Of a DNA stretch of 64,000 bases, positions 1 to 64,000 are shown in pieces; within the stretch, counting starts at the first letter, position 1, and the number at the start of each line of letters is the position of its first letter. The DNA is taken from contig JAKCFJ010000001.1 in assembly GCA_025041175.1 (NCBI GenBank), forward strand, positions 2,311,526 through 2,375,525, in the 5' to 3' direction. Source of the DNA: Halobacteriales archaeon YIM A00010 (lineage in GTDB: Archaea > Halobacteriota > Halobacteria > Halobacteriales > Haloarculaceae). Position numbers and translations under genes: made by a program. The notes below the pieces were generated by a model. That model had not been told where the DNA came from. It saw only the letters and a program-made list of their open reading frames with translations, and did not search any database.

Positions 1-205
1 CACTGGTGACACCGACCACGATCAGGTGGTAGCCCATACTGTTGCTCAGCAATGTTGTGCGATCAGTGTCGCTCAAGATACTCCTGTCACGTTCGGGTGT
101 CTCGGACCGGGAATGAGTGCTGCTGAGGCACGGGAGCGGATCGAGTATGGAGCAGCAGCTGTTTCTGCAGCGATCGATATGATAGAGTCCCTTCCTGCTC
201 CGTGA
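1..205 (+). CDS. ribH: 6,7-dimethyl-8-ribityllumazine synthase, C-terminal fragment
   Basis: The reading frame is open from base 2 to a TGA at 203-205 and gives about 67 residues; the 5' part lies outside the window. It begins with GDTDHDQVVAH, which fits the lumazine synthase active-site loop (GDT-HD...AH, with the catalytic histidine). It continues through DTPVTFGCLGPGMS, which matches the haloarchaeal form of the family. The enzyme condenses 5-amino-6-ribitylamino-uracil with 3,4-dihydroxy-2-butanone phosphate in riboflavin synthesis. The identification rests on remembered family patterns, but the motif order is distinctive. Confidence 0.85.
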   Translation, partial: TGDTDHDQVVAHTVAQQCCAISVAQDTPVTFGCLGPGMSAAEARERIEYGAAAVSAAIDMIESLPAP

Positions 206-299
206 ACCGTCTGACTACCGTTGACCGATTATCTCCGCGACCGAAGAATCAGTATCGAGTCCTCCATCACGGAGTCCGGACCAGTTCGACTCGCGTGCC

Positions 300-1574
300 T
301 CACCACGCGCTTTCGAGAACCCCCTCGATCTCCGTCTCTGTCGGATCGAATCCGTCAGGTGTGTTCCCCAGCAGGCTGTCGGCAGCCACTGCCCCGGCGA
401 CCGCCGGGAGATCATCGTTCGAAAGATCCGGGATCGAACGGAGCCGCGATGGAAGACCGAGCGCATCGCGGATCTCGGTTACCGCGTCGATGACCGCCGT
501 TGCAGTCGCTGCGCTCGATTCGACGCCGAGCGCCTCGGCCAGTTCCTCGCGCCGGCCGTCGACCCGATCGAACAGGAACGCGAGCGCGTGGGGCGCGATG
601 ATGCCGTGGGCCTCGCCCTGCTGTACGTCGTAGCCGCCGGAAATGCCGTGGCCGAACGCGTGGATGAGCGAGAGTGTCGTCACCGGGCTGCGCCCGGCTG
701 TCGTCGGGCCACGCCCGACTGCCCGAGGAGCTTCGCTCTTCCCTGCCTGAGGCGCGTTGCGCCTCTCTGTCCTGCTGCCCCGCGAAACGCCGTACTGAAC
801 TAGCATCGTGCCTACGATCACATCGTGTAACGTCCGATCGTCCCGCGCTCCGGATCCGAGTCGGGGAAGCCCCTCCGCGAGCGATTCCAGCCCACGCGTT
901 GCCGTCGCGTCCGTGATGGGGGTTCTGTTGTGGGCGTACAGCGACTCGATCCCCTTATCGAAGCCGTTCATCGCGGAGGCACACAGGACCTCGTGTGGCG
1001 TCGTCTCGATCAGCGACGGGTCGTACACGAGCGCTTCGGGCATGAGCCGTTGGTCGAACACGCCGCCCCGGACCGGTGGCCGATCGTCCGGATAGGCAGT
1101 GATCCCGGCGGCGACAGAGAGATCCGCACCCGCCAACGTGGTCGGCACCGCGAACACGGGCACCAGCTCCGTTTCCGGAACGGGAAGCGTCCCCGTCTCC
1201 ACGAACGCGGATCGGATGGTCTCCCGTGGGCGGTCGTCGGCCGCGAGCACGCTCATGACCGTCGCTACGTCGAGGCTGCTCCCTCCACCGAGGCTCACCA
1301 GCGCGTCGACCTCGCTCGCACGCTCCACGCCATCGAGTGCCGTCTCCAACCGCTTTTGGGGCGTCGTCTCCGCAAACACGCCGGTGAGCCGGTCGCCCAC
1401 CCCTTCACGGACCGGCTCGACGACCGCCGGTGTTTGGCCGACCGTCGTCCCGGTGACGAGGAGCGCGCGCTCGACACCACGCTGTGCGAGTTCCGTTCCC
1501 AACGCTCCAGCGCTGTCGCGGCCGTACAGGATCGTCCCCGGCTCGTACTCGAACCCGAACGAATCGACTGTCAT
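300..1574 (-). CDS. Iron-containing alcohol dehydrogenase with an in-frame insertion
   Basis: The protein has 424 residues from the ATG at 1574; a longer frame to 1667 looks spurious because it crosses the short gap to the upstream gene. The N-terminal half has the dehydroquinate-synthase-like NAD fold with GGGSS near residues 96-100. Metal-site residues follow: D206 in NGFDKGIESLYAH, then H305, H309 and H323 in HAFGHGISGGYDVQQGEAH. It probably oxidises or reduces an alcohol or aldehyde, substrate unknown. Residues about 266-298 are Arg/Pro/Gly-rich and break the conserved stretch YGVSRG...TTLSLIHAFGHG; their DNA is a cluster of short hairpins (681-776). The gene lies downstream of the symporter on the same strand, 40 bp apart, so cotranscription is possible. 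The frame stays open, but activity with the insert is uncertain. Confidence 0.85.
   Translation of the reverse strand: MTVDSFGFEYEPGTILYGRDSAGALGTELAQRGVERALLVTGTTVGQTPAVVEPVREGVGDRLTGVFAETTPQKRLETALDGVERASEVDALVSLGGGSSLDVATVMSVLAADDRPRETIRSAFVETGTLPVPETELVPVFAVPTTLAGADLSVAAGITAYPDDRPPVRGGVFDQRLMPEALVYDPSLIETTPHEVLCASAMNGFDKGIESLYAHNRTPITDATATRGLESLAEGLPRLGSGARDDRTLHDVIVGTMLVQYGVSRGSRTERRNAPQAGKSEAPRAVGRGPTTAGRSPVTTLSLIHAFGHGISGGYDVQQGEAHGIIAPHALAFLFDRVDGRREELAEALGVESSAATATAVIDAVTEIRDALGLPSRLRSIPDLSNDDLPAVAGAVAADSLLGNTPDGFDPTETEIEGVLESAW
681..776. repeat. Hairpin-cluster insertion inside the alcohol dehydrogenase gene
   Basis: About 96 bp made of consecutive short palindromes, each a 6-7 bp stem with a 3-nt loop: CCGGGC-TGC-GCCCGG, GTCGGGC-CAC-GCCCGAC, a weaker GAGGAGC-TTC-GCTCTTC and GAGGCGC-GTT-GCGCCTC. 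The segment splits a conserved part of the dehydrogenase and is an exact number of codons. It has the same style as the intergenic hairpin clusters at 14.7-15.06 kb. The boundaries are estimates from the protein alignment pattern. Confidence 0.65.
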
Positions 1575-1614
1575 ACACCTCGTTGGCGGGGGACAGACAA
1601 CGCTCTTTTGCCGG

Positions 1615-2928
1615 TCAGTCGTCGGCCGCGGGAGATTCCGACGCGTCTCCACCGGTCCAGACGCCACTGCCGAGATCGATCGCGCCGTTCCACTTGGCGG
1701 CGAGCGTCGACACCGCGAGATCGCCAGTGACGTTGTTCATCGTCGCAATGCGGCCGAGAACCGGATCGACGGCGGCAACGAACCCAACGACTGTCAACGG
1801 GAGACCCGCCTGCTCGAGCACGATCGTCAGCATGATCAACCCCGCACCGGGAACGCCAGCGGTACCGATGCTGATCAGCACCGTGACGAGGAGTATCGCC
1901 ACTTGATCGCCGAGACCGAGCGGCTGACCGACGACGTTGGCAGCAAAGACGACGGTCACCGCCTGCCTGATCGCCGCCCCGTCCATGTTGGCCGTCGAGC
2001 CGAGCGGGAGCGAGAACCCGTACACGCTCTCGTCGATCCGTAACCGTTCCTCGGCGTCGCTCATCGTCACTGGCAGCGTTGCGCTCGACGATCGAACGCT
2101 GAACGCCGTCACCATCGCGTTCTTTGCCCCCTGCAGAAACGAGATCGGAGATCCTCCTAACAGTCCCCCAACGATGACGCCGAGATACGTAACGGTGATG
2201 TGAATGACGACGCCGATGAAAACGACCACCACGAGCGATCCGAGCGCGAGAATGGCACCGACGTCTTTCCCCGCGAGCTCGGAGGCCACGAGCGCAAAGA
2301 CGCCGATCACCCCGAACTCCATGACCCCCCACACGAGGACGAACATCGCTTCCATCCCGGTCTCTGCAAGTTCGAAAAACGTCTCGGCACCGTCACGGAT
2401 CACCGCCTCGTCGGCCCGGTCCCGGGCGATTGCGAGCGCGATCCCGAACACGATCACGAAGAAAATGATCGAGAGGAGATCACCGTTCGCAAACGCATCC
2501 ACTGGATTGGTGGGCACGATTCCGAGAAGCACCTCGTTGATGCTGGGCGGCTGGGCGGACTGTGCCTCACCGCCAGTGAAGGCGACTCCCTGTCCCGGTT
2601 TGAGCAGGTTCGCAACCGCGAGACCAATGGCCGCTGCCACAGTCGTGGTCGCCGCGTACAACCCGAGAACGATCCCGCCGACGCGTCCCATCTGTCTCGG
2701 AGAAAGACGGCGAACGCCCGCGAGCAAACTGAACACGACGACCGGAATCACGATCATCTGCAACAGATTCAAAAAGAGATCACCCAGTGGCGCGAGCCTC
2801 GTGGCTGGAGCACCGACGGAGAAAGCGACAACCGTGCCGAGAACGAACGAGATGGCGAGCCGATAGACGATCGGCACCGAGCGGTACTGGTGCCACACGC
2901 GACTCACCGGATGCTCTGTATCCGACAT
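1615..2928 (-). CDS. Dicarboxylate/amino acid:cation symporter (DAACS family)
   Basis: The protein has 437 residues from the ATG at 2928 (MSDTEHPVSRVW); the frame extends to 3030, but that part is a less likely start. Hydrophobic segments run through the whole length. The family signatures are present: the serine-rich hairpin VRSSSATLPVTM, then GSTANMDGAAIRQAVTVVFA with the conserved NMDG, and GVPGAGLIMLTIVL. Members import glutamate, aspartate or C4-dicarboxylates with sodium or protons. The substrate cannot be read from sequence. The length is typical for the family. Confidence 0.9.
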   Translation of the reverse strand: MSDTEHPVSRVWHQYRSVPIVYRLAISFVLGTVVAFSVGAPATRLAPLGDLFLNLLQMIVIPVVVFSLLAGVRRLSPRQMGRVGGIVLGLYAATTTVAAAIGLAVANLLKPGQGVAFTGGEAQSAQPPSINEVLLGIVPTNPVDAFANGDLLSIIFFVIVFGIALAIARDRADEAVIRDGAETFFELAETGMEAMFVLVWGVMEFGVIGVFALVASELAGKDVGAILALGSLVVVVFIGVVIHITVTYLGVIVGGLLGGSPISFLQGAKNAMVTAFSVRSSSATLPVTMSDAEERLRIDESVYGFSLPLGSTANMDGAAIRQAVTVVFAANVVGQPLGLGDQVAILLVTVLISIGTAGVPGAGLIMLTIVLEQAGLPLTVVGFVAAVDPVLGRIATMNNVTGDLAVSTLAAKWNGAIDLGSGVWTGGDASESPAADD

Positions 2929-3120
2929 CGGAGACAGTTGTCGCTTGAGGATGCTATGGCTGTCGGAGTCAGCTTCTCGTTTACACCGAACTGTTCGACC
3001 GCTATACCGTCCAGTTCGACACACCCACACGATAGTGATCGGTTATATAATAAAAATCGTCAGTCGACCCTACCAGAAGGCGATTAGTCAGAAAAGGATA
3101 CTACATAGTAGAGGGTACTT

Positions 3121-3137
3121 ATACTGTCCGACAGTAT
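3121..3137. repeat. Solo 17-bp palindrome of the ATACTGTC element set (S1)
   Basis: ATACTGTCCGACAGTAT is a palindrome with one central base and equals the outer ends of the A/B elements joined with nothing between them. It sits 59 bp upstream of the sulfatase-like gene and directly before a TTTATGG sequence, so it may also act as an operator. The flanking triplets (TTA on the left, TTT on the right) do not form a clear duplication here. Confidence 0.7.
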
Positions 3138-3195
3138 TTATGGCCATGAAGTAGGATGGGGAAATCGTTATTAAGGAACCATCCAACAAAACCGT

Positions 3196-4323
3196 ATGCG
3201 ACTTACAGGAAAAGAGTCCTTCAGCAATATCGCCCTATTTGTGTCCGATTCTTTTCGCCACGACACGGGAGAATGCGAGTTTGACCGGAATCGGGTGTTA
3301 AAAACAGTCTCCGCAGGTGTATCCAGCCCGCCCAGTTTTGCGTCGATACTCACCGGCCAGCACCCCTCGTCTCACGGGGTGTTCAGATTCAGCCAGAGTC
3401 TTGAAAAAACAACACCAGATTTGTTCGACCTCCGGCCTAATCCGTCGTTCTACAAGGAGGGTATCGAACTCGGGAAGGTGCTCGGGACGAGTGATAGAAT
3501 CCCCCATAAGCCAATAGACGAGGTGGAACCTCCGTTCGTGTATTTTGAGCGTGACCTGTACCCCCACGCCCCATACAATCACGAATGGACATACAATGAG
3601 CCGGTGAGCGACTATTGCAGGCGGAAACAGGGCACGGCGCGAGACGAGTACAGTGCTGCTGGTACGAGTAGTGTTAGTAAGTTCAGGTCGCGCGTCGAAA
3701 CACTTCGCGACCGGGGACTGCTCACAGATACGCTTGTGTTATTTATTGCCGATCACGGTGAAACCTTTGGAGAGCACGGGTTCTATGGGCATGGCTCTGC
3801 TTCGTTGCCTGAGTTAGTGTATACGCCGACTGTTATCTACAACGACGATGTAATGCTCGAAGAGAAAGCAGCTATCTCCCATATCGATCTACTCCCCACG
3901 CTTGCCCACGCAGTCGGACACGATCTCGCGATGGACGAGCGGTATCCTGGGACAAACCTCTTTGAGGGCGCACGCAACGACAGACTTCATTTTAACCAAC
4001 GCTCAAAAAACGAATGGGGGGTTTGGGATGGATCTGGTGGGTACGTGTTCGCTGATACCAACCTGCTCTACCAAGCAGGCCGATTTGTGTACCACGCTGT
4101 GAGGAGTCCGTATTCCCCGTTGCAGCGCCAACACCCACTCCGATTGGCAAAGACAGTAATCAATGAAACGAAAAGTGGTCCCATAACATTCGGGCAGCCT
4201 GATTTCACTCCCGCAGAGGCGCGCTCATTTGCCAAACCGATACTCAGAAATCAGCCCACTGTATCATCAGAACGCGCTGAAATAAATGAGGAGCATTTGT
4301 CTGATCTCGGGTATGTGGAATAA
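3196..4323 (+). CDS. Sulfatase/alkaline-phosphatase-superfamily protein
   Basis: 375 residues. The N-terminus (SNIALFVSDSFRHD) corresponds to the first metal-binding strand of the fold. SSPPSFASILTGQHPSSHGV matches the catalytic segment; where classical sulfatases have C/S-x-P-S-R, this protein reads S-P-P-S-F, so it may be a phosphodiesterase or glycan-related transferase instead of a sulfate ester hydrolase. FIADHGETFGEHGFYGHG supplies the second metal site. The protein is shorter than the usual 450-500 residues. The gene stands alone, and its base composition is lower in GC than its neighbours, which suggests accessory origin. Substrate unknown. Confidence 0.8.
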   Translation: MRLTGKESFSNIALFVSDSFRHDTGECEFDRNRVLKTVSAGVSSPPSFASILTGQHPSSHGVFRFSQSLEKTTPDLFDLRPNPSFYKEGIELGKVLGTSDRIPHKPIDEVEPPFVYFERDLYPHAPYNHEWTYNEPVSDYCRRKQGTARDEYSAAGTSSVSKFRSRVETLRDRGLLTDTLVLFIADHGETFGEHGFYGHGSASLPELVYTPTVIYNDDVMLEEKAAISHIDLLPTLAHAVGHDLAMDERYPGTNLFEGARNDRLHFNQRSKNEWGVWDGSGGYVFADTNLLYQAGRFVYHAVRSPYSPLQRQHPLRLAKTVINETKSGPITFGQPDFTPAEARSFAKPILRNQPTVSSERAEINEEHLSDLGYVE

Positions 4324-4399
4324 TCTATGAGAGACGTTCTCAGTGCATTTTTCGTTGACATTCTCTGCAAATAGCAAGTGCACATCTACTTCGTGTGAG

Positions 4400-4474
4400 A
4401 GCCAAGGGCCGGATTTGAACCGGCGTAGAGTCGCTCTGCAGGCGACCGCGTCAACCGAACTCTGCCACCTTGGC
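4400..4474 (-). tRNA. tRNA-Cys (GCA)
   Basis: The acceptor stem GCCAAGG/CCTTGGC closes, and the T arm has GGTTCAAATCC. The anticodon loop CTGCAGA, within the stem GTCGC/GCGAC, gives anticodon GCA. No CCA is encoded. It is the distal gene of the rRNA operon, as is usual in haloarchaea. Confidence 0.95.
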
Positions 4475-4506
4475 GCTGGATATCTCTATTCAGGCGAGAG
4501 AAATAA

Positions 4507-4534
4507 GGATAGCGATCGTTCGCTGTCGCTATCC
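4507..4534 (-). other. Hairpin between 5S rRNA and tRNA-Cys
   Basis: GGATAGCGA (4507-4515) pairs perfectly with TCGCTATCC (4526-4534) across a 10-nt loop. Its position between the two RNAs suggests a processing signal in the distal part of the rRNA transcript. Confidence 0.55.
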
Positions 4535-4555
4535 GGAATGAATGAAGGTATGAAT

Positions 4556-4784
4556 GGAAAGGCGGCGAACCACCAGTTACAGGTGTCGACAGTTTGTTCG
4601 CCATGTCCACCGGGACGAACCCTGCGTGTACTGTGGCTGGCAAACCTCGACCTGCACTTGGCCACCCTTGCGGGTCAGTTTTCCCAGAGACTCTCGTACT
4701 CCAGTACTCGCTGGAACGCAGGCGGGCTTATCTTCCGTGTTCGGGATGGGTACGGGAGTTGCCCCGCCGCTGTGGCCGCCTCAA
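4556..4784 (-). rRNA. rrf: 5S rRNA with a ~107-nt internal insertion
   Basis: On the minus strand the RNA starts TTGAGGCGGCC at 4784 and follows the haloarchaeal 5S sequence through CCCATCCCGAACACGG and on to CTCTGGGAAAA at about 4679. The expected 3' strand of helix I, GGTTCGCCGCC, then appears only at 4571-4561 and pairs with the 5' GGCGGC. The roughly 107 nt between (about 4678-4572) are extra. The total of about 229-231 nt matches the known large 5S rRNA of Halococcus morrhuae, which has a 108-nt insert retained in the mature RNA. The 3' end is placed by helix I pairing and may be off by a few bases. Confidence 0.9.
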
Positions 4785-4833
4785 TGCCGATCCGCGGAAT
4801 CGAACCGCAGTCACAGACCACGATCGGTGTATT

Positions 4834-4870
4834 GTACGTGCGATCCAGTTTACGCCTGGACCCGTTCATC
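4834..4870 (-). other. 23S processing stem, 3' half (bulge-helix-bulge)
   Basis: The arms at 4834-4848 and 4856-4870, separated by a 7-nt bulge, are perfectly complementary to the arms at 7890-7904 and 7868-7882. This forms the bulge-helix-bulge that the archaeal splicing endonuclease cuts to release pre-23S. Confidence 0.85.
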
Positions 4871-4889
4871 GGGCCAGTACGAATATGTG

Positions 4890-7823
<2,934 letters not shown>

Positions 7824-7867
7824 ATGATACCATAAGGTATCATTTTGAATATAATGCTCTGGACCAC

Positions 7868-7904
7868 GATGAACGGGTCCAGTGAGCGCCTGGATCGCAC
7901 GTAC
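7868..7904 (-). other. 23S processing stem, 5' half (bulge-helix-bulge)
   Basis: Arms of 15 nt (7868-7882 and 7890-7904) around the 7-nt bulge TGAGCGC pair with 4834-4870. It lies in the spacer between tRNA-Ala and 23S. Confidence 0.85.
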
Positions 7905-8041
7905 ACACGGTCTCATCTGCCTCCCCGAGTAGGGTGGCTATCGACCCTTCCCATCCTCGCTTGTCACGGGATGGTGCATCTGTCGTTACCAGAACGAACG
8001 TCGTTTCACACTTAAGGGAAACGATTTCGTCCCGGCGAACA

Positions 8042-8113
8042 TGGACCCACTGGGATTCGAACCCAGGGCATCCTCCTTGCAAAGGAGGCACTCTCCCACT
8101 GAGCTATGGGCCC
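8042..8113 (-). tRNA. tRNA-Ala (TGC) in the 16S-23S spacer
   Basis: GGGCCCA at the 5' end pairs with TGGGTCC. The anticodon arm CTCCT-TTGCAAG-AGGAG region gives anticodon TGC, and the T arm is CTGGGTTCGAATCCCAG. No CCA is encoded. Spacer tRNA-Ala is the haloarchaeal norm. Confidence 0.95.
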
Positions 8114-8115
8114 TA

Positions 8116-8152
8116 CCTGTTAGCCTTGATAGTTCTAAGGTGCTCGGTCGGT
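8116..8152 (-). other. 16S processing stem, 3' half (bulge-helix-bulge)
   Basis: The segment between tRNA-Ala and the 16S 3' end is complementary to 9763-9799. The arms GTTAGCCTTGATAGTTC and CTCGGTCGGT are separated by unpaired bases on both sides, which is the archaeal bulge-helix-bulge format. Confidence 0.85.
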
Positions 8153-8217
8153 CATCAATCGATCGCACGTCCGATCCGCGAAAGGTGGGCCAGGTCAGCG
8201 ACCTGGTCCCGGTCAGT

Positions 8218-9688
<1,471 letters not shown>

Positions 9689-9762
9689 GTCCTCCCACAA
9701 GGGGAGGGTTAGGCGGGATGCATGTCAAATGCACCAACTATCGGTCGTGCGGTGATACATAA

Positions 9763-9799
9763 ACCGACCGAGTATCACCGAACTATCAAGGCTAACATC
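9763..9799 (-). other. 16S processing stem, 5' half (bulge-helix-bulge)
   Basis: The segment holds ACCGACCGAG, then a bulge, then GAACTATCAAGGCTAAC. It is complementary to 8116-8152 except at the bulge, and lies in the 16S leader. Confidence 0.85.
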
Positions 9800-9867
9800 A
9801 GATCCCATCTTAACGGCGGACCGTAGGGGTGGAATCCTCATGTCCTTCGGACCTGATCGTAGGCCAT

Positions 9868-9892
9868 TCGAGGCCTTAAACCCATCGAACTG
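9868..9892 (-). promoter_or_regulatory. rRNA operon promoter, proximal (P4)
   Basis: On the minus strand TTCGATGGGTTTAAGGCC contains a TATA-like TTTAA box near 9875-9882, preceded by the same TTCGA-GGG motif as the most distal promoter. It is about 190 bp from the 16S 5' end. Confidence 0.6.
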
Positions 9893-9961
9893 CCTGCGTC
9901 GATCGGTCCGAGCGTCGGCCGGATCCAACGACCCACGCTCACTGCGTATTTCATCCGAATG

Positions 9962-9990
9962 CCCCCATATACATAAAGGCTTCGGATCGA
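9962..9990 (-). promoter_or_regulatory. rRNA operon promoter (P3)
   Basis: Minus strand: CCGAAGCCTTTATGTATATG with TATA box TTTATGTA at 9970-9977, followed by GGGGGCATTCGGATGAAATA. It is nearly identical downstream to P2, so the two form a tandem duplication. Confidence 0.8.
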
Positions 9991-10039
9991 GCTTAGATCC
10001 AGTCGACAGATCCAAGCTCGCTGCGTATTTCATCCGAAC

Positions 10040-10068
10040 GCCCCCACATATATAAGGGCATCGGACCG
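10040..10068 (-). promoter_or_regulatory. rRNA operon promoter (P2)
   Basis: Minus strand: CCGATGCCCTTATATATGTG with TATA box CTTATATAT at 10049-10056, followed by GGGGGCGTTCGGATGAAATA. It is the strongest TATA match of the four. Confidence 0.8.
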
Positions 10069-10119
10069 TGGTTCACGTCCCCCGGTGGGTGCGTGCCTCA
10101 CGTCGTTCGCATTTCATTC

Positions 10120-10150
10120 GAATGGCAGCGACACCTTAAGCCCGTCGAAC
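10120..10150 (-). promoter_or_regulatory. rRNA operon promoter, distal (P1)
   Basis: Minus strand: GTTCGACGGGCTTAAGGTGT with a TTAAG box at 10134-10139, followed by CATTCGAATGAAATGCG. Its downstream ATGAAAT is shared with P2 and P3. The four boxes are spaced about 80-95 bp apart. Confidence 0.65.
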
Positions 10151-10590
10151 CGAAGCCGCTACGTCATGCGTTTTCATGAAAGACGATCCCATGAGGCACA
10201 ACCACGTCGCACGTACGCCTAGTGAAACAGTATTCGCGTAGTGCTAACGTGGTAACAACGTCAAACGAGGGTACTCAGTTCGATCGGTGGTTCATAGACA
10301 CGACGTATCGCGCGGCTGGAGACCGGCGCGTCATCCCGCGCTCACACACGTGGTCCGGCCGAGTGAGAGCCGCGCGTGCGTCGGTTCGGTGTGCACTCAT
10401 ATGGATCTTTCATACTGTCGGTCATGGATCGTCGAACCCTCGATGGCCTGTTCGGGCAGGCACGTGCTCCATGCTCCCGACAACGCCACTGTCGAGTCAC
10501 GTGAGTATGACCGACAGTATCAGAACGCGCTATGGGCGTAGCGACTACGAGGGATGAAATGCAAAAAATTGTAGATGCTGATCGCCGGGA
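10151..10590. other. Intergenic stretch upstream of the rRNA promoters
   Basis: No gene is visible. Apart from the 109-bp element at 10412-10520, the sequence has no feature I can name; short open frames here are chance frames or run through the element. Confidence 0.5.
10412..10520 (+). repeat. 109-bp inverted-repeat element, family A copy 1 (A1)
   Basis: The 109 bp are bounded by the perfect 14-bp inverted repeat ATACTGTCGGTCAT / ATGACCGACAGTAT. It aligns without gaps to copies at 33657-33765 and 52165-52273. A central hairpin GCCTG-TTCGGG-CAGGC (10446-10461) is kept in the other copies. Flanks read TCA before TACTG and TCA after CAGTA. It has no coding capacity. Confidence 0.88.
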
Positions 10591-10905
10591 TCAGATCTCC
10601 TCTAAGTGTTCGATACCCTGTTTCGAGACGTTAGCCTCGGTGATTCGGTCGGGCATCCAATCAGGTTTGTCGTCAGGAGCGTCTTCCTCCCACGCCCAGC
10701 CTTCGTAGATGTGGACCTTCTTCGTCCCTTTCTCGCGGAGTTCGATATCCGTGCGTTCGGCTTGCTGCTCTGATGATGCCGGCTCGAGTCGTCGAGCCGC
10801 TTTCAGTGCTGCCTGGCGTGGCGTCCGACCAGAGAAAACGCTCGTCTCCTGGCCCCCCGCCTCACGAAGGGCGAAGTTCCGTTTGTCATCCGTACTGCGT
10901 GCCAT
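10591..10905 (-). CDS. Chromosomal protein MC1
   Basis: The protein has 104 residues from the ATG at 10905, with ribosome-binding sequence GGAGGTG at 10914-10920; an upstream in-frame GTG at 10914 is less likely. KRNFALREAGGQETSVFSG, TPRQAALKAARR and ELREKGTKKVHIYEGW reproduce the MC1 family order. MC1 is a monomeric DNA-bending architectural protein of methanogens and haloarchaea. The chain is rich in charged residues, as in halophilic members. Confidence 0.93.
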   Translation of the reverse strand: MARSTDDKRNFALREAGGQETSVFSGRTPRQAALKAARRLEPASSEQQAERTDIELREKGTKKVHIYEGWAWEEDAPDDKPDWMPDRITEANVSKQGIEHLEEI

Positions 10906-11083
10906 GATTTTCACACCTCCATGTCACATCAGTACATACCGTCATATAACTGTATCCCCAAAACCGCTAGCCAGCGTCCAGTACATTTATATAGAGGGAT
11001 GAAAAGGGGTGGCGTATCGATTCAATTCCGGGCACGCCAGACTTATGTATAGCGTATATCGAAGATTGTAATACGATAGCGCG

Positions 11084-11284
11084 ATGGTGCGAAAGAAAAC
11101 GCTCAGTCCGAGCGGTGCCAAAGACGAAGACGGCGAATACCACAACGTACACCTGAACCTCCACGAGGATGAACTGACGGTCGCAGGAATGGCGATCGGC
11201 GACGAGGTGTTCGTACGGGTGCGTGACAACAAGATCATCATCCAGAAGGCCGACGAGGACGAGAATATCGAACACGAGTTCTAA
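11084..11284 (+). CDS. Small AbrB/SpoVT-like protein preceding pyrD
   Basis: 66 residues. The C-terminal half, LHEDELTVAGMAIGDEVFVR followed by VRDNKIIIQKAD, resembles the swapped-hairpin AbrB fold (proline-free form), so DNA binding is plausible but unproven. A TATA-like CTTATGTATAG lies about 35 bp upstream. The stop codon TAA overlaps the pyrD start by one base (TAATG), which indicates translational coupling. Confidence 0.8.
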   Translation: MVRKKTLSPSGAKDEDGEYHNVHLNLHEDELTVAGMAIGDEVFVRVRDNKIIIQKADEDENIEHEF

Positions 11285-12339
11285 TGCAGTTGTACGACGC
11301 TGTCAAGCCGGTTTTGTTTCGACTCTCTCCGGAGACCGCCCACGACGCCGTCCGATCGATGCTCGGTGTGGCTCAGAAGACGGGGACCGATCGGGCGTTG
11401 GCGCGGCGCTACCGGGTAGACGATTCACGGCTTTCCTCGTCGGTGTTCGGCCACGAGTTTCCGAATCCGATCGGTGTCGCCGCCGGGTTCGACAAGAACG
11501 CCGAGGTTCCGTCGGCGCTTTCGTGTCTGGGGTTCGGGCACGTCGAGGTCGGGGGTGTGACCGCCGAGCGCCAGCCAGGAAATCCAAAGCCCCGCCTGTT
11601 CAGGCTAGCCGAGGATCGGGCGCTCATCAACCGAATGGGATTCAACAACCACGGCGCGGACGCGATCGGTGCCCGCCTCGCGCGGACGCGCGTAGATGTT
11701 CCGGTCGGGGTGAACATCGGGAAGTCGAAGTCGACGCCGTTGTCGGAGGCAGCCGAGGACTATCTGTACACCTACGGACGCGTCGAATCGAGCGGTGATT
11801 ACTTCGTCGTCAACGTATCGAGTCCGAACACGCCCGGACTGCGCGAACTGCAGGATCGGGAGCACCTCGAACACATCCTCGGGACGCTCACAGACGCTGG
11901 GGCGTCGCCGCTGCTCGTGAAGCTCTCGCCGGACCTCACCGACGAGGCGATCGAAGCGGCGTTGACCGTCGTCAAGGAGCTGGATCTGGATGGGGTTATC
12001 ACGACGAACACGACGACCGACCGGCCCGACTCGTTGGATAGCATCAACCGCGCCGAGACAGGCGGGTTGTCCGGCGATCCGATCGAAGCGCGCGCCACCC
12101 GAGCGATCCGGTTCGTCGCAGAGCGCACCGACGTTCCCGTCATCGGCGTCGGGGGCGTTTCGGACGCGGCCGGGGCCTACGCGAAGATCCGGGCGGGCGC
12201 ATCGCTGGTCCAGTTGTACACCGGACTCATCTACGAAGGACCCACGCTCGCGCGCGACATCAATAGAGGACTGGTGGAACTGTTAGAACGGGACGGCTTC
12301 GATTCGGTCGAGGCGGCTGTCGGTGCGGATACAGAGTGA
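11284..12339 (+). CDS. pyrD: Dihydroorotate dehydrogenase (quinone), class 2
   Basis: 351 residues. The N-terminal helical region (VKPVLFRLSPETAHDAV) is the class 2 membrane-association extension. AAGFDKNAE binds FMN and substrate; INRMGFNNHGAD, VNVSSPNTPGLR (with the catalytic serine), LVKLSPDL, TNTT and the phosphate-binding IGVGGV...GASLVQLYTG complete the barrel. It oxidises dihydroorotate to orotate in pyrimidine synthesis with electrons passed to quinone. It is coupled to the small gene before it. Confidence 0.96.
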   Translation: MQLYDAVKPVLFRLSPETAHDAVRSMLGVAQKTGTDRALARRYRVDDSRLSSSVFGHEFPNPIGVAAGFDKNAEVPSALSCLGFGHVEVGGVTAERQPGNPKPRLFRLAEDRALINRMGFNNHGADAIGARLARTRVDVPVGVNIGKSKSTPLSEAAEDYLYTYGRVESSGDYFVVNVSSPNTPGLRELQDREHLEHILGTLTDAGASPLLVKLSPDLTDEAIEAALTVVKELDLDGVITTNTTTDRPDSLDSINRAETGGLSGDPIEARATRAIRFVAERTDVPVIGVGGVSDAAGAYAKIRAGASLVQLYTGLIYEGPTLARDINRGLVELLERDGFDSVEAAVGADTE

Positions 12340-12395
12340 AACGGGACGCCAAAGGCCGAACCGTGTCCGAGCCGCGCGAGACGACCCACGGCTAA

Positions 12396-12406
12396 GGAAT
12401 ATTTTA
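12396..12406 (+). promoter_or_regulatory. TATA box of the proteasome operon
   Basis: AATATTTTAGC lies about 25 bp before the ATG at 12422, the spacing expected for a leaderless haloarchaeal transcript. This decides the start of the beta subunit. Confidence 0.6.
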
Positions 12407-12421
12407 GCGAGCGCTTATTCG

Positions 12422-13066
12422 ATGCGAGTTCCAACGACGGATATGGAAACAGAGACCGGTCAGGAGACGACCGTACAGAAAACGGGAACGACGACGGTCG
12501 GACTCGTCACCGCCGACGGGGTGGTGCTCGCGGCCGATCGCAGGACCAGCCTCGGCGGACAGTTCGTCTCGAACAAACAGTCGATCAAGATCGAACAGGT
12601 TCACCCCACCGCAGCAGTGACGTTGTCCGGCTCGGTCGGTGCTGGACAGGCGTTCATCCGACAGCTCCGGAGCACAGCGAATCTGTACGAGGCGCGCCGC
12701 GGCGAACCGATGGACATGGACGCGCTAGCCCAGACAGCCGGCCGGCTGCTCAGAGGAACGCGCTCGATGCCCGTGTTGGGCGGCGTCGATGGGGACGGCC
12801 CGCGCGCGTTCCAGATCGACCCGGCGGGAGGTGTGCTCGAAGACACCTACACCGCGAGCGGCAGCGGTATGCAGCTCGCAACGGGTGCACTCGAACGGCT
12901 CTACGAGGAGGATCTCACGCTGTCGGAAGGCGTGTCGGTCGCCGCGGAGGCGGTCGAGAGCGCAATGGAGCGCGATACCGCAAGCGGTAATGGTATCACA
13001 GTTGCGCGTATTACTCCCGAAGACGTGATGATCGACTCATACACTGACAGCACGGAGGTGGCCTGA
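12422..13066 (+). CDS. psmB: Proteasome beta subunit
   Basis: 214 residues from the ATG at 12422. A propeptide of about 22 residues ends at QKTG, and the mature chain starts TTTVG with catalytic Thr23. GVVLAADRR (Asp) and FVSNKQSIKIEQ (Lys) supply the other active-site residues; GSGMQLATGALE is the conserved GSG loop. It forms the proteolytic rings of the 20S core. The stop overlaps the start of the alpha-subunit gene (TGATG), so the two are translated together. Confidence 0.96.
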   Translation: MRVPTTDMETETGQETTVQKTGTTTVGLVTADGVVLAADRRTSLGGQFVSNKQSIKIEQVHPTAAVTLSGSVGAGQAFIRQLRSTANLYEARRGEPMDMDALAQTAGRLLRGTRSMPVLGGVDGDGPRAFQIDPAGGVLEDTYTASGSGMQLATGALERLYEEDLTLSEGVSVAAEAVESAMERDTASGNGITVARITPEDVMIDSYTDSTEVA

Positions 13067-13764
13067 TGCGGGGGCAGGACGACCGACAGGCCTACGATCG
13101 CGGAACCAGCCTGTTCTCACCGGATGGCCGGCTGTACCAGGTCGAGTACGCACGCGAGGCGGTCAAACGCGGCGGCGCGAGCGTCGGCGTGCGAGCGAGC
13201 GATGGCGTCGTGCTCGCCGCGGAACGACGGGTCCGCTCGCCGCTGCTCGAAGCCCGAAGCATCGAGAAGCTCCACAAGATCGACGAGCACAACGGCGTTG
13301 CGAGCGCCGGCCACGTCGCCGATGCGCGCCAGCTCGTGGAAGAAGCCCGCCAGACCGCACAGGTCGAGCAGCTCAGCTACGACCAGCCGATCACGCCCGA
13401 ACAGCTCACGACCGAAGTGAGCGAGCACGTTCAGGAGTTCACGCAAGCGGGTCACACCCGCCCGTTCGGTGCGGCGCTGCTCGTGGGGGGCTACGTCGAG
13501 GGGACGCCGCAGCTGTTCGAAACCGATCCGTCGGGCACGTCCTACGAGTGGCAGGCGACCGCCATCGGCGGCAACAGCGACGAGATCGAAAACACGCTCG
13601 AATCGGAGTACGATCCAGAGATCTCGATCGCTGACGCGTCGGGGCTTGCGGCTTCGGTACTGACCGACGAAGAAGAGAACGATCCCGAAACCGTCGCCGT
13701 CGCCGTCATCGACGAGGCGGGCTACCGAACGCTCGAGCGCGAAGAGATCGACGACCTGCTGTAA
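13066..13764 (+). CDS. psmA: Proteasome alpha subunit
   Basis: 232 residues. The N-terminal signature YDRGTSLFSPDGRLYQVEYA is the alpha-ring hallmark, and the protein lacks the N-terminal catalytic threonine. EKLHKIDEHNGVASAGHVAD and the acidic C-terminus (EEIDDLL) follow. Alpha rings gate substrate entry and dock the AAA unfoldases. Placement directly behind psmB as a beta-alpha operon contrasts with haloarchaea such as Haloferax volcanii, where these genes are separate. A second set elsewhere in the genome is possible. Confidence 0.95.
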   Translation: MRGQDDRQAYDRGTSLFSPDGRLYQVEYAREAVKRGGASVGVRASDGVVLAAERRVRSPLLEARSIEKLHKIDEHNGVASAGHVADARQLVEEARQTAQVEQLSYDQPITPEQLTTEVSEHVQEFTQAGHTRPFGAALLVGGYVEGTPQLFETDPSGTSYEWQATAIGGNSDEIENTLESEYDPEISIADASGLAASVLTDEEENDPETVAVAVIDEAGYRTLEREEIDDLL

Positions 13765-13778
13765 CAGTCACGAACCGA

Positions 13779-14645
13779 TCATCGCTCGAACACGGAAACG
13801 ACCGTCGCGTCGCGGCCGACGAGCAACTCCAACTGCTCGTCGTCGATCTCGGCCGAAACGCGCACGCACCACGGATCGTCCGAAAGGATCGTCTCGCGCC
13901 ATTCTCGTCCGACGTTCCAGATTGGCCGGTTGCGAACGTCTTCGCCGTGGCCGTAATAGAAGGAAACGACTGCGGGGTGGTCGATCACAGCGAGCGTCAC
14001 CGGACAGCGCAGCGTGTACCCACATCCGGTACAGCCGAGGCGGAGCTGTGCCCGTCCATTTTCGGGGGCGCTCTCGGTTTCGGGTTCGGCATCCGCGTAT
14101 TCGACGCGTGCAGTCGATTCCCCGCCACACTCCGGACAGCTCCCATCGGTCATCAACGAGACGCGGTGGCGGTAGAGCCGATCCAGTGCGCCCGGAAACG
14201 CCTCGTCGGCGTGGGTCCGGTGGCCGCTCGGGGGGAACGGCAGCCGTAACACTGCTGCTTCGCACGCCTGACAGCGCACCGTGACGGTGTTGTCGGTCGC
14301 GGTGGCGACCAGCGCGCGGTCGTCACAGAACGGACAGGGGTCGTCGATCCCGACCGGATCGCGATCGACGCTCTCGGTGTACACGCCGGATTCGATCGCG
14401 CGCGCGATCCGGATCCCCGCGTCGGTGAGGGTGTAGCCGTCGTCGGTCTCGCGGAGGTAATGATCGGTGAGCTGCCGGAGGTGGTAGGCGAATCCGGCCG
14501 TGGTGTCCGCACCGCTCGCCTCGGCGAGCTCCGAGAACGCCAACGTCACCGGCCCGCCCTCCTCGAGCAGCGCCGCGAGCACCCGCGTCCGGATCTCGTT
14601 ACCGAGCGGCTGGAACGCCTCGCTCGGCGCGGCTGTTTCGGTCAT
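13779..14645 (-). CDS. Winged-helix regulator with zinc-ribbon region (ArsR-like)
   Basis: 288 residues from the ATG at 14645; an upstream extension to 14696 runs into the repeat DNA and is rejected. Residues about 8-75 form an ArsR-type winged helix (LGNEIRTRVLAALLEEGG, TAGFAYHLRQL). Two CxxC pairs follow (CPFCDD, CQAC), then CPECGG and CTGC, suggesting structural zinc sites. The C-terminal half is a haloarchaea-specific domain of unknown ligand. Probable transcription factor. The 122-bp repeat copy begins only 17 bp upstream of its start. Confidence 0.82.
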   Translation of the reverse strand: MTETAAPSEAFQPLGNEIRTRVLAALLEEGGPVTLAFSELAEASGADTTAGFAYHLRQLTDHYLRETDDGYTLTDAGIRIARAIESGVYTESVDRDPVGIDDPCPFCDDRALVATATDNTVTVRCQACEAAVLRLPFPPSGHRTHADEAFPGALDRLYRHRVSLMTDGSCPECGGESTARVEYADAEPETESAPENGRAQLRLGCTGCGYTLRCPVTLAVIDHPAVVSFYYGHGEDVRNRPIWNVGREWRETILSDDPWCVRVSAEIDDEQLELLVGRDATVVSVFER

Positions 14646-14661
14646 ACCACTATTACAGCAT

Positions 14662-14783
14662 CCCACCTTTTTTCCGTTCGGGTGGCCTTCGGCCACCGCT
14701 CACTTGGCGAGAGCGAAGCTCTCGCTTGCTCCCACTCGCTTCGCTCGCGGGAACGCAAAAAATCTGGACCAAAAAAGCCGCTC
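14662..14783 (+). repeat. 122-bp perfect inverted repeat, left copy
   Basis: This segment is identical over 122 bp to the reverse complement of 16142-16263. It contains stem-loops such as GTGGCC-TTC-GGCCAC and GCGAGAGC-GAA-GCTCTCGC, and runs of A and T at its edges. The two copies enclose the two-gene zinc-ribbon module. Confidence 0.93.
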
Positions 14784-15060
14784 GCTTGCTCCCGCTCGTG
14801 GTCCGAAAATCGAAGATTTTCGTCATCACGAAACGGCTTCGCCGTTTCGAACGACTTCGCTCGCAGGAACTGCGCTCGCGGTGGGTGTACTCACGTTACC
14901 GCACCGCACAACCACGGGGCTATCGTTCCACGCGAGAACGTGCTCGCGCGCTGTCGCCGGGCCGTTAGGCCCGGCTGCTTGCGGAGTCCTCGAAAATGCG
15001 TTGCGTTTTCGGGAGCGCGAAAATCGAAGATTTTCGCAGCCTCCGCTCCGCTCTGTCGCT
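14784..15060. repeat. Cluster of short hairpins with 3-4 nt loops
   Basis: Consecutive palindromes include AAAATC-GAA-GATTTT (twice), AAACGGC-TTC-GCCGTTT, GCCGGGCC-GTTA-GGCCCGGC and AAAATGC-GTT-GCGTTTT. No coding capacity is evident. From 15060 to 15240 the sequence is unremarkable, then a TTTATG box near 15244 precedes the next gene. Confidence 0.7.
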
Positions 15061-15272
15061 GAGGCGTTTCCGTGCGGATCGCTTTGAGCACCGAGAATGA
15101 CGTGACTGCTCGACAGAAATCCACCATAGCCAGTACAATCTCGAGCAGCAACGCCCGATTTCAGGACTTCAGTTCAGATCGACGAAAAACTGCTTCCGGA
15201 ATATTTGTTAGTATTACATAACGTTACTGGTTTGATCAGTACCTTTATGTGTGATGGGGCAAGGAACGATAG

Positions 15273-15515
15273 ATGAGGACGCCAGCGTGCATGGACCGCG
15301 CGTTCACTGAAACGCGCCGGGTGTGTCCACCACCCGACGCTGGGGTTCTCAAGCGGTTGGAAGAACCCATGACAGGGAATGAATCAGAGACATGTAACGG
15401 TGTCGCATCGTATCAGGAATATGAACAGCGAACGCGCTGCCCGGTGTGCGGCCGGCCGGTCCGCTCGCGCCTCGAACACCGGATGGGGTGTCCGTTGGGG
15501 CGGTGGTGGCGGTGA
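15273..15515 (+). CDS. Small zinc-ribbon protein of unknown function
   Basis: 80 residues. The C-terminal part has CPVCGRPVRSRLEHRMGCP, a likely zinc site. The ATG at 15273 lies about 27 bp behind CTTTATGT, consistent with a leaderless transcript; an internal ATG at 15369 is an alternative. Its TGA overlaps the GTG start of the next gene (GTGA). I do not recognise the family. The pair sits between the 122-bp inverted repeats. Confidence 0.6.
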   Translation: MRTPACMDRAFTETRRVCPPPDAGVLKRLEEPMTGNESETCNGVASYQEYEQRTRCPVCGRPVRSRLEHRMGCPLGRWWR

Positions 15516-16069
15516 CGCTGCCACTGTTCCAGTTTCGGGATGGACAGGGCGAAGTCGTGAACCTCTCGGCCGCCACGGATCGGGATGAGATCACGAAAGC
15601 GGAGCTGTACCACAGCATCGACGTGGGTGAAGGACTCTGGTGTAGACCCTGTCAATCCACGGGCTGCGCGCACGCCACGCAGATCGAGCAGATACTGGCG
15701 ACGGCGGGGCTTGGCAGGCCCCGAACGGGCGGGTACGACGAGCTGCCGGGAATCGCGCGGTTCACGCGCTATGCCGCCACCGGTGAGATGGTCGTCGAAT
15801 GCTGGTTCGACAACGGGGCGTGCGTGCGCTTTCACGAACAGCGTAATGGCACAGTCGTGCAGTCGGTGTTCACGCCCGAGGACTCGCGCGAACCGGCCGA
15901 GATGACCGAGAAACCGGATGCAGAGAGCGCGCCCGCCTGTCTGGTCGACACGCTGGTGGCCTACTGCCAGTATCGACAGCGCGGCGATCTCGCTGGGCTA
16001 CAGGAGCGCTATCCCGAGCTGGCCCGCGTCGTCAGAGAGGCCGCCGCTGCATCCACCACCAACGACTGA
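15512..16069 (+). CDS. Uncharacterised protein of the inverted-repeat-flanked module
   Basis: 185 residues from the GTG at 15512, chosen because it overlaps the preceding stop by four bases; the open frame itself extends to 15446. Visible features are GLWCRPCQSTGCAHATQIEQ (a possible zinc-binding Cys/His cluster), an aromatic-rich middle (VVECWFDNGACVRFHEQ) and a C-terminal helix YRQRGDLAGLQERYPELARV. The last 34 codons recur in diverged form at 16264-16366. Function unknown. Confidence 0.6.
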   Translation: MTLPLFQFRDGQGEVVNLSAATDRDEITKAELYHSIDVGEGLWCRPCQSTGCAHATQIEQILATAGLGRPRTGGYDELPGIARFTRYAATGEMVVECWFDNGACVRFHEQRNGTVVQSVFTPEDSREPAEMTEKPDAESAPACLVDTLVAYCQYRQRGDLAGLQERYPELARVVREAAAASTTND

Positions 16070-16108
16070 CGGAACATCGTAGCGCGTGGTAGCGGAGGCG
16101 GAGGGGTC

Positions 16109-16134
16109 GCGGTGAGTTAGTACACTCACCGCGA
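16109..16134. terminator. Strong hairpin after the zinc-ribbon module
   Basis: CGCGGTGAGT (16109-16118) and ACTCACCGCG (16125-16134) form a perfect 10-bp stem with a 6-nt loop, 40 bp behind the stop codon and followed by CTTTTTT at 16148. A terminator role is inferred. Confidence 0.5.
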
Positions 16135-16141
16135 ACGCAGT

Positions 16142-16263
16142 GAGCGGCTTTTTTGGTCCAGATTTTTTGCGTTCCCGCGAGCGAAGCGAGTGGGAGCAAG
16201 CGAGAGCTTCGCTCTCGCCAAGTGAGCGGTGGCCGAAGGCCACCCGAACGGAAAAAAGGTGGG
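16142..16263 (-). repeat. 122-bp perfect inverted repeat, right copy
   Basis: Reverse complement of 14662-14783 with no mismatch that I can see. It splits a duplicated gene end: the 3' end of the preceding gene lies on its left, and a diverged copy begins directly at 16264 on its right. Confidence 0.93.
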
Positions 16264-16386
16264 CCAGTACCGCCAGCGCGGCGATCTTGATGGTCTCCGC
16301 CAGCACCACCCCGAACTGGCGCGCGTCGTGGGGGAGGCCGCTGCATCCACCACCGACGACTGACGGAACACCGTAGCGAGCGGTGG
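16264..16386 (+). pseudogene. Orphan copy of the 3' end of the preceding gene
   Basis: The sequence aligns with 15967-16091 at about 80 percent, including the stop and downstream bases. It encodes QYRQRGDLDGLRQHHPELAR and ends TTDD before the TGA at 16361-16363. No 5' part is present. It is probably the remainder of a tandem paralogue whose front was lost when the repeat arrived. Confidence 0.7.
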
Positions 16387-16412
16387 CGGTTCCCTCCACA
16401 TCTGGCGTTCCG

Positions 16413-17012
16413 TTAAACTGTACGTCGGTCGTACTCGATCGTCGTTGCCACCCGGTTCGCTGTCTCCTCGTCCGCGAGCCGTTCGACCAGATGCAAGGAG
16501 AGATCGAGACCCGAGGTGACACCACCACACGTGAGCACCGATCCGCTATCGACCACGCGTTCGTCCCGAACGTCCACCGACGAGAACGATTCGCCCAGTT
16601 CATCGATCGCTCCCGCGTGGGTGGTCGCGGGCCGCCCGTCGAGCACGCCGGCGTGGGCGAGGATCATCCCACCGGTGCAAACCGACGCCACCGTCGTCCC
16701 ATCCGCGTGACGCTCGGCAACCGCCTCGGGAAGCTCGCCGCGGGCGACCTGCTCGCGCGCACCACCGTGGTCGTCGTTCCACCCGCCGCCCGGAACGATC
16801 AACACGTCCGGCTCCGCGAGCGTTCCATCAGGCTCGACGCACAGCCCGTGGTTGGCCGTCACCGTCTCCGTCTCCGCCAGCGTGACGAGTTCCACCGTCA
16901 GCGCCGCGCCCAGTCGAGCCGCGTTGTCGAGCACCTCGTACGGACCGATCGCGTCCAGCTCGTCGAACCCGTCGAAGAGAACGATCTGGATCTCCGTAGC
17001 TGTCTCACTCAC
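16413..17012 (-). CDS. DJ-1/PfpI family protein
   Basis: 199 residues. IQIVLFDGFDELDAIGPYEVL, VPGGG and the nucleophile elbow ASVCTGGMILAHAGVLDGRP (with reactive cysteine) define the class I glutamine-amidotransferase-like fold; TTH and the CGGVTSGLDLSLHLVER segment match the AraC-associated/isonitrile-hydratase branch. Possible roles are glyoxalase, hydrolase or chaperone. Substrate unknown. Confidence 0.88.
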   Translation of the reverse strand: MSETATEIQIVLFDGFDELDAIGPYEVLDNAARLGAALTVELVTLAETETVTANHGLCVEPDGTLAEPDVLIVPGGGWNDDHGGAREQVARGELPEAVAERHADGTTVASVCTGGMILAHAGVLDGRPATTHAGAIDELGESFSSVDVRDERVVDSGSVLTCGGVTSGLDLSLHLVERLADEETANRVATTIEYDRRTV

Positions 17013-17119
17013 ACGCGTTCATCGCCCGGCTCGGTAGAAGACGTTCCGGTTTACACGAGAAGCGGCGGATCAGCGCCCGTGTCGCCACTCGCGGCTCCGA
17101 CAGTGTATCGAGAAATCAG

Positions 17120-17413
17120 TTACGCGTACAGAGACTGGTCCGGGTCCTCGAACTGGAAACAGACCGTATCGCCCGGCTCGACCCGGCTGTCGCTCGACAA
17201 CCGCTGTGTCGACTCCGAAGACTCACGAACCGCCACGGTGTCCGATCGGAGACGGTCGCCCTTGAGCAGCGCCGGCCGTACCTGTGGCCCACACTCCCGC
17301 GATAACGCCTCCACCACGTCGATGGTGGTCGCGCGCTCGGAGACGTGGACGCTCGATTCCTCGACGCCCGCGCGCAGCGTTAGCACACCGTTCAGCTTGA
17401 CCCGCACACACAT
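17120..17413 (-). CDS. Ubiquitin-fold MoaD/ThiS-like protein without a C-terminal GG
   Basis: 97 residues from the ATG at 17413. MCVRVKLNGVLTLRAGVEES, TTIDVVEALSRECG and RVEPGDTVCFQF fit the beta-grasp MoaD/SAMP pattern. The chain ends EDPDQSLYA, without the diglycine needed for adenylation and sulfur or protein transfer. It may therefore be a structural relative with another role. Confidence 0.65.
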   Translation of the reverse strand: MCVRVKLNGVLTLRAGVEESSVHVSERATTIDVVEALSRECGPQVRPALLKGDRLRSDTVAVRESSESTQRLSSDSRVEPGDTVCFQFEDPDQSLYA

Positions 17414-17757
17414 ACCAATCACACGGGGCTCCAGGGTGAAATAATTTACTCACAGCTGAAGTAGTCGTTCGAACAGGGATGGCACACGCTACTCGGGTCG
17501 CTTCGTCCGTGACGACCCGGATGATCCATCGACACACCGTATTAATGTATAATATGTACATTATGAATTATCTTAATAAAACGTTTCGATGTATGATATC
17601 ACGCCCCAATATCAGTATCCAGTACTTCCGTCTCGCGCGTCGATTCACGTCGATCGGTATCGTTTCAGACAGCGCATGAATTGGCAGTTCGGTCGGAGAG
17701 CCACTAATTCGGGGGGTATACGACCGATTTTTATGGGGAGACACGTAATCCGGATAC
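17414..17757. other. AT-rich intergenic region
   Basis: No gene is seen. The segment holds a low-GC stretch at 17535-17660 and the promoter of the geranylgeranyl reductase gene. Confidence 0.5.
17727..17736 (+). promoter_or_regulatory. TATA box of the geranylgeranyl reductase gene
   Basis: TTTTTATGGG centred about 26 bp before the ATG at 17758 indicates a leaderless transcript and supports that start. Confidence 0.65.
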
Positions 17758-19131
17758 ATGTCTGCGGAAGCCTACGATGTGGTCGTCGTCGGCGGTGGGA
17801 CGGCGGGTGCGTTCGCTGCAGCGACCGTTGCCAGTGAGGGACTCTCGGTCGCGTTATTAGAGCGCAAGCCGGAGGACGACGCCGGTCACATCGCGTGTGG
17901 CGATGCTGTAAAGGGTAAGAGTACGTTCCCGGATACGATCGACCTGGAGTATCTTCGGGAAGAATCGTTCACCAACGACGACATCACCCACGCACGGTTC
18001 GAGAATCCCCAGAGTGGCGAGTCGATGGACATCGGATTCGGTGGTGTGACGGGTGCCGTCGTCGATCGCAAGCGCTACGGCGAGGTGTTGTTGGAGGAGG
18101 CGGCCCGGATCGGGGCGGACGTCCAGTACGAGACGGTCGTTCACGACGTTATTCAGGACACGGCTGTCGAGGGCGTCAAAGCCACCCGGAACGGCTCTGT
18201 GACCAACTACGAGGCCGACGTGGTGATCGACGCTGCGGGCGCGCTCTCTCTGTTACAGGACAAAACCGACTTTTCGGGCGCGACGTTCGACACCAACGTC
18301 GATTACTCACAGTTCTGTTCGGCCTACCGCGAGATCATCGAGATCGACGAGCCGGTCGAATGGACCGACACGCTCGTGTTCAAACCCACCCAGGAGCTGG
18401 GGTATCTGTGGTATTTCCCGCGAACGGCCACGGAGATCAACGTTGGGCTCGGCTTTCAGATGAACAAGCCGCCGATGAAGCTCGTGGAGGTGCTCAAAGC
18501 CGATCTCAAACAGCGGGCGGAGTTCGCCGGCGCACGCGTCAAAGACAAGCTCGGGGCAGCGCTGCCCACGCGCAGACCGTACGATTCGGCGGTCGCCCCC
18601 GGCTATCTCGCCGTCGGTGACGCTGCTGGTCACGTCAATCCGATCACCGGCGGTGGGATTCCGGGCGCGGCCAAGGCCGGCCATTGGGCCGCACAGGCGG
18701 CTGTCGAAGCGATTTCGGAGGGCGTGCCCGACGACGAGGACGCGCTGTGGGAGTACAACCGCCGGGTCATGACCGACTTCGGAAAGAAGTTTGCCGCGAT
18801 GGATCTGTACAACATTTGGGGCGGAGCGACCGATCTCGATGAGATCCTCGACGTGATCACGAAACTCCCGGCCGACCACTTCGCGGAAACGGTCGCCAAG
18901 AGCGGCTCGACGTCGATGGGATTCGCTACCAAGGTCAAAACCGCCGCGAAGACGTTCGGACACTGGGACATGCTGTACGACCTGTGGCGGGTCAACGAGA
19001 AGAGCAATGAACTCAAAGAGATCTACGAGGAGTACCCCACGAGTGTCGACGGATTCGAGCAGTGGGTCGAAGCCCGCGATGAACTGCTAGAGGAGGTGTA
19101 CGAGATTACCGGTGGTGATCCCAAATACTGA
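17758..19131 (+). CDS. Geranylgeranyl reductase family flavoprotein
   Basis: 457 residues. VVVVGGGTAGAFAAATVAS is the FAD Rossmann motif; CGDAVKGKSTFP, YLWYFPRTATEINVGLGFQ and AVGDAAGHVNPITGGGIPGA are family signatures. These enzymes saturate the isoprenoid chains of archaeal lipids or related polyprenyl compounds, using FAD. The stop TGA shares its last base with the family B element at 19131. Confidence 0.93.
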   Translation: MSAEAYDVVVVGGGTAGAFAAATVASEGLSVALLERKPEDDAGHIACGDAVKGKSTFPDTIDLEYLREESFTNDDITHARFENPQSGESMDIGFGGVTGAVVDRKRYGEVLLEEAARIGADVQYETVVHDVIQDTAVEGVKATRNGSVTNYEADVVIDAAGALSLLQDKTDFSGATFDTNVDYSQFCSAYREIIEIDEPVEWTDTLVFKPTQELGYLWYFPRTATEINVGLGFQMNKPPMKLVEVLKADLKQRAEFAGARVKDKLGAALPTRRPYDSAVAPGYLAVGDAAGHVNPITGGGIPGAAKAGHWAAQAAVEAISEGVPDDEDALWEYNRRVMTDFGKKFAAMDLYNIWGGATDLDEILDVITKLPADHFAETVAKSGSTSMGFATKVKTAAKTFGHWDMLYDLWRVNEKSNELKEIYEEYPTSVDGFEQWVEARDELLEEVYEITGGDPKY

Positions 19132-19227
19132 TACTGTCGGACAGGGATGACTGAATATCGGATGCTGGTGAACCGCCAGACAGCAGCTGGATATTCCGTC
19201 GCAATCCGTCCGTAGGTCCGACAGTAT
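19131..19227 (-). repeat. 97-bp inverted-repeat element, family B copy 1 (B1)
   Basis: 97 bp with ends ATACTGTCGGAC / GTCCGACAGTAT. Its reverse complement aligns without gaps to 33362-33458. A central hairpin, TGCTG paired with CAGCA, is common to both. It starts at the last base of the preceding gene's stop codon; the flanks read TGA before TACTG and TGA after CAGTA, a direct 3-bp repeat. Confidence 0.87.
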
Positions 19228-19372
19228 GAGTTCGCTCTCCCTGTTTTGTACCACGCCACACTGGTGTCCCCCTCGCGTGCTGGATCCGCACGGCCCGTGT
19301 CCTTCGTTCCCGTGGTGTCAGGACGCATTCGCATCCCCAACCCCTTTTGAGCAGACAGCTGAACGCTCGTGT

Positions 19373-20212
19373 ATGTCTCAGGAATCGGATCTCGCCCCGG
19401 AGAGCGTCGAAACCGCGAACGGCATGCCGATGCTCGGGTTGGGGACGTGGCAGAACGAGGATCCCGACCAGTGCGTCGAGAGCGTGAGTACGGCGCTCGA
19501 AATGGGCTACCACCACATCGATACGGCCCAGGCGTACGACAACGAGACGAGCGTCGGCAAGGGGATCCGAGCGGCAGCCGTCGATCGGGAGGACGTGTTT
19601 CTCGCGACGAAGGTGTGGTACGACCAGCTCGACCGGGATTCAGTCGTCGAATCGACCCGGTCGAGCCTCGACCGGCTCGGCGTCGACACGATCGATCTGT
19701 TGTACGCCCACTGGCCCGCCGGATCGTACGATCCCGAGGCGACGCTGGACGGGTTCGCCCAACTCGTCGACGAGGGACTCATCGAACACGTCGGCATGAG
19801 CAACTTCACGCCAGAGCTGCTGGAAGAAGCCCGCTCCGCGTCGGACGCGCCGATCTTCGCGCTCCAGGTTGAGTGCCACCCGCTGCTCCAGCAGGAACGA
19901 CTGCGCGAGTACTGCGACGACGCCGGCATCGAGCTCGTCGCGTACTCCCCGCTCGCCCGGGGAGCAGTGTTCGACGCTCCCGAAATCGAGGAGATAGCAC
20001 AGAAACACGGCGTCAGCGAGGCCCAGGTGAGCCTCGCGTGGTTGCGCGAGCACGGCGTCACCGCCATCCCCAAAGCGACCGGCCCGGACCACCTCCGTGA
20101 CAATCTGGCGTCGGCAACGCTCGATCTCGAGGAGGAGGACGTTCGGACGATCGATGCCATCGACCGAGAAGACAGACAGATTAATCCTCCGTTCGCTCCC
20201 GACAGTTGGTGA
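19373..20212 (+). CDS. Aldo/keto reductase
   Basis: 279 residues from the ATG at 19373; the frame extends back to 19226 but that part reads through element DNA. HIDTAQAYDNETSVGKGIR carries the conserved Asp and catalytic Tyr, FLATKVWY the Lys, and YAHWP the His. GMSNF, QVECHPLLQQ, YSPLARG and IPKATGPDHLRDNL bind NADPH. It reduces aldehydes or ketones; the natural substrate is unknown. Confidence 0.92.
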   Translation: MSQESDLAPESVETANGMPMLGLGTWQNEDPDQCVESVSTALEMGYHHIDTAQAYDNETSVGKGIRAAAVDREDVFLATKVWYDQLDRDSVVESTRSSLDRLGVDTIDLLYAHWPAGSYDPEATLDGFAQLVDEGLIEHVGMSNFTPELLEEARSASDAPIFALQVECHPLLQQERLREYCDDAGIELVAYSPLARGAVFDAPEIEEIAQKHGVSEAQVSLAWLREHGVTAIPKATGPDHLRDNLASATLDLEEEDVRTIDAIDREDRQINPPFAPDSW

Positions 20213-20253
20213 CGGACCTGTACTATTATTTCGGTCTCGTTCGAACGGCCGAT

Positions 20254-20439
20254 ATGGAGTTCGATCAACCCAAATCGATCGGAGCGTTTGTCCTACTACT
20301 ACTCATCCTCGTTGGCGGCACGTTCAGCAGCCCGATGCCCACCAATATCTCGGCGATGGTCAGCGTCGGATTGCTCGTGTTCGGCGTCCTCACGTTCTAC
20401 ATCGGCATCAAACACGGGGAGTTCCGCGCGACGCGGTAG
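20254..20439 (+). CDS. Small two-helix membrane protein
   Basis: 61 residues from the ATG at 20254 (MEFDQPKSIGAF). Two hydrophobic segments (AFVLLLLILVGGTF and MVSVGLLVFGVLTFYI) are followed by IGIKHGEFRATR. The frame extends to 20206, overlapping the reductase stop, but the later ATG fits better. It resembles short haloarchaeal membrane proteins of unknown role. Confidence 0.65.
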   Translation: MEFDQPKSIGAFVLLLLILVGGTFSSPMPTNISAMVSVGLLVFGVLTFYIGIKHGEFRATR

Positions 20440-20982
20440 GACGCTCGATCATTCGGTTTGATTCTTTTCTCGACAACGCGGCCAGCGCGTTCGACACCGT
20501 CCGTGCCCAGCCGGGACGCCTGTCGGAGGTGAAAATTCGCTGTGTAGCACAGCTGCGTGAGAACGCGATCCGCCAAAAACGTGTTCGCTCTTGTGAAACA
20601 TGTTGTTGATCGAGGGCTGTCTTACGATTTCGTTATCGTGGTGAGCTGGTCGGGAGGTGATCAGAACCTCAGTGTCACCGGTTCAATCGATGGTTCTACT
20701 GGGCGGGAGCAGATCCTCTGTCGTCACCAACAATCTCCTTCACAAGAGCGCCGTCAATGGGCAGGCAGTAGAGCGTTACTACCCCATTGTTATAATATTA
20801 TTCTTATATTTACCTGTGCTATTAAACCGGCTGGCCTGACTCTTCAGAACTGGCAGATGAGAGCAGTAGCATAACGTTCCAAAGCAGTCTGAAATAGGGT
20901 AACCACACGTTCTACCAGTCTCTCAGATAGCACATGGCTCATCATGGAAGAATGTATATAATGTGTGACTTAGAAATCATCT
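20440..20982. other. Decayed intergenic stretch
   Basis: No intact gene. Two partial copies of the motif GCTCTTGTGAA are present (20589 on plus, about 20745-20755 on minus) that encode ALVKHVV-like or ALVKEIV-like residues, and a TATA-like GTATATAATG at 20952 precedes the next gene. Confidence 0.45.
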
Positions 20983-21234
20983 ATGGCAGGGAACGAATTC
21001 GAACTAGCTAAGAACGGAATTGGTGTCAGTATTGGACTTATGATTATATTTTTCGCAGCTGAGACTCTCCACTGGCATAATTATTTAGAGGCTAATCCAT
21101 CAGTGACTAATCTATCTACGTCGTCGGGATTCGTGGTGTTCTATGCCGGACTGTTTTTCATCGGAGCGATCATTTGTTATGTTTTCTTTATTCGTGGGTT
21201 TGAAAGCGTGTTTAATATGTCAGTTGACGAGTAG
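20983..21234 (+). CDS. Small two-helix membrane protein, low GC
   Basis: 83 residues. Hydrophobic segments are GVSIGLMIIFFAAETLHW and VVFYAGLFFIGAIICYVFFI. GTATATAATG lies about 30 bp upstream. Base composition is clearly lower in GC than most of the window, suggesting a foreign origin. No family recognised. Confidence 0.6.
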   Translation: MAGNEFELAKNGIGVSIGLMIIFFAAETLHWHNYLEANPSVTNLSTSSGFVVFYAGLFFIGAIICYVFFIRGFESVFNMSVDE

Positions 21235-21417
21235 GCGAGACGCTGGCGACAAAAAATCGGGTCGCGTCGCAAAACTGTTTAGAACTCAATCCAAGAGGTT
21301 GACGATCGTTTTTGAGATCGAACAGTACAACGCTTCCCTCCCCGGTGAACGGTGGCATGAGAGAACGGATGAGACAGGCCCATACTAAAGTCTAAACGAC
21401 TTTGAGACACTACCAAT

Positions 21418-21531
21418 ATGTTCCCATTTGAAATGCTGAACTCGAAGGCGAGCGCCGCGAACTTACTGGAGCAGGTTCGCTGGCGCGATGGTAGTTCTCG
21501 CCGCATTGAGGCGTCTCAAAGAACAAACTGA
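21418..21531 (+). pseudogene. 5' fragment of an IS1595-like transposase
   Basis: The 37 codons begin MFPFEMLNSKASAANLLEQV and run on to RWRDG, resembling the N-terminus of haloarchaeal IS1595-type transposases just before their zinc ribbon. The expected CxxC does not follow, and the frame stops at 21529. No downstream transposase domain is present. Confidence 0.5.
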
Positions 21532-21679
21532 CAGCGTATCTCAGAGCGTTCCAACTACGGTAGACAAATCCTTCGCAACCTCGGTCGAGAAGCTCTCACA
21601 GAAATCTTTCAAATCGTTCTCTGACTCACCAACAACGTGCTTCACAAGAGCGAAACGCGTATCGATCGTGTTGGGACGT

Positions 21680-21859
21680 TTATACGCCCGCGCCCTCTTC
21701 GGAGAGACCGACGATGAGCGCACCGGCGGCCATGGCAAGGGAGGCAACGCCCGCAAGCGCCGACGGGACAGCGCTCGTGACGGCAATGCCGAGGATCAGG
21801 ACAGTGCTACCGGCCAGAAGGAGCCCACCGACTCCCAGCCGTTGTTTCTCCGTTTTCAT
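21680..21859 (-). CDS. Small two-helix membrane protein (59 aa)
   Basis: The ATG at 21859 opens a frame beginning MKTEKQRLGVGGLLLAG and ending at a TAA at 21680-21682. Two hydrophobic stretches (LLLAGSTVLILGIAV and LAGVASLAMAAGALIVGL) and a charged start are typical of small haloarchaeal membrane proteins. The opposite-strand frame through the same bases is Arg/Ser-rich and looks like a shadow. Confidence 0.6.
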   Translation of the reverse strand: MKTEKQRLGVGGLLLAGSTVLILGIAVTSAVPSALAGVASLAMAAGALIVGLSEEGAGV

Positions 21860-21988
21860 CGTTTACTACTATCACCCCATCCCGTATAAGCGTCACCAAA
21901 CTGACCGAAACAGCATGATCGTTCGTGATACTGCTCTCGTGAGCAGCGTGTCGGGAGGGTTTTCATCCGCCGGTCCCGAGGAGGGTGT

Positions 21989-22465
21989 ATGGACCGGACA
22001 GAACGCGAGCGTCTTCGCACCATCGCCGACTACCAGTTCGGGAGCGGCGCTGGGCGAGCGTTGTTTCCGGCCGAGGAAACCCTCTCAGTGATGCGGACCT
22101 CCTCGGGGAGACCCCAACAGATAACGTGTGGTAGGTCACACGACGGGCAGCGGATCGTCTCCTACGGGGTAGATGGTCGGTTCACGCTGGGTATCGAGGG
22201 CGGAAAGCGGCTGTTTTCTGCTCTCGGCCGTCCGATCGTCCGGGTGGGAGAAGAAAGCGTTCCGTTCGTCACCGACGGCAAAAACGCGTTTGCGAAGTTC
22301 GTCCAGCGGGTGGACGACGACGTCAGACCCGGAGACGAGGTGCTCGTCACGTGTGCGGAGACGCTGCTCGCAGTCGGTCGGGCCGAACTGTCCGCTCGCG
22401 CCATGACCGATTTCGGCACCGGCGTCGCTGTCGCGGTTCGAAACGGGACGCCACCGGAACCCTGA
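21989..22465 (+). CDS. PUA domain protein
   Basis: 158 residues. The C-terminal half ([56 protein letters not shown]) is a PUA RNA-binding domain like that of archaeosine transglycosylases. The N-terminal part ([18 protein letters not shown]) is the haloarchaeal extension. It sits upstream of NAC and TrmI, an RNA and translation cluster. Confidence 0.85.
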
Positions 22466-22544
22466 CCCGACGATATTACCATCTATTTTATATTTGGAGG
22501 CGTGGAGCAGTACGCTTTTGCCGTTTCCGCCGTTCGGGGTACGT

Positions 22545-22907
22545 ATGTTTGGTGGAGGCGGTCTCGATCCACGCAAGATGCAACAGATGATGGAACAGAT
22601 GGGGATTGATACCTCGGATATCGACGCCGAGGAGGTCATCATTCGGACGGCCGATGAGGACCTCGTCTTTACGTCGCCGGAGGTTCAGCGCATCTCCGCA
22701 CAGGGCCAGGCGACCTACCAGATCGTCGGTGAACCCGACGCCCAGGACTCCTCGGACGACGCCGAGTCCGAGAGTGCTGAAGAGGAGATCCCTGCGGACG
22801 ACGTCGATATCGTTGTACAGCGAACGAGTGCGAGCGAGGAGCAGGCCCGTGAGGCGCTCGAAGCCGAGGACGGCGACCTCGCGGCTGCGGTATCCCGACT
22901 GGAGTGA
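22545..22907 (+). CDS. Nascent polypeptide-associated complex protein
   Basis: 120 residues from the ATG at 22545. [20 protein letters not shown] and the NAC beta-barrel strands ([27 protein letters not shown]) are followed by an acidic linker and a C-terminal UBA domain ([20 protein letters not shown]). It binds emerging chains at the ribosome as a homodimer. Its TGA overlaps the GTG start of the TrmI gene (GTGA). Confidence 0.93.
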
Positions 22908-23629
22908 TCCTCCTCGTCTACGAGGACCGGGAGTATCTCCTCGCGCCGGGTGAAACGCTCGAAACCGACCTCGGTGTCCTCGAAGTGCCTGAGGACGTCG
23001 CCCCCGGAGACGCCGTCGAGACGCATCTCGGCACGGAATTCACGGCGCAAGCGCTCCGAGGTCCGGATCTGTTCGCCCATTTCGAGCGCACCGGAGCGCC
23101 GATGATGCCACGGGACATCGGGCTGGTGATGGGTCACACCGGCGTCGCCGGCGGCGACCGGGTGCTCGACGCCGGAACGGGAACGGGCGTGTTGAGCGCC
23201 TACCTCGCCCGCGCTGGAGCGGCGGTCCGCACGTACGAAACGGATCCCGACTTCGCCGAGGTTGCCCGCGAGAACATGGCGGTGGCCGGTGTCGAGGAGT
23301 CCGTCGACGTTCGCACCGGAGACGTGACCGATGCACTGGATGAGCTGTGCGCCGGCGATCCGTTCGATCTCCTCACGCTCGACACCAGCGACGCGCCCAG
23401 CGTCGTCCGACGAGCGCCCGAGCTGCTCGTCCCAGGAGGGTTCGTCGGGACCTACGTCCCCTTCGTGGAAGGGACCCGCGATGTCGTCGAATCAGCCCGT
23501 TCGGCCGGCCTGCAGGAGATCGAAACGTACGAAACGATCCAACGAACGATGGACATCGACGACCGGGGCACCCGCCCCTCGACGGCCGGCGTCGGTCACA
23601 CCGGCTATCTCGTGTTCGCGCGCGCCTGA
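22904..23629 (+). CDS. trmI: tRNA (adenine-N1)-methyltransferase TrmI
   Basis: 241 residues from a GTG that overlaps the NAC stop. An N-terminal barrel is followed by [20 protein letters not shown] and [14 protein letters not shown], the SAM-binding motif, then [15 protein letters not shown] and DLLTLD. Archaeal TrmI methylates A57/A58 in the T loop of tRNA. The C-terminus ends [10 protein letters not shown], as in the family. Confidence 0.9.
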
Positions 23630-23654
23630 ACCGTTCGCTCGTCGGAATCGAGCG

Positions 23655-24866
23655 TTATCGTCCGAGCTGTTCGTGTGCGGACGCGAGGTTGTCGGAGGCG
23701 AGCGCGCCGAGCAAAGAGAGTTCGCCCGCGAGCGCGCCCACAGCGATGCGTTCTGCGAACGCGTCGGCGTTCGTTCCGGGCGGATCGCCGCCGCCGCGCA
23801 CGCCGAGGATGTCGAGCGCCTCCGCCTGGGTTGGAAGCTTCGTTCCGCCGCCGACCGTGCCGACATCGAGGCTGGCGATCGTCACGCTCGCGTACAGTTC
23901 GTCGCCGCGCACGTCGACAGTGGTGATGGCGTTTCCTCCTTCCACGACCTGGGCAGCGTCCTGCCCGGTCGCAAGGAAGACGGCGGCAACGACGTTCGCG
24001 GCGTGGGCGTTGAAGCCGAGGCTGCCTGCCTTGGCGCTGCCAATGAGGTTCTTCCGGGTGTTGGCTTCCTCGATCGCTTCCGGCGTCGTGTCGAACCGAT
24101 CCTCGACCTGCTCGCGCGTGAGGACCACGTCCGCTCCGACGGTGCGGCCGCGGCCCTCGATCGCGTTTATCGCAGCGGGTTTTTTGTCCGTACAGAGGTT
24201 GCCAGAGAGCGCAACGAGATCCGCGGGAGTTTCCCGCTCGAGAAGTTCACAGGCCGCTTCCGTTGCGATGGTGGCCATGTTCATTCCCATCGCGTCCTTG
24301 GTGTCGTAGCCAAACCGGAGAAACACCGAGTCGCCAACGACGTAGGGCGTCACATCCAACAGTTCGCCGTGGTCGGTCGTCTCGGCCGCGGCCGCCGCGA
24401 GTTTTTCCCCGTTTTCGCGCACCCACGAGGCGACAGTCCCGGCTTCGTGGACGTTCTCGACGCGAAACACAGGGGCACGGGTCATTTTCGACTGGAAAAC
24501 GCGGGCGTTGGCTCCTCCAGCGGCCTGGATCGCCGAACAGCCCCGGTTCACCGAGGCGACCAGCGCGCCCTCCGTGGTGGCGAGCGGTAGGTACGCCGTT
24601 CCCGCCGCGCTCGAACCGTCGACGGTGAGCGGCCCGGCCACGCCGATCGGAATCTGTACCGCTCCGAGCATGTTCTCGATGCTGGTCTGTGCGTCGCTGG
24701 CGTCGAAGGCGTACGCGCCGACCGTCGAGAGGTCGGCGTCGGTCTCTTGCTCGATGAGCCGGCGTCGCGCCTCGGCCGCGGTGTCGGCGTCGGTGTGTGC
24801 TTCGAGTTCGTGCAACGCGAGATCACCCGACAGCACCCGATCTGCGAGCCCAGCTGGGGTAGTCAT
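23655..24866 (-). CDS. hmgA: 3-hydroxy-3-methylglutaryl-CoA reductase (class I, NADPH)
   Basis: 403 residues. ENMLGAVQIPIGVAGPL binds HMG-CoA; SVNRGCSAI, DAMGMNMAT, GNLCTDKKPAAINAIEGRG (catalytic Lys) and GFNAHAANVVAAVFLATGQD follow, with TVGGGTKLPTQ near the C-terminus. It commits carbon to isoprenoid lipid synthesis and is the statin target in haloarchaea. The length agrees with the archaeal soluble form. Confidence 0.97.
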   Translation of the reverse strand: MTTPAGLADRVLSGDLALHELEAHTDADTAAEARRRLIEQETDADLSTVGAYAFDASDAQTSIENMLGAVQIPIGVAGPLTVDGSSAAGTAYLPLATTEGALVASVNRGCSAIQAAGGANARVFQSKMTRAPVFRVENVHEAGTVASWVRENGEKLAAAAAETTDHGELLDVTPYVVGDSVFLRFGYDTKDAMGMNMATIATEAACELLERETPADLVALSGNLCTDKKPAAINAIEGRGRTVGADVVLTREQVEDRFDTTPEAIEEANTRKNLIGSAKAGSLGFNAHAANVVAAVFLATGQDAAQVVEGGNAITTVDVRGDELYASVTIASLDVGTVGGGTKLPTQAEALDILGVRGGGDPPGTNADAFAERIAVGALAGELSLLGALASDNLASAHEQLGR

Positions 24867-24890
24867 ACCGTAGCGTCCTATCCCGAACGA

Positions 24891-25382
24891 CTAAGACCCA
24901 TTGTTGTCGCTTCGGCCGAGCAGTTCCCGCAACCGCGAGAGCGACAGCCGAGAGAGAAGATCGACGACCGTTTCTGACCGGTCGTACACCCGCTCGAGCC
25001 GACGCACGCGTTCGAGGTCTCGCGCAGCGCGATCGGCGTCGCTCGCTTCCAGTGGCTCCTCGGCATCTTCGAGCGCCCGGCTCATAATCTCCATCTCGCG
25101 CCGAACTTCCTGCTGGAGGAACTGCTGGAACACGTACCACAGATCCGTCTCCGCCTCGAAGTACGCCCGCTTGCCCTCGCCGGGGACACTCCGGCGGTGG
25201 ACCATGTGAAACCGTTCGAGCGCTCCCATGGCGTTGCTCACTGTCGATTTCGCGTAGCCGCTTCGATCCACCAACTCGTCCAGCGACAGCGGCTCCGGCT
25301 CGAAAAACAGGATGCCGTACAGCCGCCCGTAGCTGCGTTTTAATCCGTACAGCTCTGCCGACCGCTCGATTGCCTCGATCAC
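24891..25382 (-). CDS. GbsR/MarR-like winged-helix regulator
   Basis: 163 residues from a GTG at 25382. AELYGLKRSYGRLYGILFFE, LSLDELVDRSGYAKSTVSNA and ERFHMVHRR form the winged helix; coiled-coil helices follow. Related haloarchaeal proteins start about 10-12 residues earlier. That sequence (EGDAAEARER) is present just upstream in frame but lacks a start codon, while a GTG at 25425 is out of frame by one base. A one-base disruption at the start is possible. Confidence 0.8.
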   Translation of the reverse strand: MIEAIERSAELYGLKRSYGRLYGILFFEPEPLSLDELVDRSGYAKSTVSNAMGALERFHMVHRRSVPGEGKRAYFEAETDLWYVFQQFLQQEVRREMEIMSRALEDAEEPLEASDADRAARDLERVRRLERVYDRSETVVDLLSRLSLSRLRELLGRSDNNGS

Positions 25383-25968
25383 TCGCTCGCGGGCCTCGGC
25401 CGCATCTCCCTCTCGGTGCGCTCACGATCGCTGTACTCGGGGAAGGGACCGTTATTACAGGACTCCTCGTGAGCGTCGTGTTCCCCGATCATCGACTGTG
25501 GCCGCCCGGTGATGTTTCATGGAACTTCTTGTGGTACTGGGGTGGCTCAACGATCACGTTCGCGGCGCTCGCTGTCGTCGGCTATCTGGACGCGGGAAGC
25601 TTCGTGTTCACGGCGCGGCTCTGGGATTGGATCGGGACTGTACTCCTCGCAAGCGGGACGGCGTTCGCGGGCTGGTCGGGCTATCTCTTTCGTATGCGAG
25701 AGAGCTTCGGGCTGGAAGGAGAGTTGTACACCGGTGGGCCGTATCGGTACTCGCGGAATCCCCAGTACGTCGGCATGGTCGGAATCTTCACAGGGATAGC
25801 ACTGATCGTGAACGCGACGCTTCTGATCGTTGGTTTGCTACCGATTTCCATCTGGCTGTGGCTGTTACCGCGGCAGAGGAACCGTGGCTCCACGAGCGGT
25901 TTGGTGACGAGTACGAGGAATATCGTGAATCCGTGCCCCGGTTCCTCGGGATCCAGACGCTCAGATGA
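25370..25968 (+). pseudogene. Isoprenylcysteine/phospholipid methyltransferase-like protein, frameshifted
   Basis: The frame carries several hydrophobic segments, then GGPYRYSRNPQYVGMVGIFT, the ICMT/PEMT signature binding SAM. Near 25870 it shifts: the expected tail EEPWLHERFGDEYEEYRESV continues in the next frame to a TGA at 25966-25968. One base appears to be missing in CTGTTACCGCGGCAGAGG. The start is unclear too, since the only in-frame start is TTG inside the divergent regulator gene. It is either a decayed gene or an assembly error. Confidence 0.75.
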
Positions 25969-26061
25969 CGCCAAGAGTGAGATCAGTACGTCTCGTGGGA
26001 AACGTCAGTCGTCGTGGACACGTCCCCCCACGCTTTTGCTCGTTCCCGCCTCGGTGGTGGT

Positions 26062-27591
26062 ATGACCGACACCGCGGATCTGATCGTCACCGACGCGGAG
26101 ATACACACGCTCACCGATCCCGACGAGACCCACGAGGCGCTCGCCGTCCGCGACGGCGAGATCGTCCGCATCGGGCGGGGCTACGAAATCGACTTCCTCG
26201 AAGGGATCGATACGAGCGTCGTCGATCTCGCGGGCGGCGTGCTCCTGCCCGGCTTCATCGACGCCCACACGCACATGGAGCAGTTCGGCCGCCGGCTCGT
26301 CCACGCCGACCTCTCCGACGCGAGTTCCATCGAGGAAGCCGTGGCGCTGTTGTGTGAGGAACGCGACCGCGAGCCGGAGGGGTGGGTGCTCGGATACGGC
26401 TACGACGAGAGCGCGTGGGGTGAGAACCGTCTGTTAAACCGCGATGATCTCGACCGCGTGAGCGAGGATCGCCCGGTCGTCGCGTTCCGCGAGGACCTCC
26501 ACACCGGGAGCCTCAACTCGGTCGCGCTCGGACGCCACGCGCCCGACATGCCCGACGACGACGTTCGACGTTCGGGGGGCAAACCGACGGGCGTCGTCGT
26601 GGAGGACGCGCTGGGTGTCGTCCGCCGCGAAACAGCTCCCGATGCCGAGCGCATGCGCGATCTCGTCACGGCGGCCCGCGATCGCGCCCACACGCTCGGT
26701 GTCACGGGGGTCCACGACATGGTGCGTCGGTCCACTGCTCCACGCGTCTACCGCGAACTCGACAGGGCCGGTGCGCTGGATCTCCGGGTGCGAATCAACT
26801 ACTGGAGCGATCACCTCGACGCGCTGTCGGAGCTTGGCGCCGTCACGAACCACGGCAGCGAGTTCGTCCGCGTCGGTGGCGTCAAAAGCTACACCGATGG
26901 GAGCTTTGGCGGCCGAACCGCGCAGCTCTCCGAACCGTACGAGAACGGAGAGACCGGCCAGTGGGTCACCGGTCCCGAACAGCTGCGCGAGATCGTCGCT
27001 CGCGCGGACGAGGCGGAACGCCAGTGCTGCGTCCACGCGATCGGGGACCGAGCCGTCGAGGCGGTGCTCGATACCTACGAGGCGACCGACGACCCCAGCG
27101 GGAGCCGCCACCGCGTGGAGCACGCCGAACTCCTTCCACGGTCGCTGCTCGAGCGGTTTGCCGACGCCGATGTCGTCGCCTCTGTTCAACCGAACTTCCT
27201 CAAATGGGCGCGCGAGGGCGGGCTGTACGAGGATCGCATCGGATGCGAGCGAACGCGACAGACCAACCGGTGCCGCACGCTTCTCGAGGCGGGGATTCCG
27301 CTGGCCTTTGGCAGCGACTGCATGCCGCTCGATCCGCTGTTCGGCATCGAGCAAACGGTCACTGCGCCCGCCGAAGAGCAACGACTCCCGGTCACCGAAG
27401 CGCTGCGGGCCTACACCGTCGGGGCGGCGTACGCCGGCTTCGACGAGCACCGCTTGGGTACCATCGAAACAGGCAAACGAGCCGACCTCGTCGCACTCGC
27501 CCGGTCACCGTGGGACGCGGCTCCCGACGCGATCGCCGACATCGGCGTGACCCACACGATCGTGGACGGACGAGTTGTCTACTCGTCGTGA
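26062..27591 (+). CDS. YtcJ-like metal-dependent amidohydrolase
   Basis: 509 residues from the ATG at 26062. LLPGFIDAHTHMEQFGRR carries the first metal-binding histidines; GGVKSYTDGSFGGRTAQLSE, CVHAIGDRAVEAVLDTYEAT, RVEHAELL, and LAFGSDCMPLDPLFGI supply the remaining site. GTIETGKRADLVAL closes the C-terminal composite domain. Substrate unknown. The last 13 bases overlap the convergent oapC gene. Confidence 0.9.
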   Translation: MTDTADLIVTDAEIHTLTDPDETHEALAVRDGEIVRIGRGYEIDFLEGIDTSVVDLAGGVLLPGFIDAHTHMEQFGRRLVHADLSDASSIEEAVALLCEERDREPEGWVLGYGYDESAWGENRLLNRDDLDRVSEDRPVVAFREDLHTGSLNSVALGRHAPDMPDDDVRRSGGKPTGVVVEDALGVVRRETAPDAERMRDLVTAARDRAHTLGVTGVHDMVRRSTAPRVYRELDRAGALDLRVRINYWSDHLDALSELGAVTNHGSEFVRVGGVKSYTDGSFGGRTAQLSEPYENGETGQWVTGPEQLREIVARADEAERQCCVHAIGDRAVEAVLDTYEATDDPSGSRHRVEHAELLPRSLLERFADADVVASVQPNFLKWAREGGLYEDRIGCERTRQTNRCRTLLEAGIPLAFGSDCMPLDPLFGIEQTVTAPAEEQRLPVTEALRAYTVGAAYAGFDEHRLGTIETGKRADLVALARSPWDAAPDAIADIGVTHTIVDGRVVYSS

Positions 27592-28265
27592 GAGATCCAC
27601 GTTTCGGGCATTTGGATGACGTAGTGGCCGTTCTCTTGGAGAGCGATGATATACTCCTCGCGGTCGTACAGCTCCATCAGATTGAGTTCGTACTGTCCGG
27701 GTTCGAGGATCTTGATCGACTCGAACTGATCGTTGAGCTCCGCTCGTAGCTCAGAGAGATCGGGCTGATCTCCGGTCGGCTCGCGGACGACGCGACCGTC
27801 ACTAGGGGGAGACGATCCGGCACGCGAGGATGACGACTCGGCCGGAGCATCGTCGGAAGGAGTGTGAGAGGGAAGCTGATCGGGAGCGACGAACTCGGAC
27901 CGAGCGGTCGCCTGGGCCGAATCCTCCTCATCGAAGGGATCCGGATCGGTGGAATCGAACACGTCGGCGTCTCGGTCCTCCTCGGAACGTTCCGATCGAT
28001 CAGTCTCATCGGGGACCGTGTCCGGCGAATCGGCCGACGAATCGCTCGACATGAATCCACGAACGATCGACGTTGCGCGGCCGACGTGCGTACCGACGCT
28101 CCCTTCGTTCGATTCCGGTGGCTCCTCGTCCGGAGGAACGTCGGAATCATCCACGCCGTCCGGTCGGAACTGAAACGTCGTTCCACCACACTCCGGACAG
28201 CCCGAAAGCATCTCCTTCGAGCCGTCTCCAAACACACAGCCGCAGTTGGTACACTGGTGTGGCAT
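27579..28265 (-). CDS. oapC: Origin-associated zinc-ribbon protein OapC
   Basis: 228 residues. The N-terminus MPHQCTNCGCVFGDGSKEML followed by SGCPECGG gives a four-cysteine zinc ribbon (C5, C8, C23, C26). A long acidic, Ser/Asp-rich linker follows. A compact C-terminal domain (FESIKILEPGQYELNLMELY, EEYIIALQENGHYVIQMP) ends the chain. In haloarchaea three origin-associated genes lie next to orc1 at oriC1; gene order here is oapA-oapB-oapC running away from the origin, supporting the name. Biochemical role unknown. Confidence 0.85.
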   Translation of the reverse strand: MPHQCTNCGCVFGDGSKEMLSGCPECGGTTFQFRPDGVDDSDVPPDEEPPESNEGSVGTHVGRATSIVRGFMSSDSSADSPDTVPDETDRSERSEEDRDADVFDSTDPDPFDEEDSAQATARSEFVAPDQLPSHTPSDDAPAESSSSRAGSSPPSDGRVVREPTGDQPDLSELRAELNDQFESIKILEPGQYELNLMELYDREEYIIALQENGHYVIQMPETWISHDE

Positions 28266-28279
28266 TAGCGCTCCGTTTC

Positions 28280-28654
28280 CTACTGTGTTACCAGGGCCTG
28301 AATCAAGTTTTCGTCCTTGTGGAGCGTCTCGATACGGTTGGCTGGACCGATAACTGTCAGTTTGTTCGGTGGATCGCGGCCGAAGAGCCGGCTGAAAAAG
28401 CCAGGTTTCGATTCCTGTTGTGGATAGCTCTCGATTTCGATGCCGGTGAACTCGTCGGGGCTGATCTCGTTCATCGTCACTTCGATGAGTTTCGATTCCT
28501 CGTCGGGCGAGAGACCTTCCTCGAGAATAACGATGTTTCCCTCGCGGACGCCATCGAGGATGAGCCGGATCTTTTCCATGCTGCGGAGGCTTTGCATCCG
28601 CTCGCGGCTAACGAGGTCGATCTGCACACCATCGTTCGTCGTTATGTCAGCCAT
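28280..28654 (-). CDS. oapB: Origin-associated protein OapB (DUF2073)
   Basis: 124 residues. DGVQIDLVSRERMQSLRSME, ILDGVREGNIVILEEGLSPD and IEIESYPQQ match the DUF2073 family that accompanies this GTPase. It lies 5 bp from oapA and 14 bp from oapC, forming an operon. Function unknown; probably works with OapA. Confidence 0.87.
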   Translation of the reverse strand: MADITTNDGVQIDLVSRERMQSLRSMEKIRLILDGVREGNIVILEEGLSPDEESKLIEVTMNEISPDEFTGIEIESYPQQESKPGFFSRLFGRDPPNKLTVIGPANRIETLHKDENLIQALVTQ

Positions 28655-28659
28655 CTAGT

Positions 28660-29928
28660 TCACCCGAAGTACTCCGCGATCTTGTTGTAGACCTCATCCA
28701 TGTTGTCTCCCTCGAGGGCAGACAACGGTACCACTTCGTGTTGTGGGAACGCGTTGACGATGCGCTGGATGCTCGAGTCGTCTAGATCGATCTTGTTTGC
28801 GAAGATCAATACCGGCAGATCCCGACTCTCAATGATTCCGACGAGCATCGTGTTGACCTGCGTGAACGGATCAGTCGTGCTATCGAGCACGTAGACAACG
28901 CCATCGACATCCTCACGGAGCCAGTGCATCGCTTCCGCAACGCCTTCGGTAGCCTCGCGCGAGCGGCGCACGGCGTCCTCTTTGGTCATGTCGTGTTCGA
29001 GGAACTCGTTGTAATCCACTTTTGTCGTCACACCCGGCGTATCGACGATGTCGATGGTAACGGACGATCCGTTGCGCTTGATCTCCACGTTCTCCTTTCG
29101 ACGGGCGCGACGGGTTTCGTGGGGAACGTGGCTCTCGGGTCCGACCGCGTCTCCCGTCCAATCGCGCGCAATGCGGTTTGCGAGCGTCGTGTTGTGAACG
29201 ACGAGACCGTCCGCGGTGGTGAACGTGTGGTGTTCGGGAACGGTGAGGTCGTAGATGGCACCGTCGTACTCCTCCACCTCGATCGAGACGACCGATTCCC
29301 ACGCGATGTCCTCGCTGGCGCTGTGGGTGGTTCCGATCGACGTGGGCGAAGCAGCTGTGGATGCGAGACAGCCACCGTCCGCCACGTACCGGTCGGTGGT
29401 GCCGTCCATCCCGGAGACGGACGACCGGAGACGGGGACCGGGAGGGGTGGGAGCAGAGGAGAGCCGAGCGACACGGCTCTCCACCGAAAGGGCGTCCGCC
29501 CGACGTTGGGCGACACCCCCATCCGAACGAACGATGAACGGGTGTTCGGGACTCACGACGACCGAGCTATCCGAACCAGTCCGAACGCGATACATCTCCC
29601 CCCGGTATCGCTGGCGAAACGCGTGCGAGACAGTGGCCGGAACGACCGTCAGATCCCCCGTCAGGGACGGAACACGGATATCTGCGTCCGAACACGCGAA
29701 CCACGTCTCGTGTGATGAACCGCTCACGTCGGGCGCATCCGGACACGCCTCACGCGCAGACGAATAGATCTCCTCGATCGGTCGGCGCGTGCCGTCCGAA
29801 AGCAGGATCTCCTCGTCTGCCGCGAGACACTTTCCCGCGTTTGGCGGCCCGTAGATTCCTATCCTCTTCGGTTCGCCCCCCGAAAACAGCCTTGAAATGC
29901 TGCCTTTGATGCTCGCTATCAGTCCCAT
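28660..29928 (-). CDS. oapA: Origin-associated GTPase OapA interrupted by an intein
   Basis: 422 residues as encoded. The host protein is an Era-like GTPase: GIYGPPNAGK (P-loop, residues 24-33), DIVDTPG (G3) and IFANKID (G4). The P-loop is broken after Lys33 by a 213-residue intein (residues 34-246), and host sequence resumes with TTLANRIARD. Only splicing would restore GPPNAGKTT and nucleotide binding; the spliced protein is 209 residues. It heads the oapABC operon beside oriC1. Confidence 0.93.
   Translation of the reverse strand: MGLIASIKGSISRLFSGGEPKRIGIYGPPNAGKCLAADEEILLSDGTRRPIEEIYSSAREACPDAPDVSGSSHETWFACSDADIRVPSLTGDLTVVPATVSHAFRQRYRGEMYRVRTGSDSSVVVSPEHPFIVRSDGGVAQRRADALSVESRVARLSSAPTPPGPRLRSSVSGMDGTTDRYVADGGCLASTAASPTSIGTTHSASEDIAWESVVSIEVEEYDGAIYDLTVPEHHTFTTADGLVVHNTTLANRIARDWTGDAVGPESHVPHETRRARRKENVEIKRNGSSVTIDIVDTPGVTTKVDYNEFLEHDMTKEDAVRRSREATEGVAEAMHWLREDVDGVVYVLDSTTDPFTQVNTMLVGIIESRDLPVLIFANKIDLDDSSIQRIVNAFPQHEVVPLSALEGDNMDEVYNKIAEYFG
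29191..29829 (-). other. Mini-intein in the OapA P-loop
   Basis: 213 residues from Cys34 (CLAADEEILLSDGTRRPIEE, block A) to His245-Asn246 (block G, ADGLVVHN), with Thr247 as the downstream nucleophile. Block B is VVSPEHPFIV with its conserved His129; block F is YDGAIYDLTVPEHHTFTT. Between B and F there are only about 85 residues and no LAGLIDADG motif, so the homing endonuclease is lost. The ends fall exactly between codons of the conserved GKT motif. Confidence 0.93.
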
Positions 29929-30234
29929 CCTAACGCGCTCCTCCCACGGCCGACGGCCGCGTATACCCGCAATTCCCCATCCGACGTACTTAAGCGTGCG
30001 TCAGACAACCATATCTTTGTTTTGGTATTGTTTTTGCTACATCTCATACGGATATATTTCAATTAACACCAGGTTCATTAACTTGAGAGGCTTGCGATGC
30101 TCAAGCGGAGGCGGTCCTCCAACGACCCTACGAGGACTACTTTGAATGTCTATTGGATATACACCCAACACGTGTATACAACCCGTGTATATGATAAAAT
30201 ATGATTCTATCCAAACACTATCGAGAGTTCCTAA

Positions 30235-30263
30235 CCCCCCATCCCCTTCGTTTCAACTGGAAC
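30235..30263 (-). promoter_or_regulatory. Origin recognition box 1
   Basis: Minus strand GTTCCAGTTGAAACGAAGGG extending into a G-run. It is a perfect 29-bp inverted copy of 30557-30585 and contains the haloarchaeal Orc1-binding core TTCCA-TTGAAAC-GGGG. Confidence 0.88.
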
Positions 30264-30556
30264 CCGATACAAAGGGAGTGGGGGATCTAGCGATCTCTCG
30301 TAGACACTATAATAAGGAAAGTTTTAATAGGGTAGAATGAGAACGGCAACTATAGTACAGAAAAGAGAATCTATTGTTTTGTTTTTTGTTTTCCTAGCTT
30401 CTTTCTAGCTTGTTTGTTTGGTAGTATACCGATCTAGTTCTAGTTCACTCTGTTATATAATCTATCCTATATATCTTATAGGAAAATAATTATATAATAT
30501 TTATACATTGTAGTTATTTTGGTGGGTCCTCGTGGGGGGTGGGGGGTCCTTTCGGG

Positions 30557-30585
30557 GTTCCAGTTGAAACGAAGGGGATGGGGGG
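30557..30585 (+). promoter_or_regulatory. Origin recognition box 2
   Basis: Perfect inverted partner of 30235-30263; the two face each other's outside and enclose the AT-rich unwinding segment. An additional G-rich stretch (30533-30546) precedes it. Confidence 0.88.
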
Positions 30586-30792
30586 TTGCCGTGGTACGTC
30601 CTGTTTCGGCTACCAATCAGTACTCGATCATACGATCGACATCACCTGGTTATACAATCAATACGCCATTATATCCCAATGTATCTTGACGAGTTCTCCA
30701 TACAGCCTCATGCATCAGTTACTGAATGATAACATATATCATCCTGTACCACACGAGATCTCCCGTTCGAACCGCAACGTTTAATGGGAATC

Positions 30793-30833
30793 TCACCCTC
30801 GTGTTCCCCTGCATCAGGTGGACACGAGGGTGA
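30793..30833. other. 12-bp-stem inverted repeat upstream of orc1
   Basis: TCACCCTCGTGT (30793-30804) and ACACGAGGGTGA (30822-30833) pair perfectly across a 17-nt spacer that itself contains CCTG...CAGG. It lies about 100 bp before orc1 and is not an origin recognition box. It may be an operator or a structural part of the origin. Confidence 0.7.
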
Positions 30834-30898
30834 CCTCCACCCCTCGATAGACAGCATTAGACGCCCGATATCAGTTATTATGATGAATGCGCGTATCT

Positions 30899-30921
30899 GT
30901 TCCACTTGAAATGAAGGGGTG
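30899..30921 (+). promoter_or_regulatory. Origin recognition box 3, next to the orc1 start
   Basis: GTTCCACTTGAAATGAAGGG then GTG; it differs from boxes 1 and 2 by a few bases. It ends 10 bp before the orc1 ATG, so Orc1 binding here could repress its own transcription. Confidence 0.82.
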
Positions 30922-30931
30922 AACGAAACGA

Positions 30932-32425
30932 ATGACCGACACAAACAGGGATGGAGATTCGGACACCATATTCGACGAAGAGCCAGTCGAAGCTGACGGT
31001 CAGAACACGTTATTCGATGGACTTCCAGGAGAAGAGGAGTCCTCTCGGGGGTTGTTCGACGATCTCCTCAGTAGCGAGCCGATTTTCGAGAACAAAGAGG
31101 TCCTCCGGCCGTCGTACACCCCTCGTCGTCTGCCCCACCGCGAGGAGCAGATCAACAATATGGCCACGATTCTCGTAACGGCCCTCCGCGGTGACACGCC
31201 CTCGAACATACTCATCTACGGGAAAACGGGCACTGGAAAGACAGCATCCGCGAAGTTCGTCAGCGAAGAGCTCGAAAGCACGTCCGAGAAGTACGAGGTT
31301 CCGTGTGAAGTGCAGTACATCAACTGCGAGGTCACGGACACCCAGTATCGCGTCCTCGCCCAGCTCGCGAACACGTTCATCGACGAGAACGAGCGGTACA
31401 TCGACGAGCGGCTGTCCGCGCTGAACGATCTCAGGGCGCGCGCGGACGAGTCGGCGTCCGCGCTTTCGGAGACGGCGTTCGAGTCGATCGGGGGGATCGA
31501 CGACCGGATCGAGACGTTGGAAGACGACCGCGAACAGTTCGAATCCGTTCCGATGACGGGATGGCCGACCGACCGGGTGTACTCCACGTTTTTCGACGCC
31601 GTCGAATACGCCGAGCGCGTCGTGGTCATCATGCTCGACGAGATCGACAAGCTCGTCGAAAAAAGCGGCGATGACACGCTGTACAACCTATCGCGGATGA
31701 ACTCCGAACTCGAAAACTCGCGCGTCTCCATCATCGGCATCTCGAACGACCTGAAGTTCACGGACTTTCTCGATCCGCGAGTCAAATCGAGCCTCGGCGA
31801 GGAGGAGATCGTCTTCCCACCCTACGACGCGACACAGCTCAAAGACATCCTCCAACACCGGTCGGAAGTGGCGTTCAAGTCGGGGGCGCTTTCGGACGAC
31901 GTGATCCCGTTGTGCGCGGCTTTTGCGGCCCAAGAGCACGGCGATGCCCGGCGCGCGCTCGATCTCCTTCGGACCGCGGGGGAGCTCGCGGAACGCGATC
32001 GGACGGACTTCATCGAGGAAGATCACGTCCGACAAGCACAGGAAAAGATCGAACTCGACCGCGTGGTCGAAGTCGTCAGAACGCTCCCCACACAATCGAA
32101 GCTGGTTCTGTACGCCATCATCCTCCTCGAACGCCACGGCGTTCGCAACATCAACACCGGCGAAGTGTTCAACATTTACAAACAACTCTGCACCGAGATC
32201 GGCGTGGACGTGTTGACACAGCGCCGCGTCACCGACCTCATCAGCGAGCTGGACATGCTCGGGATCGTGAACGCCGTCGTGGTCAGCAAAGGGCGGTACG
32301 GACGGACCAAGGAGATGAGCCTCTCCGTTCCCCTCGAAGACACCGAAACGATCCTGTTGAGCGATTCCCGCCTCGCAGACGTAGAAGAAGCACAGCCCTT
32401 CGTTCAAGCCCGGTTCGACGAATAA
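30932..32425 (+). CDS. orc1: Orc1/Cdc6 replication initiator
   Basis: 497 residues. An acidic N-terminus is followed by LRPSYTPRRLPHREEQINNM, Walker A NILIYGKTGTGKTASAKFVS, Walker B VVIMLDEIDKL, sensor ISIIGISNDLKF-type segment and sensor 2 (GDARRALDLLRTAG). The C-terminal winged helix (RRVTDLISELDMLGIVNAVV) binds origin boxes. An insertion of about 60 residues (from LSALNDLRARADESASALSE) lies between Walker A and B, as in haloarchaeal Orc1. It is adjacent to oriC1 and divergent from oapABC. Confidence 0.96.
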   Translation: MTDTNRDGDSDTIFDEEPVEADGQNTLFDGLPGEEESSRGLFDDLLSSEPIFENKEVLRPSYTPRRLPHREEQINNMATILVTALRGDTPSNILIYGKTGTGKTASAKFVSEELESTSEKYEVPCEVQYINCEVTDTQYRVLAQLANTFIDENERYIDERLSALNDLRARADESASALSETAFESIGGIDDRIETLEDDREQFESVPMTGWPTDRVYSTFFDAVEYAERVVVIMLDEIDKLVEKSGDDTLYNLSRMNSELENSRVSIIGISNDLKFTDFLDPRVKSSLGEEEIVFPPYDATQLKDILQHRSEVAFKSGALSDDVIPLCAAFAAQEHGDARRALDLLRTAGELAERDRTDFIEEDHVRQAQEKIELDRVVEVVRTLPTQSKLVLYAIILLERHGVRNINTGEVFNIYKQLCTEIGVDVLTQRRVTDLISELDMLGIVNAVVVSKGRYGRTKEMSLSVPLEDTETILLSDSRLADVEEAQPFVQARFDE

Positions 32426-32452
32426 TCAGCGCGGACGTCGATTCTGTCAGAC

Positions 32453-33220
32453 CTACGACCGTGCATGATCCATCACGATCGCTCCACCGAGGAGACCCGT
32501 TCCGAGGAGGCCACCGTAGACGCCAGCCGCGCTGGCTACCTGTCCGCTGATCATTCCCATGAGCAGCCGGATGGAGCCGAGATACGGGATGCGGAACACG
32601 GCCGTGCCGATGACCCACTCCGGCTTTACGGGTTCGCTGAGTCCCACGACCTGATCGTACTGACCGTTCTTCTCCTTGTTGTCCCCTTTCGTGATGAATC
32701 CACTGTGCTCTGCCGGACAGTTGGGAAGTTCCTCGCAGTTCTCCGCGTCCCTGATGTGGTCGGGATTTGCCTTGTCGTACCAGTTTTCGCCCTCATCCAC
32801 CCAGAATCGTGCGCGGTGGATGATCGGGGTTTGTTGTTCTGATCCGTCCGGCTCGTATATGATCACATCCCCGTACGAATCGAACTTCTCGTGATCGGCT
32901 TCTTGTGCTTGTTGGTAGGGGATGACGCCGGTGCTCTCACCGTTGTGGTCGATGGCTGCGTCACCCGAAAACCGGTGTTCTTCCATGACGAACACGAGAT
33001 CGCCCTGTTGAATGTTCGGGTCCATGCTCGGGCTTTCGATCGCAACCATCGGCGGCCACACCCCGCTGATCCCGAACAGCAGCGCCCCGACGAGAAGCAC
33101 GATCAGTATGGACCCTACGATCTCCCTGAGGAAGGCAATGAGTCCATGTTCCGTCGTCCACAACCACTTGAGCCATCCAATCGGCCCGACCGGATCATCC
33201 TCGTCGCCGGGGCTTGTCAT
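32453..33220 (-). CDS. sec11: Signal peptidase I (Sec11 type)
   Basis: 255 residues. One N-terminal membrane helix (GSILIVLLVGALLFGISGVW) precedes the catalytic ESPSMDPNIQQGDLVFV; TPIIHRARFWVDEG gives the catalytic His, and GFITKGDNKEKNGQYDQ the aspartates. A second hydrophobic region lies at the C-terminus. It cleaves Sec signal peptides outside the membrane. The gene is convergent with orc1, a neighbourhood seen in other haloarchaea. Confidence 0.94.
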   Translation of the reverse strand: MTSPGDEDDPVGPIGWLKWLWTTEHGLIAFLREIVGSILIVLLVGALLFGISGVWPPMVAIESPSMDPNIQQGDLVFVMEEHRFSGDAAIDHNGESTGVIPYQQAQEADHEKFDSYGDVIIYEPDGSEQQTPIIHRARFWVDEGENWYDKANPDHIRDAENCEELPNCPAEHSGFITKGDNKEKNGQYDQVVGLSEPVKPEWVIGTAVFRIPYLGSIRLLMGMISGQVASAAGVYGGLLGTGLLGGAIVMDHARS

Positions 33221-33361
33221 GAGGACTCATTGCTGCTCACCTTGTTTGAACCTTCTGGGTTCTGGTTACCGCTCTACGGTGTGAGAACAGGCGTTCCCTG
33301 CGCATAATTCCACGCGATAAACGGCCTAGACTGTCCCTCTTCCGGGTGTCGCTCGCTCGGG

Positions 33362-33458
33362 ATACTGTCGGACCTGCGGACGGATCGAGACGGACTATCA
33401 ATCTGCTGTCGGGCGAGTCACCAGCAGCCGATACGCAACCACTCCTGTCCGACAGTAG
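33362..33458 (+). repeat. 97-bp inverted-repeat element, family B copy 2 (B2)
   Basis: 97 bp, ends ATACTGTCGGAC and GTCCGACAGTAG (last base differs). It aligns without gaps to the reverse complement of 19131-19227; the hairpin CTGCTG...CAGCAG is kept. The flanking triplets are not a clean direct repeat. It lies 141 bp upstream of sec11. Confidence 0.86.
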
Positions 33459-33520
33459 AGGACACCGTTCGAGCCATTCTCCATGCCACGTGATTCCAAC
33501 CCGTCGGTATCGATACCGGT

Positions 33521-33545
33521 TCACACCCCTTGTTTCGAGTGGAAG
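33521..33545 (-). promoter_or_regulatory. Origin recognition box 4
   Basis: Minus strand CTTCCACTCGAAACAAGGGG then TGTGA, the same core as boxes 1-3. It faces away from box 5 across about 50 bp. Confidence 0.82.
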
Positions 33546-33597
33546 CCGTCGCAGCGAACGGACGGTAATTCCGGTGTACGCCCGTTGAATTCGGTCA

Positions 33598-33620
33598 ATC
33601 CACTCGAAACAGGGGGGTGA
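33598..33620 (+). promoter_or_regulatory. Origin recognition box 5
   Basis: ATCCACTCGAAACAGGGGGG then TGA. With box 4 it forms an inverted pair downstream of orc1 and sec11, enclosed between elements B2 and A2. Confidence 0.8.
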
Positions 33621-33656
33621 TCGGTCCGCTTCCGTCTCACATCGGTGATGGTACTC

Positions 33657-33765
33657 ATACTGTCGGTCATGGATCGTTGATCACTCGGTGGCCTGTTCGG
33701 TCAGGCACTTGCTCCGTGCTCTCGAAAACGCCACCGTCCATTCACGCAATCATGACCGACAGTAT
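33657..33765 (+). repeat. 109-bp inverted-repeat element, family A copy 2 (A2)
   Basis: The same length and perfect 14-bp ends as A1 and A3, with central hairpin GCCTG-TTCGGT-CAGGC. Flanks are TCA on both sides of TACTGTC...GACAGTA, a direct 3-bp repeat. No coding capacity. Confidence 0.88.
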
Positions 33766-33893
33766 CACGAACTGGCTGGTTCTAGCGGTCGTGTCGTTCC
33801 CGAACGCGACCGAAAAGCGTTCGTCGCGTCCGGACTGACAGAACGGGGACCCGACGACATGCATACGCGGAACTGCCAGCCAAATAGGGTGCG

Positions 33894-34277
33894 TTAGGAT
33901 TCGAGCCGGTATTTGAGCGTTCGGGTTCCTTCGAACGTCGGTCCGTTTCCCTCCCGTTCGAACGCGGCGTTCTCGACGGCTTCTTTGGTTTGTTTGTCTG
34001 ATGCAGGAACGAGCAGTTCGACGTCCATCTCTTCTTTGTGCGCGAATCGGATCGGTTCGTCGAGCAACTGCTCACAGATCTCTTCTTCCCCTTCCAACTG
34101 CGTGATGTGTACGGTGTCACGACGCGCGTCGAAGCTGATGAATCCCCGAACAGTGTCGTCGGTGACAGCGACACGCACGGTTCGATCGTGGACGAGATTG
34201 CGCATCACGTCCCGCGGTGCTCCTGTTTTGGTGGCGAGCTCTTCTGCGTCCGCCTCGGTGGCGTCCCGAATGTGCAT
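33894..34277 (-). CDS. GNAT-like N-acetyltransferase
   Basis: 127 residues. MHIRDATEADAEELATKTGA and VRVAVTDDTVRGFISFDARR resemble the first strands of the GNAT fold; the acetyl-CoA loop is weak (LEGEEEICEQLLDE). Haloarchaea carry such a protein near orc1. Acceptor unknown. Confidence 0.7.
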   Translation of the reverse strand: MHIRDATEADAEELATKTGAPRDVMRNLVHDRTVRVAVTDDTVRGFISFDARRDTVHITQLEGEEEICEQLLDEPIRFAHKEEMDVELLVPASDKQTKEAVENAAFEREGNGPTFEGTRTLKYRLES

Positions 34278-34422
34278 ATCCGGAGTAGGGTCCCCTACGA
34301 GTATAAAGCCCCAGCGGTAGTGACATGGAACGGCAAGGCTTCGCGGTATACGTGTCGTTTATGGCTGCTCACGAGAGACGTACGACAATGAGTTACACGG
34401 CCCGTCTCGGAGGGGGAGCACG

Positions 34423-35607
34423 ATGCGCGTAGTGTCGAAGTTCGGTGGTACCAGCCTCGGCAACGGCAACCGGATCAACCGGGCCGCCGACTCCATCGCA
34501 GCGGTGGTCGAGAACGGTCACGAGATCGCCGTGGTGGCGAGCGCGATGGGATCGACGACCGATTACCTGCTCGATTCCATCACGTTCGACGCGGACGAGT
34601 CCGACCGTGCTGAAATCGTCAGTATGGGTGAACGGACCAGCGTGCGGATGCTCAAAGCGGCGCTCGCGGCTCGTGGCATCGATGCGTTCTTTCTCGAACC
34701 CGGCACTGAGGATTGGCCCATCATAACGAACGCTCGGGGCGAGGTCGACGTGGCCGAAACCGAACGGCGCGCGAAGGCGCTCGCAGACCGACTCGACGGT
34801 AAAGTACCGATCATCACGGGCTTTCTGGCCCAAGACCACGCTGGCACCGTGACCACGCTCGGCCGCGGAGGGAGCGACAGCACCGCTGTCATGCTCGGGA
34901 ACTACATGAGCGCCGACGAGGTCGTCATCGTCACCGACGTCGAAGGCGTCATGACCGGCGATCCCCACGTCGTCGAGGGCGCGCGCAACGTCGGACAGAT
35001 AACGGTCGACGAGCTGCGTAACCTCTCATTTCGGGGAGCAGAGGTCATCGCACCCAGCTCACTCGGGTACAAAACCGACGAGTTCGGCGTTCGCGTCGTC
35101 CATTACCAACACGGCGACCTCCTCTCGGGCGGCACGACGATCGAAGGGCAGTTCGAGAGCCTCATCGATCTCCGGGATGCGCCGTTGGCGTGCATCACGC
35201 TCGCCGGCCGCTCTGTCAGAAACCAGGAGGGCGTTCTCTCCCAGCTTTCGCGCGCGCTCGCCGACCAGGAGATCAACATCGACGCCGTCGCAAGCGGGAT
35301 GGATTCGATCACGTTCTACGTCGATCAGGGTCTCACCGAACGCGTCGAAACTCTCCTACACGACGTCGTCATCGAGGACGAGCGACTGTCGAGCATCACC
35401 GTCGAGGACGATATCGCCGTCGTCCGAGTTACCGGTGGTGAGCTTCCCAACCAACCCGGCGTGATCAGCAACATCGTCAACCCCCTCGCAGACGCCCACA
35501 TCAACATTCACGACATCATCACCAGCGCGACCAGCGTGGCGATCTTCGTCGGCTGGGACGACGGTGAGGAAACCCTCGAAATCGTTCAAGAGGAGTTCTC
35601 TCACTGA
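34423..35607 (+). CDS. lysC: Aspartate kinase
   Basis: 394 residues. The amino acid kinase domain starts MRVVSKFGGTSLGNGNRIN and includes ITGFLAQDHAGTVTTLGRGG, SDSTAVMLGNYM and TDVEGVMTGDP. Two ACT domains follow (VRNQEGVLSQLSRALADQEI and ELPNQPGVISNIVNPLADAH). It phosphorylates aspartate at the start of threonine, methionine and lysine synthesis; the ACT repeats suggest feedback control by one of these amino acids. It is shorter than enterobacterial enzymes, as in archaea. Confidence 0.94.
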   Translation: MRVVSKFGGTSLGNGNRINRAADSIAAVVENGHEIAVVASAMGSTTDYLLDSITFDADESDRAEIVSMGERTSVRMLKAALAARGIDAFFLEPGTEDWPIITNARGEVDVAETERRAKALADRLDGKVPIITGFLAQDHAGTVTTLGRGGSDSTAVMLGNYMSADEVVIVTDVEGVMTGDPHVVEGARNVGQITVDELRNLSFRGAEVIAPSSLGYKTDEFGVRVVHYQHGDLLSGGTTIEGQFESLIDLRDAPLACITLAGRSVRNQEGVLSQLSRALADQEINIDAVASGMDSITFYVDQGLTERVETLLHDVVIEDERLSSITVEDDIAVVRVTGGELPNQPGVISNIVNPLADAHINIHDIITSATSVAIFVGWDDGEETLEIVQEEFSH

Positions 35608-35650
35608 ACGTGGGATAATTTCATTGTAATTCAATCATAATTGGGGGTGT

Positions 35651-37486
35651 ATGCCTGCCGAGTATACACGACGCGATGCGCTAGAACTGCTTTCTGCCCT
35701 CGGGACAGCCGGTGTCATTGCAAGCCGTTCCGCGGGAGCCACACCCACACACAGCCACGCGGAAGACGGTGCGACGCTGAACCGGTTTGCGACGACGGTC
35801 GCCGGCGCAGAGATCACGGGCGTGTTCGTGACGCAAGACGGGCAGCTCTTTTTCAACGTCCAACACCCGTCTGAAACGGCCAACGAGCAGTATCGGCCGG
35901 GTGCGATCGGGGCTGTCGCTGGCGCGAACGTCCACCAGCTTCCGACCGATTTCGAAAGCGTCCAACCACCGGAAAGCCCCGCCGAATACGTCACCACTTC
36001 GAATGGGGAGTACCAAATACTTGCGACAAGCGACGACGAAACCGTCGGCGGACAGCGGCTCGGGGTTCCGTACTCGGCCGATGACGAGCCGCTGACCGAC
36101 GGGAACGATCCGGATTACAACGGATTCATTCCGTCGGAGGAAGCCGCCGAGGGATACTTATTCACGAACTGGGAGGACGTTCCGGGAATGGTGAGCCGGC
36201 TTCACCTCCGACGATCGGACGATACCGGCGGCTGGACGGTGCTGGAGCGGAAGAACGTCGATTTCCGTGGGATAGAGGGCACGTGGAACAACTGCTTTGG
36301 AACGGTGACGCCGTGGACCACCCCGTTGACCTCCGAGGAGTACGAACCCGACGCGCGGGCGTGGTTTCACGAAGACGAGGAAACCTACAACAACCAGGAG
36401 GAGCTGATCGAGTCGTATCTCGGGCGGTTCGGCAACGCCTACCGCTACGGATACATCGTCGAGATCGGGGAGCCGCGATCGAACGAACCGGATCCGAAAA
36501 AGCACTACGCGATGGGGCGGTTCTCCCACGAGAACGCCGTCGTGATGCCCGATGCCCGGACAGTGTACATGAGCGACGACGGCACCGGGACGGTCTTTTT
36601 CAAGTTCGTCGCGGATACGGCCGGCGATCTCTCGGCAGGAACACTGTACGCCGCGGCGGCAAAGCAGCAGGGACGGGGCACCGATCCCCGGGACGTTTCC
36701 TTCAAACTGAAGTGGATCGAGCTGGCCCACGCGACCGACGAGGCGGTCGAAGCGTGGATCGCCGACTACGACGACCAGCCGCCATCTACCGATCCGACCT
36801 ACGTCACCGACGAAGAGATCCGGGCGTGGGCGAACGGCAACGCTCCCGACGACCGCGCGGCGTTTCTCGAATCCCGAAAGGCCGCCACTGCCAAGGGCGC
36901 AACCAACGAGTTCCGGAAGATGGAGGGCGTCAACGTCCGTCCCAACGCAACTCCCGGCGACCACCTGTATCTAGCGATGTCCGAACTCAACGAGACGATG
37001 CGTCCGAACAGCGAGACCGACGAGTTCGACGACCCCCAGGACGATGTCCGCGTGGATCGGGAGGACTTCGGTGCGGTGTATCGTCTCCGACTCGACGGGA
37101 ACTACAACGTTCACCGGATGGAACCGGCCGTCGTCGGCGGTGACCACGCCACCATCTGTGGCGGTTGTCCCTACGACGCACACCCCGACTCGAAAACCGC
37201 CGTTTGTCACGACTGTGCGTTCAATCCGGCTACCGACACCGATACACGACCCACGGAGTCCACCGACCCGAGAGGCATCAATAAAGCGACTGAAACGGCC
37301 AAATCCCTTGCCGGAAACGGACTGGCGTCGTTGACTGATCAATCCACGTCGGTCGATCCCGAAAACACCGTCGCAAATCCCGACAACATCGTGGTGCTGC
37401 CCGACGGACGTGTTATCATCGGGGAGGACAGTAGTATCCACGAACCGAACATGCTGTGGGTGTACGCCCCAGACAAGTCCGCGTGA
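35651..37486 (+). CDS. phoX: PhoX-type secreted phosphatase (DUF839 family)
   Basis: 611 residues. The N-terminus YTRRDALELLSALGTAGVIA is a twin-arginine-type signal. The body matches the PhoX/DUF839 propeller: YLFTNWEDVPGMVSRLHLRR, EGTWNNCFGTVTPWTT, HYAMGRFSHENAVVMPD, VYMSDDGTGTVFFKFV and a C-terminal DNIVVLPDGRVIIGED. Conserved cysteines occur in TICGGCPYD and CHDC. These enzymes use Ca and Fe to release phosphate outside the cell. Location before pstSCAB suggests shared response to phosphate shortage. Confidence 0.88.
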   Translation: MPAEYTRRDALELLSALGTAGVIASRSAGATPTHSHAEDGATLNRFATTVAGAEITGVFVTQDGQLFFNVQHPSETANEQYRPGAIGAVAGANVHQLPTDFESVQPPESPAEYVTTSNGEYQILATSDDETVGGQRLGVPYSADDEPLTDGNDPDYNGFIPSEEAAEGYLFTNWEDVPGMVSRLHLRRSDDTGGWTVLERKNVDFRGIEGTWNNCFGTVTPWTTPLTSEEYEPDARAWFHEDEETYNNQEELIESYLGRFGNAYRYGYIVEIGEPRSNEPDPKKHYAMGRFSHENAVVMPDARTVYMSDDGTGTVFFKFVADTAGDLSAGTLYAAAAKQQGRGTDPRDVSFKLKWIELAHATDEAVEAWIADYDDQPPSTDPTYVTDEEIRAWANGNAPDDRAAFLESRKAATAKGATNEFRKMEGVNVRPNATPGDHLYLAMSELNETMRPNSETDEFDDPQDDVRVDREDFGAVYRLRLDGNYNVHRMEPAVVGGDHATICGGCPYDAHPDSKTAVCHDCAFNPATDTDTRPTESTDPRGINKATETAKSLAGNGLASLTDQSTSVDPENTVANPDNIVVLPDGRVIIGEDSSIHEPNMLWVYAPDKSA

Positions 37487-37583
37487 AACGCTGACGATTA
37501 CCGCTCCGCCGACTCGTCTCTTCAGCCCGATCCCTCCTACGTATGACAACTGTTGTCGATATATCGTTACTCCATAGTATATA

Positions 37584-37592
37584 TAGAAACGT
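37584..37592 (+). promoter_or_regulatory. TATA box of the pst operon
   Basis: TATATATAG-like AT sequence about 60 bp before the pstS start, following a dyad ACAACTGTTGT at 37546-37556 that could be a regulator site. The role is inferred from position. Confidence 0.45.
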
Positions 37593-37649
37593 AGAAACTA
37601 CATACAAGATCCGCAAGTCTCATAATCCGTTCCGGGGAAAATACGTGTA

Positions 37650-38657
37650 ATGGCAGCGGAGGGGCCTGTGACACGGCGGCGATTCGTTGCGGGGATTAGT
37701 TTGGCCGGTCTCGGTGCCGTGGCCGGGTGCACGACGAACCCGAATCTTGGCAACGCGAACGGGGGGACCGGCGATTGCGCTCCGTCGGGGACACTTTCGG
37801 GAGGCATCGACATCGCTGGTAGCTCGACGGTGTTTCCGCTCGCAAAGGCGATATCAGTGGCGTTTCAGGAGCAACATTCCGAGGTGGAAATCTCCCTGAG
37901 CAGCACGGGTACGGGCGGTGGTTTCGAGAACTTTTTCTGCAAGGGAGATACGGATTTCAACAACGCGAGCCGTCAGATTTTGGATGCAGAGCGCAACCGA
38001 TGTTCGGGCAACGGGATCGAGCCGTTGGAGCTTCGCGTTGCCACAGACGCCATCACGGTCATTGTGAACAACGACGCCGATTGGGTCGAGTGTATGACCG
38101 TCGAGGAACTGCGCCAGATCTGGAAGCCAAACGGGGCGAAACAATGGAGCGACGTTCGTCAGGAGTGGCCCGACGAACCGATCAACCTGTTCGGCGCGGC
38201 GGACACGTCGGGCACGTTCGATTATTTCACGAAGTCCATTGTCGGTGAGGAGGGGAAACAACGGAACGACTACCAGGCGACCGAGAAGGACAACACCATC
38301 GTTCAGGGCGTTTCCGGCGATAGATACGCGATGGGGTATCTGGGTTTTGCGTATTACAGATCGAACCAGGAGGCGGTAAAAGCGATCGCCATCGACAACG
38401 GTGACAGCTGTGTCGAGCCGGCGATCGAGACAGCGAAAACGGGGGCGTACCAACCGCTGTCCCGGCCGCTGTTCACCTACGTCTCGAAGCCCGCGCTCGA
38501 AAAGCCACAGGTCGCTGAATTCGCCCGCTTTTTCGTCGAACAGAGCACGAACGAGGAGATCGTCACAGAGCAGGTCGGCTACGTTCCAAACACCGACGAC
38601 CGAATGAACGAACAACTCGGAGCGCTCGAGCAAGCGATCGAGAACGTCCAACAATGA
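37650..38657 (+). CDS. pstS: Phosphate ABC transporter substrate-binding lipoprotein
   Basis: 335 residues. The twin-arginine lipoprotein signal TRRRFVAGISLAGLGAVAGC ends in the lipobox cysteine. IDIAGSSTVFPLAKAIS, SSTGTGGGFENFF, DFNNASRQI and FGAADTSGTFDYF are the phosphate-contacting segments of PstS. Exported folded and anchored outside. It heads pstSCAB; the pstC start follows 28 bp behind. Confidence 0.94.
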   Translation: MAAEGPVTRRRFVAGISLAGLGAVAGCTTNPNLGNANGGTGDCAPSGTLSGGIDIAGSSTVFPLAKAISVAFQEQHSEVEISLSSTGTGGGFENFFCKGDTDFNNASRQILDAERNRCSGNGIEPLELRVATDAITVIVNNDADWVECMTVEELRQIWKPNGAKQWSDVRQEWPDEPINLFGAADTSGTFDYFTKSIVGEEGKQRNDYQATEKDNTIVQGVSGDRYAMGYLGFAYYRSNQEAVKAIAIDNGDSCVEPAIETAKTGAYQPLSRPLFTYVSKPALEKPQVAEFARFFVEQSTNEEIVTEQVGYVPNTDDRMNEQLGALEQAIENVQQ

Positions 38658-38685
38658 TCGGGATGTATCTCGCCGGGGGGGAGCG

Positions 38686-39651
38686 ATGAGCGACGAGTTG
38701 GGGTTGACACGACAGACCGACACCGCGCCCCGCGAGCGGATCGCTCGGTGGTTCTTTTTCGCCTGTGCGTCGGCGTCTGTGGTCGTGACGCTCGGGATCG
38801 TGGTGGTGTTGGTGCTCGGTGCGGTGGACTTTTTCCGAGCCACGGCCGTGCCGCTGGGGAGCGCCCCCGAACAGACCGTTCCGTTCGCGGAGTATCTGTT
38901 TGGCTCGACGTGGTCGCCGGGCGGGGAGCCACAGTCGTTCGGGCTGCTCGCACCGCTGTCGGCGACGATCATGCTCACGATCGGCGCCGCGCTCATCGCG
39001 TTGCCGCTCGGGCTTGCGACCGCGATCTACCTGAGCGAGTACGCGAGCGAGCGCAACCGTGCGTACCTGAAGCCGGCGCTGGAGGTTTTGGCGGGGGTAC
39101 CGACGGTCGTGTACGGCTACTTCGCGCTCGTATACATCACGCCCGCGATCGACGCCGTGCTTCCGATCGATCTATCGACGTTCAACCTGCTGTCCGCGTG
39201 CATTGTTGTCGGGATCATGATCATCCCGATGGTCTCCTCGATCAGCGAGGACGCGATGAGCGCGGTGCCCGATTCGCTCCGGCAGGCGGGGTACGGTCTC
39301 GGCGCGACGAAGTTCGACGTGTCGACGAGCATCGTCGTTCCGTCGGCAGTGTCCGGAATCGCCTCGGCGTTCATTCTCGCACTCTCGCGGGCGATCGGTG
39401 AGACGATGGCAGTCGCGATCGCTGCCGGGAGTCGCTCCGTGCTCCAGAACCCGTTGGATCCAACCGCGTACTTCGGGCCGAACTCCCCCATCACGGCCCA
39501 GATGATCAACCTCGCGCTCGGTGACATCTCCGCGCGCGGGCCGGCCTACCGTGCCATGTTCGCGCTCGGGTTGACCCTGTTCGTCGTCACGCTGCTCATG
39601 AACCTCATCAGCGATCTGATCGCTCAGCGGTACCGGGAGGTGTATCGCTGA
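38686..39651 (+). CDS. pstC: Phosphate ABC transporter permease PstC
   Basis: 321 residues with six membrane segments. [56 protein letters not shown] and ALSRAIGETMAVAIAAGSR are PstC signatures. The stop overlaps the pstA ATG by one base. Confidence 0.94.
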   Translation: MSDELGLTRQTDTAPRERIARWFFFACASASVVVTLGIVVVLVLGAVDFFRATAVPLGSAPEQTVPFAEYLFGSTWSPGGEPQSFGLLAPLSATIMLTIGAALIALPLGLATAIYLSEYASERNRAYLKPALEVLAGVPTVVYGYFALVYITPAIDAVLPIDLSTFNLLSACIVVGIMIIPMVSSISEDAMSAVPDSLRQAGYGLGATKFDVSTSIVVPSAVSGIASAFILALSRAIGETMAVAIAAGSRSVLQNPLDPTAYFGPNSPITAQMINLALGDISARGPAYRAMFALGLTLFVVTLLMNLISDLIAQRYREVYR

Positions 39652-41327
39652 TGGCGGCCGAAACCGAATCGACGCAGGGGTTCGGACGGGTGAGCCGGAT
39701 TCGCGGCGTGGTGTTCAGATACGTGCTGTTGGTTGCGACGCTTTCGGCGCTCGTTTCGCTGGGCGTGTTGCTCACCAACGTGACGTTCGACGCGATCCGT
39801 CCGTTCAGCGCGGATCCTGGGTGGTATGCCACGTATCTCGTGGCGTTTCTCGTTCCGAGCGTGCTCGCTGGGCTCTACGCCCGGAATCAGGACGCGCTGG
39901 CCGTCGGGGTCGAGGGGCTGTTCGTCCCGATTGCCGGGCTATTCGGCGCTGGGACGCTGTTTCTGTTGTTCGAAGCAATTGCCTTTCACGTCTGGTTCGC
40001 GTGGGCCGCCGGAATCGCTGTGCTGGCTGCGGTGTATTTCGGCTGTGTCCGCTCGGGGCTGAACCTCCGGGCTCGGACGATCGCGGTGCTCGTCGCCGGC
40101 TGGATCGCGCTGTTCGGCGTTCCGGTGCCCGGACTCGCCGAGGTTCCCGTCGTTGAGATACTCGCGCTCGGGATCCCGGAGTACATCCAGTTCCACGTGA
40201 CACCTATCCCGAACCGGTATCTGACGTATCTGCTCACGCTCGCGCTCCCGGCTGCGGTTTACGTCGGCCGACGGGTCGGACGGATCGAGCAGAACCGGCG
40301 GTCCGGCGTTCTCGCGGGTGGACTCGTTGTTGCCGCCGCACTGTCGGTCGTTTTTCAGGTCATGCCACCCGGAACGATCCTGATTCTCGTGTTGACAGTC
40401 GCCGTTCCGACCATCTACTACGTCGTGATGACGATCAGACACCGGCCTGACGTACGCGTCGGATTGGTCTTTCCGGCTGTCATCGTCGGTGGTGCACTTG
40501 TGGGCCATCAACTCACCGGGATGTTCGGAGTTCAGGGACCGACGGCGTGGCTCGATATGGCGTTTCTCACTAGTGCGCCGACGGGGGTCCCCGAAACGAC
40601 CGGACTCCACCCCGCGCTCGTCGGCTCGTTGCTGTTGATGGTCGTCGTGATCGCGTCGGCGTTTCCGCTCGGCGTCGGCGCGGCGGTGTATCTGGAGGAG
40701 TACGCCCCGGACACGTGGTACACGCGGTTCATCCAGCTCAACATCTCGAACCTCGCCGGCGTTCCCTCCGTCGTGTACGGACTGCTCGGTCTCGGGTTGT
40801 TCATCGATCTCGGCGGCCTCAACGGGCAGACTGTAACGATCGCCGGCGTAACGATCACGCTTTCGGGGCTGCCGACGGGGTCGCTGCTCGCGGGCGGGCT
40901 TGCGATTTCCTTGCTCATCCTTCCCATCGTCATCATCTCTTCCCAGGAGGCAATCCGATCGGTGCCGGATTCGCTCAGACAGGCCTCCTTCGGAATGGGA
41001 GCGACGCAGTGGCAGACGGTCAGAAACGTGGTGTTGCCCCGTGCAATCCCCGGCGTGCTGACTGGAACCATCCTCGCGGTCGGGCGCGCAGTCGGGGAGA
41101 CCGCACCGCTGATCATGGTGTTGGCGGCGGACTTCAAGGCGTCCCCACCGACCAGCCTCTTCGACAAAACGAGCGCGCTACCGTTGCAGGTGTACAACTG
41201 GGCCTTCCTCCCTGACGAGGCGTTTCGACACGGGGTGCTTGCGGCGGGCGTCGTGACGATGGTCGTTGTGTTGCTGTCGATCAACTCGATCGCGATCGTC
41301 GTGCGAAACAAGTACGAAACCGAATAA
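39651..41327 (+). CDS. pstA: Phosphate ABC transporter permease PstA, extended N-terminus
   Basis: 558 residues, roughly twice the usual length. The C-terminal 280 carry PstA signatures: [57 protein letters not shown] and [17 protein letters not shown]. The N-terminal half adds about seven hydrophobic segments of unknown role; such extensions occur in haloarchaeal PstA. Confidence 0.92.
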
Positions 41328-41329
41328 CA

Positions 41330-42262
41330 ATGTCCGACGAGACCATAGCAAGCGACGAACTGGCATCGACCGAGAGCGAGATCAGCACCGAAACCGATCC
41401 CGATTCGGATACTGATACCGATACCGATTCCACAATGGTGAATCACACCGCTCGTGATGACGAGCGAGCGACCGCAACTGCCGGGTTCGAGACCGACGAG
41501 TCCACCGTCGGAGAGACGATCATCGAGTCGCGCGAGATCAGCGTCTGGTACGACGATAACCAAGCGCTCACCGACATCACCATGCAGGTACCCGAACACG
41601 GCGTGACAGCGATGATCGGTCCGTCGGGGTGTGGCAAGTCGACGTTTCTCCGGTGCATCAACCGGATGAACGATCTCATCGACGCCGCGCGGGTCGAGGG
41701 CGAACTCGCTCTCGCGGGCAAGAACGTGTACGATCCCGACGTGGATCCGGTCGCGCTGCGCCGCCGGGTCGGGATGGTGTTTCAAAAGCCCAACCCCTTC
41801 CCGAAGAGCATCTACGACAACGTCGCGTACGGGCTGGAGATCCAGGGGGTCGACGGTGACCACGACGAGATTGTCGAGAACGCGCTCCGGAAAGCGGCGT
41901 TGTGGGACGAAGTATCGGACCGGCTGGACGAGAACGGACTCGAGCTTTCGGGGGGCCAACAACAGCGGCTCTGCATCGCGCGGGCGATCGCTGCCGATCC
42001 GGAGGTCCTCCTGATGGACGAACCGGCGAGCGCGCTCGATCCGGTCGCAACGTCCAAGATCGAGGATCTCATCGAGGAGTTGTCCCAGGAGTACACCGTC
42101 GTGATCGTCACCCACAACATGCAACAGGCCGCCCGCATCTCCGATAAGACGGCCGTCTTCCTCACCGGTGGCGAACTCGTGGAGTTTGACGACACACAGA
42201 AGATCTTCGAAAACCCTGAACACCAGCGCGTCGAGGACTACATCACCGGCAAGTTCGGGTGA
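41330..42262 (+). CDS. pstB: Phosphate ABC transporter ATP-binding protein PstB
   Basis: 310 residues. Walker [21 protein letters not shown], the PstB-specific [20 protein letters not shown], the signature [16 protein letters not shown] and Walker [14 protein letters not shown] are all present. An extra N-terminal tail of about 60 residues is acidic and contains (DT)n from a short GATACC tandem repeat at 41403-41428. No phoU follows, which is unusual for pst operons; it may lie elsewhere. Confidence 0.95.
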
Positions 42263-42277
42263 GCTTCCTCCAAGCGA

Positions 42278-42598
42278 TCAGGGCGCGCCCGCGAGGACGA
42301 ACGTGCTTTCGGTGTCGCCGTTTCGGATCTGGCGCGTTGCCTCGGGTGGGAGATGGAGCGCGTCCCCCGCTTCGAGTGGAACCGCCTCGCCGTCGACGGT
42401 GACGGTTGCGTTGCCGTCGAGGAGCAGGTACACCTCTTCCTCTCCCTGCTCGCCGTGATCGTGTTCCTTTCCCGTCCAGCCGGGGGCACACTCGACGACG
42501 GTCACGCCGAGCTGGTCACACCCCAACGGCTCCCTGAGAAAGTGCATCGCGTCGCCGACCTGGTCCACGTCGTGGTAGTTTACTTTGTCTCCGGGCAT
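42278..42598 (-). CDS. Small cupin-domain protein
   Basis: 106 residues from the ATG at 42598; the frame extends to 42751 but the earlier part looks non-coding. The cupin motifs are GKEHDHGEQGEEEVYLLLDG (metal His/Glu) and GDALHLPPEATRQIRNG. A single-domain cupin; ligand unknown. It converges with pstB, 15 bp apart. Confidence 0.88.
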   Translation of the reverse strand: MPGDKVNYHDVDQVGDAMHFLREPLGCDQLGVTVVECAPGWTGKEHDHGEQGEEEVYLLLDGNATVTVDGEAVPLEAGDALHLPPEATRQIRNGDTESTFVLAGAP

Positions 42599-42926
42599 AC
42601 TGGTGCGGCTTCGTCTCCCACCTCCAAAAAGCTCCCCCGTTGTGAGACCCCCAGCGTCGGTGCGAACGCTCGGGAGCCGACAATAGCCGTCCATACCGCT
42701 CTTAGCGAGCGTTACATACCCGGGCCGGCAACGATCGAATGGCGCGTGCAACCCACCCGATCCGGTGTCCGCCTGGACCCAGCCGTTCAGTCATTCCCCC
42801 TCGGATTGTCGTGTCACCACACTCCCCCGTGGTCAATCCGCGCACACTCCCCCGTGACAGCGTGTCCACACCGACGTGGCCCACGGATCAGTTCCGGATC
42901 GGACGGGTTGGGCCCCCTCGCGCCGG
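42599..42926. other. Intergenic stretch between the cupin gene and purO
   Basis: 328 bp without a gene. GC-rich with two ACTCCCCCGTG repeats (42825-42857); nothing else recognised. Confidence 0.45.
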
Positions 42927-43499
42927 CTACTCGTTCGCGATAGCTGTCTCTATTTTGTCGCTATCGACTGTGACCCCGGCGGCACAGACGGCGTGTTCGA
43001 ACTCGTGGGTGTACACGCTACGAGCCGCCTCTGTGGCCGTTTCGACATCGAACGCGAACGGCTCGGGGGTGTCGCGCTCGTAGGTTGCGACGAGCGTCGG
43101 CTCCGAGACCGAACGCACGAGGAGCGCGTCGGTCCGGACCGTTCCGATGTGCGCCGAATCCGGCCCGATCACGCCGGCGATGCGTGGCGTGTCGTAGTCG
43201 TCTTTCTCGTAATCGAGCGCCAGCAGCGCCTCGGCCAACCCGTCTCGGGCCGGGTAGCCGAGCGCCAACTTCTCCGCGATGGGATCGACGTGCGAACCGT
43301 TTCCGACGACGACCCGCTCTTCCACTTGTCGCAGGCAGTTGTAGGCGATGTACGGGTTGTCCGTCTCCGGCGCGTCCGCCGTCGGCCCGACGGTCAACGT
43401 CCCGTCCCGATCGGTGATCTTCCGGTGGGGGAACGAGCGAGAGGAGACGCGGTACGCACCGAGACCGGGCGCGACGACGATGAAGCGTCCAACGTACAT
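42927..43499 (-). CDS. purO: IMP cyclohydrolase, archaeal type
   Basis: 190 residues from the ATG at 43499; the open frame extends to 43787 through the tRNA gene, so the later start is chosen. [46 protein letters not shown] and [16 protein letters not shown] match PurO. It closes the purine ring from FAICAR to IMP, replacing the PurH domain used in bacteria. Confidence 0.92.
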
Positions 43500-43616
43500 G
43501 CTCGTCTGTCGCCTGCTGTCGTGCATATAGCTGGCGATCCGGAACCTCCGACGGGCGCGAACGCCCGCCTTCGCAACACTCATTAGGATGTGTCGAATAC
43601 CACTTCGTGACGGCGC

Positions 43617-43689
43617 AGTCCCATGGGGTAGTGGCCAATCCTTCCGCCTTCTGGGGGCCGAGACCCAGGTTCGAATCCTGGTGGGACTA
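43617..43689 (+). tRNA. tRNA-Gln (CTG)
   Basis: AGTCCCA pairs with TGGGACT, discriminator A. The T arm CCAGG-TTCGAAT-CCTGG is perfect. The anticodon loop TTCTGGG gives CTG; the anticodon stem has one C-C mismatch. No CCA is encoded. Confidence 0.9.
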
Positions 43690-43805
43690 TCCGACTTCTC
43701 ATTGTTCCAGACGACGAGCACCGTTTGACCGTCCGACGACGGATCGATGGCCGATCCGAGAACGTACTCCCGCGTACTGGGAGTCACATTCCAGCCAAAA
43801 AGAAT

Positions 43806-43813
43806 AATTTATA
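43806..43813 (+). promoter_or_regulatory. TATA box of the following membrane-protein gene
   Basis: AATTTATATC ends about 24 bp before the ATG at 43837, fitting a leaderless transcript and ruling against the upstream in-frame start at 43747. Confidence 0.65.
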
Positions 43814-43836
43814 TCTTGTGCGATCATTCCCATTTC

Positions 43837-44697
43837 ATGAAAGCGATCCCGGGATTGGTCTCCGCTGGGAGTGCACTGTGGCGAAACCCACTCATCCTTG
43901 CAGTGATGGTTCCCCTGATACTCCTCCGCGTTTTCCAGCCTACAACCTCTTTCTTCACGCTCGGTGATTCTTCGTCTTCACTTTTTATCTCGCTCGGAGT
44001 GTGGTCGATACTGTTCTTGGTCACTGTGTTTTTCAACGGCGGTATCTACGGCATGGCCCAACAAGCACTCGATGGACGGACAGATCTGGAGAACTTTCTT
44101 CAGGAGGCGCGGGGCAACTACGTCCGATTGCTGCTCGGAACGCTCTTACGGGGAGGAATTTCCATCGGCACCACCATCATCGGTGTGATCGTCATCATGG
44201 TTATTGCCGCTCTCGTCGTTTTCGGTTTCGCGGGGCTCGCACGCGGTAGTACGCCGTTACAAGTCGTGGGTGGCGGCGGTATAGCACTATTTTTCGTGCT
44301 TCTCTGGCTCGTACCGCTGCTCGGATCTCTGGTGGTCACAGCGCCAGTCCTCTTTTTCATTCAGTTCTTCGACGCGGCGATCGTCGTGGACGACACCCGT
44401 ACCTTCGAGGGCTTTCGTCGAAGCGCAGGGCTCGTCCGCCGTAATCTGCTGAGCACCCTCGGGTATTCCATCTTTCGAGGAATGCTCTGGATCCTCTCTC
44501 TACTGGTGTCTCTCAGTAGCACGTATATCGCTTCTCCGGGTCAGAGCGGAGGGGCGCAACCGTGGCTGGCTGGGCTAGTGGATAATGAGATGTTCTACGT
44601 GCTCTCGTCGCTACAGATCGTCCTCCTGCTCGTTATCGGCGTGTTCTGGCGCACGTATAAAATATCATATTATAATGAAATGATCGCGGCGGAGTGA
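43837..44697 (+). CDS. Multi-pass membrane protein (DUF7847-like)
   Basis: 286 residues from the ATG at 43837. Six or so hydrophobic segments, including GTTIIGVIVIMVIAALVVFG and LFFVLLWLVPLLGSLVVTAP. The segment IVVDDTRTFEGFRRSAGLVR is typical of haloarchaeal proteins annotated with this domain. Function unknown. Confidence 0.75.
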   Translation: MKAIPGLVSAGSALWRNPLILAVMVPLILLRVFQPTTSFFTLGDSSSSLFISLGVWSILFLVTVFFNGGIYGMAQQALDGRTDLENFLQEARGNYVRLLLGTLLRGGISIGTTIIGVIVIMVIAALVVFGFAGLARGSTPLQVVGGGGIALFFVLLWLVPLLGSLVVTAPVLFFIQFFDAAIVVDDTRTFEGFRRSAGLVRRNLLSTLGYSIFRGMLWILSLLVSLSSTYIASPGQSGGAQPWLAGLVDNEMFYVLSSLQIVLLLVIGVFWRTYKISYYNEMIAAE

Positions 44698-44888
44698 ACG
44701 CTAGGGATCGGGACGAGGAACTCACAGCTCGCCCGCATCGTTGCTGTGGACTCTCGGCAGTCACACACCGGCAATGATCGCTGGGTCGGCCTTCGTACCA
44801 CCTCCCTGCTCGCGTGGGGTGTGCGCTGTCCCTTGCCACAAATCCGGGCTACCGTACAGTTGAAAACCCCGGATGACATGGTGGAGGT

Positions 44889-46397
44889 ATGTCCACACCG
44901 GATCTCGCGGATCGTGTCGCCGAGTTGCTGTCGGTAGATCACGATGAGTTTATAGCCCGCGTCGAGCGGGAGACCGAGTGGTTGAAAGATGAGATACGGG
45001 ACGGGACCTTCGATAATCCACAGGGGATCGTCGGGCTCGAATACGAGTTTTACGGCGTCGACGACGAGACCGACGCGTTACAGCGCGTTCCGCGCCGGCT
45101 GCTCGAATACATCGGCTTCGAGAAGGAGCTCGGGCTGCATAACGCGGAGATGCAGACCACGCCACAGCCGCTGTCGACGTACGGGCTTGCCGCCCAGGAG
45201 GCCGAAGTCCAAGCCCGGCTGGACGCCGCGTTGCGCGAAACGAAATCCTCGGGGATTCGCCTCGTGAGCGACGGGCTGTGGACGATCCCCCCGGTCGGAG
45301 AGAGCGCCACTGCCTACCTAACGGGCAGTGTCGTGGATAACGACATCCGGATTGCGACGAACATGAGCGGTTCCGAGCGCTACCACGCGATGGCGAACAT
45401 GGATTTCGGTGCGGAGCTGTCGCTGGATGCGCCCCACGTGACGCTTTCGGCCGACACGGTGATGTCGGAAAGCCTCATCACCTCCATTCAGCCCCACTAC
45501 CAGGTGTCCCACGCCCCCGATCTTCCGACGTACTTTCAGTACGCGCTCCGGATCGCCGGGCCGTTGCTCGCTCTCGGCGTGAATTCGCCGTTTTTCCCGC
45601 CCCAACTGTACGACGAGGAGGTCGATGTCCAAACCATCCTCGATGAGGGATGGATGGAAAACCGGATCCCCGTCTTCGAGTCGATCCTCAACCCACCACA
45701 ACAGCCCAAAGTGTGCTTTCCCGAGGACATCGCCTCCGTCGAGGAGGCGATCGACCGGATCGCAGACGACCGCACGGTCGTTCCGATGCTGTTCGAGAAA
45801 TCGGGGCGTTTCCACGATCAGTTCGCGCACTTCCGACACAAACACGGCACGTACTGGCGGTGGGTCCGTCCGGTCTTCGACGGTCCGACCAGATCACACG
45901 CCAACGCCCGCATCGAGTTCCGTCCGCTCCCCGGACAGCCCACCGTTCGGGACGTGATCTGCCTGCAGGCGATGTACGCGGGACTACTCGAAAGCCTCAC
46001 AAAGCGCGAACACCCCGTGAAACAACTCGAGTGGCAGGCGAGCGAAGCCAACTTCTACGCGGCCGCCCGTAACGGGCTGGAGGGATCGTTCCAGTGGCTC
46101 ACCGCCGACGGCGTCGAAACGACGGACAAAGCGACCATCTACGAGGAGCTGTTCGACTACGCTCGGGATGGGCTGTCGCTCCGAGGGCTGAGTCGACGGG
46201 AGATCGACCGGTACGTCTCCCCGCTGGAAGAACGGTACCAGAAAGGGGTCACGCCTGCCCGGTGGAAACACGACCGCGTTCGAGACGCGGTCGACTCGGG
46301 AACGCCCTTCGTCGAAGCCGTCTGGGAGATGCAGACCGAGTACATCGAGCGACAGGAACAGACGCTCATCGAAGGCCGCTTTGCGGACTGGCTGTAG
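44889..46397 (+). CDS. Glutamate-cysteine-ligase-like carboxylate-amine ligase
   Basis: 502 residues. GIVGLEYEFYGVDDETD has the Glu-rich metal motif of the GCS family; GLHNAEMQTTPQPLS, NMSGSERYHAMANM, VNSPFFPPQLY and HANARIEFRPLPGQPTVRD follow in the expected order. It may form a gamma-glutamyl or related amide bond with ATP. It differs in length from the approximately 360-residue haloarchaeal GshA, so the substrate is open. Confidence 0.75.
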   Translation: MSTPDLADRVAELLSVDHDEFIARVERETEWLKDEIRDGTFDNPQGIVGLEYEFYGVDDETDALQRVPRRLLEYIGFEKELGLHNAEMQTTPQPLSTYGLAAQEAEVQARLDAALRETKSSGIRLVSDGLWTIPPVGESATAYLTGSVVDNDIRIATNMSGSERYHAMANMDFGAELSLDAPHVTLSADTVMSESLITSIQPHYQVSHAPDLPTYFQYALRIAGPLLALGVNSPFFPPQLYDEEVDVQTILDEGWMENRIPVFESILNPPQQPKVCFPEDIASVEEAIDRIADDRTVVPMLFEKSGRFHDQFAHFRHKHGTYWRWVRPVFDGPTRSHANARIEFRPLPGQPTVRDVICLQAMYAGLLESLTKREHPVKQLEWQASEANFYAAARNGLEGSFQWLTADGVETTDKATIYEELFDYARDGLSLRGLSRREIDRYVSPLEERYQKGVTPARWKHDRVRDAVDSGTPFVEAVWEMQTEYIERQEQTLIEGRFADWL

Positions 46398-46546
46398 CCC
46401 ACGCTCGCCGTCGTTTCTCCCATCCCACGGTGTGAGTAATCCACTCAGCACCTGACTAATTCTGCAACGCGTTGCCCAAACCGGTATCGATTGGGTAGCG
46501 TTCCCGACCAGCGAGATAATAAGATTCTCACGACTATTAATTGCCA

Positions 46547-47149
46547 ATGCCACCGCCTCCCGGATCGAGAGATGGGAGTGACGAACAACGAATCCGACAG
46601 CCCGACGCTGATCGACCCCACGTCCTCGTCGAAAGCGGCTGTATCCGCGAACTCGCCGCTCATATCCTGTCCCGACCGGAGACTGGAACGCACTCGGAGG
46701 AGATCGACGTTCACCAGACGGCGTTCGGTCCCCGACAGACCGCCGAAATCATCCAGCAGCTCCCTGACTACGATCAGCTCGCCGCTGTGCTCGGGAAACG
46801 CGGCGGCTGTCGCTTGTCACTTTCCCGCTGCACGCTGGCCGTTGCCGTCGACGCCGGCCGATACGCGTGGGAACTCCTCGCGTTCGAGATCACGTACCCC
46901 CGATCGAGGACCGTGTATCCGGTCGTCGGGCGCAGGATCGACCGACCCTCCGACTCGGTGGTGACTGTCATCGATCCTAGACCGAACGCGATGGCACCCA
47001 ACACGGCGATCGTCTTCGAAATCACCACCGAACGAATCGCTCCGACCCCGATCGTTCTCGACGAACGACTTCCACCGTCCGATCCGAGTTCCGCACGCTC
47101 TGCGACGGACATCGGCTACCGCCTCGCAATCGATTGGTTCGTGTCCTGA
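46547..47149 (+). CDS. Hypothetical protein
   Basis: 200 residues from the ATG at 46547, following ACTATTAATT about 15 bp upstream. The middle (RCTLAVAVDAGRYAWELLAF) and end (DIGYRLAIDWFVS) are mildly hydrophobic. I recognise no family, and codon usage is not clearly better than in overlapping frames, so it may be degraded. Its TGA shares a base with the solo palindrome S2. Confidence 0.4.
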   Translation: MPPPPGSRDGSDEQRIRQPDADRPHVLVESGCIRELAAHILSRPETGTHSEEIDVHQTAFGPRQTAEIIQQLPDYDQLAAVLGKRGGCRLSLSRCTLAVAVDAGRYAWELLAFEITYPRSRTVYPVVGRRIDRPSDSVVTVIDPRPNAMAPNTAIVFEITTERIAPTPIVLDERLPPSDPSSARSATDIGYRLAIDWFVS

Positions 47150-47165
47150 TACTGTCGGACAGTAT
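47149..47165. repeat. Solo 17-bp palindrome of the ATACTGTC element set (S2)
   Basis: ATACTGTCGGACAGTAT, flanked by TGA on the left of TACTG and TGA on the right of CAGTA. It begins at the last base of the preceding stop codon, exactly as B1 does behind the geranylgeranyl reductase gene. Confidence 0.78.
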
Positions 47166-47332
47166 GATCCCTGCGGTCGATCTGCCACTTCTACATATGA
47201 CAAATATAATCGAACAAAATAATGACTTGTATTATGGTATGATGTTTAATTATATAATGGCTTCATCAATTTGTCGACTGGATATGCTTATATATCAATA
47301 AATTTTTTATTGCTTGCTCAAAGACCCTTCGT

Positions 47333-48145
47333 ATGCCATCTCCATCAGACACCAGTGAAATATTGAGAAAACGATACGAATGGCTTCCGCATCTGCGCGA
47401 TACCCACCTCACAAAGCCGGAATTATGCTCTCAGATCGGGGTTTCTCGTTCGACCGTCGACAGGGGCATGTCAGAGTTGGAATCGGCCGAACTGGTCGAA
47501 CGCACGGATGATGGATACCGGTTGACAGCCTTCGGTGATCTCTTGTACCAGCTTCGAACGTCGTACAGACGTTCGCTGGAGGCGATCCATCGCGCCCAGG
47601 GAATGCAGACGCCGTTACCGACCGATCAGTACGGTGAGCAAGTCCTCTTCGACGGCGGCAACGTCGTTCTTCCGGAACCCCACCTTCCGGAGAAACCTAC
47701 GCGGCGGATCCTCAGACTGATCACCGAGTCTCGTGCGGTTCATGGCTTAACGCCCGTTATGCACGATCAGTACGTGTCTACTAGCTACGAACAGGTGATG
47801 ATGCACGAGTTGGAGTTCGAATTCCTCATCACGTCGCGGATTTTCGACGGACTCGTCTCGATGTACTCGGAGTGGCTCATCAACGCGTTCCAGCAGGAGT
47901 CGTTCGTAATCTATGAGAGTCAACAGCTCCCCCCGTTCGGACTGGCGATTTTCGAACAGGAGTCGGACGGGTCACACACTGTCGTGTTGGCCCTATACGC
48001 CGACAACGGGCTGAGTGGCATCGTCGAGAACGACAGCAGACGGGCTGTCGGGTGGGCCAAGCAGCTGTACCGGGATTACAGGGACACCGCGTCGCACATC
48101 GACACCGAGTACGTCCGGAACGCGGTGAACAGCGAGGGATCGTGA
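47333..48145 (+). CDS. Winged-helix regulator with FilR1-like C-terminal domain
   Basis: 270 residues. Residues about 5-70 form a winged helix (LTKPELCSQIGVSRSTVDRG, SAELVERTDDGYRLTAFG). The C-terminal domain (RAVHGLTPVMHDQYVSTSYE, LEFEFLITSRIFDGL, ESFVIYESQQLPPFGLAIFE) resembles the methanogen/haloarchaeal FilR1 type. The upstream 180 bp are very AT-rich. Regulated genes unknown. Confidence 0.82.
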   Translation: MPSPSDTSEILRKRYEWLPHLRDTHLTKPELCSQIGVSRSTVDRGMSELESAELVERTDDGYRLTAFGDLLYQLRTSYRRSLEAIHRAQGMQTPLPTDQYGEQVLFDGGNVVLPEPHLPEKPTRRILRLITESRAVHGLTPVMHDQYVSTSYEQVMMHELEFEFLITSRIFDGLVSMYSEWLINAFQQESFVIYESQQLPPFGLAIFEQESDGSHTVVLALYADNGLSGIVENDSRRAVGWAKQLYRDYRDTASHIDTEYVRNAVNSEGS

Positions 48146-48202
48146 TCTCCGAGCCGTGGAGAACGAAACACCTTAACGGACGGTTGATCTACACCCATGC
48201 GA

Positions 48203-48283
48203 GCCGGGATGGCCGAGTGGTAAGGCGCACGCCTGGAAAGCGTGTTCCCTCTGGGATCCAGGGTTCAAATCCCTGTCCCGGCG
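48203..48283 (+). tRNA. tRNA-Ser (GGA)
   Basis: GCCGGGA pairs with TCCCGGC, discriminator G. The anticodon stem CACGC/GCGTG encloses loop CTGGAAA, anticodon GGA. A long variable arm (TTCCCTCTGGGAT) marks a class II tRNA. No CCA. Confidence 0.95.
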
Positions 48284-48500
48284 CTCGCTCTTCGTTCTTA
48301 CTTCGGTCGTCCGACTGGGCATTGACGACATTGATGGCGCCCGGTACGCATATAAATCTTCTAGCCTGGTGGACACTCCACTGCCGTAACCGGTGTTCGT
48401 ACGGCCGCCGTCTGTGCGTCGAGTGCCAGCTTTCTCCCGCGGTTTGGATCGTTCTGCCCCTGTGTTGTGTGTTACCCCGCCGATCCACGAACCACATACA

Positions 48501-48508
48501 TTTATATA
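48501..48508 (+). promoter_or_regulatory. TATA box of the thermosome gene
   Basis: TTTATATA, preceded by CGAACCACATACA, about 32 bp before the ATG at 48536. The cGAA sequence just upstream is compatible with the BRE of archaeal heat-shock promoters. GGAGTGA precedes the start. Confidence 0.65.
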
Positions 48509-48535
48509 GAATCGCAAACAACGATTGGAGTGATT

Positions 48536-50206
48536 ATGAGTCAGCAGATGGGTCAGCCGATGGTCATCCTCGGAGATGACGCCCAGCGGGTCAAAGACCG
48601 CGACGCACAGTCACACAACATCGCCGCGGCGCGGGCGGTGTCCGAGGCGGTTCGGTCGACGCTCGGGCCGAAAGGGATGGATAAGATGCTCGTCTCCTCG
48701 ATGGGGGACGTAACCGTCACGAATGACGGCGTGACGATCCTTCAGGAGATGGACATCGACAACCCGACGGCGGAGATGATCATCGAGGTGGCCGAAACCC
48801 AGGAGGACGAGGCGGGCGACGGCACGACGACGGCGGTAGCGATTGCGGGTGAGCTGTTGAAACAGGCAGAAGACCTGATCGAACAGGACATCCACCCGAC
48901 CGCCGTGATTCGTGGGTTCAACATGGCGAGCGAACAGGCTCGCTCGGAGATCGACGACATCGCGTCGGGCGTCGACGCCACTGACGAGGAGCTGCTGCGG
49001 AAGGTGGCAGAGACGTCGATGACCGGCAAAGGTGCGGAACTCAACAAGGAGCTGCTCAGTCAGCTCATCGTGGATGCCGTTCGTGCCGTGACGGTCGAAA
49101 GCGGCGACGATGAGAGCGTCGTGGATCTCGAGTACGTGAACATCGAGACACAGACCGGCAGCTCGGCGGGCGAGTCCGAGCTCCTCGAGGGAGCCGTCGT
49201 CAGCAAGGATCCGGTGCACCCCGACATGCCCAGCGAGGTCGAGGACGCGGAGATCCTGCTCGTCGACGAGCCGATCGAGGTCGAGGAGGCCGACGTCGAC
49301 ACGCAGCTCAGCGTCGACAGCCCGGATCAGCTCCAGCAGTTCCTCGACAAGGAGGAAGCCCAGCTCAAAGAGAAGGTCGAACAGATCGTCGACACGGGTG
49401 CGAACGTGGTCTTCTGTCAGAAGGGCATCGACGACCTGGCCCAGCACTACCTCGCCAAAGAGGGGATCCTCGCGGCCCGGCGCGTGAAGAAATCCGACGT
49501 CGGATTCCTGAAAGAACTCACAGGCGGGCGGATCGTGAGTAATCTCGAGGCTGCCACCGACGCGGATCTCGGTTCGGCGTCGATCCGGCGCGACGGCGAC
49601 GACGACCTGTTCTACGTCGAGGACGACAGCGAGGAGTCCCACGGCGTTACGCTCCTGCTGCGCGGCTCGACCGAACACATCGTCGACGAACTCGAGCGCG
49701 GACTGACCGATGCGCTCGATGTCGTCTCCCAGACCGTCGCCGACGGACGCGTGCTCGCCGGCGGTGGTGCGATCGAGGTCGAACTCGCCAGCCGACTCCG
49801 CGACTACGCCGACAGCGTCACCGGCCGCGAACAGCTCGCTATCGAAGCGTTTGCGGACTCGGTCGAACTCATCCCGCGCGTGCTCGCTGAGAACGCCGGC
49901 ATCGACCCCATCGACACGCTGGTCGATCTCCGCGCGGCTCACGAGGACGGCGACGCCCGCGCCGGGCTGAACGTCTTCGGTGGCACCGTCGAGGACACGT
50001 TCGATGGCGGCGTGGTCGAACCCGCTCACGCGAAAGAACAGGCGCTTTCGAGCGCTTCGGAAGCCGCCAACCTCGTGCTCAAGATCGACGACATCATCTC
50101 CGCCGGCGATCTCTCCACCGAGGGCGAAGGGGACGCAGGTCCCGGCGGTCCCGGCGGCGCTCCCGGCGGCATGGGCGGCATGGGTGGCATGGGCGGCGCA
50201 ATGTAG
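48536..50206 (+). CDS. Thermosome subunit (group II chaperonin)
   Basis: 556 residues from the ATG at 48536. [46 protein letters not shown] (ATP hydrolysis) and [20 protein letters not shown] are group II chaperonin motifs. The C-terminus is a Gly-Met repeat ([13 protein letters not shown]), usual in haloarchaeal subunits, which lines the ring floor. It forms a double-ring folding machine. The antisense 534-codon frame is a shadow. Confidence 0.97.
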
Positions 50207-50227
50207 GACACCCAACGGATCGATCGT

Positions 50228-51054
50228 TTATCTTTCGGTGCCCGATTCTAGTTCGGGCGTTTCGTTTTTCGTGGCGTTCACCGCTTTGCTTACCCACTCT
50301 GGACGTTCTGGGGGCGTGGTGTTCGCGTGAAAGCGGACGACGACGGTGGTTCTGGCCAGCGTACCGTTCTGTTTGGAGAGCCATCCGTATTCGTACCGGT
50401 GGACGAATCCCTCACTGTCGATCGAGGCCGTTAGATAGCCGTCCGATCGCGCCGTGTTGTTCCCGCGAACGCTCGGGCCGTTTTCCCCTTTAGGCTCCCG
50501 TTGAGCCGGTAGCGGGGTGGTGCGCTGTCGTTCGTCGTCACGGTTCCGTTTTCGACAGAGCGCACTCTTTCCTGAAATTTATCATACATAAACGATTGCA
50601 GATCCGCCTGCGGCCTGCGTTCGTAGGCTGTCATGCCATCGCTGTGACTCAATCGGTATCTCGTGGTGTCGTTCTGCCAGATTGATTGCTGGATGTCAGA
50701 TTCAGTGGTGCTGTTTCCCGTGGTTTCTACGAGCGTCAGCGTCCGATTCGCGCTGAAACGATACGTCGTATTGACTCGGGACAGCTCCGTTCCGTTAGGC
50801 GAAACGGTCTGCCACCGCTCGGTGACCGTGAGGGTTTCGTTTGCGACTACCCCCCGGTGGGCATCGATCAGTCGAATCGGGTCGACGATCCCGGTTTCGG
50901 TGACACCGGGCGGCATCGCCTCACTTCCGGCCCTGTTCGGCACGTCGGCGGGCGTGACCGACACCCGGTCTGACTCCGATCCGGGCAGGGGAAGCCCGCT
51001 ACACCCCGCCAGAACGACGACGAGGGCGACCGCGACCGGCGTGAGAGTTCGCAT
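50228..51054 (-). pseudogene. Haloarchaeal lipoprotein, frameshifted
   Basis: The gene starts MRTLTPVAVALVVVLAGCSG (lipobox) at 51054 and encodes an extracellular domain with many NxT sites. The frame ends at 50431, but the adjacent frame continues from a homopolymer-rich spot near 50481-50495 (AAAGGGGAAAAC on the coding strand) with a plausible tail (GYLTASIDSEGFVHRYEYGW...) to a TAA at 50228. A single base change restores about 275 residues of a haloarchaeal lipoprotein of unknown function. Confidence 0.75.
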
Positions 51055-51159
51055 ACCAACCGTCCATGTCAGATTAAAATAAGCCTTTTGTGACATTCTG
51101 TCTGTCGAGGCTCCGTTCGATTCAGGCAGGTTTAGTATGACCGCGCAAAACTTGCCGTC

Positions 51160-52152
51160 ATGCAGACGCTGTTGTTGAACCACGAGGCGGTCGAGGCGAA
51201 CGCCGACATGGCGGACGTGATCGGTGCTGTATCGGATGCGTTCGCCGCCTACGAGCGCGGCAACGCCCAGATGCCCGCAAAGTCCTACGTCGAGCTACAG
51301 CAGTACAACGGGGATTTCCGATCGATGCCCGCGTATCTGGACGCCGGGGAGTGGGACGCGGCCGGAATCAAGTGGGTGAACGTCCACCCCGACAACGCTC
51401 AGAGGTACGATCTGCCAACGGTGTTGGGAACGATGATCTACTCCGATCCGAAAAACGCCTTTCCGCTGGCGATCATGGACGGCACGACGCTGACGCGGCT
51501 CCGGACGGGTGCGGCGGCGGCGGTCGCCACCGATCACCTCGCTGTCGAGGACGCCACCAGCCTCGGGATCGTCGGTGCGGGGGTCCAATCGTACACGCAA
51601 CTGGAGGCCATCGCCGCGGTGCGGCCCATCGAGGAGGTTGTGGTCAGCGATCTGGATGAGGCGCGCGTCGAGCGGTTCATCGACCGGTACAGCGAGGAGT
51701 TCCGGATCACCGCCGGCTCCGTGGCAGATGCCGCCGCCTGTGACGTGCTCTCGACGGTCACGCCCGTCACGGAGCCGATCGTCGATCGATCGATGGTGGG
51801 CGACCACACCCACGTCAACGCAATCGGAGCGGACGCGCCCGGCAAACACGAACTGGACGATCGGTTGCTCGACGATGCGACGCTCGTCATCGACGATTTC
51901 GAGCAGACCACCCATTCGGGCGAGATCAACGTTCCGTGGAGTGAGGGCGTGCTGACCGAGGCGGACATCCACGCCGCTCTCGGTGAAATCGTGGTCGGGG
52001 ACGCCACCGGACCAGCCGACACTGGTCCCACCGTGTTCGACAGCACGGGGCTGGCGATTCAAGACGTTGCTGCGGCACACGTGGTGTACGAACGCGCACA
52101 GGCGACCGAAAACGGCTCTCCCGTCGATCTCGTCGACACCACGGTCCAATAG
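51160..52152 (+). CDS. Ornithine cyclodeaminase / alanine dehydrogenase family protein
   Basis: 330 residues. MPAKSYVEL, KWVNVHPDNAQRYDLPTVLG, TRLRTGAAAAVATDHLAVED and the NAD motif LGIVGAGVQSYTQLEAIAAV are family hallmarks; VNAIGADAPGKHELDDRLL follows. Archaeal members reduce pyruvate to alanine or act on ornithine; sequence alone does not decide. Single gene. Confidence 0.9.
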   Translation: MQTLLLNHEAVEANADMADVIGAVSDAFAAYERGNAQMPAKSYVELQQYNGDFRSMPAYLDAGEWDAAGIKWVNVHPDNAQRYDLPTVLGTMIYSDPKNAFPLAIMDGTTLTRLRTGAAAAVATDHLAVEDATSLGIVGAGVQSYTQLEAIAAVRPIEEVVVSDLDEARVERFIDRYSEEFRITAGSVADAAACDVLSTVTPVTEPIVDRSMVGDHTHVNAIGADAPGKHELDDRLLDDATLVIDDFEQTTHSGEINVPWSEGVLTEADIHAALGEIVVGDATGPADTGPTVFDSTGLAIQDVAAAHVVYERAQATENGSPVDLVDTTVQ

Positions 52153-52164
52153 GTCGTTCTCCGC

Positions 52165-52273
52165 ATACTGTCGGTCATGGATCGTCGAACACTCGCTGGC
52201 CTGTTCAGTCAGGTACTCGCTCCATGCTCCCGAAAACGCCACCGTAGCGCCACGTACGTATGACCGACAGTAT
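52165..52273 (+). repeat. 109-bp inverted-repeat element, family A copy 3 (A3)
   Basis: Perfect 14-bp ends, same length as A1 and A2, central hairpin GCCTG-TTCAGT-CAGGT (the last pair becomes G-U). It fills the gap between two convergent genes; its right end overlaps by one base the stop codon of the minus-strand gene. Confidence 0.88.
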
Positions 52274-52473
52274 CACTCACCGCCTCGGTCCGGGCGGTTC
52301 GTGAACCGGTCGATGGCCCAGACGATGATCAGAAACGGTAACACCGGGATGAGCAACACGATCAGTCCGAGGAAGATCACCCAGCCGATCACGTCCATCT
52401 CGAGGTCCGGTCGGCCGAAATACTCCGGCGTCACGGTGGTGATGCCCGCCTCATTCTCCTCGTCGGCACTCAT
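52273..52473 (-). CDS. Small single-helix membrane protein
   Basis: 66 residues from the ATG at 52473. An acidic start and ITTVTPEYFGRPDLEMDVIG precede one long hydrophobic segment (WVIFLGLIVLLIPVLPFLII) and a basic tail. Resembles short conserved haloarchaeal membrane proteins near leuS. Its TGA is shared with element A3. Confidence 0.7.
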   Translation of the reverse strand: MSADEENEAGITTVTPEYFGRPDLEMDVIGWVIFLGLIVLLIPVLPFLIIVWAIDRFTNRPDRGGE

Positions 52474-52522
52474 GGTTGTAAATAGCACGTCAACGAATAA
52501 AACGTTCCCTGCGTAGCGTTGC

Positions 52523-55366
52523 TCAGTTCAGATGCACGGCTGGCCGGAACGGGACGGCGCCGCTGGCCTGCTCGCGTTCGCTGTCGGTCTCGGCGTCGGT
52601 CTCGTTTTTGACCACGATCTCGGCGTCGAACTCCCCAGCGAAGAACTCGCGCGCCCGTTCGTACACCGAGCGCTCTTCGACGTCAGCCATCGTCGCGAGG
52701 GTTTCGTCGTCGCGTCCCCGGACCTGGTCGACGAGATCCCTGACGAGTTGGTTCACTTCGTTGCCGCGCTCGCGCAGCTCGGGCCGTTCCATCACCTCGC
52801 TCATCACCGCCCCAACGTCGGGTCCAGTCTCCGTGACCTGCTCGAACACGTCGTATTTCCAGTCGGCGGCCGTGTAGACGGCGATCCGGTCTGGATCCGT
52901 GCCGGTGACGTTGACGATGTCGTTGATGTCCTCGGTGAGCTGTTCGATCAGCATTTCTTCGATCTCGACGATCGGGTCGGTCAGCTGTGGATCCACGCTG
53001 GGCCACGCTGTCGACGGCTCGCCGGTCAGCCGTTCATGGAGTTCGTTCGTGAGGAACGGAACGAACGGCGCGAGCAGCTCCAGGCGGGTTCGGAGCACTT
53101 CCCGGAGCGCCCAGCGAGCGCCGGGTCGGTCGCGGTCGGTCCGGCGTCGGTACCACCGGAGGTGTTCCTCGAAACCGTAAAAGGCGGCCTGGCTCGCCTT
53201 CCGGGTTTCGAACGCTTCGAGCGCGTCGGTCGCCGCCGCGACCGTCTCCTGGAGTTTTGCGAGCAGCCACCGGTCGATGGGTTCGAGGTCGGGCTGCTCG
53301 TCGGGGCAGTCCAGCTCGATGATCTCCGCCGCGCGGTCGTAGAACCGTTCGAGCTGGTCGCGGGTGTCCTCGACCCGTTCGTCGCGCCAGTCGAAATCCT
53401 GCCACGGCTCGGCGCTGTTGAGCAGGAAAAACCGCACCGTGTCCGCGCCGTACTCCTCGATCGCCTCGCTCGGGAGGACGACGTGGCCCGACGAGGAGGA
53501 CATCGCCTCCCCTTCGAGCAGCCCCATCCCCATGCTGGTGACGCCCTGGGGCCACTGGGGTTTCTCGAACAGCTCCGCGTGGTGGTAGAGGTAAAACGTC
53601 AGGTGGTTCGAGATGAGATCGTTCCCCGAACACCGGAAATCGACCGGATACCAGTACTCCCATTCCCCACGGAGGTCGAGCGCCGTCTCGTCTGGCTCCG
53701 CGACGGCGTCCGATCCATAAAAAAGCGTGTCGAAGAACTTCGGCGTGAGCTGCTCGACCGGAACGTCCTGCAACCGGTGGGCGATGGTGTAATACGACAT
53801 GTAGATCGTCGAGTCCGACAGCGGCTCGATGATGAAATCGTCGTCCATCGGGAGCGGCGTCCCTAGCCCGTAGTTTCGGATGCAGGGCCACTCCTCTAGC
53901 CAGTCGATCGTGTGGGTGTACTGTTCTCGGGTCGTTTCGGGGATCACCGTCATCTCCCCGACTGCCTCGTGGGCCATCTCCGTCCAGTCCGGATCGTTGT
54001 ACCGGAGGAACCACGTTTCCTGTTCGGAGACGATCACTTTCCCGCCGGCGCGGGAGACGACCATCTCCGCGAAGTCGTACATCGAATCGAACGCGCCCCT
54101 CTGTTGGTATTCCGCTTTGATCGCATCGCGCACGTCGCTGATGATCCTGCCCGCGTACTCGCCGTACATCTCCTTCAGCCGCCCGCTGTGGAACTCGTTG
54201 TTGTACAGCTCCTGTCGGACCTCCTCCAGCTCGGGATCGGTCGTCGACTCGACTTCAGCGAACTCGACGGCGTCGCGCGCTGGTACCTCGCCGTAGCCAT
54301 CGACATCCGCGATGGGCCGGGCCTCGATGGCCCGAACCGTTTCGGGATCGATGCCGTACTCCTGTAGCCGTTCGTCGTCGTCTTTCGCTTCTTGGAGCGC
54401 GATCCAGTCGTCGGGGCTGTGTGCGGGCACGCTCATCACGACGCCGGTCGCGTTGTCCGCGTCCACGAACCCTGCGGGCAACACGAGCACCGGTTCCTCG
54501 GTGACCGGATTGGTGACCCGTTGACCGACGAGGCGCTCGCCAGTGAACGAATCGAGGCGTTCCACGTCGCGCGCCTGGTGAGCGAGCTTCTCGGCCCCTT
54601 CGGTCGAGACGATCCATTCGTCTCCATCCACCTGCGCCCGGACGTACTCGGCGTCGGGATCGATGTAGGCGTTGGTCACCCCGTGGACCGTCTCGGGGCG
54701 CAGCGTCGCCATCGGAACGGTCGTTCCGTCCCAGTCGAATTTCACGAGCGTGTACTCCTGGAACTCCGCCTCTTCGCCTTCGAGAATGTCGTGAGTCGTG
54801 ACCGGGTCTTCCTGCTCCAAGCAGTAGCTGACCGGATGCAGTCCTTTCTCGAGCAACCCCCGATCGTTCAGCCGTTCGTACTGCCACGTGATGAACCGCT
54901 TGTAGCGCTCGTCGTTGGTGGTGAACTCACGGCGCCAGTCGACGGACAGCCCCAGCGCCTTCATGTTCTTTTTGTAATGCTCCTCGATAAAGTAGCGAGC
55001 GAACCCCATCGGGGTTTCCAGCTCCGAAAGGGTGTCGCTGGGAACGTTGTAGGTGTTTTGGAGCACGTCGAGTTGCTGCTCTTCGCCCTTTTTCAGCCGC
55101 TCGACAGCGCCGATGATGGGCGTGCCGGTGACGTGCCACCCGATCGGGAACAGCACGGTGTCGCCCTGCAACCGTCGGTAGCGGGCGTACACGTCGGGGA
55201 CGGTGTACGTTCGGGCGTGGCCGACGTGCATCCCGCCGCTGGGGTACGGATACGGCACCGTGACGAACGTCGACTCGGCATCGTCGGGCTCTGCCTCGTA
55301 CCGCTCCGCTTCGGTCCACCGATCGCGCCACCTCGATTCGATGCTGTGGGGATCGTAGTCGGTCAT
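52523..55366 (-). CDS. leuS: Leucyl-tRNA synthetase
   Basis: 947 residues from the ATG at 55366. PYPYPSGGMHVGHART carries the HIGH-type motif (H47-H50). The editing domain follows, with TLRPETVHGVTNAYIDP and VVMSVPAHSPDDW. The adenylate domain ends with EGEAMSSSSGHVVLPSEAIE, where most relatives have a lysine in MSxSK; here it is serine (TCG). The anticodon-binding domain and an archaeal C-terminal extension complete the chain. Charges tRNA-Leu. Confidence 0.95.
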   Translation of the reverse strand: MTDYDPHSIESRWRDRWTEAERYEAEPDDAESTFVTVPYPYPSGGMHVGHARTYTVPDVYARYRRLQGDTVLFPIGWHVTGTPIIGAVERLKKGEEQQLDVLQNTYNVPSDTLSELETPMGFARYFIEEHYKKNMKALGLSVDWRREFTTNDERYKRFITWQYERLNDRGLLEKGLHPVSYCLEQEDPVTTHDILEGEEAEFQEYTLVKFDWDGTTVPMATLRPETVHGVTNAYIDPDAEYVRAQVDGDEWIVSTEGAEKLAHQARDVERLDSFTGERLVGQRVTNPVTEEPVLVLPAGFVDADNATGVVMSVPAHSPDDWIALQEAKDDDERLQEYGIDPETVRAIEARPIADVDGYGEVPARDAVEFAEVESTTDPELEEVRQELYNNEFHSGRLKEMYGEYAGRIISDVRDAIKAEYQQRGAFDSMYDFAEMVVSRAGGKVIVSEQETWFLRYNDPDWTEMAHEAVGEMTVIPETTREQYTHTIDWLEEWPCIRNYGLGTPLPMDDDFIIEPLSDSTIYMSYYTIAHRLQDVPVEQLTPKFFDTLFYGSDAVAEPDETALDLRGEWEYWYPVDFRCSGNDLISNHLTFYLYHHAELFEKPQWPQGVTSMGMGLLEGEAMSSSSGHVVLPSEAIEEYGADTVRFFLLNSAEPWQDFDWRDERVEDTRDQLERFYDRAAEIIELDCPDEQPDLEPIDRWLLAKLQETVAAATDALEAFETRKASQAAFYGFEEHLRWYRRRTDRDRPGARWALREVLRTRLELLAPFVPFLTNELHERLTGEPSTAWPSVDPQLTDPIVEIEEMLIEQLTEDINDIVNVTGTDPDRIAVYTAADWKYDVFEQVTETGPDVGAVMSEVMERPELRERGNEVNQLVRDLVDQVRGRDDETLATMADVEERSVYERAREFFAGEFDAEIVVKNETDAETDSEREQASGAVPFRPAVHLN

Positions 55367-55441
55367 GGAGCTACGAATGAGGTGACTGCCTAAAGAGCTG
55401 TACATCTCGTCCGACGGCGCTCTTTTTGCTCTCCGTTCCAG

Positions 55442-55852
55442 CTATTCGATCGAGATCGATTCCCCGCCGTCGAGACTCGACTCCTTCGAGAGAGTGACGG
55501 TGAGCACGCCGTTTTTGTAACTCGCGTCGGTTTCGCTTTCTACGACCGGCTCCGGCAGCCGGACGGTCCGGTTGACGGATTCCCGCCTGCGCTCGCGCCG
55601 AACGTACTCCCCGTCGCTCTCTTCGGTTTCGGTGTCCCGCTCGGCGTCGATCTTCAGCGTCGATCCCGAGAGCCGCACCTCGATGTCGTCTTTCTCGTAG
55701 CCGGGTAGATCGGCCGTGACGGCGTAGGTGCCGCCCTCATCGACCAGATCGAGCGGGACGCCCTGTGTGAGGCTCGCGTCGAACGATCGAAGTCCCTCGT
55801 CCATCTGCTCGAACATGCGCTCGATCTCTTCGAACGGGTTACGGGACGTCAT
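55442..55852 (-). CDS. Hsp20/alpha-crystallin small heat-shock protein
   Basis: 136 residues from the ATG at 55852. NPFEEIERMFEQM, the crystallin domain TYAVTADLPGYEKDDIEVRL, RTVRLPEPV and the ending ASYKNGVLTVTLSK are typical. Forms oligomers that hold unfolding proteins. Confidence 0.95.
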   Translation of the reverse strand: MTSRNPFEEIERMFEQMDEGLRSFDASLTQGVPLDLVDEGGTYAVTADLPGYEKDDIEVRLSGSTLKIDAERDTETEESDGEYVRRERRRESVNRTVRLPEPVVESETDASYKNGVLTVTLSKESSLDGGESISIE

Positions 55853-55923
55853 AGCTGCTAGGTACGATCTCCCACCGAATAAATCTAGCACTCACGTAAA
55901 CCTCCCGATCGAGCGGTGGCGTC

Positions 55924-56730
55924 TCACTCGAGGACGTGTTTGGTGTCGTACGAGCCGAGCCGCCGGACCCAACCGGCCTGTACGACCGTTTCGATCTCTT
56001 CGAGCGCTCGTTGGGTGCGCTCTTCGTACAGCCCGGCGTTGATGTCGATGTGGAACAGATAATCACCGAGCCGATCGCCGCTCGGTCGTGATTCGATCCG
56101 CGAGAGATTGATGTCCCGCTCTGCGAACGGTTCGAGCAGTTCGAGCAGGAGTCCGGGGTGGTCCGCTTCCGGGTAGATGATGAGCGACGTTTTCCCGCCT
56201 GCAGCCGATCGCTCGCCCGTGGGCGCGACCACGACGAAGCGCGTGGCGTTCGAACTCCGGTCCTGGATGTCTTTGGCGAGCACGTCGAGCTGCTCCCCGC
56301 TGTTGTCGGGCCGGGCGATCGCCGCCACCGTCGGATCGTTCCGGGCCTGCTCCACGCCGCGGGCCGTGCTCGATACCGACTCCAGCACGACGTCGGGGTA
56401 GGATGATTCGAGATACGACCGACACTGTGCTAGCGCCTGGGCGTGGCTAGCAACGACCTCGAACTCCGGTCCCTGCGCGAGCAGCGCGTGCCGGATGGGC
56501 GTGACGATCTCTTTGACGACCGCAACGTCGTACTCCGCGAGCGCGTCGAGCGACTCCGTCACCGACCCCTCGATGCTGTTCTCGATCGGAATCACGCCGC
56601 GCTCGAACTCTTCTGCGGCGACGCGTTCGACGATGCCCGTCACCGATTCGCTGAACTCGATGTCGGCCGCGATGGACCGGGCCGCGCGGTGGGAGTACGT
56701 TCCCGACGGTCCCAGCGTAATGGCTCTCAT
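55924..56730 (-). CDS. pheA: Prephenate dehydratase
   Basis: 268 residues from the ATG at 56730. ITLGPSGTYSHRAARSIA, GVIPIENSIEGSVTESLDAL, SHAQALAQCRSYL and SNATRFVVVAP (catalytic Thr-Arg-Phe) belong to the dehydratase; an ACT domain (GGKTSLIIYPEADHPGLLLE, ESRPSGDRLGDYLFHIDI) follows, with ESRP binding phenylalanine. It converts prephenate to phenylpyruvate and is probably feedback-inhibited. No chorismate mutase domain is fused. Confidence 0.96.
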   Translation of the reverse strand: MRAITLGPSGTYSHRAARSIAADIEFSESVTGIVERVAAEEFERGVIPIENSIEGSVTESLDALAEYDVAVVKEIVTPIRHALLAQGPEFEVVASHAQALAQCRSYLESSYPDVVLESVSSTARGVEQARNDPTVAAIARPDNSGEQLDVLAKDIQDRSSNATRFVVVAPTGERSAAGGKTSLIIYPEADHPGLLLELLEPFAERDINLSRIESRPSGDRLGDYLFHIDINAGLYEERTQRALEEIETVVQAGWVRRLGSYDTKHVLE

Positions 56731-56861
56731 TACCACGGGTTTTCCCGGTCGCGTGAAAAACACGTCGGATCTGGGTGTGTTCGGGGACGGTGGCTTACCG
56801 ATCGTCGTTCTCTGGCTGATCCCCACGAACCGTTTTTATTGTCCGTGAGTGTTTTTCTCGT

Positions 56862-57080
56862 ATAGAACGAACGACGATCTCGGTCGATGCGGAGGCCTAC
56901 GAACGCCTCATCGAGCACAAGCGCGAGTGTGAGAGTTTCAGCGACGTGATCAAACGCCTCTGTGGAGGGCGCTCGTGGAAAGTGGTTGCTGGAATCTGGG
57001 CGGACGACACAGCGGATCTAACGGCTGCTATCGAGGAAGGCCGGGAACGGACCCAGAAGCGCCGCGATCGACTGCTATAG
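56862..57080 (+). pseudogene. VapB-like antitoxin without a standard start codon
   Basis: The frame ERTTISVDAEAYERLIEHKR then ESFSDVIKRLCGG runs to a TAG at 57078. It matches the haloarchaeal VapB antitoxin pattern. A TTTTTATT box at 56833 predicts a transcript start near 56862, where the codon is ATA, not ATG; no other ATG or GTG lies in frame upstream. No PIN toxin follows. It is probably an orphan, possibly inactivated by a start-codon mutation. Confidence 0.65.
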
Positions 57081-57150
57081 CTGCCGGATGGCGATCGAGA
57101 ACTCTTATGAGTCGATCAAAGACTTTCTTGCCTGAACCACTTCGAACACC

Positions 57151-57387
57151 TACTGTGTTTGTTTCTTTCGCTTTGCGTTCGCAGTATCACTCTACGATAT
57201 CTGGTTGCTGATGGACCTGCTTGTAAAGAAAGAACTCGATTGCGAGCAACGGTCCTTGAAACTGAGGCGAAGTGATTTTCACATCTATTTGATAGCTGTC
57301 TCGTTCCCGTGGATTAGTCGACTGTTTGCACCGCGTTCGCTCAACATCAGCGGCAGCTCTCCATCGACACACTTTCCGACCCAATAG
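57151..57387 (+). pseudogene. C-terminal remnant of a transposase
   Basis: The frame FRFAFAVSLYDIWLLMDLLV continuing to a TAG at 57385 resembles the C-terminus of haloarchaeal IS4-type transposases (…YSIWRAVDLLVQ…). No catalytic DDE part lies upstream. AT-richer than the surroundings. Confidence 0.45.
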
Positions 57388-57467
57388 TGGTGGAAATCCG
57401 AACTCCAGTATGTGGCGAAATGAGATCGCGATTTATATATTTATCAAATATAATTCATAAACAGAAC

Positions 57468-58013
57468 CTACCCTCTACGTGGGAGATATGATAGGACGAT
57501 TATTAAAATAGCAGCTAATGTACTGAGAACGATGGTAGCCCACAATCCCCGAAATCTCTTGTCGAGGGATTTAGTCGTAGAAAGTTCTTGGCTATGGATA
57601 TTACTAGGCATCAGTTCCACAGTGTTATTATTCGGATAGTATGCCCCGTACTCCTCTCCTCCTAACGTGACAGTACCCGCGCTGGGAGTGTATGAGACCG
57701 ACGTTGGAACACCATTACGTACGATCTGCATAGAGATAGCTTCTGATTCTCCAAACTCAATAGATGTATTATTATTCGTTTGTTGGAATGAAGCGGAGCG
57801 TACAATATCACCACTACTATCTTGGGATGCAGATATTTCTGAAACTGCATACTGTTGGCCGTTAATCGTGAATTCATCACCTTTATTTAATGTATGGTCG
57901 GGAGAGTCACTAACTGGGACAGTCGTAGCACTATTGACAGCCATAATCACATAACCACCCGACACAACTAGTATGAAGAACAAACCGTACAAAGCAGCTG
58001 CACGACGTTGCAT
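57468..58013 (-). CDS. Two-helix membrane protein with extracellular domain, low GC
   Basis: 181 residues from the ATG at 58013. N-terminal helix RRAAALYGLFFILVVSGGYV, a roughly 110-residue Ser/Thr/Asn-rich external domain with NxT sites, and a C-terminal helix (LWATIVLSTLAAILIIVLSY) before LPRRG. AT-rich coding sequence suggests transfer. No family recognised. Confidence 0.65.
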   Translation of the reverse strand: MQRRAAALYGLFFILVVSGGYVIMAVNSATTVPVSDSPDHTLNKGDEFTINGQQYAVSEISASQDSSGDIVRSASFQQTNNNTSIEFGESEAISMQIVRNGVPTSVSYTPSAGTVTLGGEEYGAYYPNNNTVELMPSNIHSQELSTTKSLDKRFRGLWATIVLSTLAAILIIVLSYLPRRG

Positions 58014-58174
58014 AATCAACAAAAAAGAACTATTAGGTGATAATAGTAACGATTATGAACAAACGCGTAAAGCGATCGATCGACCGACGGTGGCGGGCGG
58101 ATGAAGGTTACAACGATGTCCTCAAGCGCCCTTTGCCAGGGACGTCACTGCTGATTTTGCTGATGGGTTCGGAG

Positions 58175-58520
58175 GTGGTCCGATGAAGGGGCTAAGCGGA
58201 TCCGGAAAGCCCAGCAGCAGACCAAAGCACAGCGCAAGCAGCGGGTGTGTGAGCGGAGCGAGGACACGGCATGAAGGTTCTAGATACGACGTTTCTCATC
58301 GACTACCCGGACGGACATGCGGCACGCGTTCTACGATGACCACGAGAGCGAGCAAAGACGGTGGATCGTTCAGGTCCCGGCACTCGCCGAGGTGCCGTGA
58401 GTGAGGGAAGCCTCCCGGACGAGATCGCAGCGGTCGGACGGGCGCTCGACGCGTCAGTCGTTGCCGGCGACGGCGATCTTCCCCACACGGCTGTGGTGAA
58501 TCACCATATTGCGGTGGATT
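58175..58520 (+). pseudogene. VapBC toxin-antitoxin remnant
   Basis: The end of an antitoxin (SDEGAKRIRKAQQQTKAQRK, TGA at 58272) overlaps an ATG at 58271 by four bases, the usual VapB-VapC junction. The toxin begins MKVLDTTFLIDYPDGHAARV as a PIN domain but stops at 58339. Later PIN pieces (HESEQRRWIV, PALAEV, GRALDASVVAGDGDLPHTAV) lie in changing frames with internal deletion. Non-functional. Confidence 0.75.
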
Positions 58521-58582
58521 CATGGTGCTACTGTTCGCTTGGTCTGGTCGTTGCGCGAGCGCAGGTATTTTGCCGGCTGCAC

Positions 58583-59050
58583 TCACTCCGTTTCCGCCGT
58601 CTGACGATCGTTCCAGGCCGCGTACAGCCCGTACGCGAAGCCGATAGCCGTGCCTTCCGTCACACTACTCGGAAGAACAATGATAGCCCTCCTACCGTCC
58701 GTTACCGGCACAGCGTGTTGGTGGAGGAGTATATCCGCGGCAAGGACGACTGCACCCGACAGCGTGAGAACGACGGCTCCGACGACACTCCAGACGGCGA
58801 TGCTCACGGCCTGTTCGCCCCTGTAGTCGCTTTTCCCGAGCCAGTATCCGGCATAAAGCAGCCCCACTGAGAGATACAGCGGGAACAGGATGCTGGAGAC
58901 GACCGGCACCGTATGTGTGTCTTCGAGAAGGTGATCGACGTGGGCAAGTCCAGTTACCAATCCGACACTGCTGATAACCATCCCGCTGATCCAGCGCCGA
59001 GACGAAGGAGTTCCAGCTGACAGGGTAGTCATACTCTGTATCATATCCAT
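58583..59050 (-). CDS. Four-helix membrane protein
   Basis: 155 residues; the start is either 59050 or the ATG at 59032. Hydrophobic segments include WISGMVISSVGLVTGLAHVD, SILFPLYLSVGLLYAGYWLG and AVWSVVGAVVLTLSGAVVLA. It resembles the membrane sensor portion of some haloarchaeal histidine kinases, but no kinase domain follows. It may be a stand-alone protein or a truncated sensor. Confidence 0.6.
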   Translation of the reverse strand: MDMIQSMTTLSAGTPSSRRWISGMVISSVGLVTGLAHVDHLLEDTHTVPVVSSILFPLYLSVGLLYAGYWLGKSDYRGEQAVSIAVWSVVGAVVLTLSGAVVLAADILLHQHAVPVTDGRRAIIVLPSSVTEGTAIGFAYGLYAAWNDRQTAETE

Positions 59051-59172
59051 GAGAATATTTCAAATTATTCATTATGGAACAGGGGTAGCATGCACACTTC
59101 CCCCGATTCCCGCCGGCTCCGTGGCTAGAAACGAAGATAAGTATTTATGACTTGAAAACAAACAGGGACGCT

Positions 59173-59592
59173 ATGGCTGTCACGGGATCACACATCCTCT
59201 TCGGTCGTCACCAGCACCGTACTCGACAATTTACCATGCTCGCTGGGGCTGTTTTCCTCACGAGCACTGTGATGTATCTGTATCCTGGGATCGAGGCGCT
59301 CCCATTCGTCTGGCAACTCATGTACGTGCCAGTGATGATCGCACTCTTCGGGGCGATGGTCAACGCCTATCTCAACGACGGATTGCTCGTGAGTACACTG
59401 ATCACAGTTGCGGTCGCGCTCGGATTGGTTCTCGCACTGGGCATCAGAGTCGGTCTCGGTCCACTTGGTAGTGCGCTATTCACTCGGGAGCCAGCCGTCC
59501 TTCTCTTCATCACCGTGATTTTATTCGGGATCGGTGTCGGAGCGTTCGTCGTCGGTGCTGGCACACGACGCGTTGTAACTCTCATCGGGTGA
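59173..59592 (+). CDS. Four-helix membrane protein
   Basis: 139 residues from the ATG at 59173, about 24 bp behind GTATTTATGAC, a leaderless promoter. Hydrophobic segments include MLAGAVFLTSTVMYLYPG and LLFITVILFGIGVGAFVVGA. No family recognised. Divergent from the preceding membrane-protein gene. Confidence 0.65.
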   Translation: MAVTGSHILFGRHQHRTRQFTMLAGAVFLTSTVMYLYPGIEALPFVWQLMYVPVMIALFGAMVNAYLNDGLLVSTLITVAVALGLVLALGIRVGLGPLGSALFTREPAVLLFITVILFGIGVGAFVVGAGTRRVVTLIG

Positions 59593-59662
59593 GAATCGGA
59601 GGCAATGTGGCTCGGGATTGCCCAACTCTTCATTTGTTTCTACTAAGAAAAAAAGCGCGCCT

Positions 59663-61087
59663 TCACCGATTCAGCGTGTGGATCGCGTCGCCGGTTGCGT
59701 TGGCGGCGGCTTCCATGACGGCTTCTGTGAGCGTGGGGTGGGTGTGGATGGTCGCGGCCACGTCTTCGAGCGTCGCGCCCATCTCGATGGCGAGCCCGAG
59801 TTCCCCGATCAGCTCTGAGGCTTCGGGGGTGACGACCTGGGCGCCGAGAAGGAACCCGCTGGGTTCGTCGGCAACGACGCGCACGAACCCGTCGGACTCG
59901 TTCAGCGTGAGCGCGCGTCCGCTCGCGCGCATCGGCATCTGGCCGACGACCGGCTCGAAGCCCTCCGCTTCGGCCTCGGCTTCGGTCAGCCCGACGGTTC
60001 CGATCTCGGGATCGGTGAACACCGCGGCCGGAACGGCCTGGTAGTCGAGCGCCGCCGGCTCGCCCGCGATCACTTCGGCTGCGACCTCCCCTTCTTTCAT
60101 CCCTTTGTGGGCGAGCATCGGCTCGCCGGCCACGTCGCCGACGGCGTGCACGTGTTCGACGTTCGTCCGCGCGCGGTCGTCGGTCGGAACGAAGCCGTCC
60201 TCGTCGGTTTCGACACCGATCGCGTCGAGGCTCAGCGTGTCCGTGACGGGCGCGCGCCCGACGGCGACGAGCGCCTTTTCTGCCCCGTATTCGTTGATCT
60301 CTCCGTCCTCGGTTTCGGTGTGGACGGAGAGACCGCCGTCCATCTCCTCCCAGTCCTGTGCTGACTCCCCGAAATGGAAGTCGATGCCCAGGTCTTTGGC
60401 GCGATCTTTGACGATGCTCGACACGTCGGATTCGTAGGTGGGCAACACGTCATCGAGCATCTCGACAACTGTTACGTCCGTTCCGACTTTTGCGAACACC
60501 GTCGACATCTCCATCCCGATGTAGCCCGCGCCGATCACGACGAGGCTCTCGGGCACCGACTCCAGCGCGAGCGCGTGCCGGGAGGAAAGGATCCGCTCGC
60601 CATCGAACGCGAAGCCAGGGATCTCGATCGGTCGGCTCCCGGTTGCGAGGATGGCGTGCTCGAATTCGACGGACTCACTGCCCTGGCCCTCCCCGTCGTG
60701 GATGATGCGGACGGTGTTCTCGTCTGCGAACTCCGCCCGTCCCTCCACGAGGTTCACACCGTTCGCCTTACAGAGCTTCTCGACGCCGCCGGTGAGCTGG
60801 CCGACAACGTCGTCTTTCCACGCCACCATCTCCCCGAGATCGACGCTGGGATCAGCGTGGATCCCCATTTCTTCGGCAGTAGCGGCCTCGTGAGCGGTGT
60901 CCGAGGCGGTCAACAGCGCCTTGGATGGGATACAGCCGTGGTTGAGGCAGGTTCCCCCGTAGGCGTCCTTTTCAGCGAGCGTGACGTCGAGATCGAGCTG
61001 TGCAGCCCGGATGGCTGCAGTGTATCCGGCCGGACCGCCGCCGATGACCACGACGTCGGTTCCGGTTGCGATGTCTCCAACGACCAT
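59663..61087 (-). CDS. lpdA: Dihydrolipoyl dehydrogenase (E3)
   Basis: 474 residues. VVIGGGPAGYTAAIRAAQL binds FAD; GGTCLNHGCIPSKALL holds the redox-active cysteine pair; VVIGAGYIGMEMSTVFAKVG binds NAD. The C-terminal ATIHTHPTLTEAVMEAA includes the catalytic His. It reoxidises dihydrolipoyl-E2. Last gene of the operon, 4 bp behind E2. Confidence 0.96.
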   Translation of the reverse strand: MVVGDIATGTDVVVIGGGPAGYTAAIRAAQLDLDVTLAEKDAYGGTCLNHGCIPSKALLTASDTAHEAATAEEMGIHADPSVDLGEMVAWKDDVVGQLTGGVEKLCKANGVNLVEGRAEFADENTVRIIHDGEGQGSESVEFEHAILATGSRPIEIPGFAFDGERILSSRHALALESVPESLVVIGAGYIGMEMSTVFAKVGTDVTVVEMLDDVLPTYESDVSSIVKDRAKDLGIDFHFGESAQDWEEMDGGLSVHTETEDGEINEYGAEKALVAVGRAPVTDTLSLDAIGVETDEDGFVPTDDRARTNVEHVHAVGDVAGEPMLAHKGMKEGEVAAEVIAGEPAALDYQAVPAAVFTDPEIGTVGLTEAEAEAEGFEPVVGQMPMRASGRALTLNESDGFVRVVADEPSGFLLGAQVVTPEASELIGELGLAIEMGATLEDVAATIHTHPTLTEAVMEAAANATGDAIHTLNR

Positions 61088-61091
61088 GATA

Positions 61092-62543
61092 TTATAGTAA
61101 CAACAGCGAAGGATTGTTCAAGTATCGTTTCACCGTGTTCGTGAACGCCCCGGCGACCGCCCCGTCGATGGTGCGGTGATCGATCGACAGTGACAGCGTC
61201 ATCACCTTCCGTGGGACGACCTCCCCATCTACGACGCGGGGCTTCTCTTTGATCTCGCCCAGGCCGAGGATGGCGGACTCCGGATGGTTGATGATCGGCG
61301 TTGCGTACTCGCCGCCGACCGCACCGAAGTTAGTGATCGTGAACGTGCCGCCCTGCATCTCCTCGCGGGTGATCGAGCGCTCGCGGGCTTTCGCCACCAG
61401 CTCGTTCATTTCGGAGCTGAGCTGGAGCATTCCCTTCCGGTCGACGTTGTCGACCACCGGCACCATCAGCCCCGCGTCGGTTGCGACGGCGACACCGATG
61501 TTGTAATAGTTTTTGAGCACGATCTCCTCGGCCGACTCGTCCAGCGAGGCGTTGAGATACGGGTGTTCTTTCAGCCCGGCAACGACAGCCTTCATCACGA
61601 ACGGCATGTACGTGAGCGACACGCCCCGTTCCTCCGCGGCCTCTTTGAGATCCTCGCGCGTCTCGACCAGTTCGGTCACGTCCACCTCGTCGTGGTGGGT
61701 GACGTGGGGCGCGGTGAACTTCGAGTGCTCCATCTGCTGGCCGATCGTGCGCCGGATCCCCCGGTAGGGGACGCGCTCCTCGCGCTCTTGTTCGGTCTGT
61801 ACGGCTCTCGTGTCGGCGGCTTGGGCCGCCTGCTGGCGCTCAGCGTACGCCCGCACCTGTTCGGGCGTGACGAACGGCTCGCCATCGCGCTCCTCCTCGG
61901 TCGGCACGGCGTCGATGTCTATCTCCTGCTCCTCGGCGAGCTTTCGGGTTGCAGGCGCGGCAAGCGTCCCCTCGCGGTCGGCTTGCTCGTTGGCCGGCGA
62001 GACGGCGGATTCCGTGGCGGCGGCCTCTGTGGTTGACGCGTCGGTTTCATCGGCCGGCTGGATGGCCGATTCGGCCTCAGCGCCGCTGTCACCGTCTTCG
62101 GCGTGTTCGCGCACGTCGGTCGTGCTGACGCGCCCACCGGGACCGGATCCCGACACGGCACCGATGTCGACACCGAGTTCGCGCGCGAGCCGGCGCGCGC
62201 TCGGCGCGGCAAACACGCGGCCGGACTCGCTCGCTTGCTCGCTGGCCTCCTCTGTCGACTCCGTTTCGGTCTCGTCGGTTTTGGTCGCCGTTTCGGTTCC
62301 GTCCCCATCGGTGTCGAAGACGATGATCACGTTACCGACGGGCACCATCTCGCCCTCCTCGGCGCGACGCTCGGCGACGGCCCCATCCACCGGTGAGGGG
62401 ACTTCAACGACGGCTTTGTCGGTCTCGACCTCCGCCACCGGCTGGTCCTCTTCGACGGTATCGCCGGTCTCGACGAGCCAGCTGACGATCTCGCCCTCTG
62501 CGACACCTTCTCCAACGTCTGGTAGTTCGAACTCGTGTGTCAT
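61092..62543 (-). CDS. Dihydrolipoamide acyltransferase (E2) of the 2-oxoacid dehydrogenase complex
   Basis: 483 residues. The lipoyl domain (DVGEGVAEGEIVSWLVETGD, EVETDKAVVEVPSPVDG, with the lipoylated Lys) is followed by an acidic linker. Two peripheral-subunit-binding-like segments come next (FAAPSARRLARELGVDIGAV and LAAPATRKLAEEQEIDIDAV). The catalytic domain ends with SLSIDHRTIDGAVAGAFTNT, the HxxxDG motif. The second binding segment is a duplication. It transfers acyl groups to CoA. Confidence 0.94.
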   Translation of the reverse strand: MTHEFELPDVGEGVAEGEIVSWLVETGDTVEEDQPVAEVETDKAVVEVPSPVDGAVAERRAEEGEMVPVGNVIIVFDTDGDGTETATKTDETETESTEEASEQASESGRVFAAPSARRLARELGVDIGAVSGSGPGGRVSTTDVREHAEDGDSGAEAESAIQPADETDASTTEAAATESAVSPANEQADREGTLAAPATRKLAEEQEIDIDAVPTEEERDGEPFVTPEQVRAYAERQQAAQAADTRAVQTEQEREERVPYRGIRRTIGQQMEHSKFTAPHVTHHDEVDVTELVETREDLKEAAEERGVSLTYMPFVMKAVVAGLKEHPYLNASLDESAEEIVLKNYYNIGVAVATDAGLMVPVVDNVDRKGMLQLSSEMNELVAKARERSITREEMQGGTFTITNFGAVGGEYATPIINHPESAILGLGEIKEKPRVVDGEVVPRKVMTLSLSIDHRTIDGAVAGAFTNTVKRYLNNPSLLLL

Positions 62544-62562
62544 AGCTTGGGATACACCTGTC

Positions 62563-63560
<998 letters not shown>

Positions 63561-63564
<4 letters not shown>

Positions 63565-64000
63565 TCCAGTAGCTCCTCGTCGCCGTGTCGGTCACGAAGC
63601 TGTTCGAACGCCTCGCGCTGCTCGGCCACCCGATCGGGCATCTCCGAATAGACGTGCTCGAACATCGCCGACGGATCGGGCCGATCGGTGGATTCGGCGG
63701 TGTCGATCGCGTCGTCGACCTCTGCCTCGATCTCGCTCGTTATCGCGTCGATGCGCTCGTCGTCGAGGATCCCCTTGCCACGGAGATACTCCTCGAACCG
63801 CGGTATCGGATCGCGGCGCTTCCACTGCTCGACCTCGTCGTCGTCGCGGTAGACGCTCGGATCGTCAGCGGTCGTGTGCGCGCCAAACCGGTACTGAACG
63901 GCTTCGATCAGCGTCGGGCGGCGTTCACCCTCGCTCGGATCCCGTGCCTTCTCGACGGCCGCCTTCGTCACCCGATACACCGCGAGCGGATCCATCCCGT
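63561..64000 (-). CDS. 2-oxoacid dehydrogenase E1 alpha subunit, C-terminal part
   Basis: Only the last 146 residues lie in the window; the start is beyond 64000. GMDPLAVYRVTKAAVEKARD, EAVQYRFGAHTTADDPSVYR and EQWKRRDPIPRFEEYL are the E1 alpha C-terminal signatures. With E1 beta it decarboxylates the 2-oxoacid using thiamine diphosphate. Which acid (pyruvate or branched-chain) is undetermined; haloarchaea normally use ferredoxin-dependent oxidoreductases for pyruvate. Confidence 0.94.

Follow-up and report, generated by a model that had tools for sequence, protein, structure and literature searches.

A Halococcus-type expansion of 105 nucleotides in the 5S rRNA of Halocatena, with a conserved distal hairpin

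When analyzing a stretch of 64,000 nucleotides of archaeal DNA (here called the window), we found an rRNA operon on the minus strand in the standard haloarchaeal order of 16S, tRNA-Ala, 23S, 5S, and tRNA-Cys genes (Table 1). The 5S gene is about 228 nt long between its predicted mature ends. It is the sole 5S gene of the genome, which gave one RF00001 match in 5.97 Mb (7 contigs, completeness of 99.7%); a normal 5S copy as a fallback is thus apparently absent from the cell. The 3' strand of the RNA is read as GGTTCGCCGCC at 4571-4561 on the minus strand, at the far side of an inserted segment. The Rfam 5S model closes falsely on the first hairpin of this segment, at 4783-4665 with several non-pairs, and returns a false 119-nt 5S, which means that automatic annotation would misplace the 3' end. 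In other carriers, the 5S may likewise be mis-annotated and the insert called intergenic. Downstream of the operon lie long open reading frames at 300-1667 (minus), 1615-3030 (minus), and 3196-4323 (plus), which by eye resemble an iron-type alcohol dehydrogenase, a dicarboxylate symporter, and a sulfatase-like protein.

Table 1. Features of the rRNA operon and of the expanded 5S rRNA gene in the window
Feature	Positions	Strand	Evidence or remarks
16S rRNA	9688-8217	minus	upstream of 5S, first gene in operon
23S rRNA	4882..7827	minus	upstream of 5S, operon shared
Expanded 5S rRNA gene	4557..4784	minus	Rfam RF00001 match to body, 70.7 bits; alignment with 28 homologues
5S core, 5' part to insertion point (helix I 5' strand; helices II, III, and IV; loop E)	4677..4784	minus	RF00001 match, alignment, covariation
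Expansion segment, 105 nt	4572..4676	minus	covariance model match, 117 bits; ends from published boundary
Short arm of insert, hairpin ACCC-GCAA-GGGU	4664..4675	minus	2/4 pairs changed on both sides; 100% of cells paired
Long arm of insert, unbranched	4573..4661	minus	helices 8-11; 17/27 pairs changed on both sides
Distal conserved element CAGUA-CAC-GCA-GGGUUCGUCCC-G-GUG-GAC with AGUA/GA(A) internal loop	4605..4633	minus	identity 0.88
5S core, 3' strand GGUUCGCCGCC (helix IV base GG and helix I)	4561..4571	minus	
tRNA-Cys(GCA)	4399..4474	minus	downstream of 5S

The 5S rRNA of Halococcus morrhuae is 231 nt long and carries a 108-nt insertion (Luehrsen et al. 1981; Tirumalai et al. 2020, PMC7530397), and a single haloarchaeal type of expanded 5S has been described from Halococcus, Halalkalicoccus, Halomarina, and Halodesulfurarchaeum (Stepanov and Fox 2021, PMC7812874). 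An earlier note on this DNA had reported that the 3' strand of helix I is displaced by about 107 nt and had matched the insertion to that of H. morrhuae in size and place. The displacement is real; it comes to 105 nt, close to the figure of the note, if one uses the published boundary, which is core 104/105 and falls between core positions 104.1 and 105, beside loop E. The match holds as well, by way of the named Halalkalicoccus paucihalophilus, in which the insert occupies the same alignment columns and measures exactly 108 nt at the same boundary; the insert aligns also with those of named Halomarina species. A length of 108 nt is also seen in g25, g34, and g39, and the aligned set spans 104-109 nt. 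A covariance model of the insert, built on 29 members with the window's own sequence among them, has its only match in the window at this locus (Table 1). Together with homologous inserts at the same site in the 28 other aligned sequences, this shows that the insert is not a product of chance. No similarity to any Rfam family was found when the families were searched with the insert. The insert of the window is the known Halococcus-type expansion.

The genus Halococcus, which the note had read from the insert, proved to be wrong. The insert type is common to Halococcus and the host, but genome kinship places the host in genus g1, which also contains Halocatena marina DFN5 and Actinarchaeum halophilum YIM 93972; in current taxonomy, the second of these names points to Halocatena. 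Identity of the 16S rRNA is 97-98% with these two and does not exceed about 93% with the other genera compared. Since at least 11 genera have this insert type and the 16S rRNA places the host elsewhere, the insert does not assign Halococcus, and the chance that the organism belongs to that genus is negligible. All seven genomes of Halocatena that were searched, the window's genome counted, carry the insert. A text search of open papers found no report of an insert in this genus.

Compensatory changes strongly support a fold for the insert. Across 29 distinct sequences, 97.7% of cells are paired in the proposed structure, and 27 pairs are changed on both sides, which amounts to 173 such cells; column shuffles gave 47.7 and slid partners 31 or fewer. 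The window's own sequence folds only modestly better than its shuffles (z of -1.27), so the case for the fold rests on covariation. On either side of the insertion stand the core pairs CCAG/CU^GG, which keep the base of helix IV; as CCAG still pairs with CU^GG across the insert, the result is a four-way junction. The insert lies in the 3' strand at the base of helix IV, and the junction joins the core helix, helix IV, the short hairpin, and the long arm. The insert of H. morrhuae is present in the mature RNA; cryo-electron microscopy reveals a four-way junction there, with the insert as its flexible arm (PMC7530397, PMC7812874).

The length of the segment and its position in a structural RNA gene raise the question of whether it is an archaeal intron or intervening sequence that is removed or cut in processing. 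Nothing found supports this. The homologous 5S of H. morrhuae was sequenced as RNA with its insert and seen in ribosomes (PMC7812874, PMC7530397), and the supported fold keeps the core paired on both sides of the insert, its consensus being a four-way junction rather than the bulge-helix-bulge expected where exon and intron meet. We therefore regard an intron as very improbable. By analogy with H. morrhuae, the insert is presumably retained in the mature 5S here; as an expansion segment of the cell's only 5S, it would most likely stay in the mature large subunit.

Conservation is concentrated at the end of the long arm. With one representative per lineage, mean identity is 0.88 in the distal 29 nt, 0.89 in the 5S core, and 0.61 in the remaining insert. 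AGUA (AGTA in DNA) is present in the distal element of 28 of the 29 sequences. The side opposite reads GAA in 22 of the 29 and GAC, GAU, or GGA in the rest; it is GAC in the window and GAC or GAU in part of Halocatena. The 3-bp helix flanking the AGUA loop compensates (CAC/GUG, CGU/GCG, and GAC/GUC). From its sequence, the AGUA/GA(A) loop resembles a bulged-G (loop E/sarcin-ricin) module. In the insert of genus g19 (G024:C11 75789-75894), the AGUA motif is lost and AGCC stands in its place, possibly through decay before loss or through transfer.

A harmless, functionless expansion at a solvent-exposed site, folded so as to spare the 5S from misfolding, would fit the H. morrhuae cryo-EM map, in which the site is exposed and the arm flexible (PMC7530397), and also the many lineages that have lost or lack the insert. 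However, such tolerance predicts no focus of conservation at the tip, and the distal 29 nt match the 5S core in conservation, with free, compensated drift in the stems that support them. This counts against tolerance, which we consider a serious but doubtful explanation. The earlier remark that the function of the expansion is not known is still fair, with conservation now pointing to the distal hairpin. The tip is probably the functional part of the insert, and the hairpin may have been kept because it is bound by something on or near the central protuberance. This last step is the less firm one; binding of a putative ligand is a hypothesis to which we give, at best, somewhat under an even chance.

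We investigated the distribution of the insert by a covariance-model census of 391 sampled Halobacteria genomes from 86 genera, of which 34 genomes in 10 genera carry it; no carrier was found among approximately 270 sampled genomes of the phylum outside the class Halobacteria. The carriers belong to family f1 (g1, Halocatena; g11, Halomarina; and g19), f5 (g25, probably Halococcus; g39; and g94), f14 (g34, probably Halalkalicoccus), f12 (g32, probably Halodesulfurarchaeum), and f9 (g29 and g41); genus g22 of family f2 was found by searches besides the census. The f2 and f9 genomes that gave no match, with completeness of 58-71%, lack any detectable 5S and are therefore uninformative on absence of the insert. 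Family f11, the sister of the insert-bearing f9, has a normal 5S (G044:C16 121337-121458), a candidate for early loss. An insert match in G092 (83% identity over 41 nt), missed by the covariance model, was taken as chance, and 11 of 20 sequence-pattern matches were normal 5S genes in which the pattern closes further downstream. Two genomes listed as separate species, G002 and G006, have their 5S at identical coordinates (3340260-3340484 on contig C1 of each); G002 measures 4.0 Mb and G006 5.3 Mb with 9% contamination, and the two are possibly one assembly plus extra material.

In f2, the homologous insert (L245, G035:C1 11080-11307) lies on a 21.8-kb contig whose GC content, the rRNA genes apart, is 40-45%. 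Another f2 genome carries a variant of its own, and the two observations together make contamination unlikely. A second 5S in G035 was set aside as contamination; it looks bacterial by eye, and no match to the window's 16S or 23S lies nearby. The f2 genomes measure 0.9-1.1 Mb at 70-78% completeness, with about 43% GC at the locus of elongation factor 2 (EF-2), and the net acidity of EF-2 per 100 residues is 4-5, versus 9-12 in haloarchaea. The Hikarchaeia (Marine Group IV), a sister group of the Haloarchaea, have genomes of approximately 1.2 Mb with approximately 41% GC, and f2 is probably Hikarchaeia-like. With other classes of the phylum as the outgroup, the EF-2 tree has f9/f11 as its first split (support of 100) and f2 as its second (100). 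The near-basal f2 thus stands above f9/f11, an order that differs from the published one if all assignments are right. A tree of 16S and 23S also has f9/f11 as the first split (100; 94 for the rest) and leaves the position of f2 unresolved.

Two histories were weighed for this patchy distribution. Transfer has been proposed for the 5S of Halomarina and Halodesulfurarchaeum by Stepanov and Fox (PMC7812874), and horizontal spread of the insert between haloarchaeal lineages by transfer of the 5S gene would replace an ancestral origin. Under equal costs, 6-7 gains are enough: with a stem gain added, parsimony needs 7 steps on the rRNA tree with the insert absent at the root versus 8 with it present, and 6 versus 6 on the EF-2 tree. 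The balance, a near tie here, tips to ancestry as gains cost more than losses, and parsimony by itself leaves the matter unsettled. Two cases fit some transfer. The f12 insert is unusually close to those of f1, at a distance of 0.22 from the window's versus 0.36-0.37 for f5 g25 and f14, which is nearer than host distance suggests, and the insert-bearing G024 (g19) nests among genera with a normal 5S. Against transfer as the general account, insert distances track 23S distances (rho of 0.73, reached in 0 of 2,000 permutations), the f9 insert is uniformly far from all others (0.35-0.45), and the carriers take in both of the deepest lineages, of which one has a low GC content and an EF-2 of weak acidity. 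We consider spread by transfer in place of ancestry unlikely, if with some weight, and lean toward an ancestral insert with repeated losses. The insert would then go back to the ancestor that the deep f9 and f2 lineages share with the Haloarchaea.

Taken together, the explanation that we hold likely as a whole is a retained, solvent-facing arm of the 5S rRNA, probably ancestral with losses, whose distal hairpin may be bound. The long unbranched arm would point into solvent and end in the conserved hairpin over an AGUA/GAA-type internal loop. In a more far-reaching version, which we think rather improbable, the expansion predates halophily, was kept in Hikarchaeia-like marine archaea and scattered Haloarchaea, and has a sarcin-ricin-like tip that docks a putative ribosome-bound partner. 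For forty years, the Halococcus insert has been a rare oddity, for which transfer between extreme halophiles and possible niche adaptation have been invoked. A new genus, two deep lineages, and probable marine non-halophiles among its carriers suggest that it is ancient and not tied to salt, and this broader distribution argues against an account by transfer only. Conservation of the tip at the level of the 5S core reduces the question of function to one 29-nt element, which makes it concretely testable.

The window's 5S shares with that of Halococcus morrhuae the insertion site, the shape of a short hairpin plus a long arm, and the status of sole 5S type. It differs in having 105 nt in place of 108 and in its genus, and the comparison was made through Halalkalicoccus and genera of family f5. 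With the expanded 5S rRNAs of Halalkalicoccus, Halomarina, and Halodesulfurarchaeum it forms one structural type, with the site and the most conserved distal stem-loop in common (PMC7812874). The feature is of a known kind, and what is new is its presence in Halocatena, a genus off the published list; genus g19 is likewise absent from the carriers listed by Stepanov and Fox (PMC7812874), as are the two deep families, f9 and f2. Both f9 and f2 alter the helix I ends demanded by the pattern of those authors (GGCGGCC...TCGCCGCC). The expanded 5S rRNAs of Thermoanaerobacterium and other bacteria contain a large extra module too, but by their description these have other insertion sites and structures, which sets them apart from the haloarchaeal type (PMC7812874).

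What the first reader, a model, noticed from the sequence alone, without database searches (positions are those of the whole stretch)
14662..16263. Two-gene zinc-ribbon module enclosed by 122-bp perfect inverted repeats
14662-14783 and 16142-16263 are identical in opposite orientation with no mismatch visible over 122 bp, 1.36 kb apart. Non-coding DNA does not stay identical without recent duplication, gene conversion or selection. The enclosed genes (15273-15515, 15512-16069) have overlapping GTGA start and stop and Cys-rich motifs, and I recognise neither. The segment could invert or move as a unit, and the left repeat abuts the start of a regulator gene.
Basis: partly seen in the sequence, partly recalled or inferred. 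Interest (0 to 1): 0.75.

Follow-up and report, generated by a model that had tools for sequence, protein, structure and literature searches.

The report
Many-copy RNA-led zinc-finger modules that flip
The segment is one of about 32 copies, in a salt-loving archaeon from a hypha-forming group, of a small module made of a structured RNA and two zinc-finger-like genes; sister copies have turned around in place between species, and the RNA belongs to an uncatalogued family found across haloarchaea whose one loop differs in almost every copy.

Summary
In detail: 14662-14783 and 16142-16263 are identical inverted repeats (122/122; 124/125 over 125 nt). They enclose one of 32 copies of a module on this genome's main chromosome. 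Relatives in the genus carry 1-24 copies; gene B is essentially absent elsewhere. The module is an operator/TATA box, a structured leader RNA, gene A (really 48 aa, from 15369) and gene B (185 aa, dN/dS about 0.13).

The arms are opposed copies of a dispersed haloarchaeal palindrome with T-tracts; 28 of 40 such sites in the genome lie beside a module. At nine loci collinear between two species, four modules are inverted in place and five are not; all four inverted loci carry arms on both sides, against one of five others. Other modules sit at chromosome-rearrangement breakpoints, and copies evolve in concert. The window copy is missing at the same locus in five relatives' genomes. So 'could invert or move as a unit' is partly supported, on evolutionary time.

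The main surprise is the RNA: absent from Rfam, found in 91 of 243 sampled order genomes ahead of SWIM and other zinc-finger genes, with a 6-7 nt loop distinct in nearly every copy and diverging about 5-6 times faster than its surroundings. Its proposed role as a copy-specific address is inference.

The parts
14662..14786 (+). Left arm: palindromic unit (CCACCTTTTTT..hairpins..AAAAAAGCCGC) carrying a nested double hairpin
16139..16263 (-). Right arm: the same unit in opposite orientation; T-tracts on the + strand downstream of gene B suit an archaeal terminator
   Evidence: terminator role inferred from sequence
15234..15257 (+). Inverted repeat around a TATA-like box (consensus CCATCA-N13-TGATGG), probable operator/promoter
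   Evidence: sequence alignment of copies; role inferred
15275..15350 (+). Leader RNA core: P1 (15275-15286 with 15339-15350) enclosing P3 (about 15298-15317) and P4 (15318-15336)
   Evidence: covariation of P1, fold z -3.6, alignment A2 and model R1
15324..15330 (+). Hypervariable P4 loop, here TGTCCAC
15344..15368 (+). P5: alternative hairpin (GGGTTCT..AGAACCC) sharing the 3' strand of P1 and ending at the start codon of gene A
   Evidence: sequences; switching role inferred
15369..15515 (+). Gene A, 48 aa, CPxCG..H..C zinc-finger-like protein
15512..16069 (+). Gene B, 185 aa, WCxPCx4CxH motif, no known family
16263..16389 (+). Duplicated 3' end of gene B downstream of the right arm
   Evidence: D1, D2
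13779..14645 (-). Flanking gene (DUF7347/DUF7351, HTH-like), start codon 17 bp from the left arm
16413..17012 (-). Flanking DJ-1/PfpI gene

Best explanation
SHOWN: the segment is one of 32 copies of a chromosomal module (operator + leader RNA + genes A and B) shared by the Halocatena/Actinarchaeum group. Gene B is under purifying selection, copies evolve in concert within a genome, and the arms are opposed copies of a dispersed haloarchaeal palindrome. Sister modules are inverted in place, or sit at rearrangement breakpoints, when two species are compared. The leader RNA is a member of an order-wide RNA family with a hypervariable P4 loop. INFERRED: the arms act as bidirectional T-tract terminators and, lying in both orientations around many modules, are substrates for host homologous recombination, which flips modules in place, swaps flanks and allows gene conversion among copies. 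The RNA controls translation of the zinc-finger genes by switching between P1 and P5 next to the start codon. The P4 loop gives each copy its own pairing address (kissing-loop or antisense type), so that many copies can coexist without cross-regulating. A and B probably bind nucleic acid and may bind the operator.
For: Copy family: (32 copies in G000; 16-24 in G001, G003, G004; 1 in G002/G006). Genus restriction of B: 0 of 52 non-genus relatives; in 392 order genomes only two weak partial hits outside the genus; none in plasmids, phages or viral contigs. Association of the repeat with modules: 28/40 sites. Inversions: L060/L090, L069/L095, L074/L098, L076/L100, against same orientation at L050/L102, L051/L103, L055/L104, L057/L089, L080/L101; both arms present at 4/4 inverted and 1/5 uninverted loci, Fisher p 0.048. 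Breakpoints at modules: L065/L092/L094, L070/L071/L096, L073/L075/L097/L099, with segments of about 104 kb. Concerted evolution: B identity 82-85% within a genome, 71% between genomes whether or not the locus is the same, flanks about 77-90%. Purifying selection: dN/dS 0.126, 25/32 intact. RNA: P1 covariation with 17 pair types over 91 copies, mean pairing score 5.81 against at most 5.07 in 2000 permutations; fold z -3.6; model R1 hits in 91/243 order genomes. P4 loop: 79 distinct of 91; ortholog divergence 42% against 7% in adjacent RNA and about 9% in homologous flank, p about 1e-19.
Against: No read-level evidence of inversion in one strain. The flip/arm association rests on nine loci and is borderline. 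Two independent insertions in opposite orientation at one site would mimic an inversion. 10 of 32 copies had no repeat site within 1.6 kb in the arm search, and typical arms are only 64-84% alike over 50-125 bp. No binding partner of the P4 loop was found; no loop matches its own element or flanks above permutation, and loops within a genome are not mutually complementary beyond 5 nt. No expression data. P1/P5 switching is read from sequence only.
Confidence: 0.5

Rival explanations
1. The whole 14662-16263 unit is a transposon with terminal inverted repeats, moved in trans by an unknown transposase; the arms are its ends.
For: Window copy absent at the same locus in G005, G002, G006, G001, G004; 32 dispersed copies; opposed ends CCCACCTTTTTT..AAAAAAGGTGGG.
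Against: No transposase and no evident target duplication. 15 of 16 G003 loci share at least one flank with a G000 module locus, so most copies are old residents. The same palindrome also occurs alone, between A and B, and inside A, and in other genera without B. Many copies lack one or both arms.
Confidence: 0.25
2. A programmed on/off inversion switch worked by a site-specific recombinase.
For: In-place inversions between species at four loci; arms in inverted orientation.
Against: Arms diverge and vary in length; no recombinase inside the unit; each module carries its own promoter, so inversion would not switch it; all evidence is between species.
Confidence: 0.07
3. The P4 loop is hypervariable only because it is an unconstrained or mutation-prone hairpin loop, without an addressing function.
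For: Loops of structured RNAs often drift; no partner of the loop was found.
Against: The loop diverges 42% where homologous flanking DNA diverges about 9%, so drift alone is too slow; the region holding the P3 loop hardly changes in the same ortholog pairs. The loop keeps a pattern (position 2 mostly T, position 6 almost always purine) and identical loops recur at unrelated loci (9 pairs against 1.7 expected).
Confidence: 0.3
4. The RNA is a guide for DNA targeting (bridge RNA or omega-RNA type) and the loop names the insertion site.
For: Copy-specific loop in a dispersed element.
Against: Loops do not match flanks or element within 2.5 kb above permutation; no IS110 or TnpB-like protein was identified in the module; the RNA sits immediately before a start codon in the genera examined.
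Confidence: 0.03

Closest known systems
REP/BIME palindromes and RAYT-REP modules (REPtrons) of bacteria
   Same: Dispersed intergenic palindromes, often in opposed pairs around a resident gene; multi-copy
   Different: The resident genes are two zinc-finger-like proteins with a leader RNA, no HUH transposase identified; the module itself, not only the palindrome, is in 20-32 copies
MITEs / insertion sequences with terminal inverted repeats
   Same: Inverted ends, empty sites in relatives
   Different: No target duplication or transposase seen; loci mostly shared between species; the palindrome is independent of the module
Riboswitch or attenuator leader RNAs (for example T-box, ribosomal protein leaders)
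   Same: Structured 5' leader with two mutually exclusive helices next to the start codon
   Different: Not in Rfam 15; one loop is copy-specific; it precedes several unrelated small zinc-finger genes in many copies per genome; no ligand known
Antisense or kissing-loop RNAs of plasmid copy control and type I toxin-antitoxin systems
   Same: Diversifying hairpin loop with a U-turn-like pattern in an otherwise conserved RNA (comparison from general knowledge)
   Different: Chromosomal, dozens of paralogues per genome; no antisense transcript shown
Haloarchaeal SWIM and small CPxCG zinc-finger proteins
   Same: The same RNA family precedes SWIM genes (Haladaptatus and others) and small zinc-ribbon genes
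   Different: Gene B is not detectably homologous to the SWIM proteins compared (hhalign)

Membership tests
DNA transposon / insertion sequence | Encodes or carries a recognisable transposase | tested here: not met
   B: no significant Pfam, NCBIfam or PDB-sequence match; A only sub-threshold zinc-finger hits
DNA transposon / insertion sequence | Conserved terminal inverted repeats on all copies | tested here: not met
   Only 14 fetched copies have both arms in position and most arm pairs are 64-84% alike
DNA transposon / insertion sequence | Target-site duplication and empty sites | tested here: inconclusive
   Empty sites found but relatives are too diverged to fix the ends; no obvious duplication
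Invertible DNA switch | Inverted repeats flank a segment found in both orientations | tested here: met
   Between species at four sister loci; not testable at the window locus
Invertible DNA switch | Both orientations within one population, with a dedicated recombinase | not testable with these tools
   No reads available
SWIM zinc-finger family (PF04434) | Profile match and CxCxnCxH motif | tested here: not met
   B has CxxCx4CxH, no Pfam match, hhalign probability 0.5% against SWIM relatives
Known RNA family (Rfam 15) | Match above gathering score | tested here: not met
   No match for the window or 14 relatives
New haloarchaeal leader RNA family | Covarying helices, conserved position before a start codon, several genera | tested here: met

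The most novel reading that the evidence does not exclude
Haloarchaea carry an undescribed RNA family in which each of dozens of paralogous leader RNAs per genome bears its own 6-7 nt loop as an address, a chromosomal counterpart of plasmid incompatibility loops, controlling expanding families of small zinc-finger operons whose units also act as flipping points and recombination hubs of the chromosome.
Probability: 0.3. Interest if true: 0.92.

Novelty: new variant of a known kind. Interest (0 to 1): 0.77.

Why it matters
It gives haloarchaeal biology an RNA family that can be tested at once, present in dozens of copies per genome and absent from Rfam, with an unusual signature: one loop that changes faster than flanking DNA while the rest of the RNA stays fixed. 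It also names a likely cause for chromosome rearrangement in the archaea reported to form hyphae and spores (Tang et al. 2023, PMC10067837): repeated modules with opposed palindromes at inversion breakpoints. If the loop is an address, it would be an archaeal case of RNA-based discrimination between near-identical gene copies.

Tried and rejected
Bridge-RNA or guide reading: loops tested against own flanks and element with permutation, no signal. Loop-loop pairing within a genome: at most 5-nt complements, few. Loop inversion as the source of loop diversity: reverse complements do not match in ortholog pairs (read). Rfam, Pfam, NCBIfam and PDB sequence for A/B and the RNA: no significant match. 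Structure of B (mean pLDDT 72): no significant fold match in PDB or BFVD. SWIM membership of B: not met. Phage, plasmid or viral origin of B: none found. tRNA-like gene: ARAGORN finds none. The RNAalifold consensus missed P1 because MAFFT shifted its 3' strand by one base, so P1 was tested separately.

Full report
1. Observation. The two arms are real and identical over 122 bp. Gene B (15512-16069) stands. Gene A should be re-drawn: in sister copies the reading frame from 15273 is broken by stops and frame changes, and conservation as protein begins near the ATG at 15369, giving a 48-aa protein. What lies between 15273 and 15368 is a structured RNA.

2. The arms. The 122-bp sequence has 60 partial hits (40 merged sites) in this genome. 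Of these, 28 lie within 1.6 kb of a copy of the two-gene module (1.7% expected; p 2e-40). The basic unit is CCACC-T6-hairpin-A6-GCCGC, so it carries T-tracts on both strands, as expected of a bidirectional archaeal terminator (inference). Units also sit between A and B, or inside A, in other copies, and weaker relatives occur in many haloarchaeal genera. In most copies the two arms are 64-84% alike; the window pair (99%) is exceptional, so this pair was homogenised or duplicated recently.

3. The module family. Thirty-two copies lie on the 2.86-Mb main chromosome C1; no full copy was found on the other six contigs. Same-genus genomes have 1 to 24. Gene B was not found in 52 other relatives and, among 392 order genomes, only two weak partial matches lie outside the genus; it is absent from the plasmid, phage and viral collections. 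Named members are Halocatena pleomorpha, Actinarchaeum halophilum YIM 93972 and YIM A00013. The size of the window's genome matches strain YIM A00010 of the hypha- and spore-forming group (PMC10067837), an inference from size only; the words copies, zinc, transpos and inversion do not occur in that paper's main text. Gene B has dN/dS 0.126 and is intact in 25 of 32 copies.

4. Mobility and inversion. At the window locus, G005, G002, G006, G001 and G004 have the two flanking genes about 17-156 bp apart, and G003 has 2.4 kb of unrelated DNA: the module was probably gained in this lineage. Elsewhere most loci are old: 15 of 16 G003 loci share a flank with a G000 module locus. At nine loci with both flanks collinear, four modules are inverted relative to their flanks and five are not. 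All four inverted loci have arms on both sides in at least one species, against one of five (p 0.048). Other loci are breakpoints, including segments of about 104 kb whose ends both lie at modules. Modules at the same locus in two species are no more alike (71.4%) than any two across species (71.1%), while within a genome they are 82-85% alike and flanks are about 77-90% alike: concerted evolution. Host recombination between opposed palindromes and between modules explains all three; this is inferred, and two independent insertions at one site cannot be formally excluded.

5. The RNA. P1 covaries in 91 copies (GAGAAC/GTTCTC, GGGAAC/GTTCCC, GAGGAC/GTCCTC, GAGAGC/GCTCTC, GGGAAT/ATTCCC and others). 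The window sequence folds into P1 enclosing P3 and P4 with z -3.6. The 3' strand of P1 can instead pair with a segment ending at the start codon (P5), a switch-like layout (inferred). Model R1 finds the RNA in all seven genus genomes and in 91 of 243 order genomes, up to 15 copies. In most cases read it sits directly before a start codon, and the genes downstream are SWIM zinc fingers (Pfam match), small CPxCG ribbons and others. In Haladaptatus plasmids, DNA matching the RNA plus SWIM gene occurs at up to 30 places per record; in two 49-kb stretches the RNA model confirms three strong sites, two directly before SWIM genes. Rfam 15 has no such family.

6. The loop. Of 91 P4 loops in the genus 79 are distinct, and 39 of 43 in other genera. 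Between orthologous copies of Actinarchaeum and YIM A00013 the loop differs at 42% of sites, against 7% in the adjacent RNA, 13% in gene B and about 9% in homologous flank; in L195/L184 the surrounding RNA is identical while the loop is replaced. The loop keeps a pattern (position 2 mostly T, position 6 purine) and identical loops recur at unrelated loci more often than expected. It matches nothing in its own element or flanks. Fast change under structural constraint fits a pairing address; it is not proof.

7. Verdict. The finding is real and larger than reported. The inversion idea is supported between species; the mechanism of the RNA loop is open.

Noticed in passing
L065, L068, L077, L058, L050 (G000) and L107, L108 (G005), inside gene B after codons W43-C44: A roughly 51-55 bp double hairpin with stop codons sits at the same codons of gene B in several copies of two species, flanked by a short repeat (TGTCG in G000); in G005 it is not a multiple of three. 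Could be an inactivating insertion, an intron or a bypassed stretch.
   Followed up: partly
L186:1573-2421, L185:5198-6076: In Actinarchaeum and YIM A00013 a second multi-copy gene (coiled coil plus a helix-rich C-terminus) lies next to the second subfamily of modules.
   Followed up: partly
L186 about 4134-4416: Direct repeats that look like a CRISPR array beside a module copy.
   Followed up: no
16263-16389; also L065, L092, L095, L107, L195, L204: The 3' end of gene B is repeated after the terminator-like unit in several species, sometimes twice in tandem.
   Followed up: partly
G000:C4:390847, C4:323082, C7:29517 (L246-L248): The same RNA family precedes AstE/AspA-like genes on other contigs of this genome; two of the copies are nearly identical.
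   Followed up: partly
G019:C1:2703788-2705413: Ten copies of the palindromic unit in a tandem array with an exact 171-bp spacing.
   Followed up: no
15234-15257 and upstream regions of L251, L257, L278: Different palindromes lie at the promoter of RNA-led operons in different genera, suggesting operon-specific repressors.
   Followed up: no

What the first reader, a model, noticed from the sequence alone, without database searches (positions are those of the whole stretch)
28660..29928. Mini-intein splitting the P-loop of the origin-associated GTPase OapA
A 213-residue intein (blocks A, B, F, G all visible; Cys1, block B His129, His-Asn end, Thr+1) interrupts GPPNAGK^TT, the GTP-binding loop, of a gene beside oriC1. 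The insertion makes GTPase activity strictly dependent on splicing, and the endonuclease is already lost. Inteins favour such active-site motifs in replication-linked proteins; I do not recall one reported in OapA.
Basis: partly seen in the sequence, partly recalled or inferred. Interest (0 to 1): 0.85.

Follow-up and report, generated by a model that had tools for sequence, protein, structure and literature searches.

The report
Self-splicing intein inside archaeal vesicle GTPase
A self-removing protein segment (an intein) sits in the middle of the nucleotide-binding loop of OapA/ArvA, the small GTPase that haloarchaea use to make extracellular vesicles, so the GTPase should work only after the segment has cut itself out; inteins are well known, but this host protein appears not to have been described as one.

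Summary
The minus-strand gene at 28660-29928 encodes a 422-residue precursor: a 33-residue N-extein ending GPPNAGK, a 213-residue intein (29191-29829) and a C-extein starting TTL. Pfam, NCBIfam, PDB sequence and fold comparisons identify a class-1 splicing domain. All catalytic residues are invariant in 17 homologous inteins. OapA is in 390 of 391 haloarchaeal genomes sampled; 15 carry an intein at exactly this site, including every genome of the window's genus (Halocatena, not Halococcus). Empty sites read GPPNAGK-TTL without a break. Nine relatives are full-length (466-482 aa) with a LAGLIDADG endonuclease, one keeps only an endonuclease tail (275 aa), seven (the window's among them) are mini-inteins (183-213 aa). 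They form one clade, apart from MCM-a, MCM-d, rpolA and rir1 inteins: a new allele of a known kind, at the same Walker-A lysine as MCM-a. No paper found describes it. The replication framing needs correcting: OapA is ArvA, shown in Haloferax volcanii to drive extracellular-vesicle formation. That GTPase activity depends on splicing is inferred, not shown; control by salt or redox is untested.

The parts
28660..29928 (-). oapA/arvA precursor gene, 422 aa
   Evidence: ORF; Pfam Intein_splicing and MMR_HSR1
29830..29928 (-). N-extein, 33 aa, ends in the Walker-A stretch GPPNAGK
   Evidence: Alignment with empty homologues
29191..29829 (-). Mini-intein, 213 aa (Cys1 to His-Asn), no endonuclease
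28660..29190 (-). C-extein, 176 aa and stop codon, starts TTLANRI; rest of the GTPase
28280..28654 (-). oapB/arvB
   Evidence: PF09846 OapB 5.8e-42
27579..28265 (-). oapC/arvC, zinc-ribbon protein
   Evidence: PF09845 OapC 3.9e-26
30233..30587 (.). Putative origin: 33-nt perfect inverted arms 30233-30265 and 30555-30587 around AT-rich DNA (GC down to 0.35)
30932..32425 (+). orc1/cdc6 initiator gene
   Evidence: Cdc6_C 7.8e-33, NF001625 1.7e-195

Best explanation
A class-1 cis-splicing intein occupies OapA/ArvA between the Walker-A lysine and the following threonine (GPPNAGK^TT). It is a reduced descendant of a haloarchaeal homing-type intein specific to this site: full-length versions carry a LAGLIDADG endonuclease, which has been lost here. 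The precursor most likely cannot bind GTP because its P-loop is split. By the standard class-1 route (Cys1 acyl shift, transfer to Thr+1, Asn213 cyclisation, ligation) the normal 209-residue vesicle GTPase is made. Shown here: anatomy, homology, exact site, empty sites, single clade, endonuclease loss, purifying selection. Inferred: that splicing occurs, and that it is needed for GTP binding and vesicle formation.
For: Family models. Best PDB sequence matches are CDC21-1, KlbA, VMA and RadA inteins; best fold matches are PabCDC21-1 3.6e-14, PhoCDC21-1 and TvoVMA 1.5e-12. 17 homologues share Cys1, SPxH, block F Asp and His, His-Asn and +1 Thr. LAGLIDADG_3 in full-length relatives, 3.1e-20 and 4.3e-25; endonuclease-tail remnant in H. 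marina. Empty sites are seamless. OapA-intein clade support 98/98. Intein dN/dS 0.12-0.26 among Halocatena pairs, open frames with no internal stop. All genomes of the genus carry it.
Against: No splicing, GTP-binding or vesicle data exist for these proteins. The precursor model is confident only over the intein (mean pLDDT 57.9), so it does not show how the GTPase halves sit around it.
Confidence: 0.95

Rival explanations
1. The intein is a domesticated switch: splicing is conditional (salt, redox or temperature) and sets how much active vesicle GTPase is made.
For: The intein is kept in all genomes of the genus after endonuclease loss and is under purifying selection. Conditional splicing is reported for other P-loop and halophile inteins (PMC5790916 text and references). 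Cys29 and Cys46 are shared by the six distinct Halocatena inteins.
Against: Retention and purifying selection are expected for any intein in a useful gene, because exact deletion is rare and splicing must be kept. No condition was tested.
Confidence: 0.1
2. Splicing is lost, and the GTPase is inactive or works as the unspliced precursor.
For: No protein data are available.
Against: All splicing residues are intact in 17 of 17 and dN/dS is well below 1; the extein is strongly conserved (dN/dS 0.01-0.05) and only one OapA match lies in this genome.
Confidence: 0.03
3. The segment is an ordinary extra domain of OapA rather than an intein.
For: It is present in every Halocatena examined.
Against: It splits the P-loop, matches intein models, and is absent from nearly all OapA proteins with seamless joins.
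Confidence: 0.01

Closest known systems
MCM-a (CDC21-1) intein of haloarchaea and Thermococcales
   Same: CDC21-1 inteins are the closest PDB structures by sequence and fold; the MCM-a inteins read here sit directly after the Walker-A lysine, and the best non-OapA haloarchaeal matches are MCM-a; the endonucleases are related. PMC10643990 places MCM-a after the Walker-A lysine.
   Different: The host is an ATPase helicase, +1 is Ser, and it is a separate clade (97/95 against 98/98). The consensus target DNA shares about 24 of 51 bases.
rpolA (RNA polymerase A'') intein
   Same: Joined with the OapA clade at 95/93 in the splicing-domain tree; related endonuclease half in other archaea.
   Different: Ser1 instead of Cys1, another host and site; the tree tool warns that this join is between long branches.
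Pyrococcus horikoshii RadA and archaeal VMA P-loop inteins
   Same: Inteins in a nucleotide-binding loop (PMC5790916 and PMC10643990); fold matches 2.9e-12 (PhoRadA) and 1.5e-12 (TvoVMA).
   Different: The hosts are ATPases; identity is only about 20%.
ArvA (OapA, HVO_3014) of Haloferax volcanii
   Same: Orthologous host protein with arvB and arvC in the same operon; the knockout cuts vesicle yield and overexpression raises it (PMC10927574).
   Different: The word intein does not occur in the main text of that paper.

Membership tests
Class-1 intein | Nucleophile (Cys or Ser) at position 1 | tested here: met
   Cys1 in all 17
Class-1 intein | Block B T/S-x-x-H | tested here: met
   SPxH in all 17
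Class-1 intein | C-terminal His-Asn and Cys/Ser/Thr at +1 | tested here: met
   HN followed by Thr in all
Class-1 intein | Hint (splicing) fold | tested here: met
   Foldseek top matches are inteins; most of the intein is modelled confidently, its linker is not
Class-1 intein | Homologues lack the insert and have an intact host protein | tested here: met
   Empty sites of 35 genomes read directly; survey
Class-1 intein | Protein splicing observed | not testable with these tools
   Needs expression or mass spectrometry
Mini-intein | No homing endonuclease domain | tested here: met
   213 aa with no LAGLIDADG match, while relatives have one
ArvA/OapA GTPase | Small GTPase with OapB and OapC genes next to it | tested here: met
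   PF01926 9.6e-7, PF09846 5.8e-42, PF09845 3.9e-26
ArvA/OapA GTPase | Required for vesicle formation | not testable with these tools
   Shown in H. volcanii only (PMC10927574)
MCM-a intein allele | Inserted in MCM and grouping with MCM-a inteins | tested here: not met
   Other host; separate, supported clade

The most novel reading that the evidence does not exclude
Splicing of the OapA/ArvA intein is a post-translational switch for extracellular-vesicle formation in Halocatena, answering to salt or redox.
Probability: 0.1. Interest if true: 0.8.

Novelty: new member of a known kind. Interest (0 to 1): 0.5.

Why it matters
Over 70% of inteins sit in ATP-binding proteins (PMC5790916). This one sits in a small GTPase, at the corresponding Walker-A position, in the protein that drives archaeal vesicle formation. 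It adds a host protein and an intein allele with a ladder of full, partly decayed and minimal forms, useful for studying how endonucleases are lost. It also offers a direct test of whether an intein can gate vesiculation.

Tried and rejected
Viral carriers: one viral-contig scan with the full-length alignment gave only two 23%-identity relatives, so no vector was found. OapA inteins outside haloarchaea: none seen, by the exact GPPNAGKC pattern or by the intein profile, in 393 genomes of the phylum; the best outside match examined is an rpolA intein. The pattern assumes an identical P-loop, and few candidates per genome were scored, so rare cases may be missed. Origin by a jump from MCM-a: suggested by sequence similarity, but the tree joins OapA with rpolA instead and flags long branches, so the source is left open. 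Number of endonuclease losses: the tree needs at least two changes of state, but a single clade of endonuclease-less inteins is not rejected (p-AU 0.25). The first script for the small tree failed on overlapping groups and was rerun. A second structure job, the intein alone, had not finished when the report was written.

Full report
Observation. The minus-strand ORF 29928-28660 encodes 422 aa. Pfam finds Intein_splicing (6.4e-20, residues 42-246) followed by MMR_HSR1 GTPase (9.6e-7); NCBIfam finds intein_Nterm (5.9e-13) and intein_Cterm (3.9e-7). The intein is residues 34-246, window 29191-29829, 213 aa, between GPPNAGK and TTL. His129 of the precursor is intein His96 of block B.

Surroundings. 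oapB (28280-28654) and oapC (27579-28265) follow on the same strand. Between oapA and the orc1/cdc6 gene (30932-32425, plus strand) lies an AT-rich stretch with perfect 33-nt inverted arms at 30233-30265 and 30555-30587, as expected of an origin. Calling it oriC1 is reasonable, but origin activity was not tested.

Host protein. OapA is ArvA. In H. volcanii the knockout made about 2.9-fold fewer vesicles and overexpression caused hypervesiculation; arvB and arvC in the same operon also affect vesicle yield; an earlier mutant study had assigned no distinct function to it (PMC10927574). In this genome the function is inferred from orthology.

Relatives at the same site. In a sample of 391 haloarchaeal genomes, 390 have OapA. 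The intein query finds 15 with an intein at this position (sites read). Genomes with weak OapA scores were checked: none of them other than the already counted G129 has an intein, and one is split over two frames. A named scan adds Halomarina halobia and identifies two genomes of the genus as Halocatena pleomorpha and H. marina. The site was found in 7 of 7 genomes of the genus and an intein was read in each; G703 and G277 have the same sequence here, so there are six distinct inteins. Other genera with an invaded genome (g4, g9, g10, g30, g38, g82) also contain members without the intein. This patchiness fits gain and loss of a mobile element.

Reduction. Of 17 distinct inteins, nine are 466-482 aa with a LAGLIDADG core, the H. 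marina one (275 aa) keeps only the tail that follows the core, and seven are 183-213 aa. The putative catalytic acidic position of each of the two endonuclease motifs is Glu in all nine full-length inteins (read from the alignment). Endonuclease activity is not shown.

Splicing competence. Cys1, SPxH, block F Asp and His, His-Asn and +1 Thr are invariant. Intein dN/dS is 0.12-0.26 in Halocatena pairs, against 0.01-0.05 for the extein; some synonymous distances are near saturation. The structure model is confident over most of the intein, and its best solved matches are P-loop inteins: PabCDC21-1, PhoCDC21-1, TvoVMA and PhoRadA.

Place among inteins. OapA inteins form one clade (98/98) apart from MCM-a, MCM-d, rpolA and rir1. 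By sequence the nearest haloarchaeal inteins are MCM-a, which sits at the same Walker-A position, yet the tree joins OapA with rpolA on long branches. The source is open. The window's own mcm gene has an empty MCM-a site and an MCM-d intein.

Novelty. The 2014 haloarchaeal survey lists 24 alleles in 13 genes; the passages read name no GTPase, and the terms GTP and GTPase do not occur in it (PMC4071816). Searches for intein together with OapA, ArvA, GTP-binding protein or Halocatena found no paper that describes it. The library is open-access only and supplements were not read, so a listing elsewhere is possible.

Verdict. A real and probably active intein: a new allele of a known kind in a notable host. 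The idea that it regulates the host is testable but unsupported.

Noticed in passing
L022:3100-3924 (H. marina OapA intein): 275-aa intein that lost the LAGLIDADG core but keeps the tail that follows it: an intermediate in endonuclease loss.
   Followed up: partly
L098 (G000:C1 near 1302607): The window's genome carries an MCM-d mini-intein (179 aa) while its MCM-a Walker-A site is empty.
   Followed up: partly
G000:C1:2197988-2199073: Another intein match in a 1429-aa frame of the same genome, outside the window; host not identified.
   Followed up: no
L125 and L127 (G333): OapA of one genome is split over two reading frames, a frameshift or a sequencing error.
   Followed up: no
window 29191-29829 and Halocatena relatives: Cys29 and Cys46 of the intein are shared by all six distinct Halocatena inteins; most other OapA inteins lack Cys29.
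   Followed up: no
G277 and G703: Two held genomes have a contig of identical length (3,915,224 bases) with the same OapA position, so they may be assemblies of one strain.
   Followed up: no
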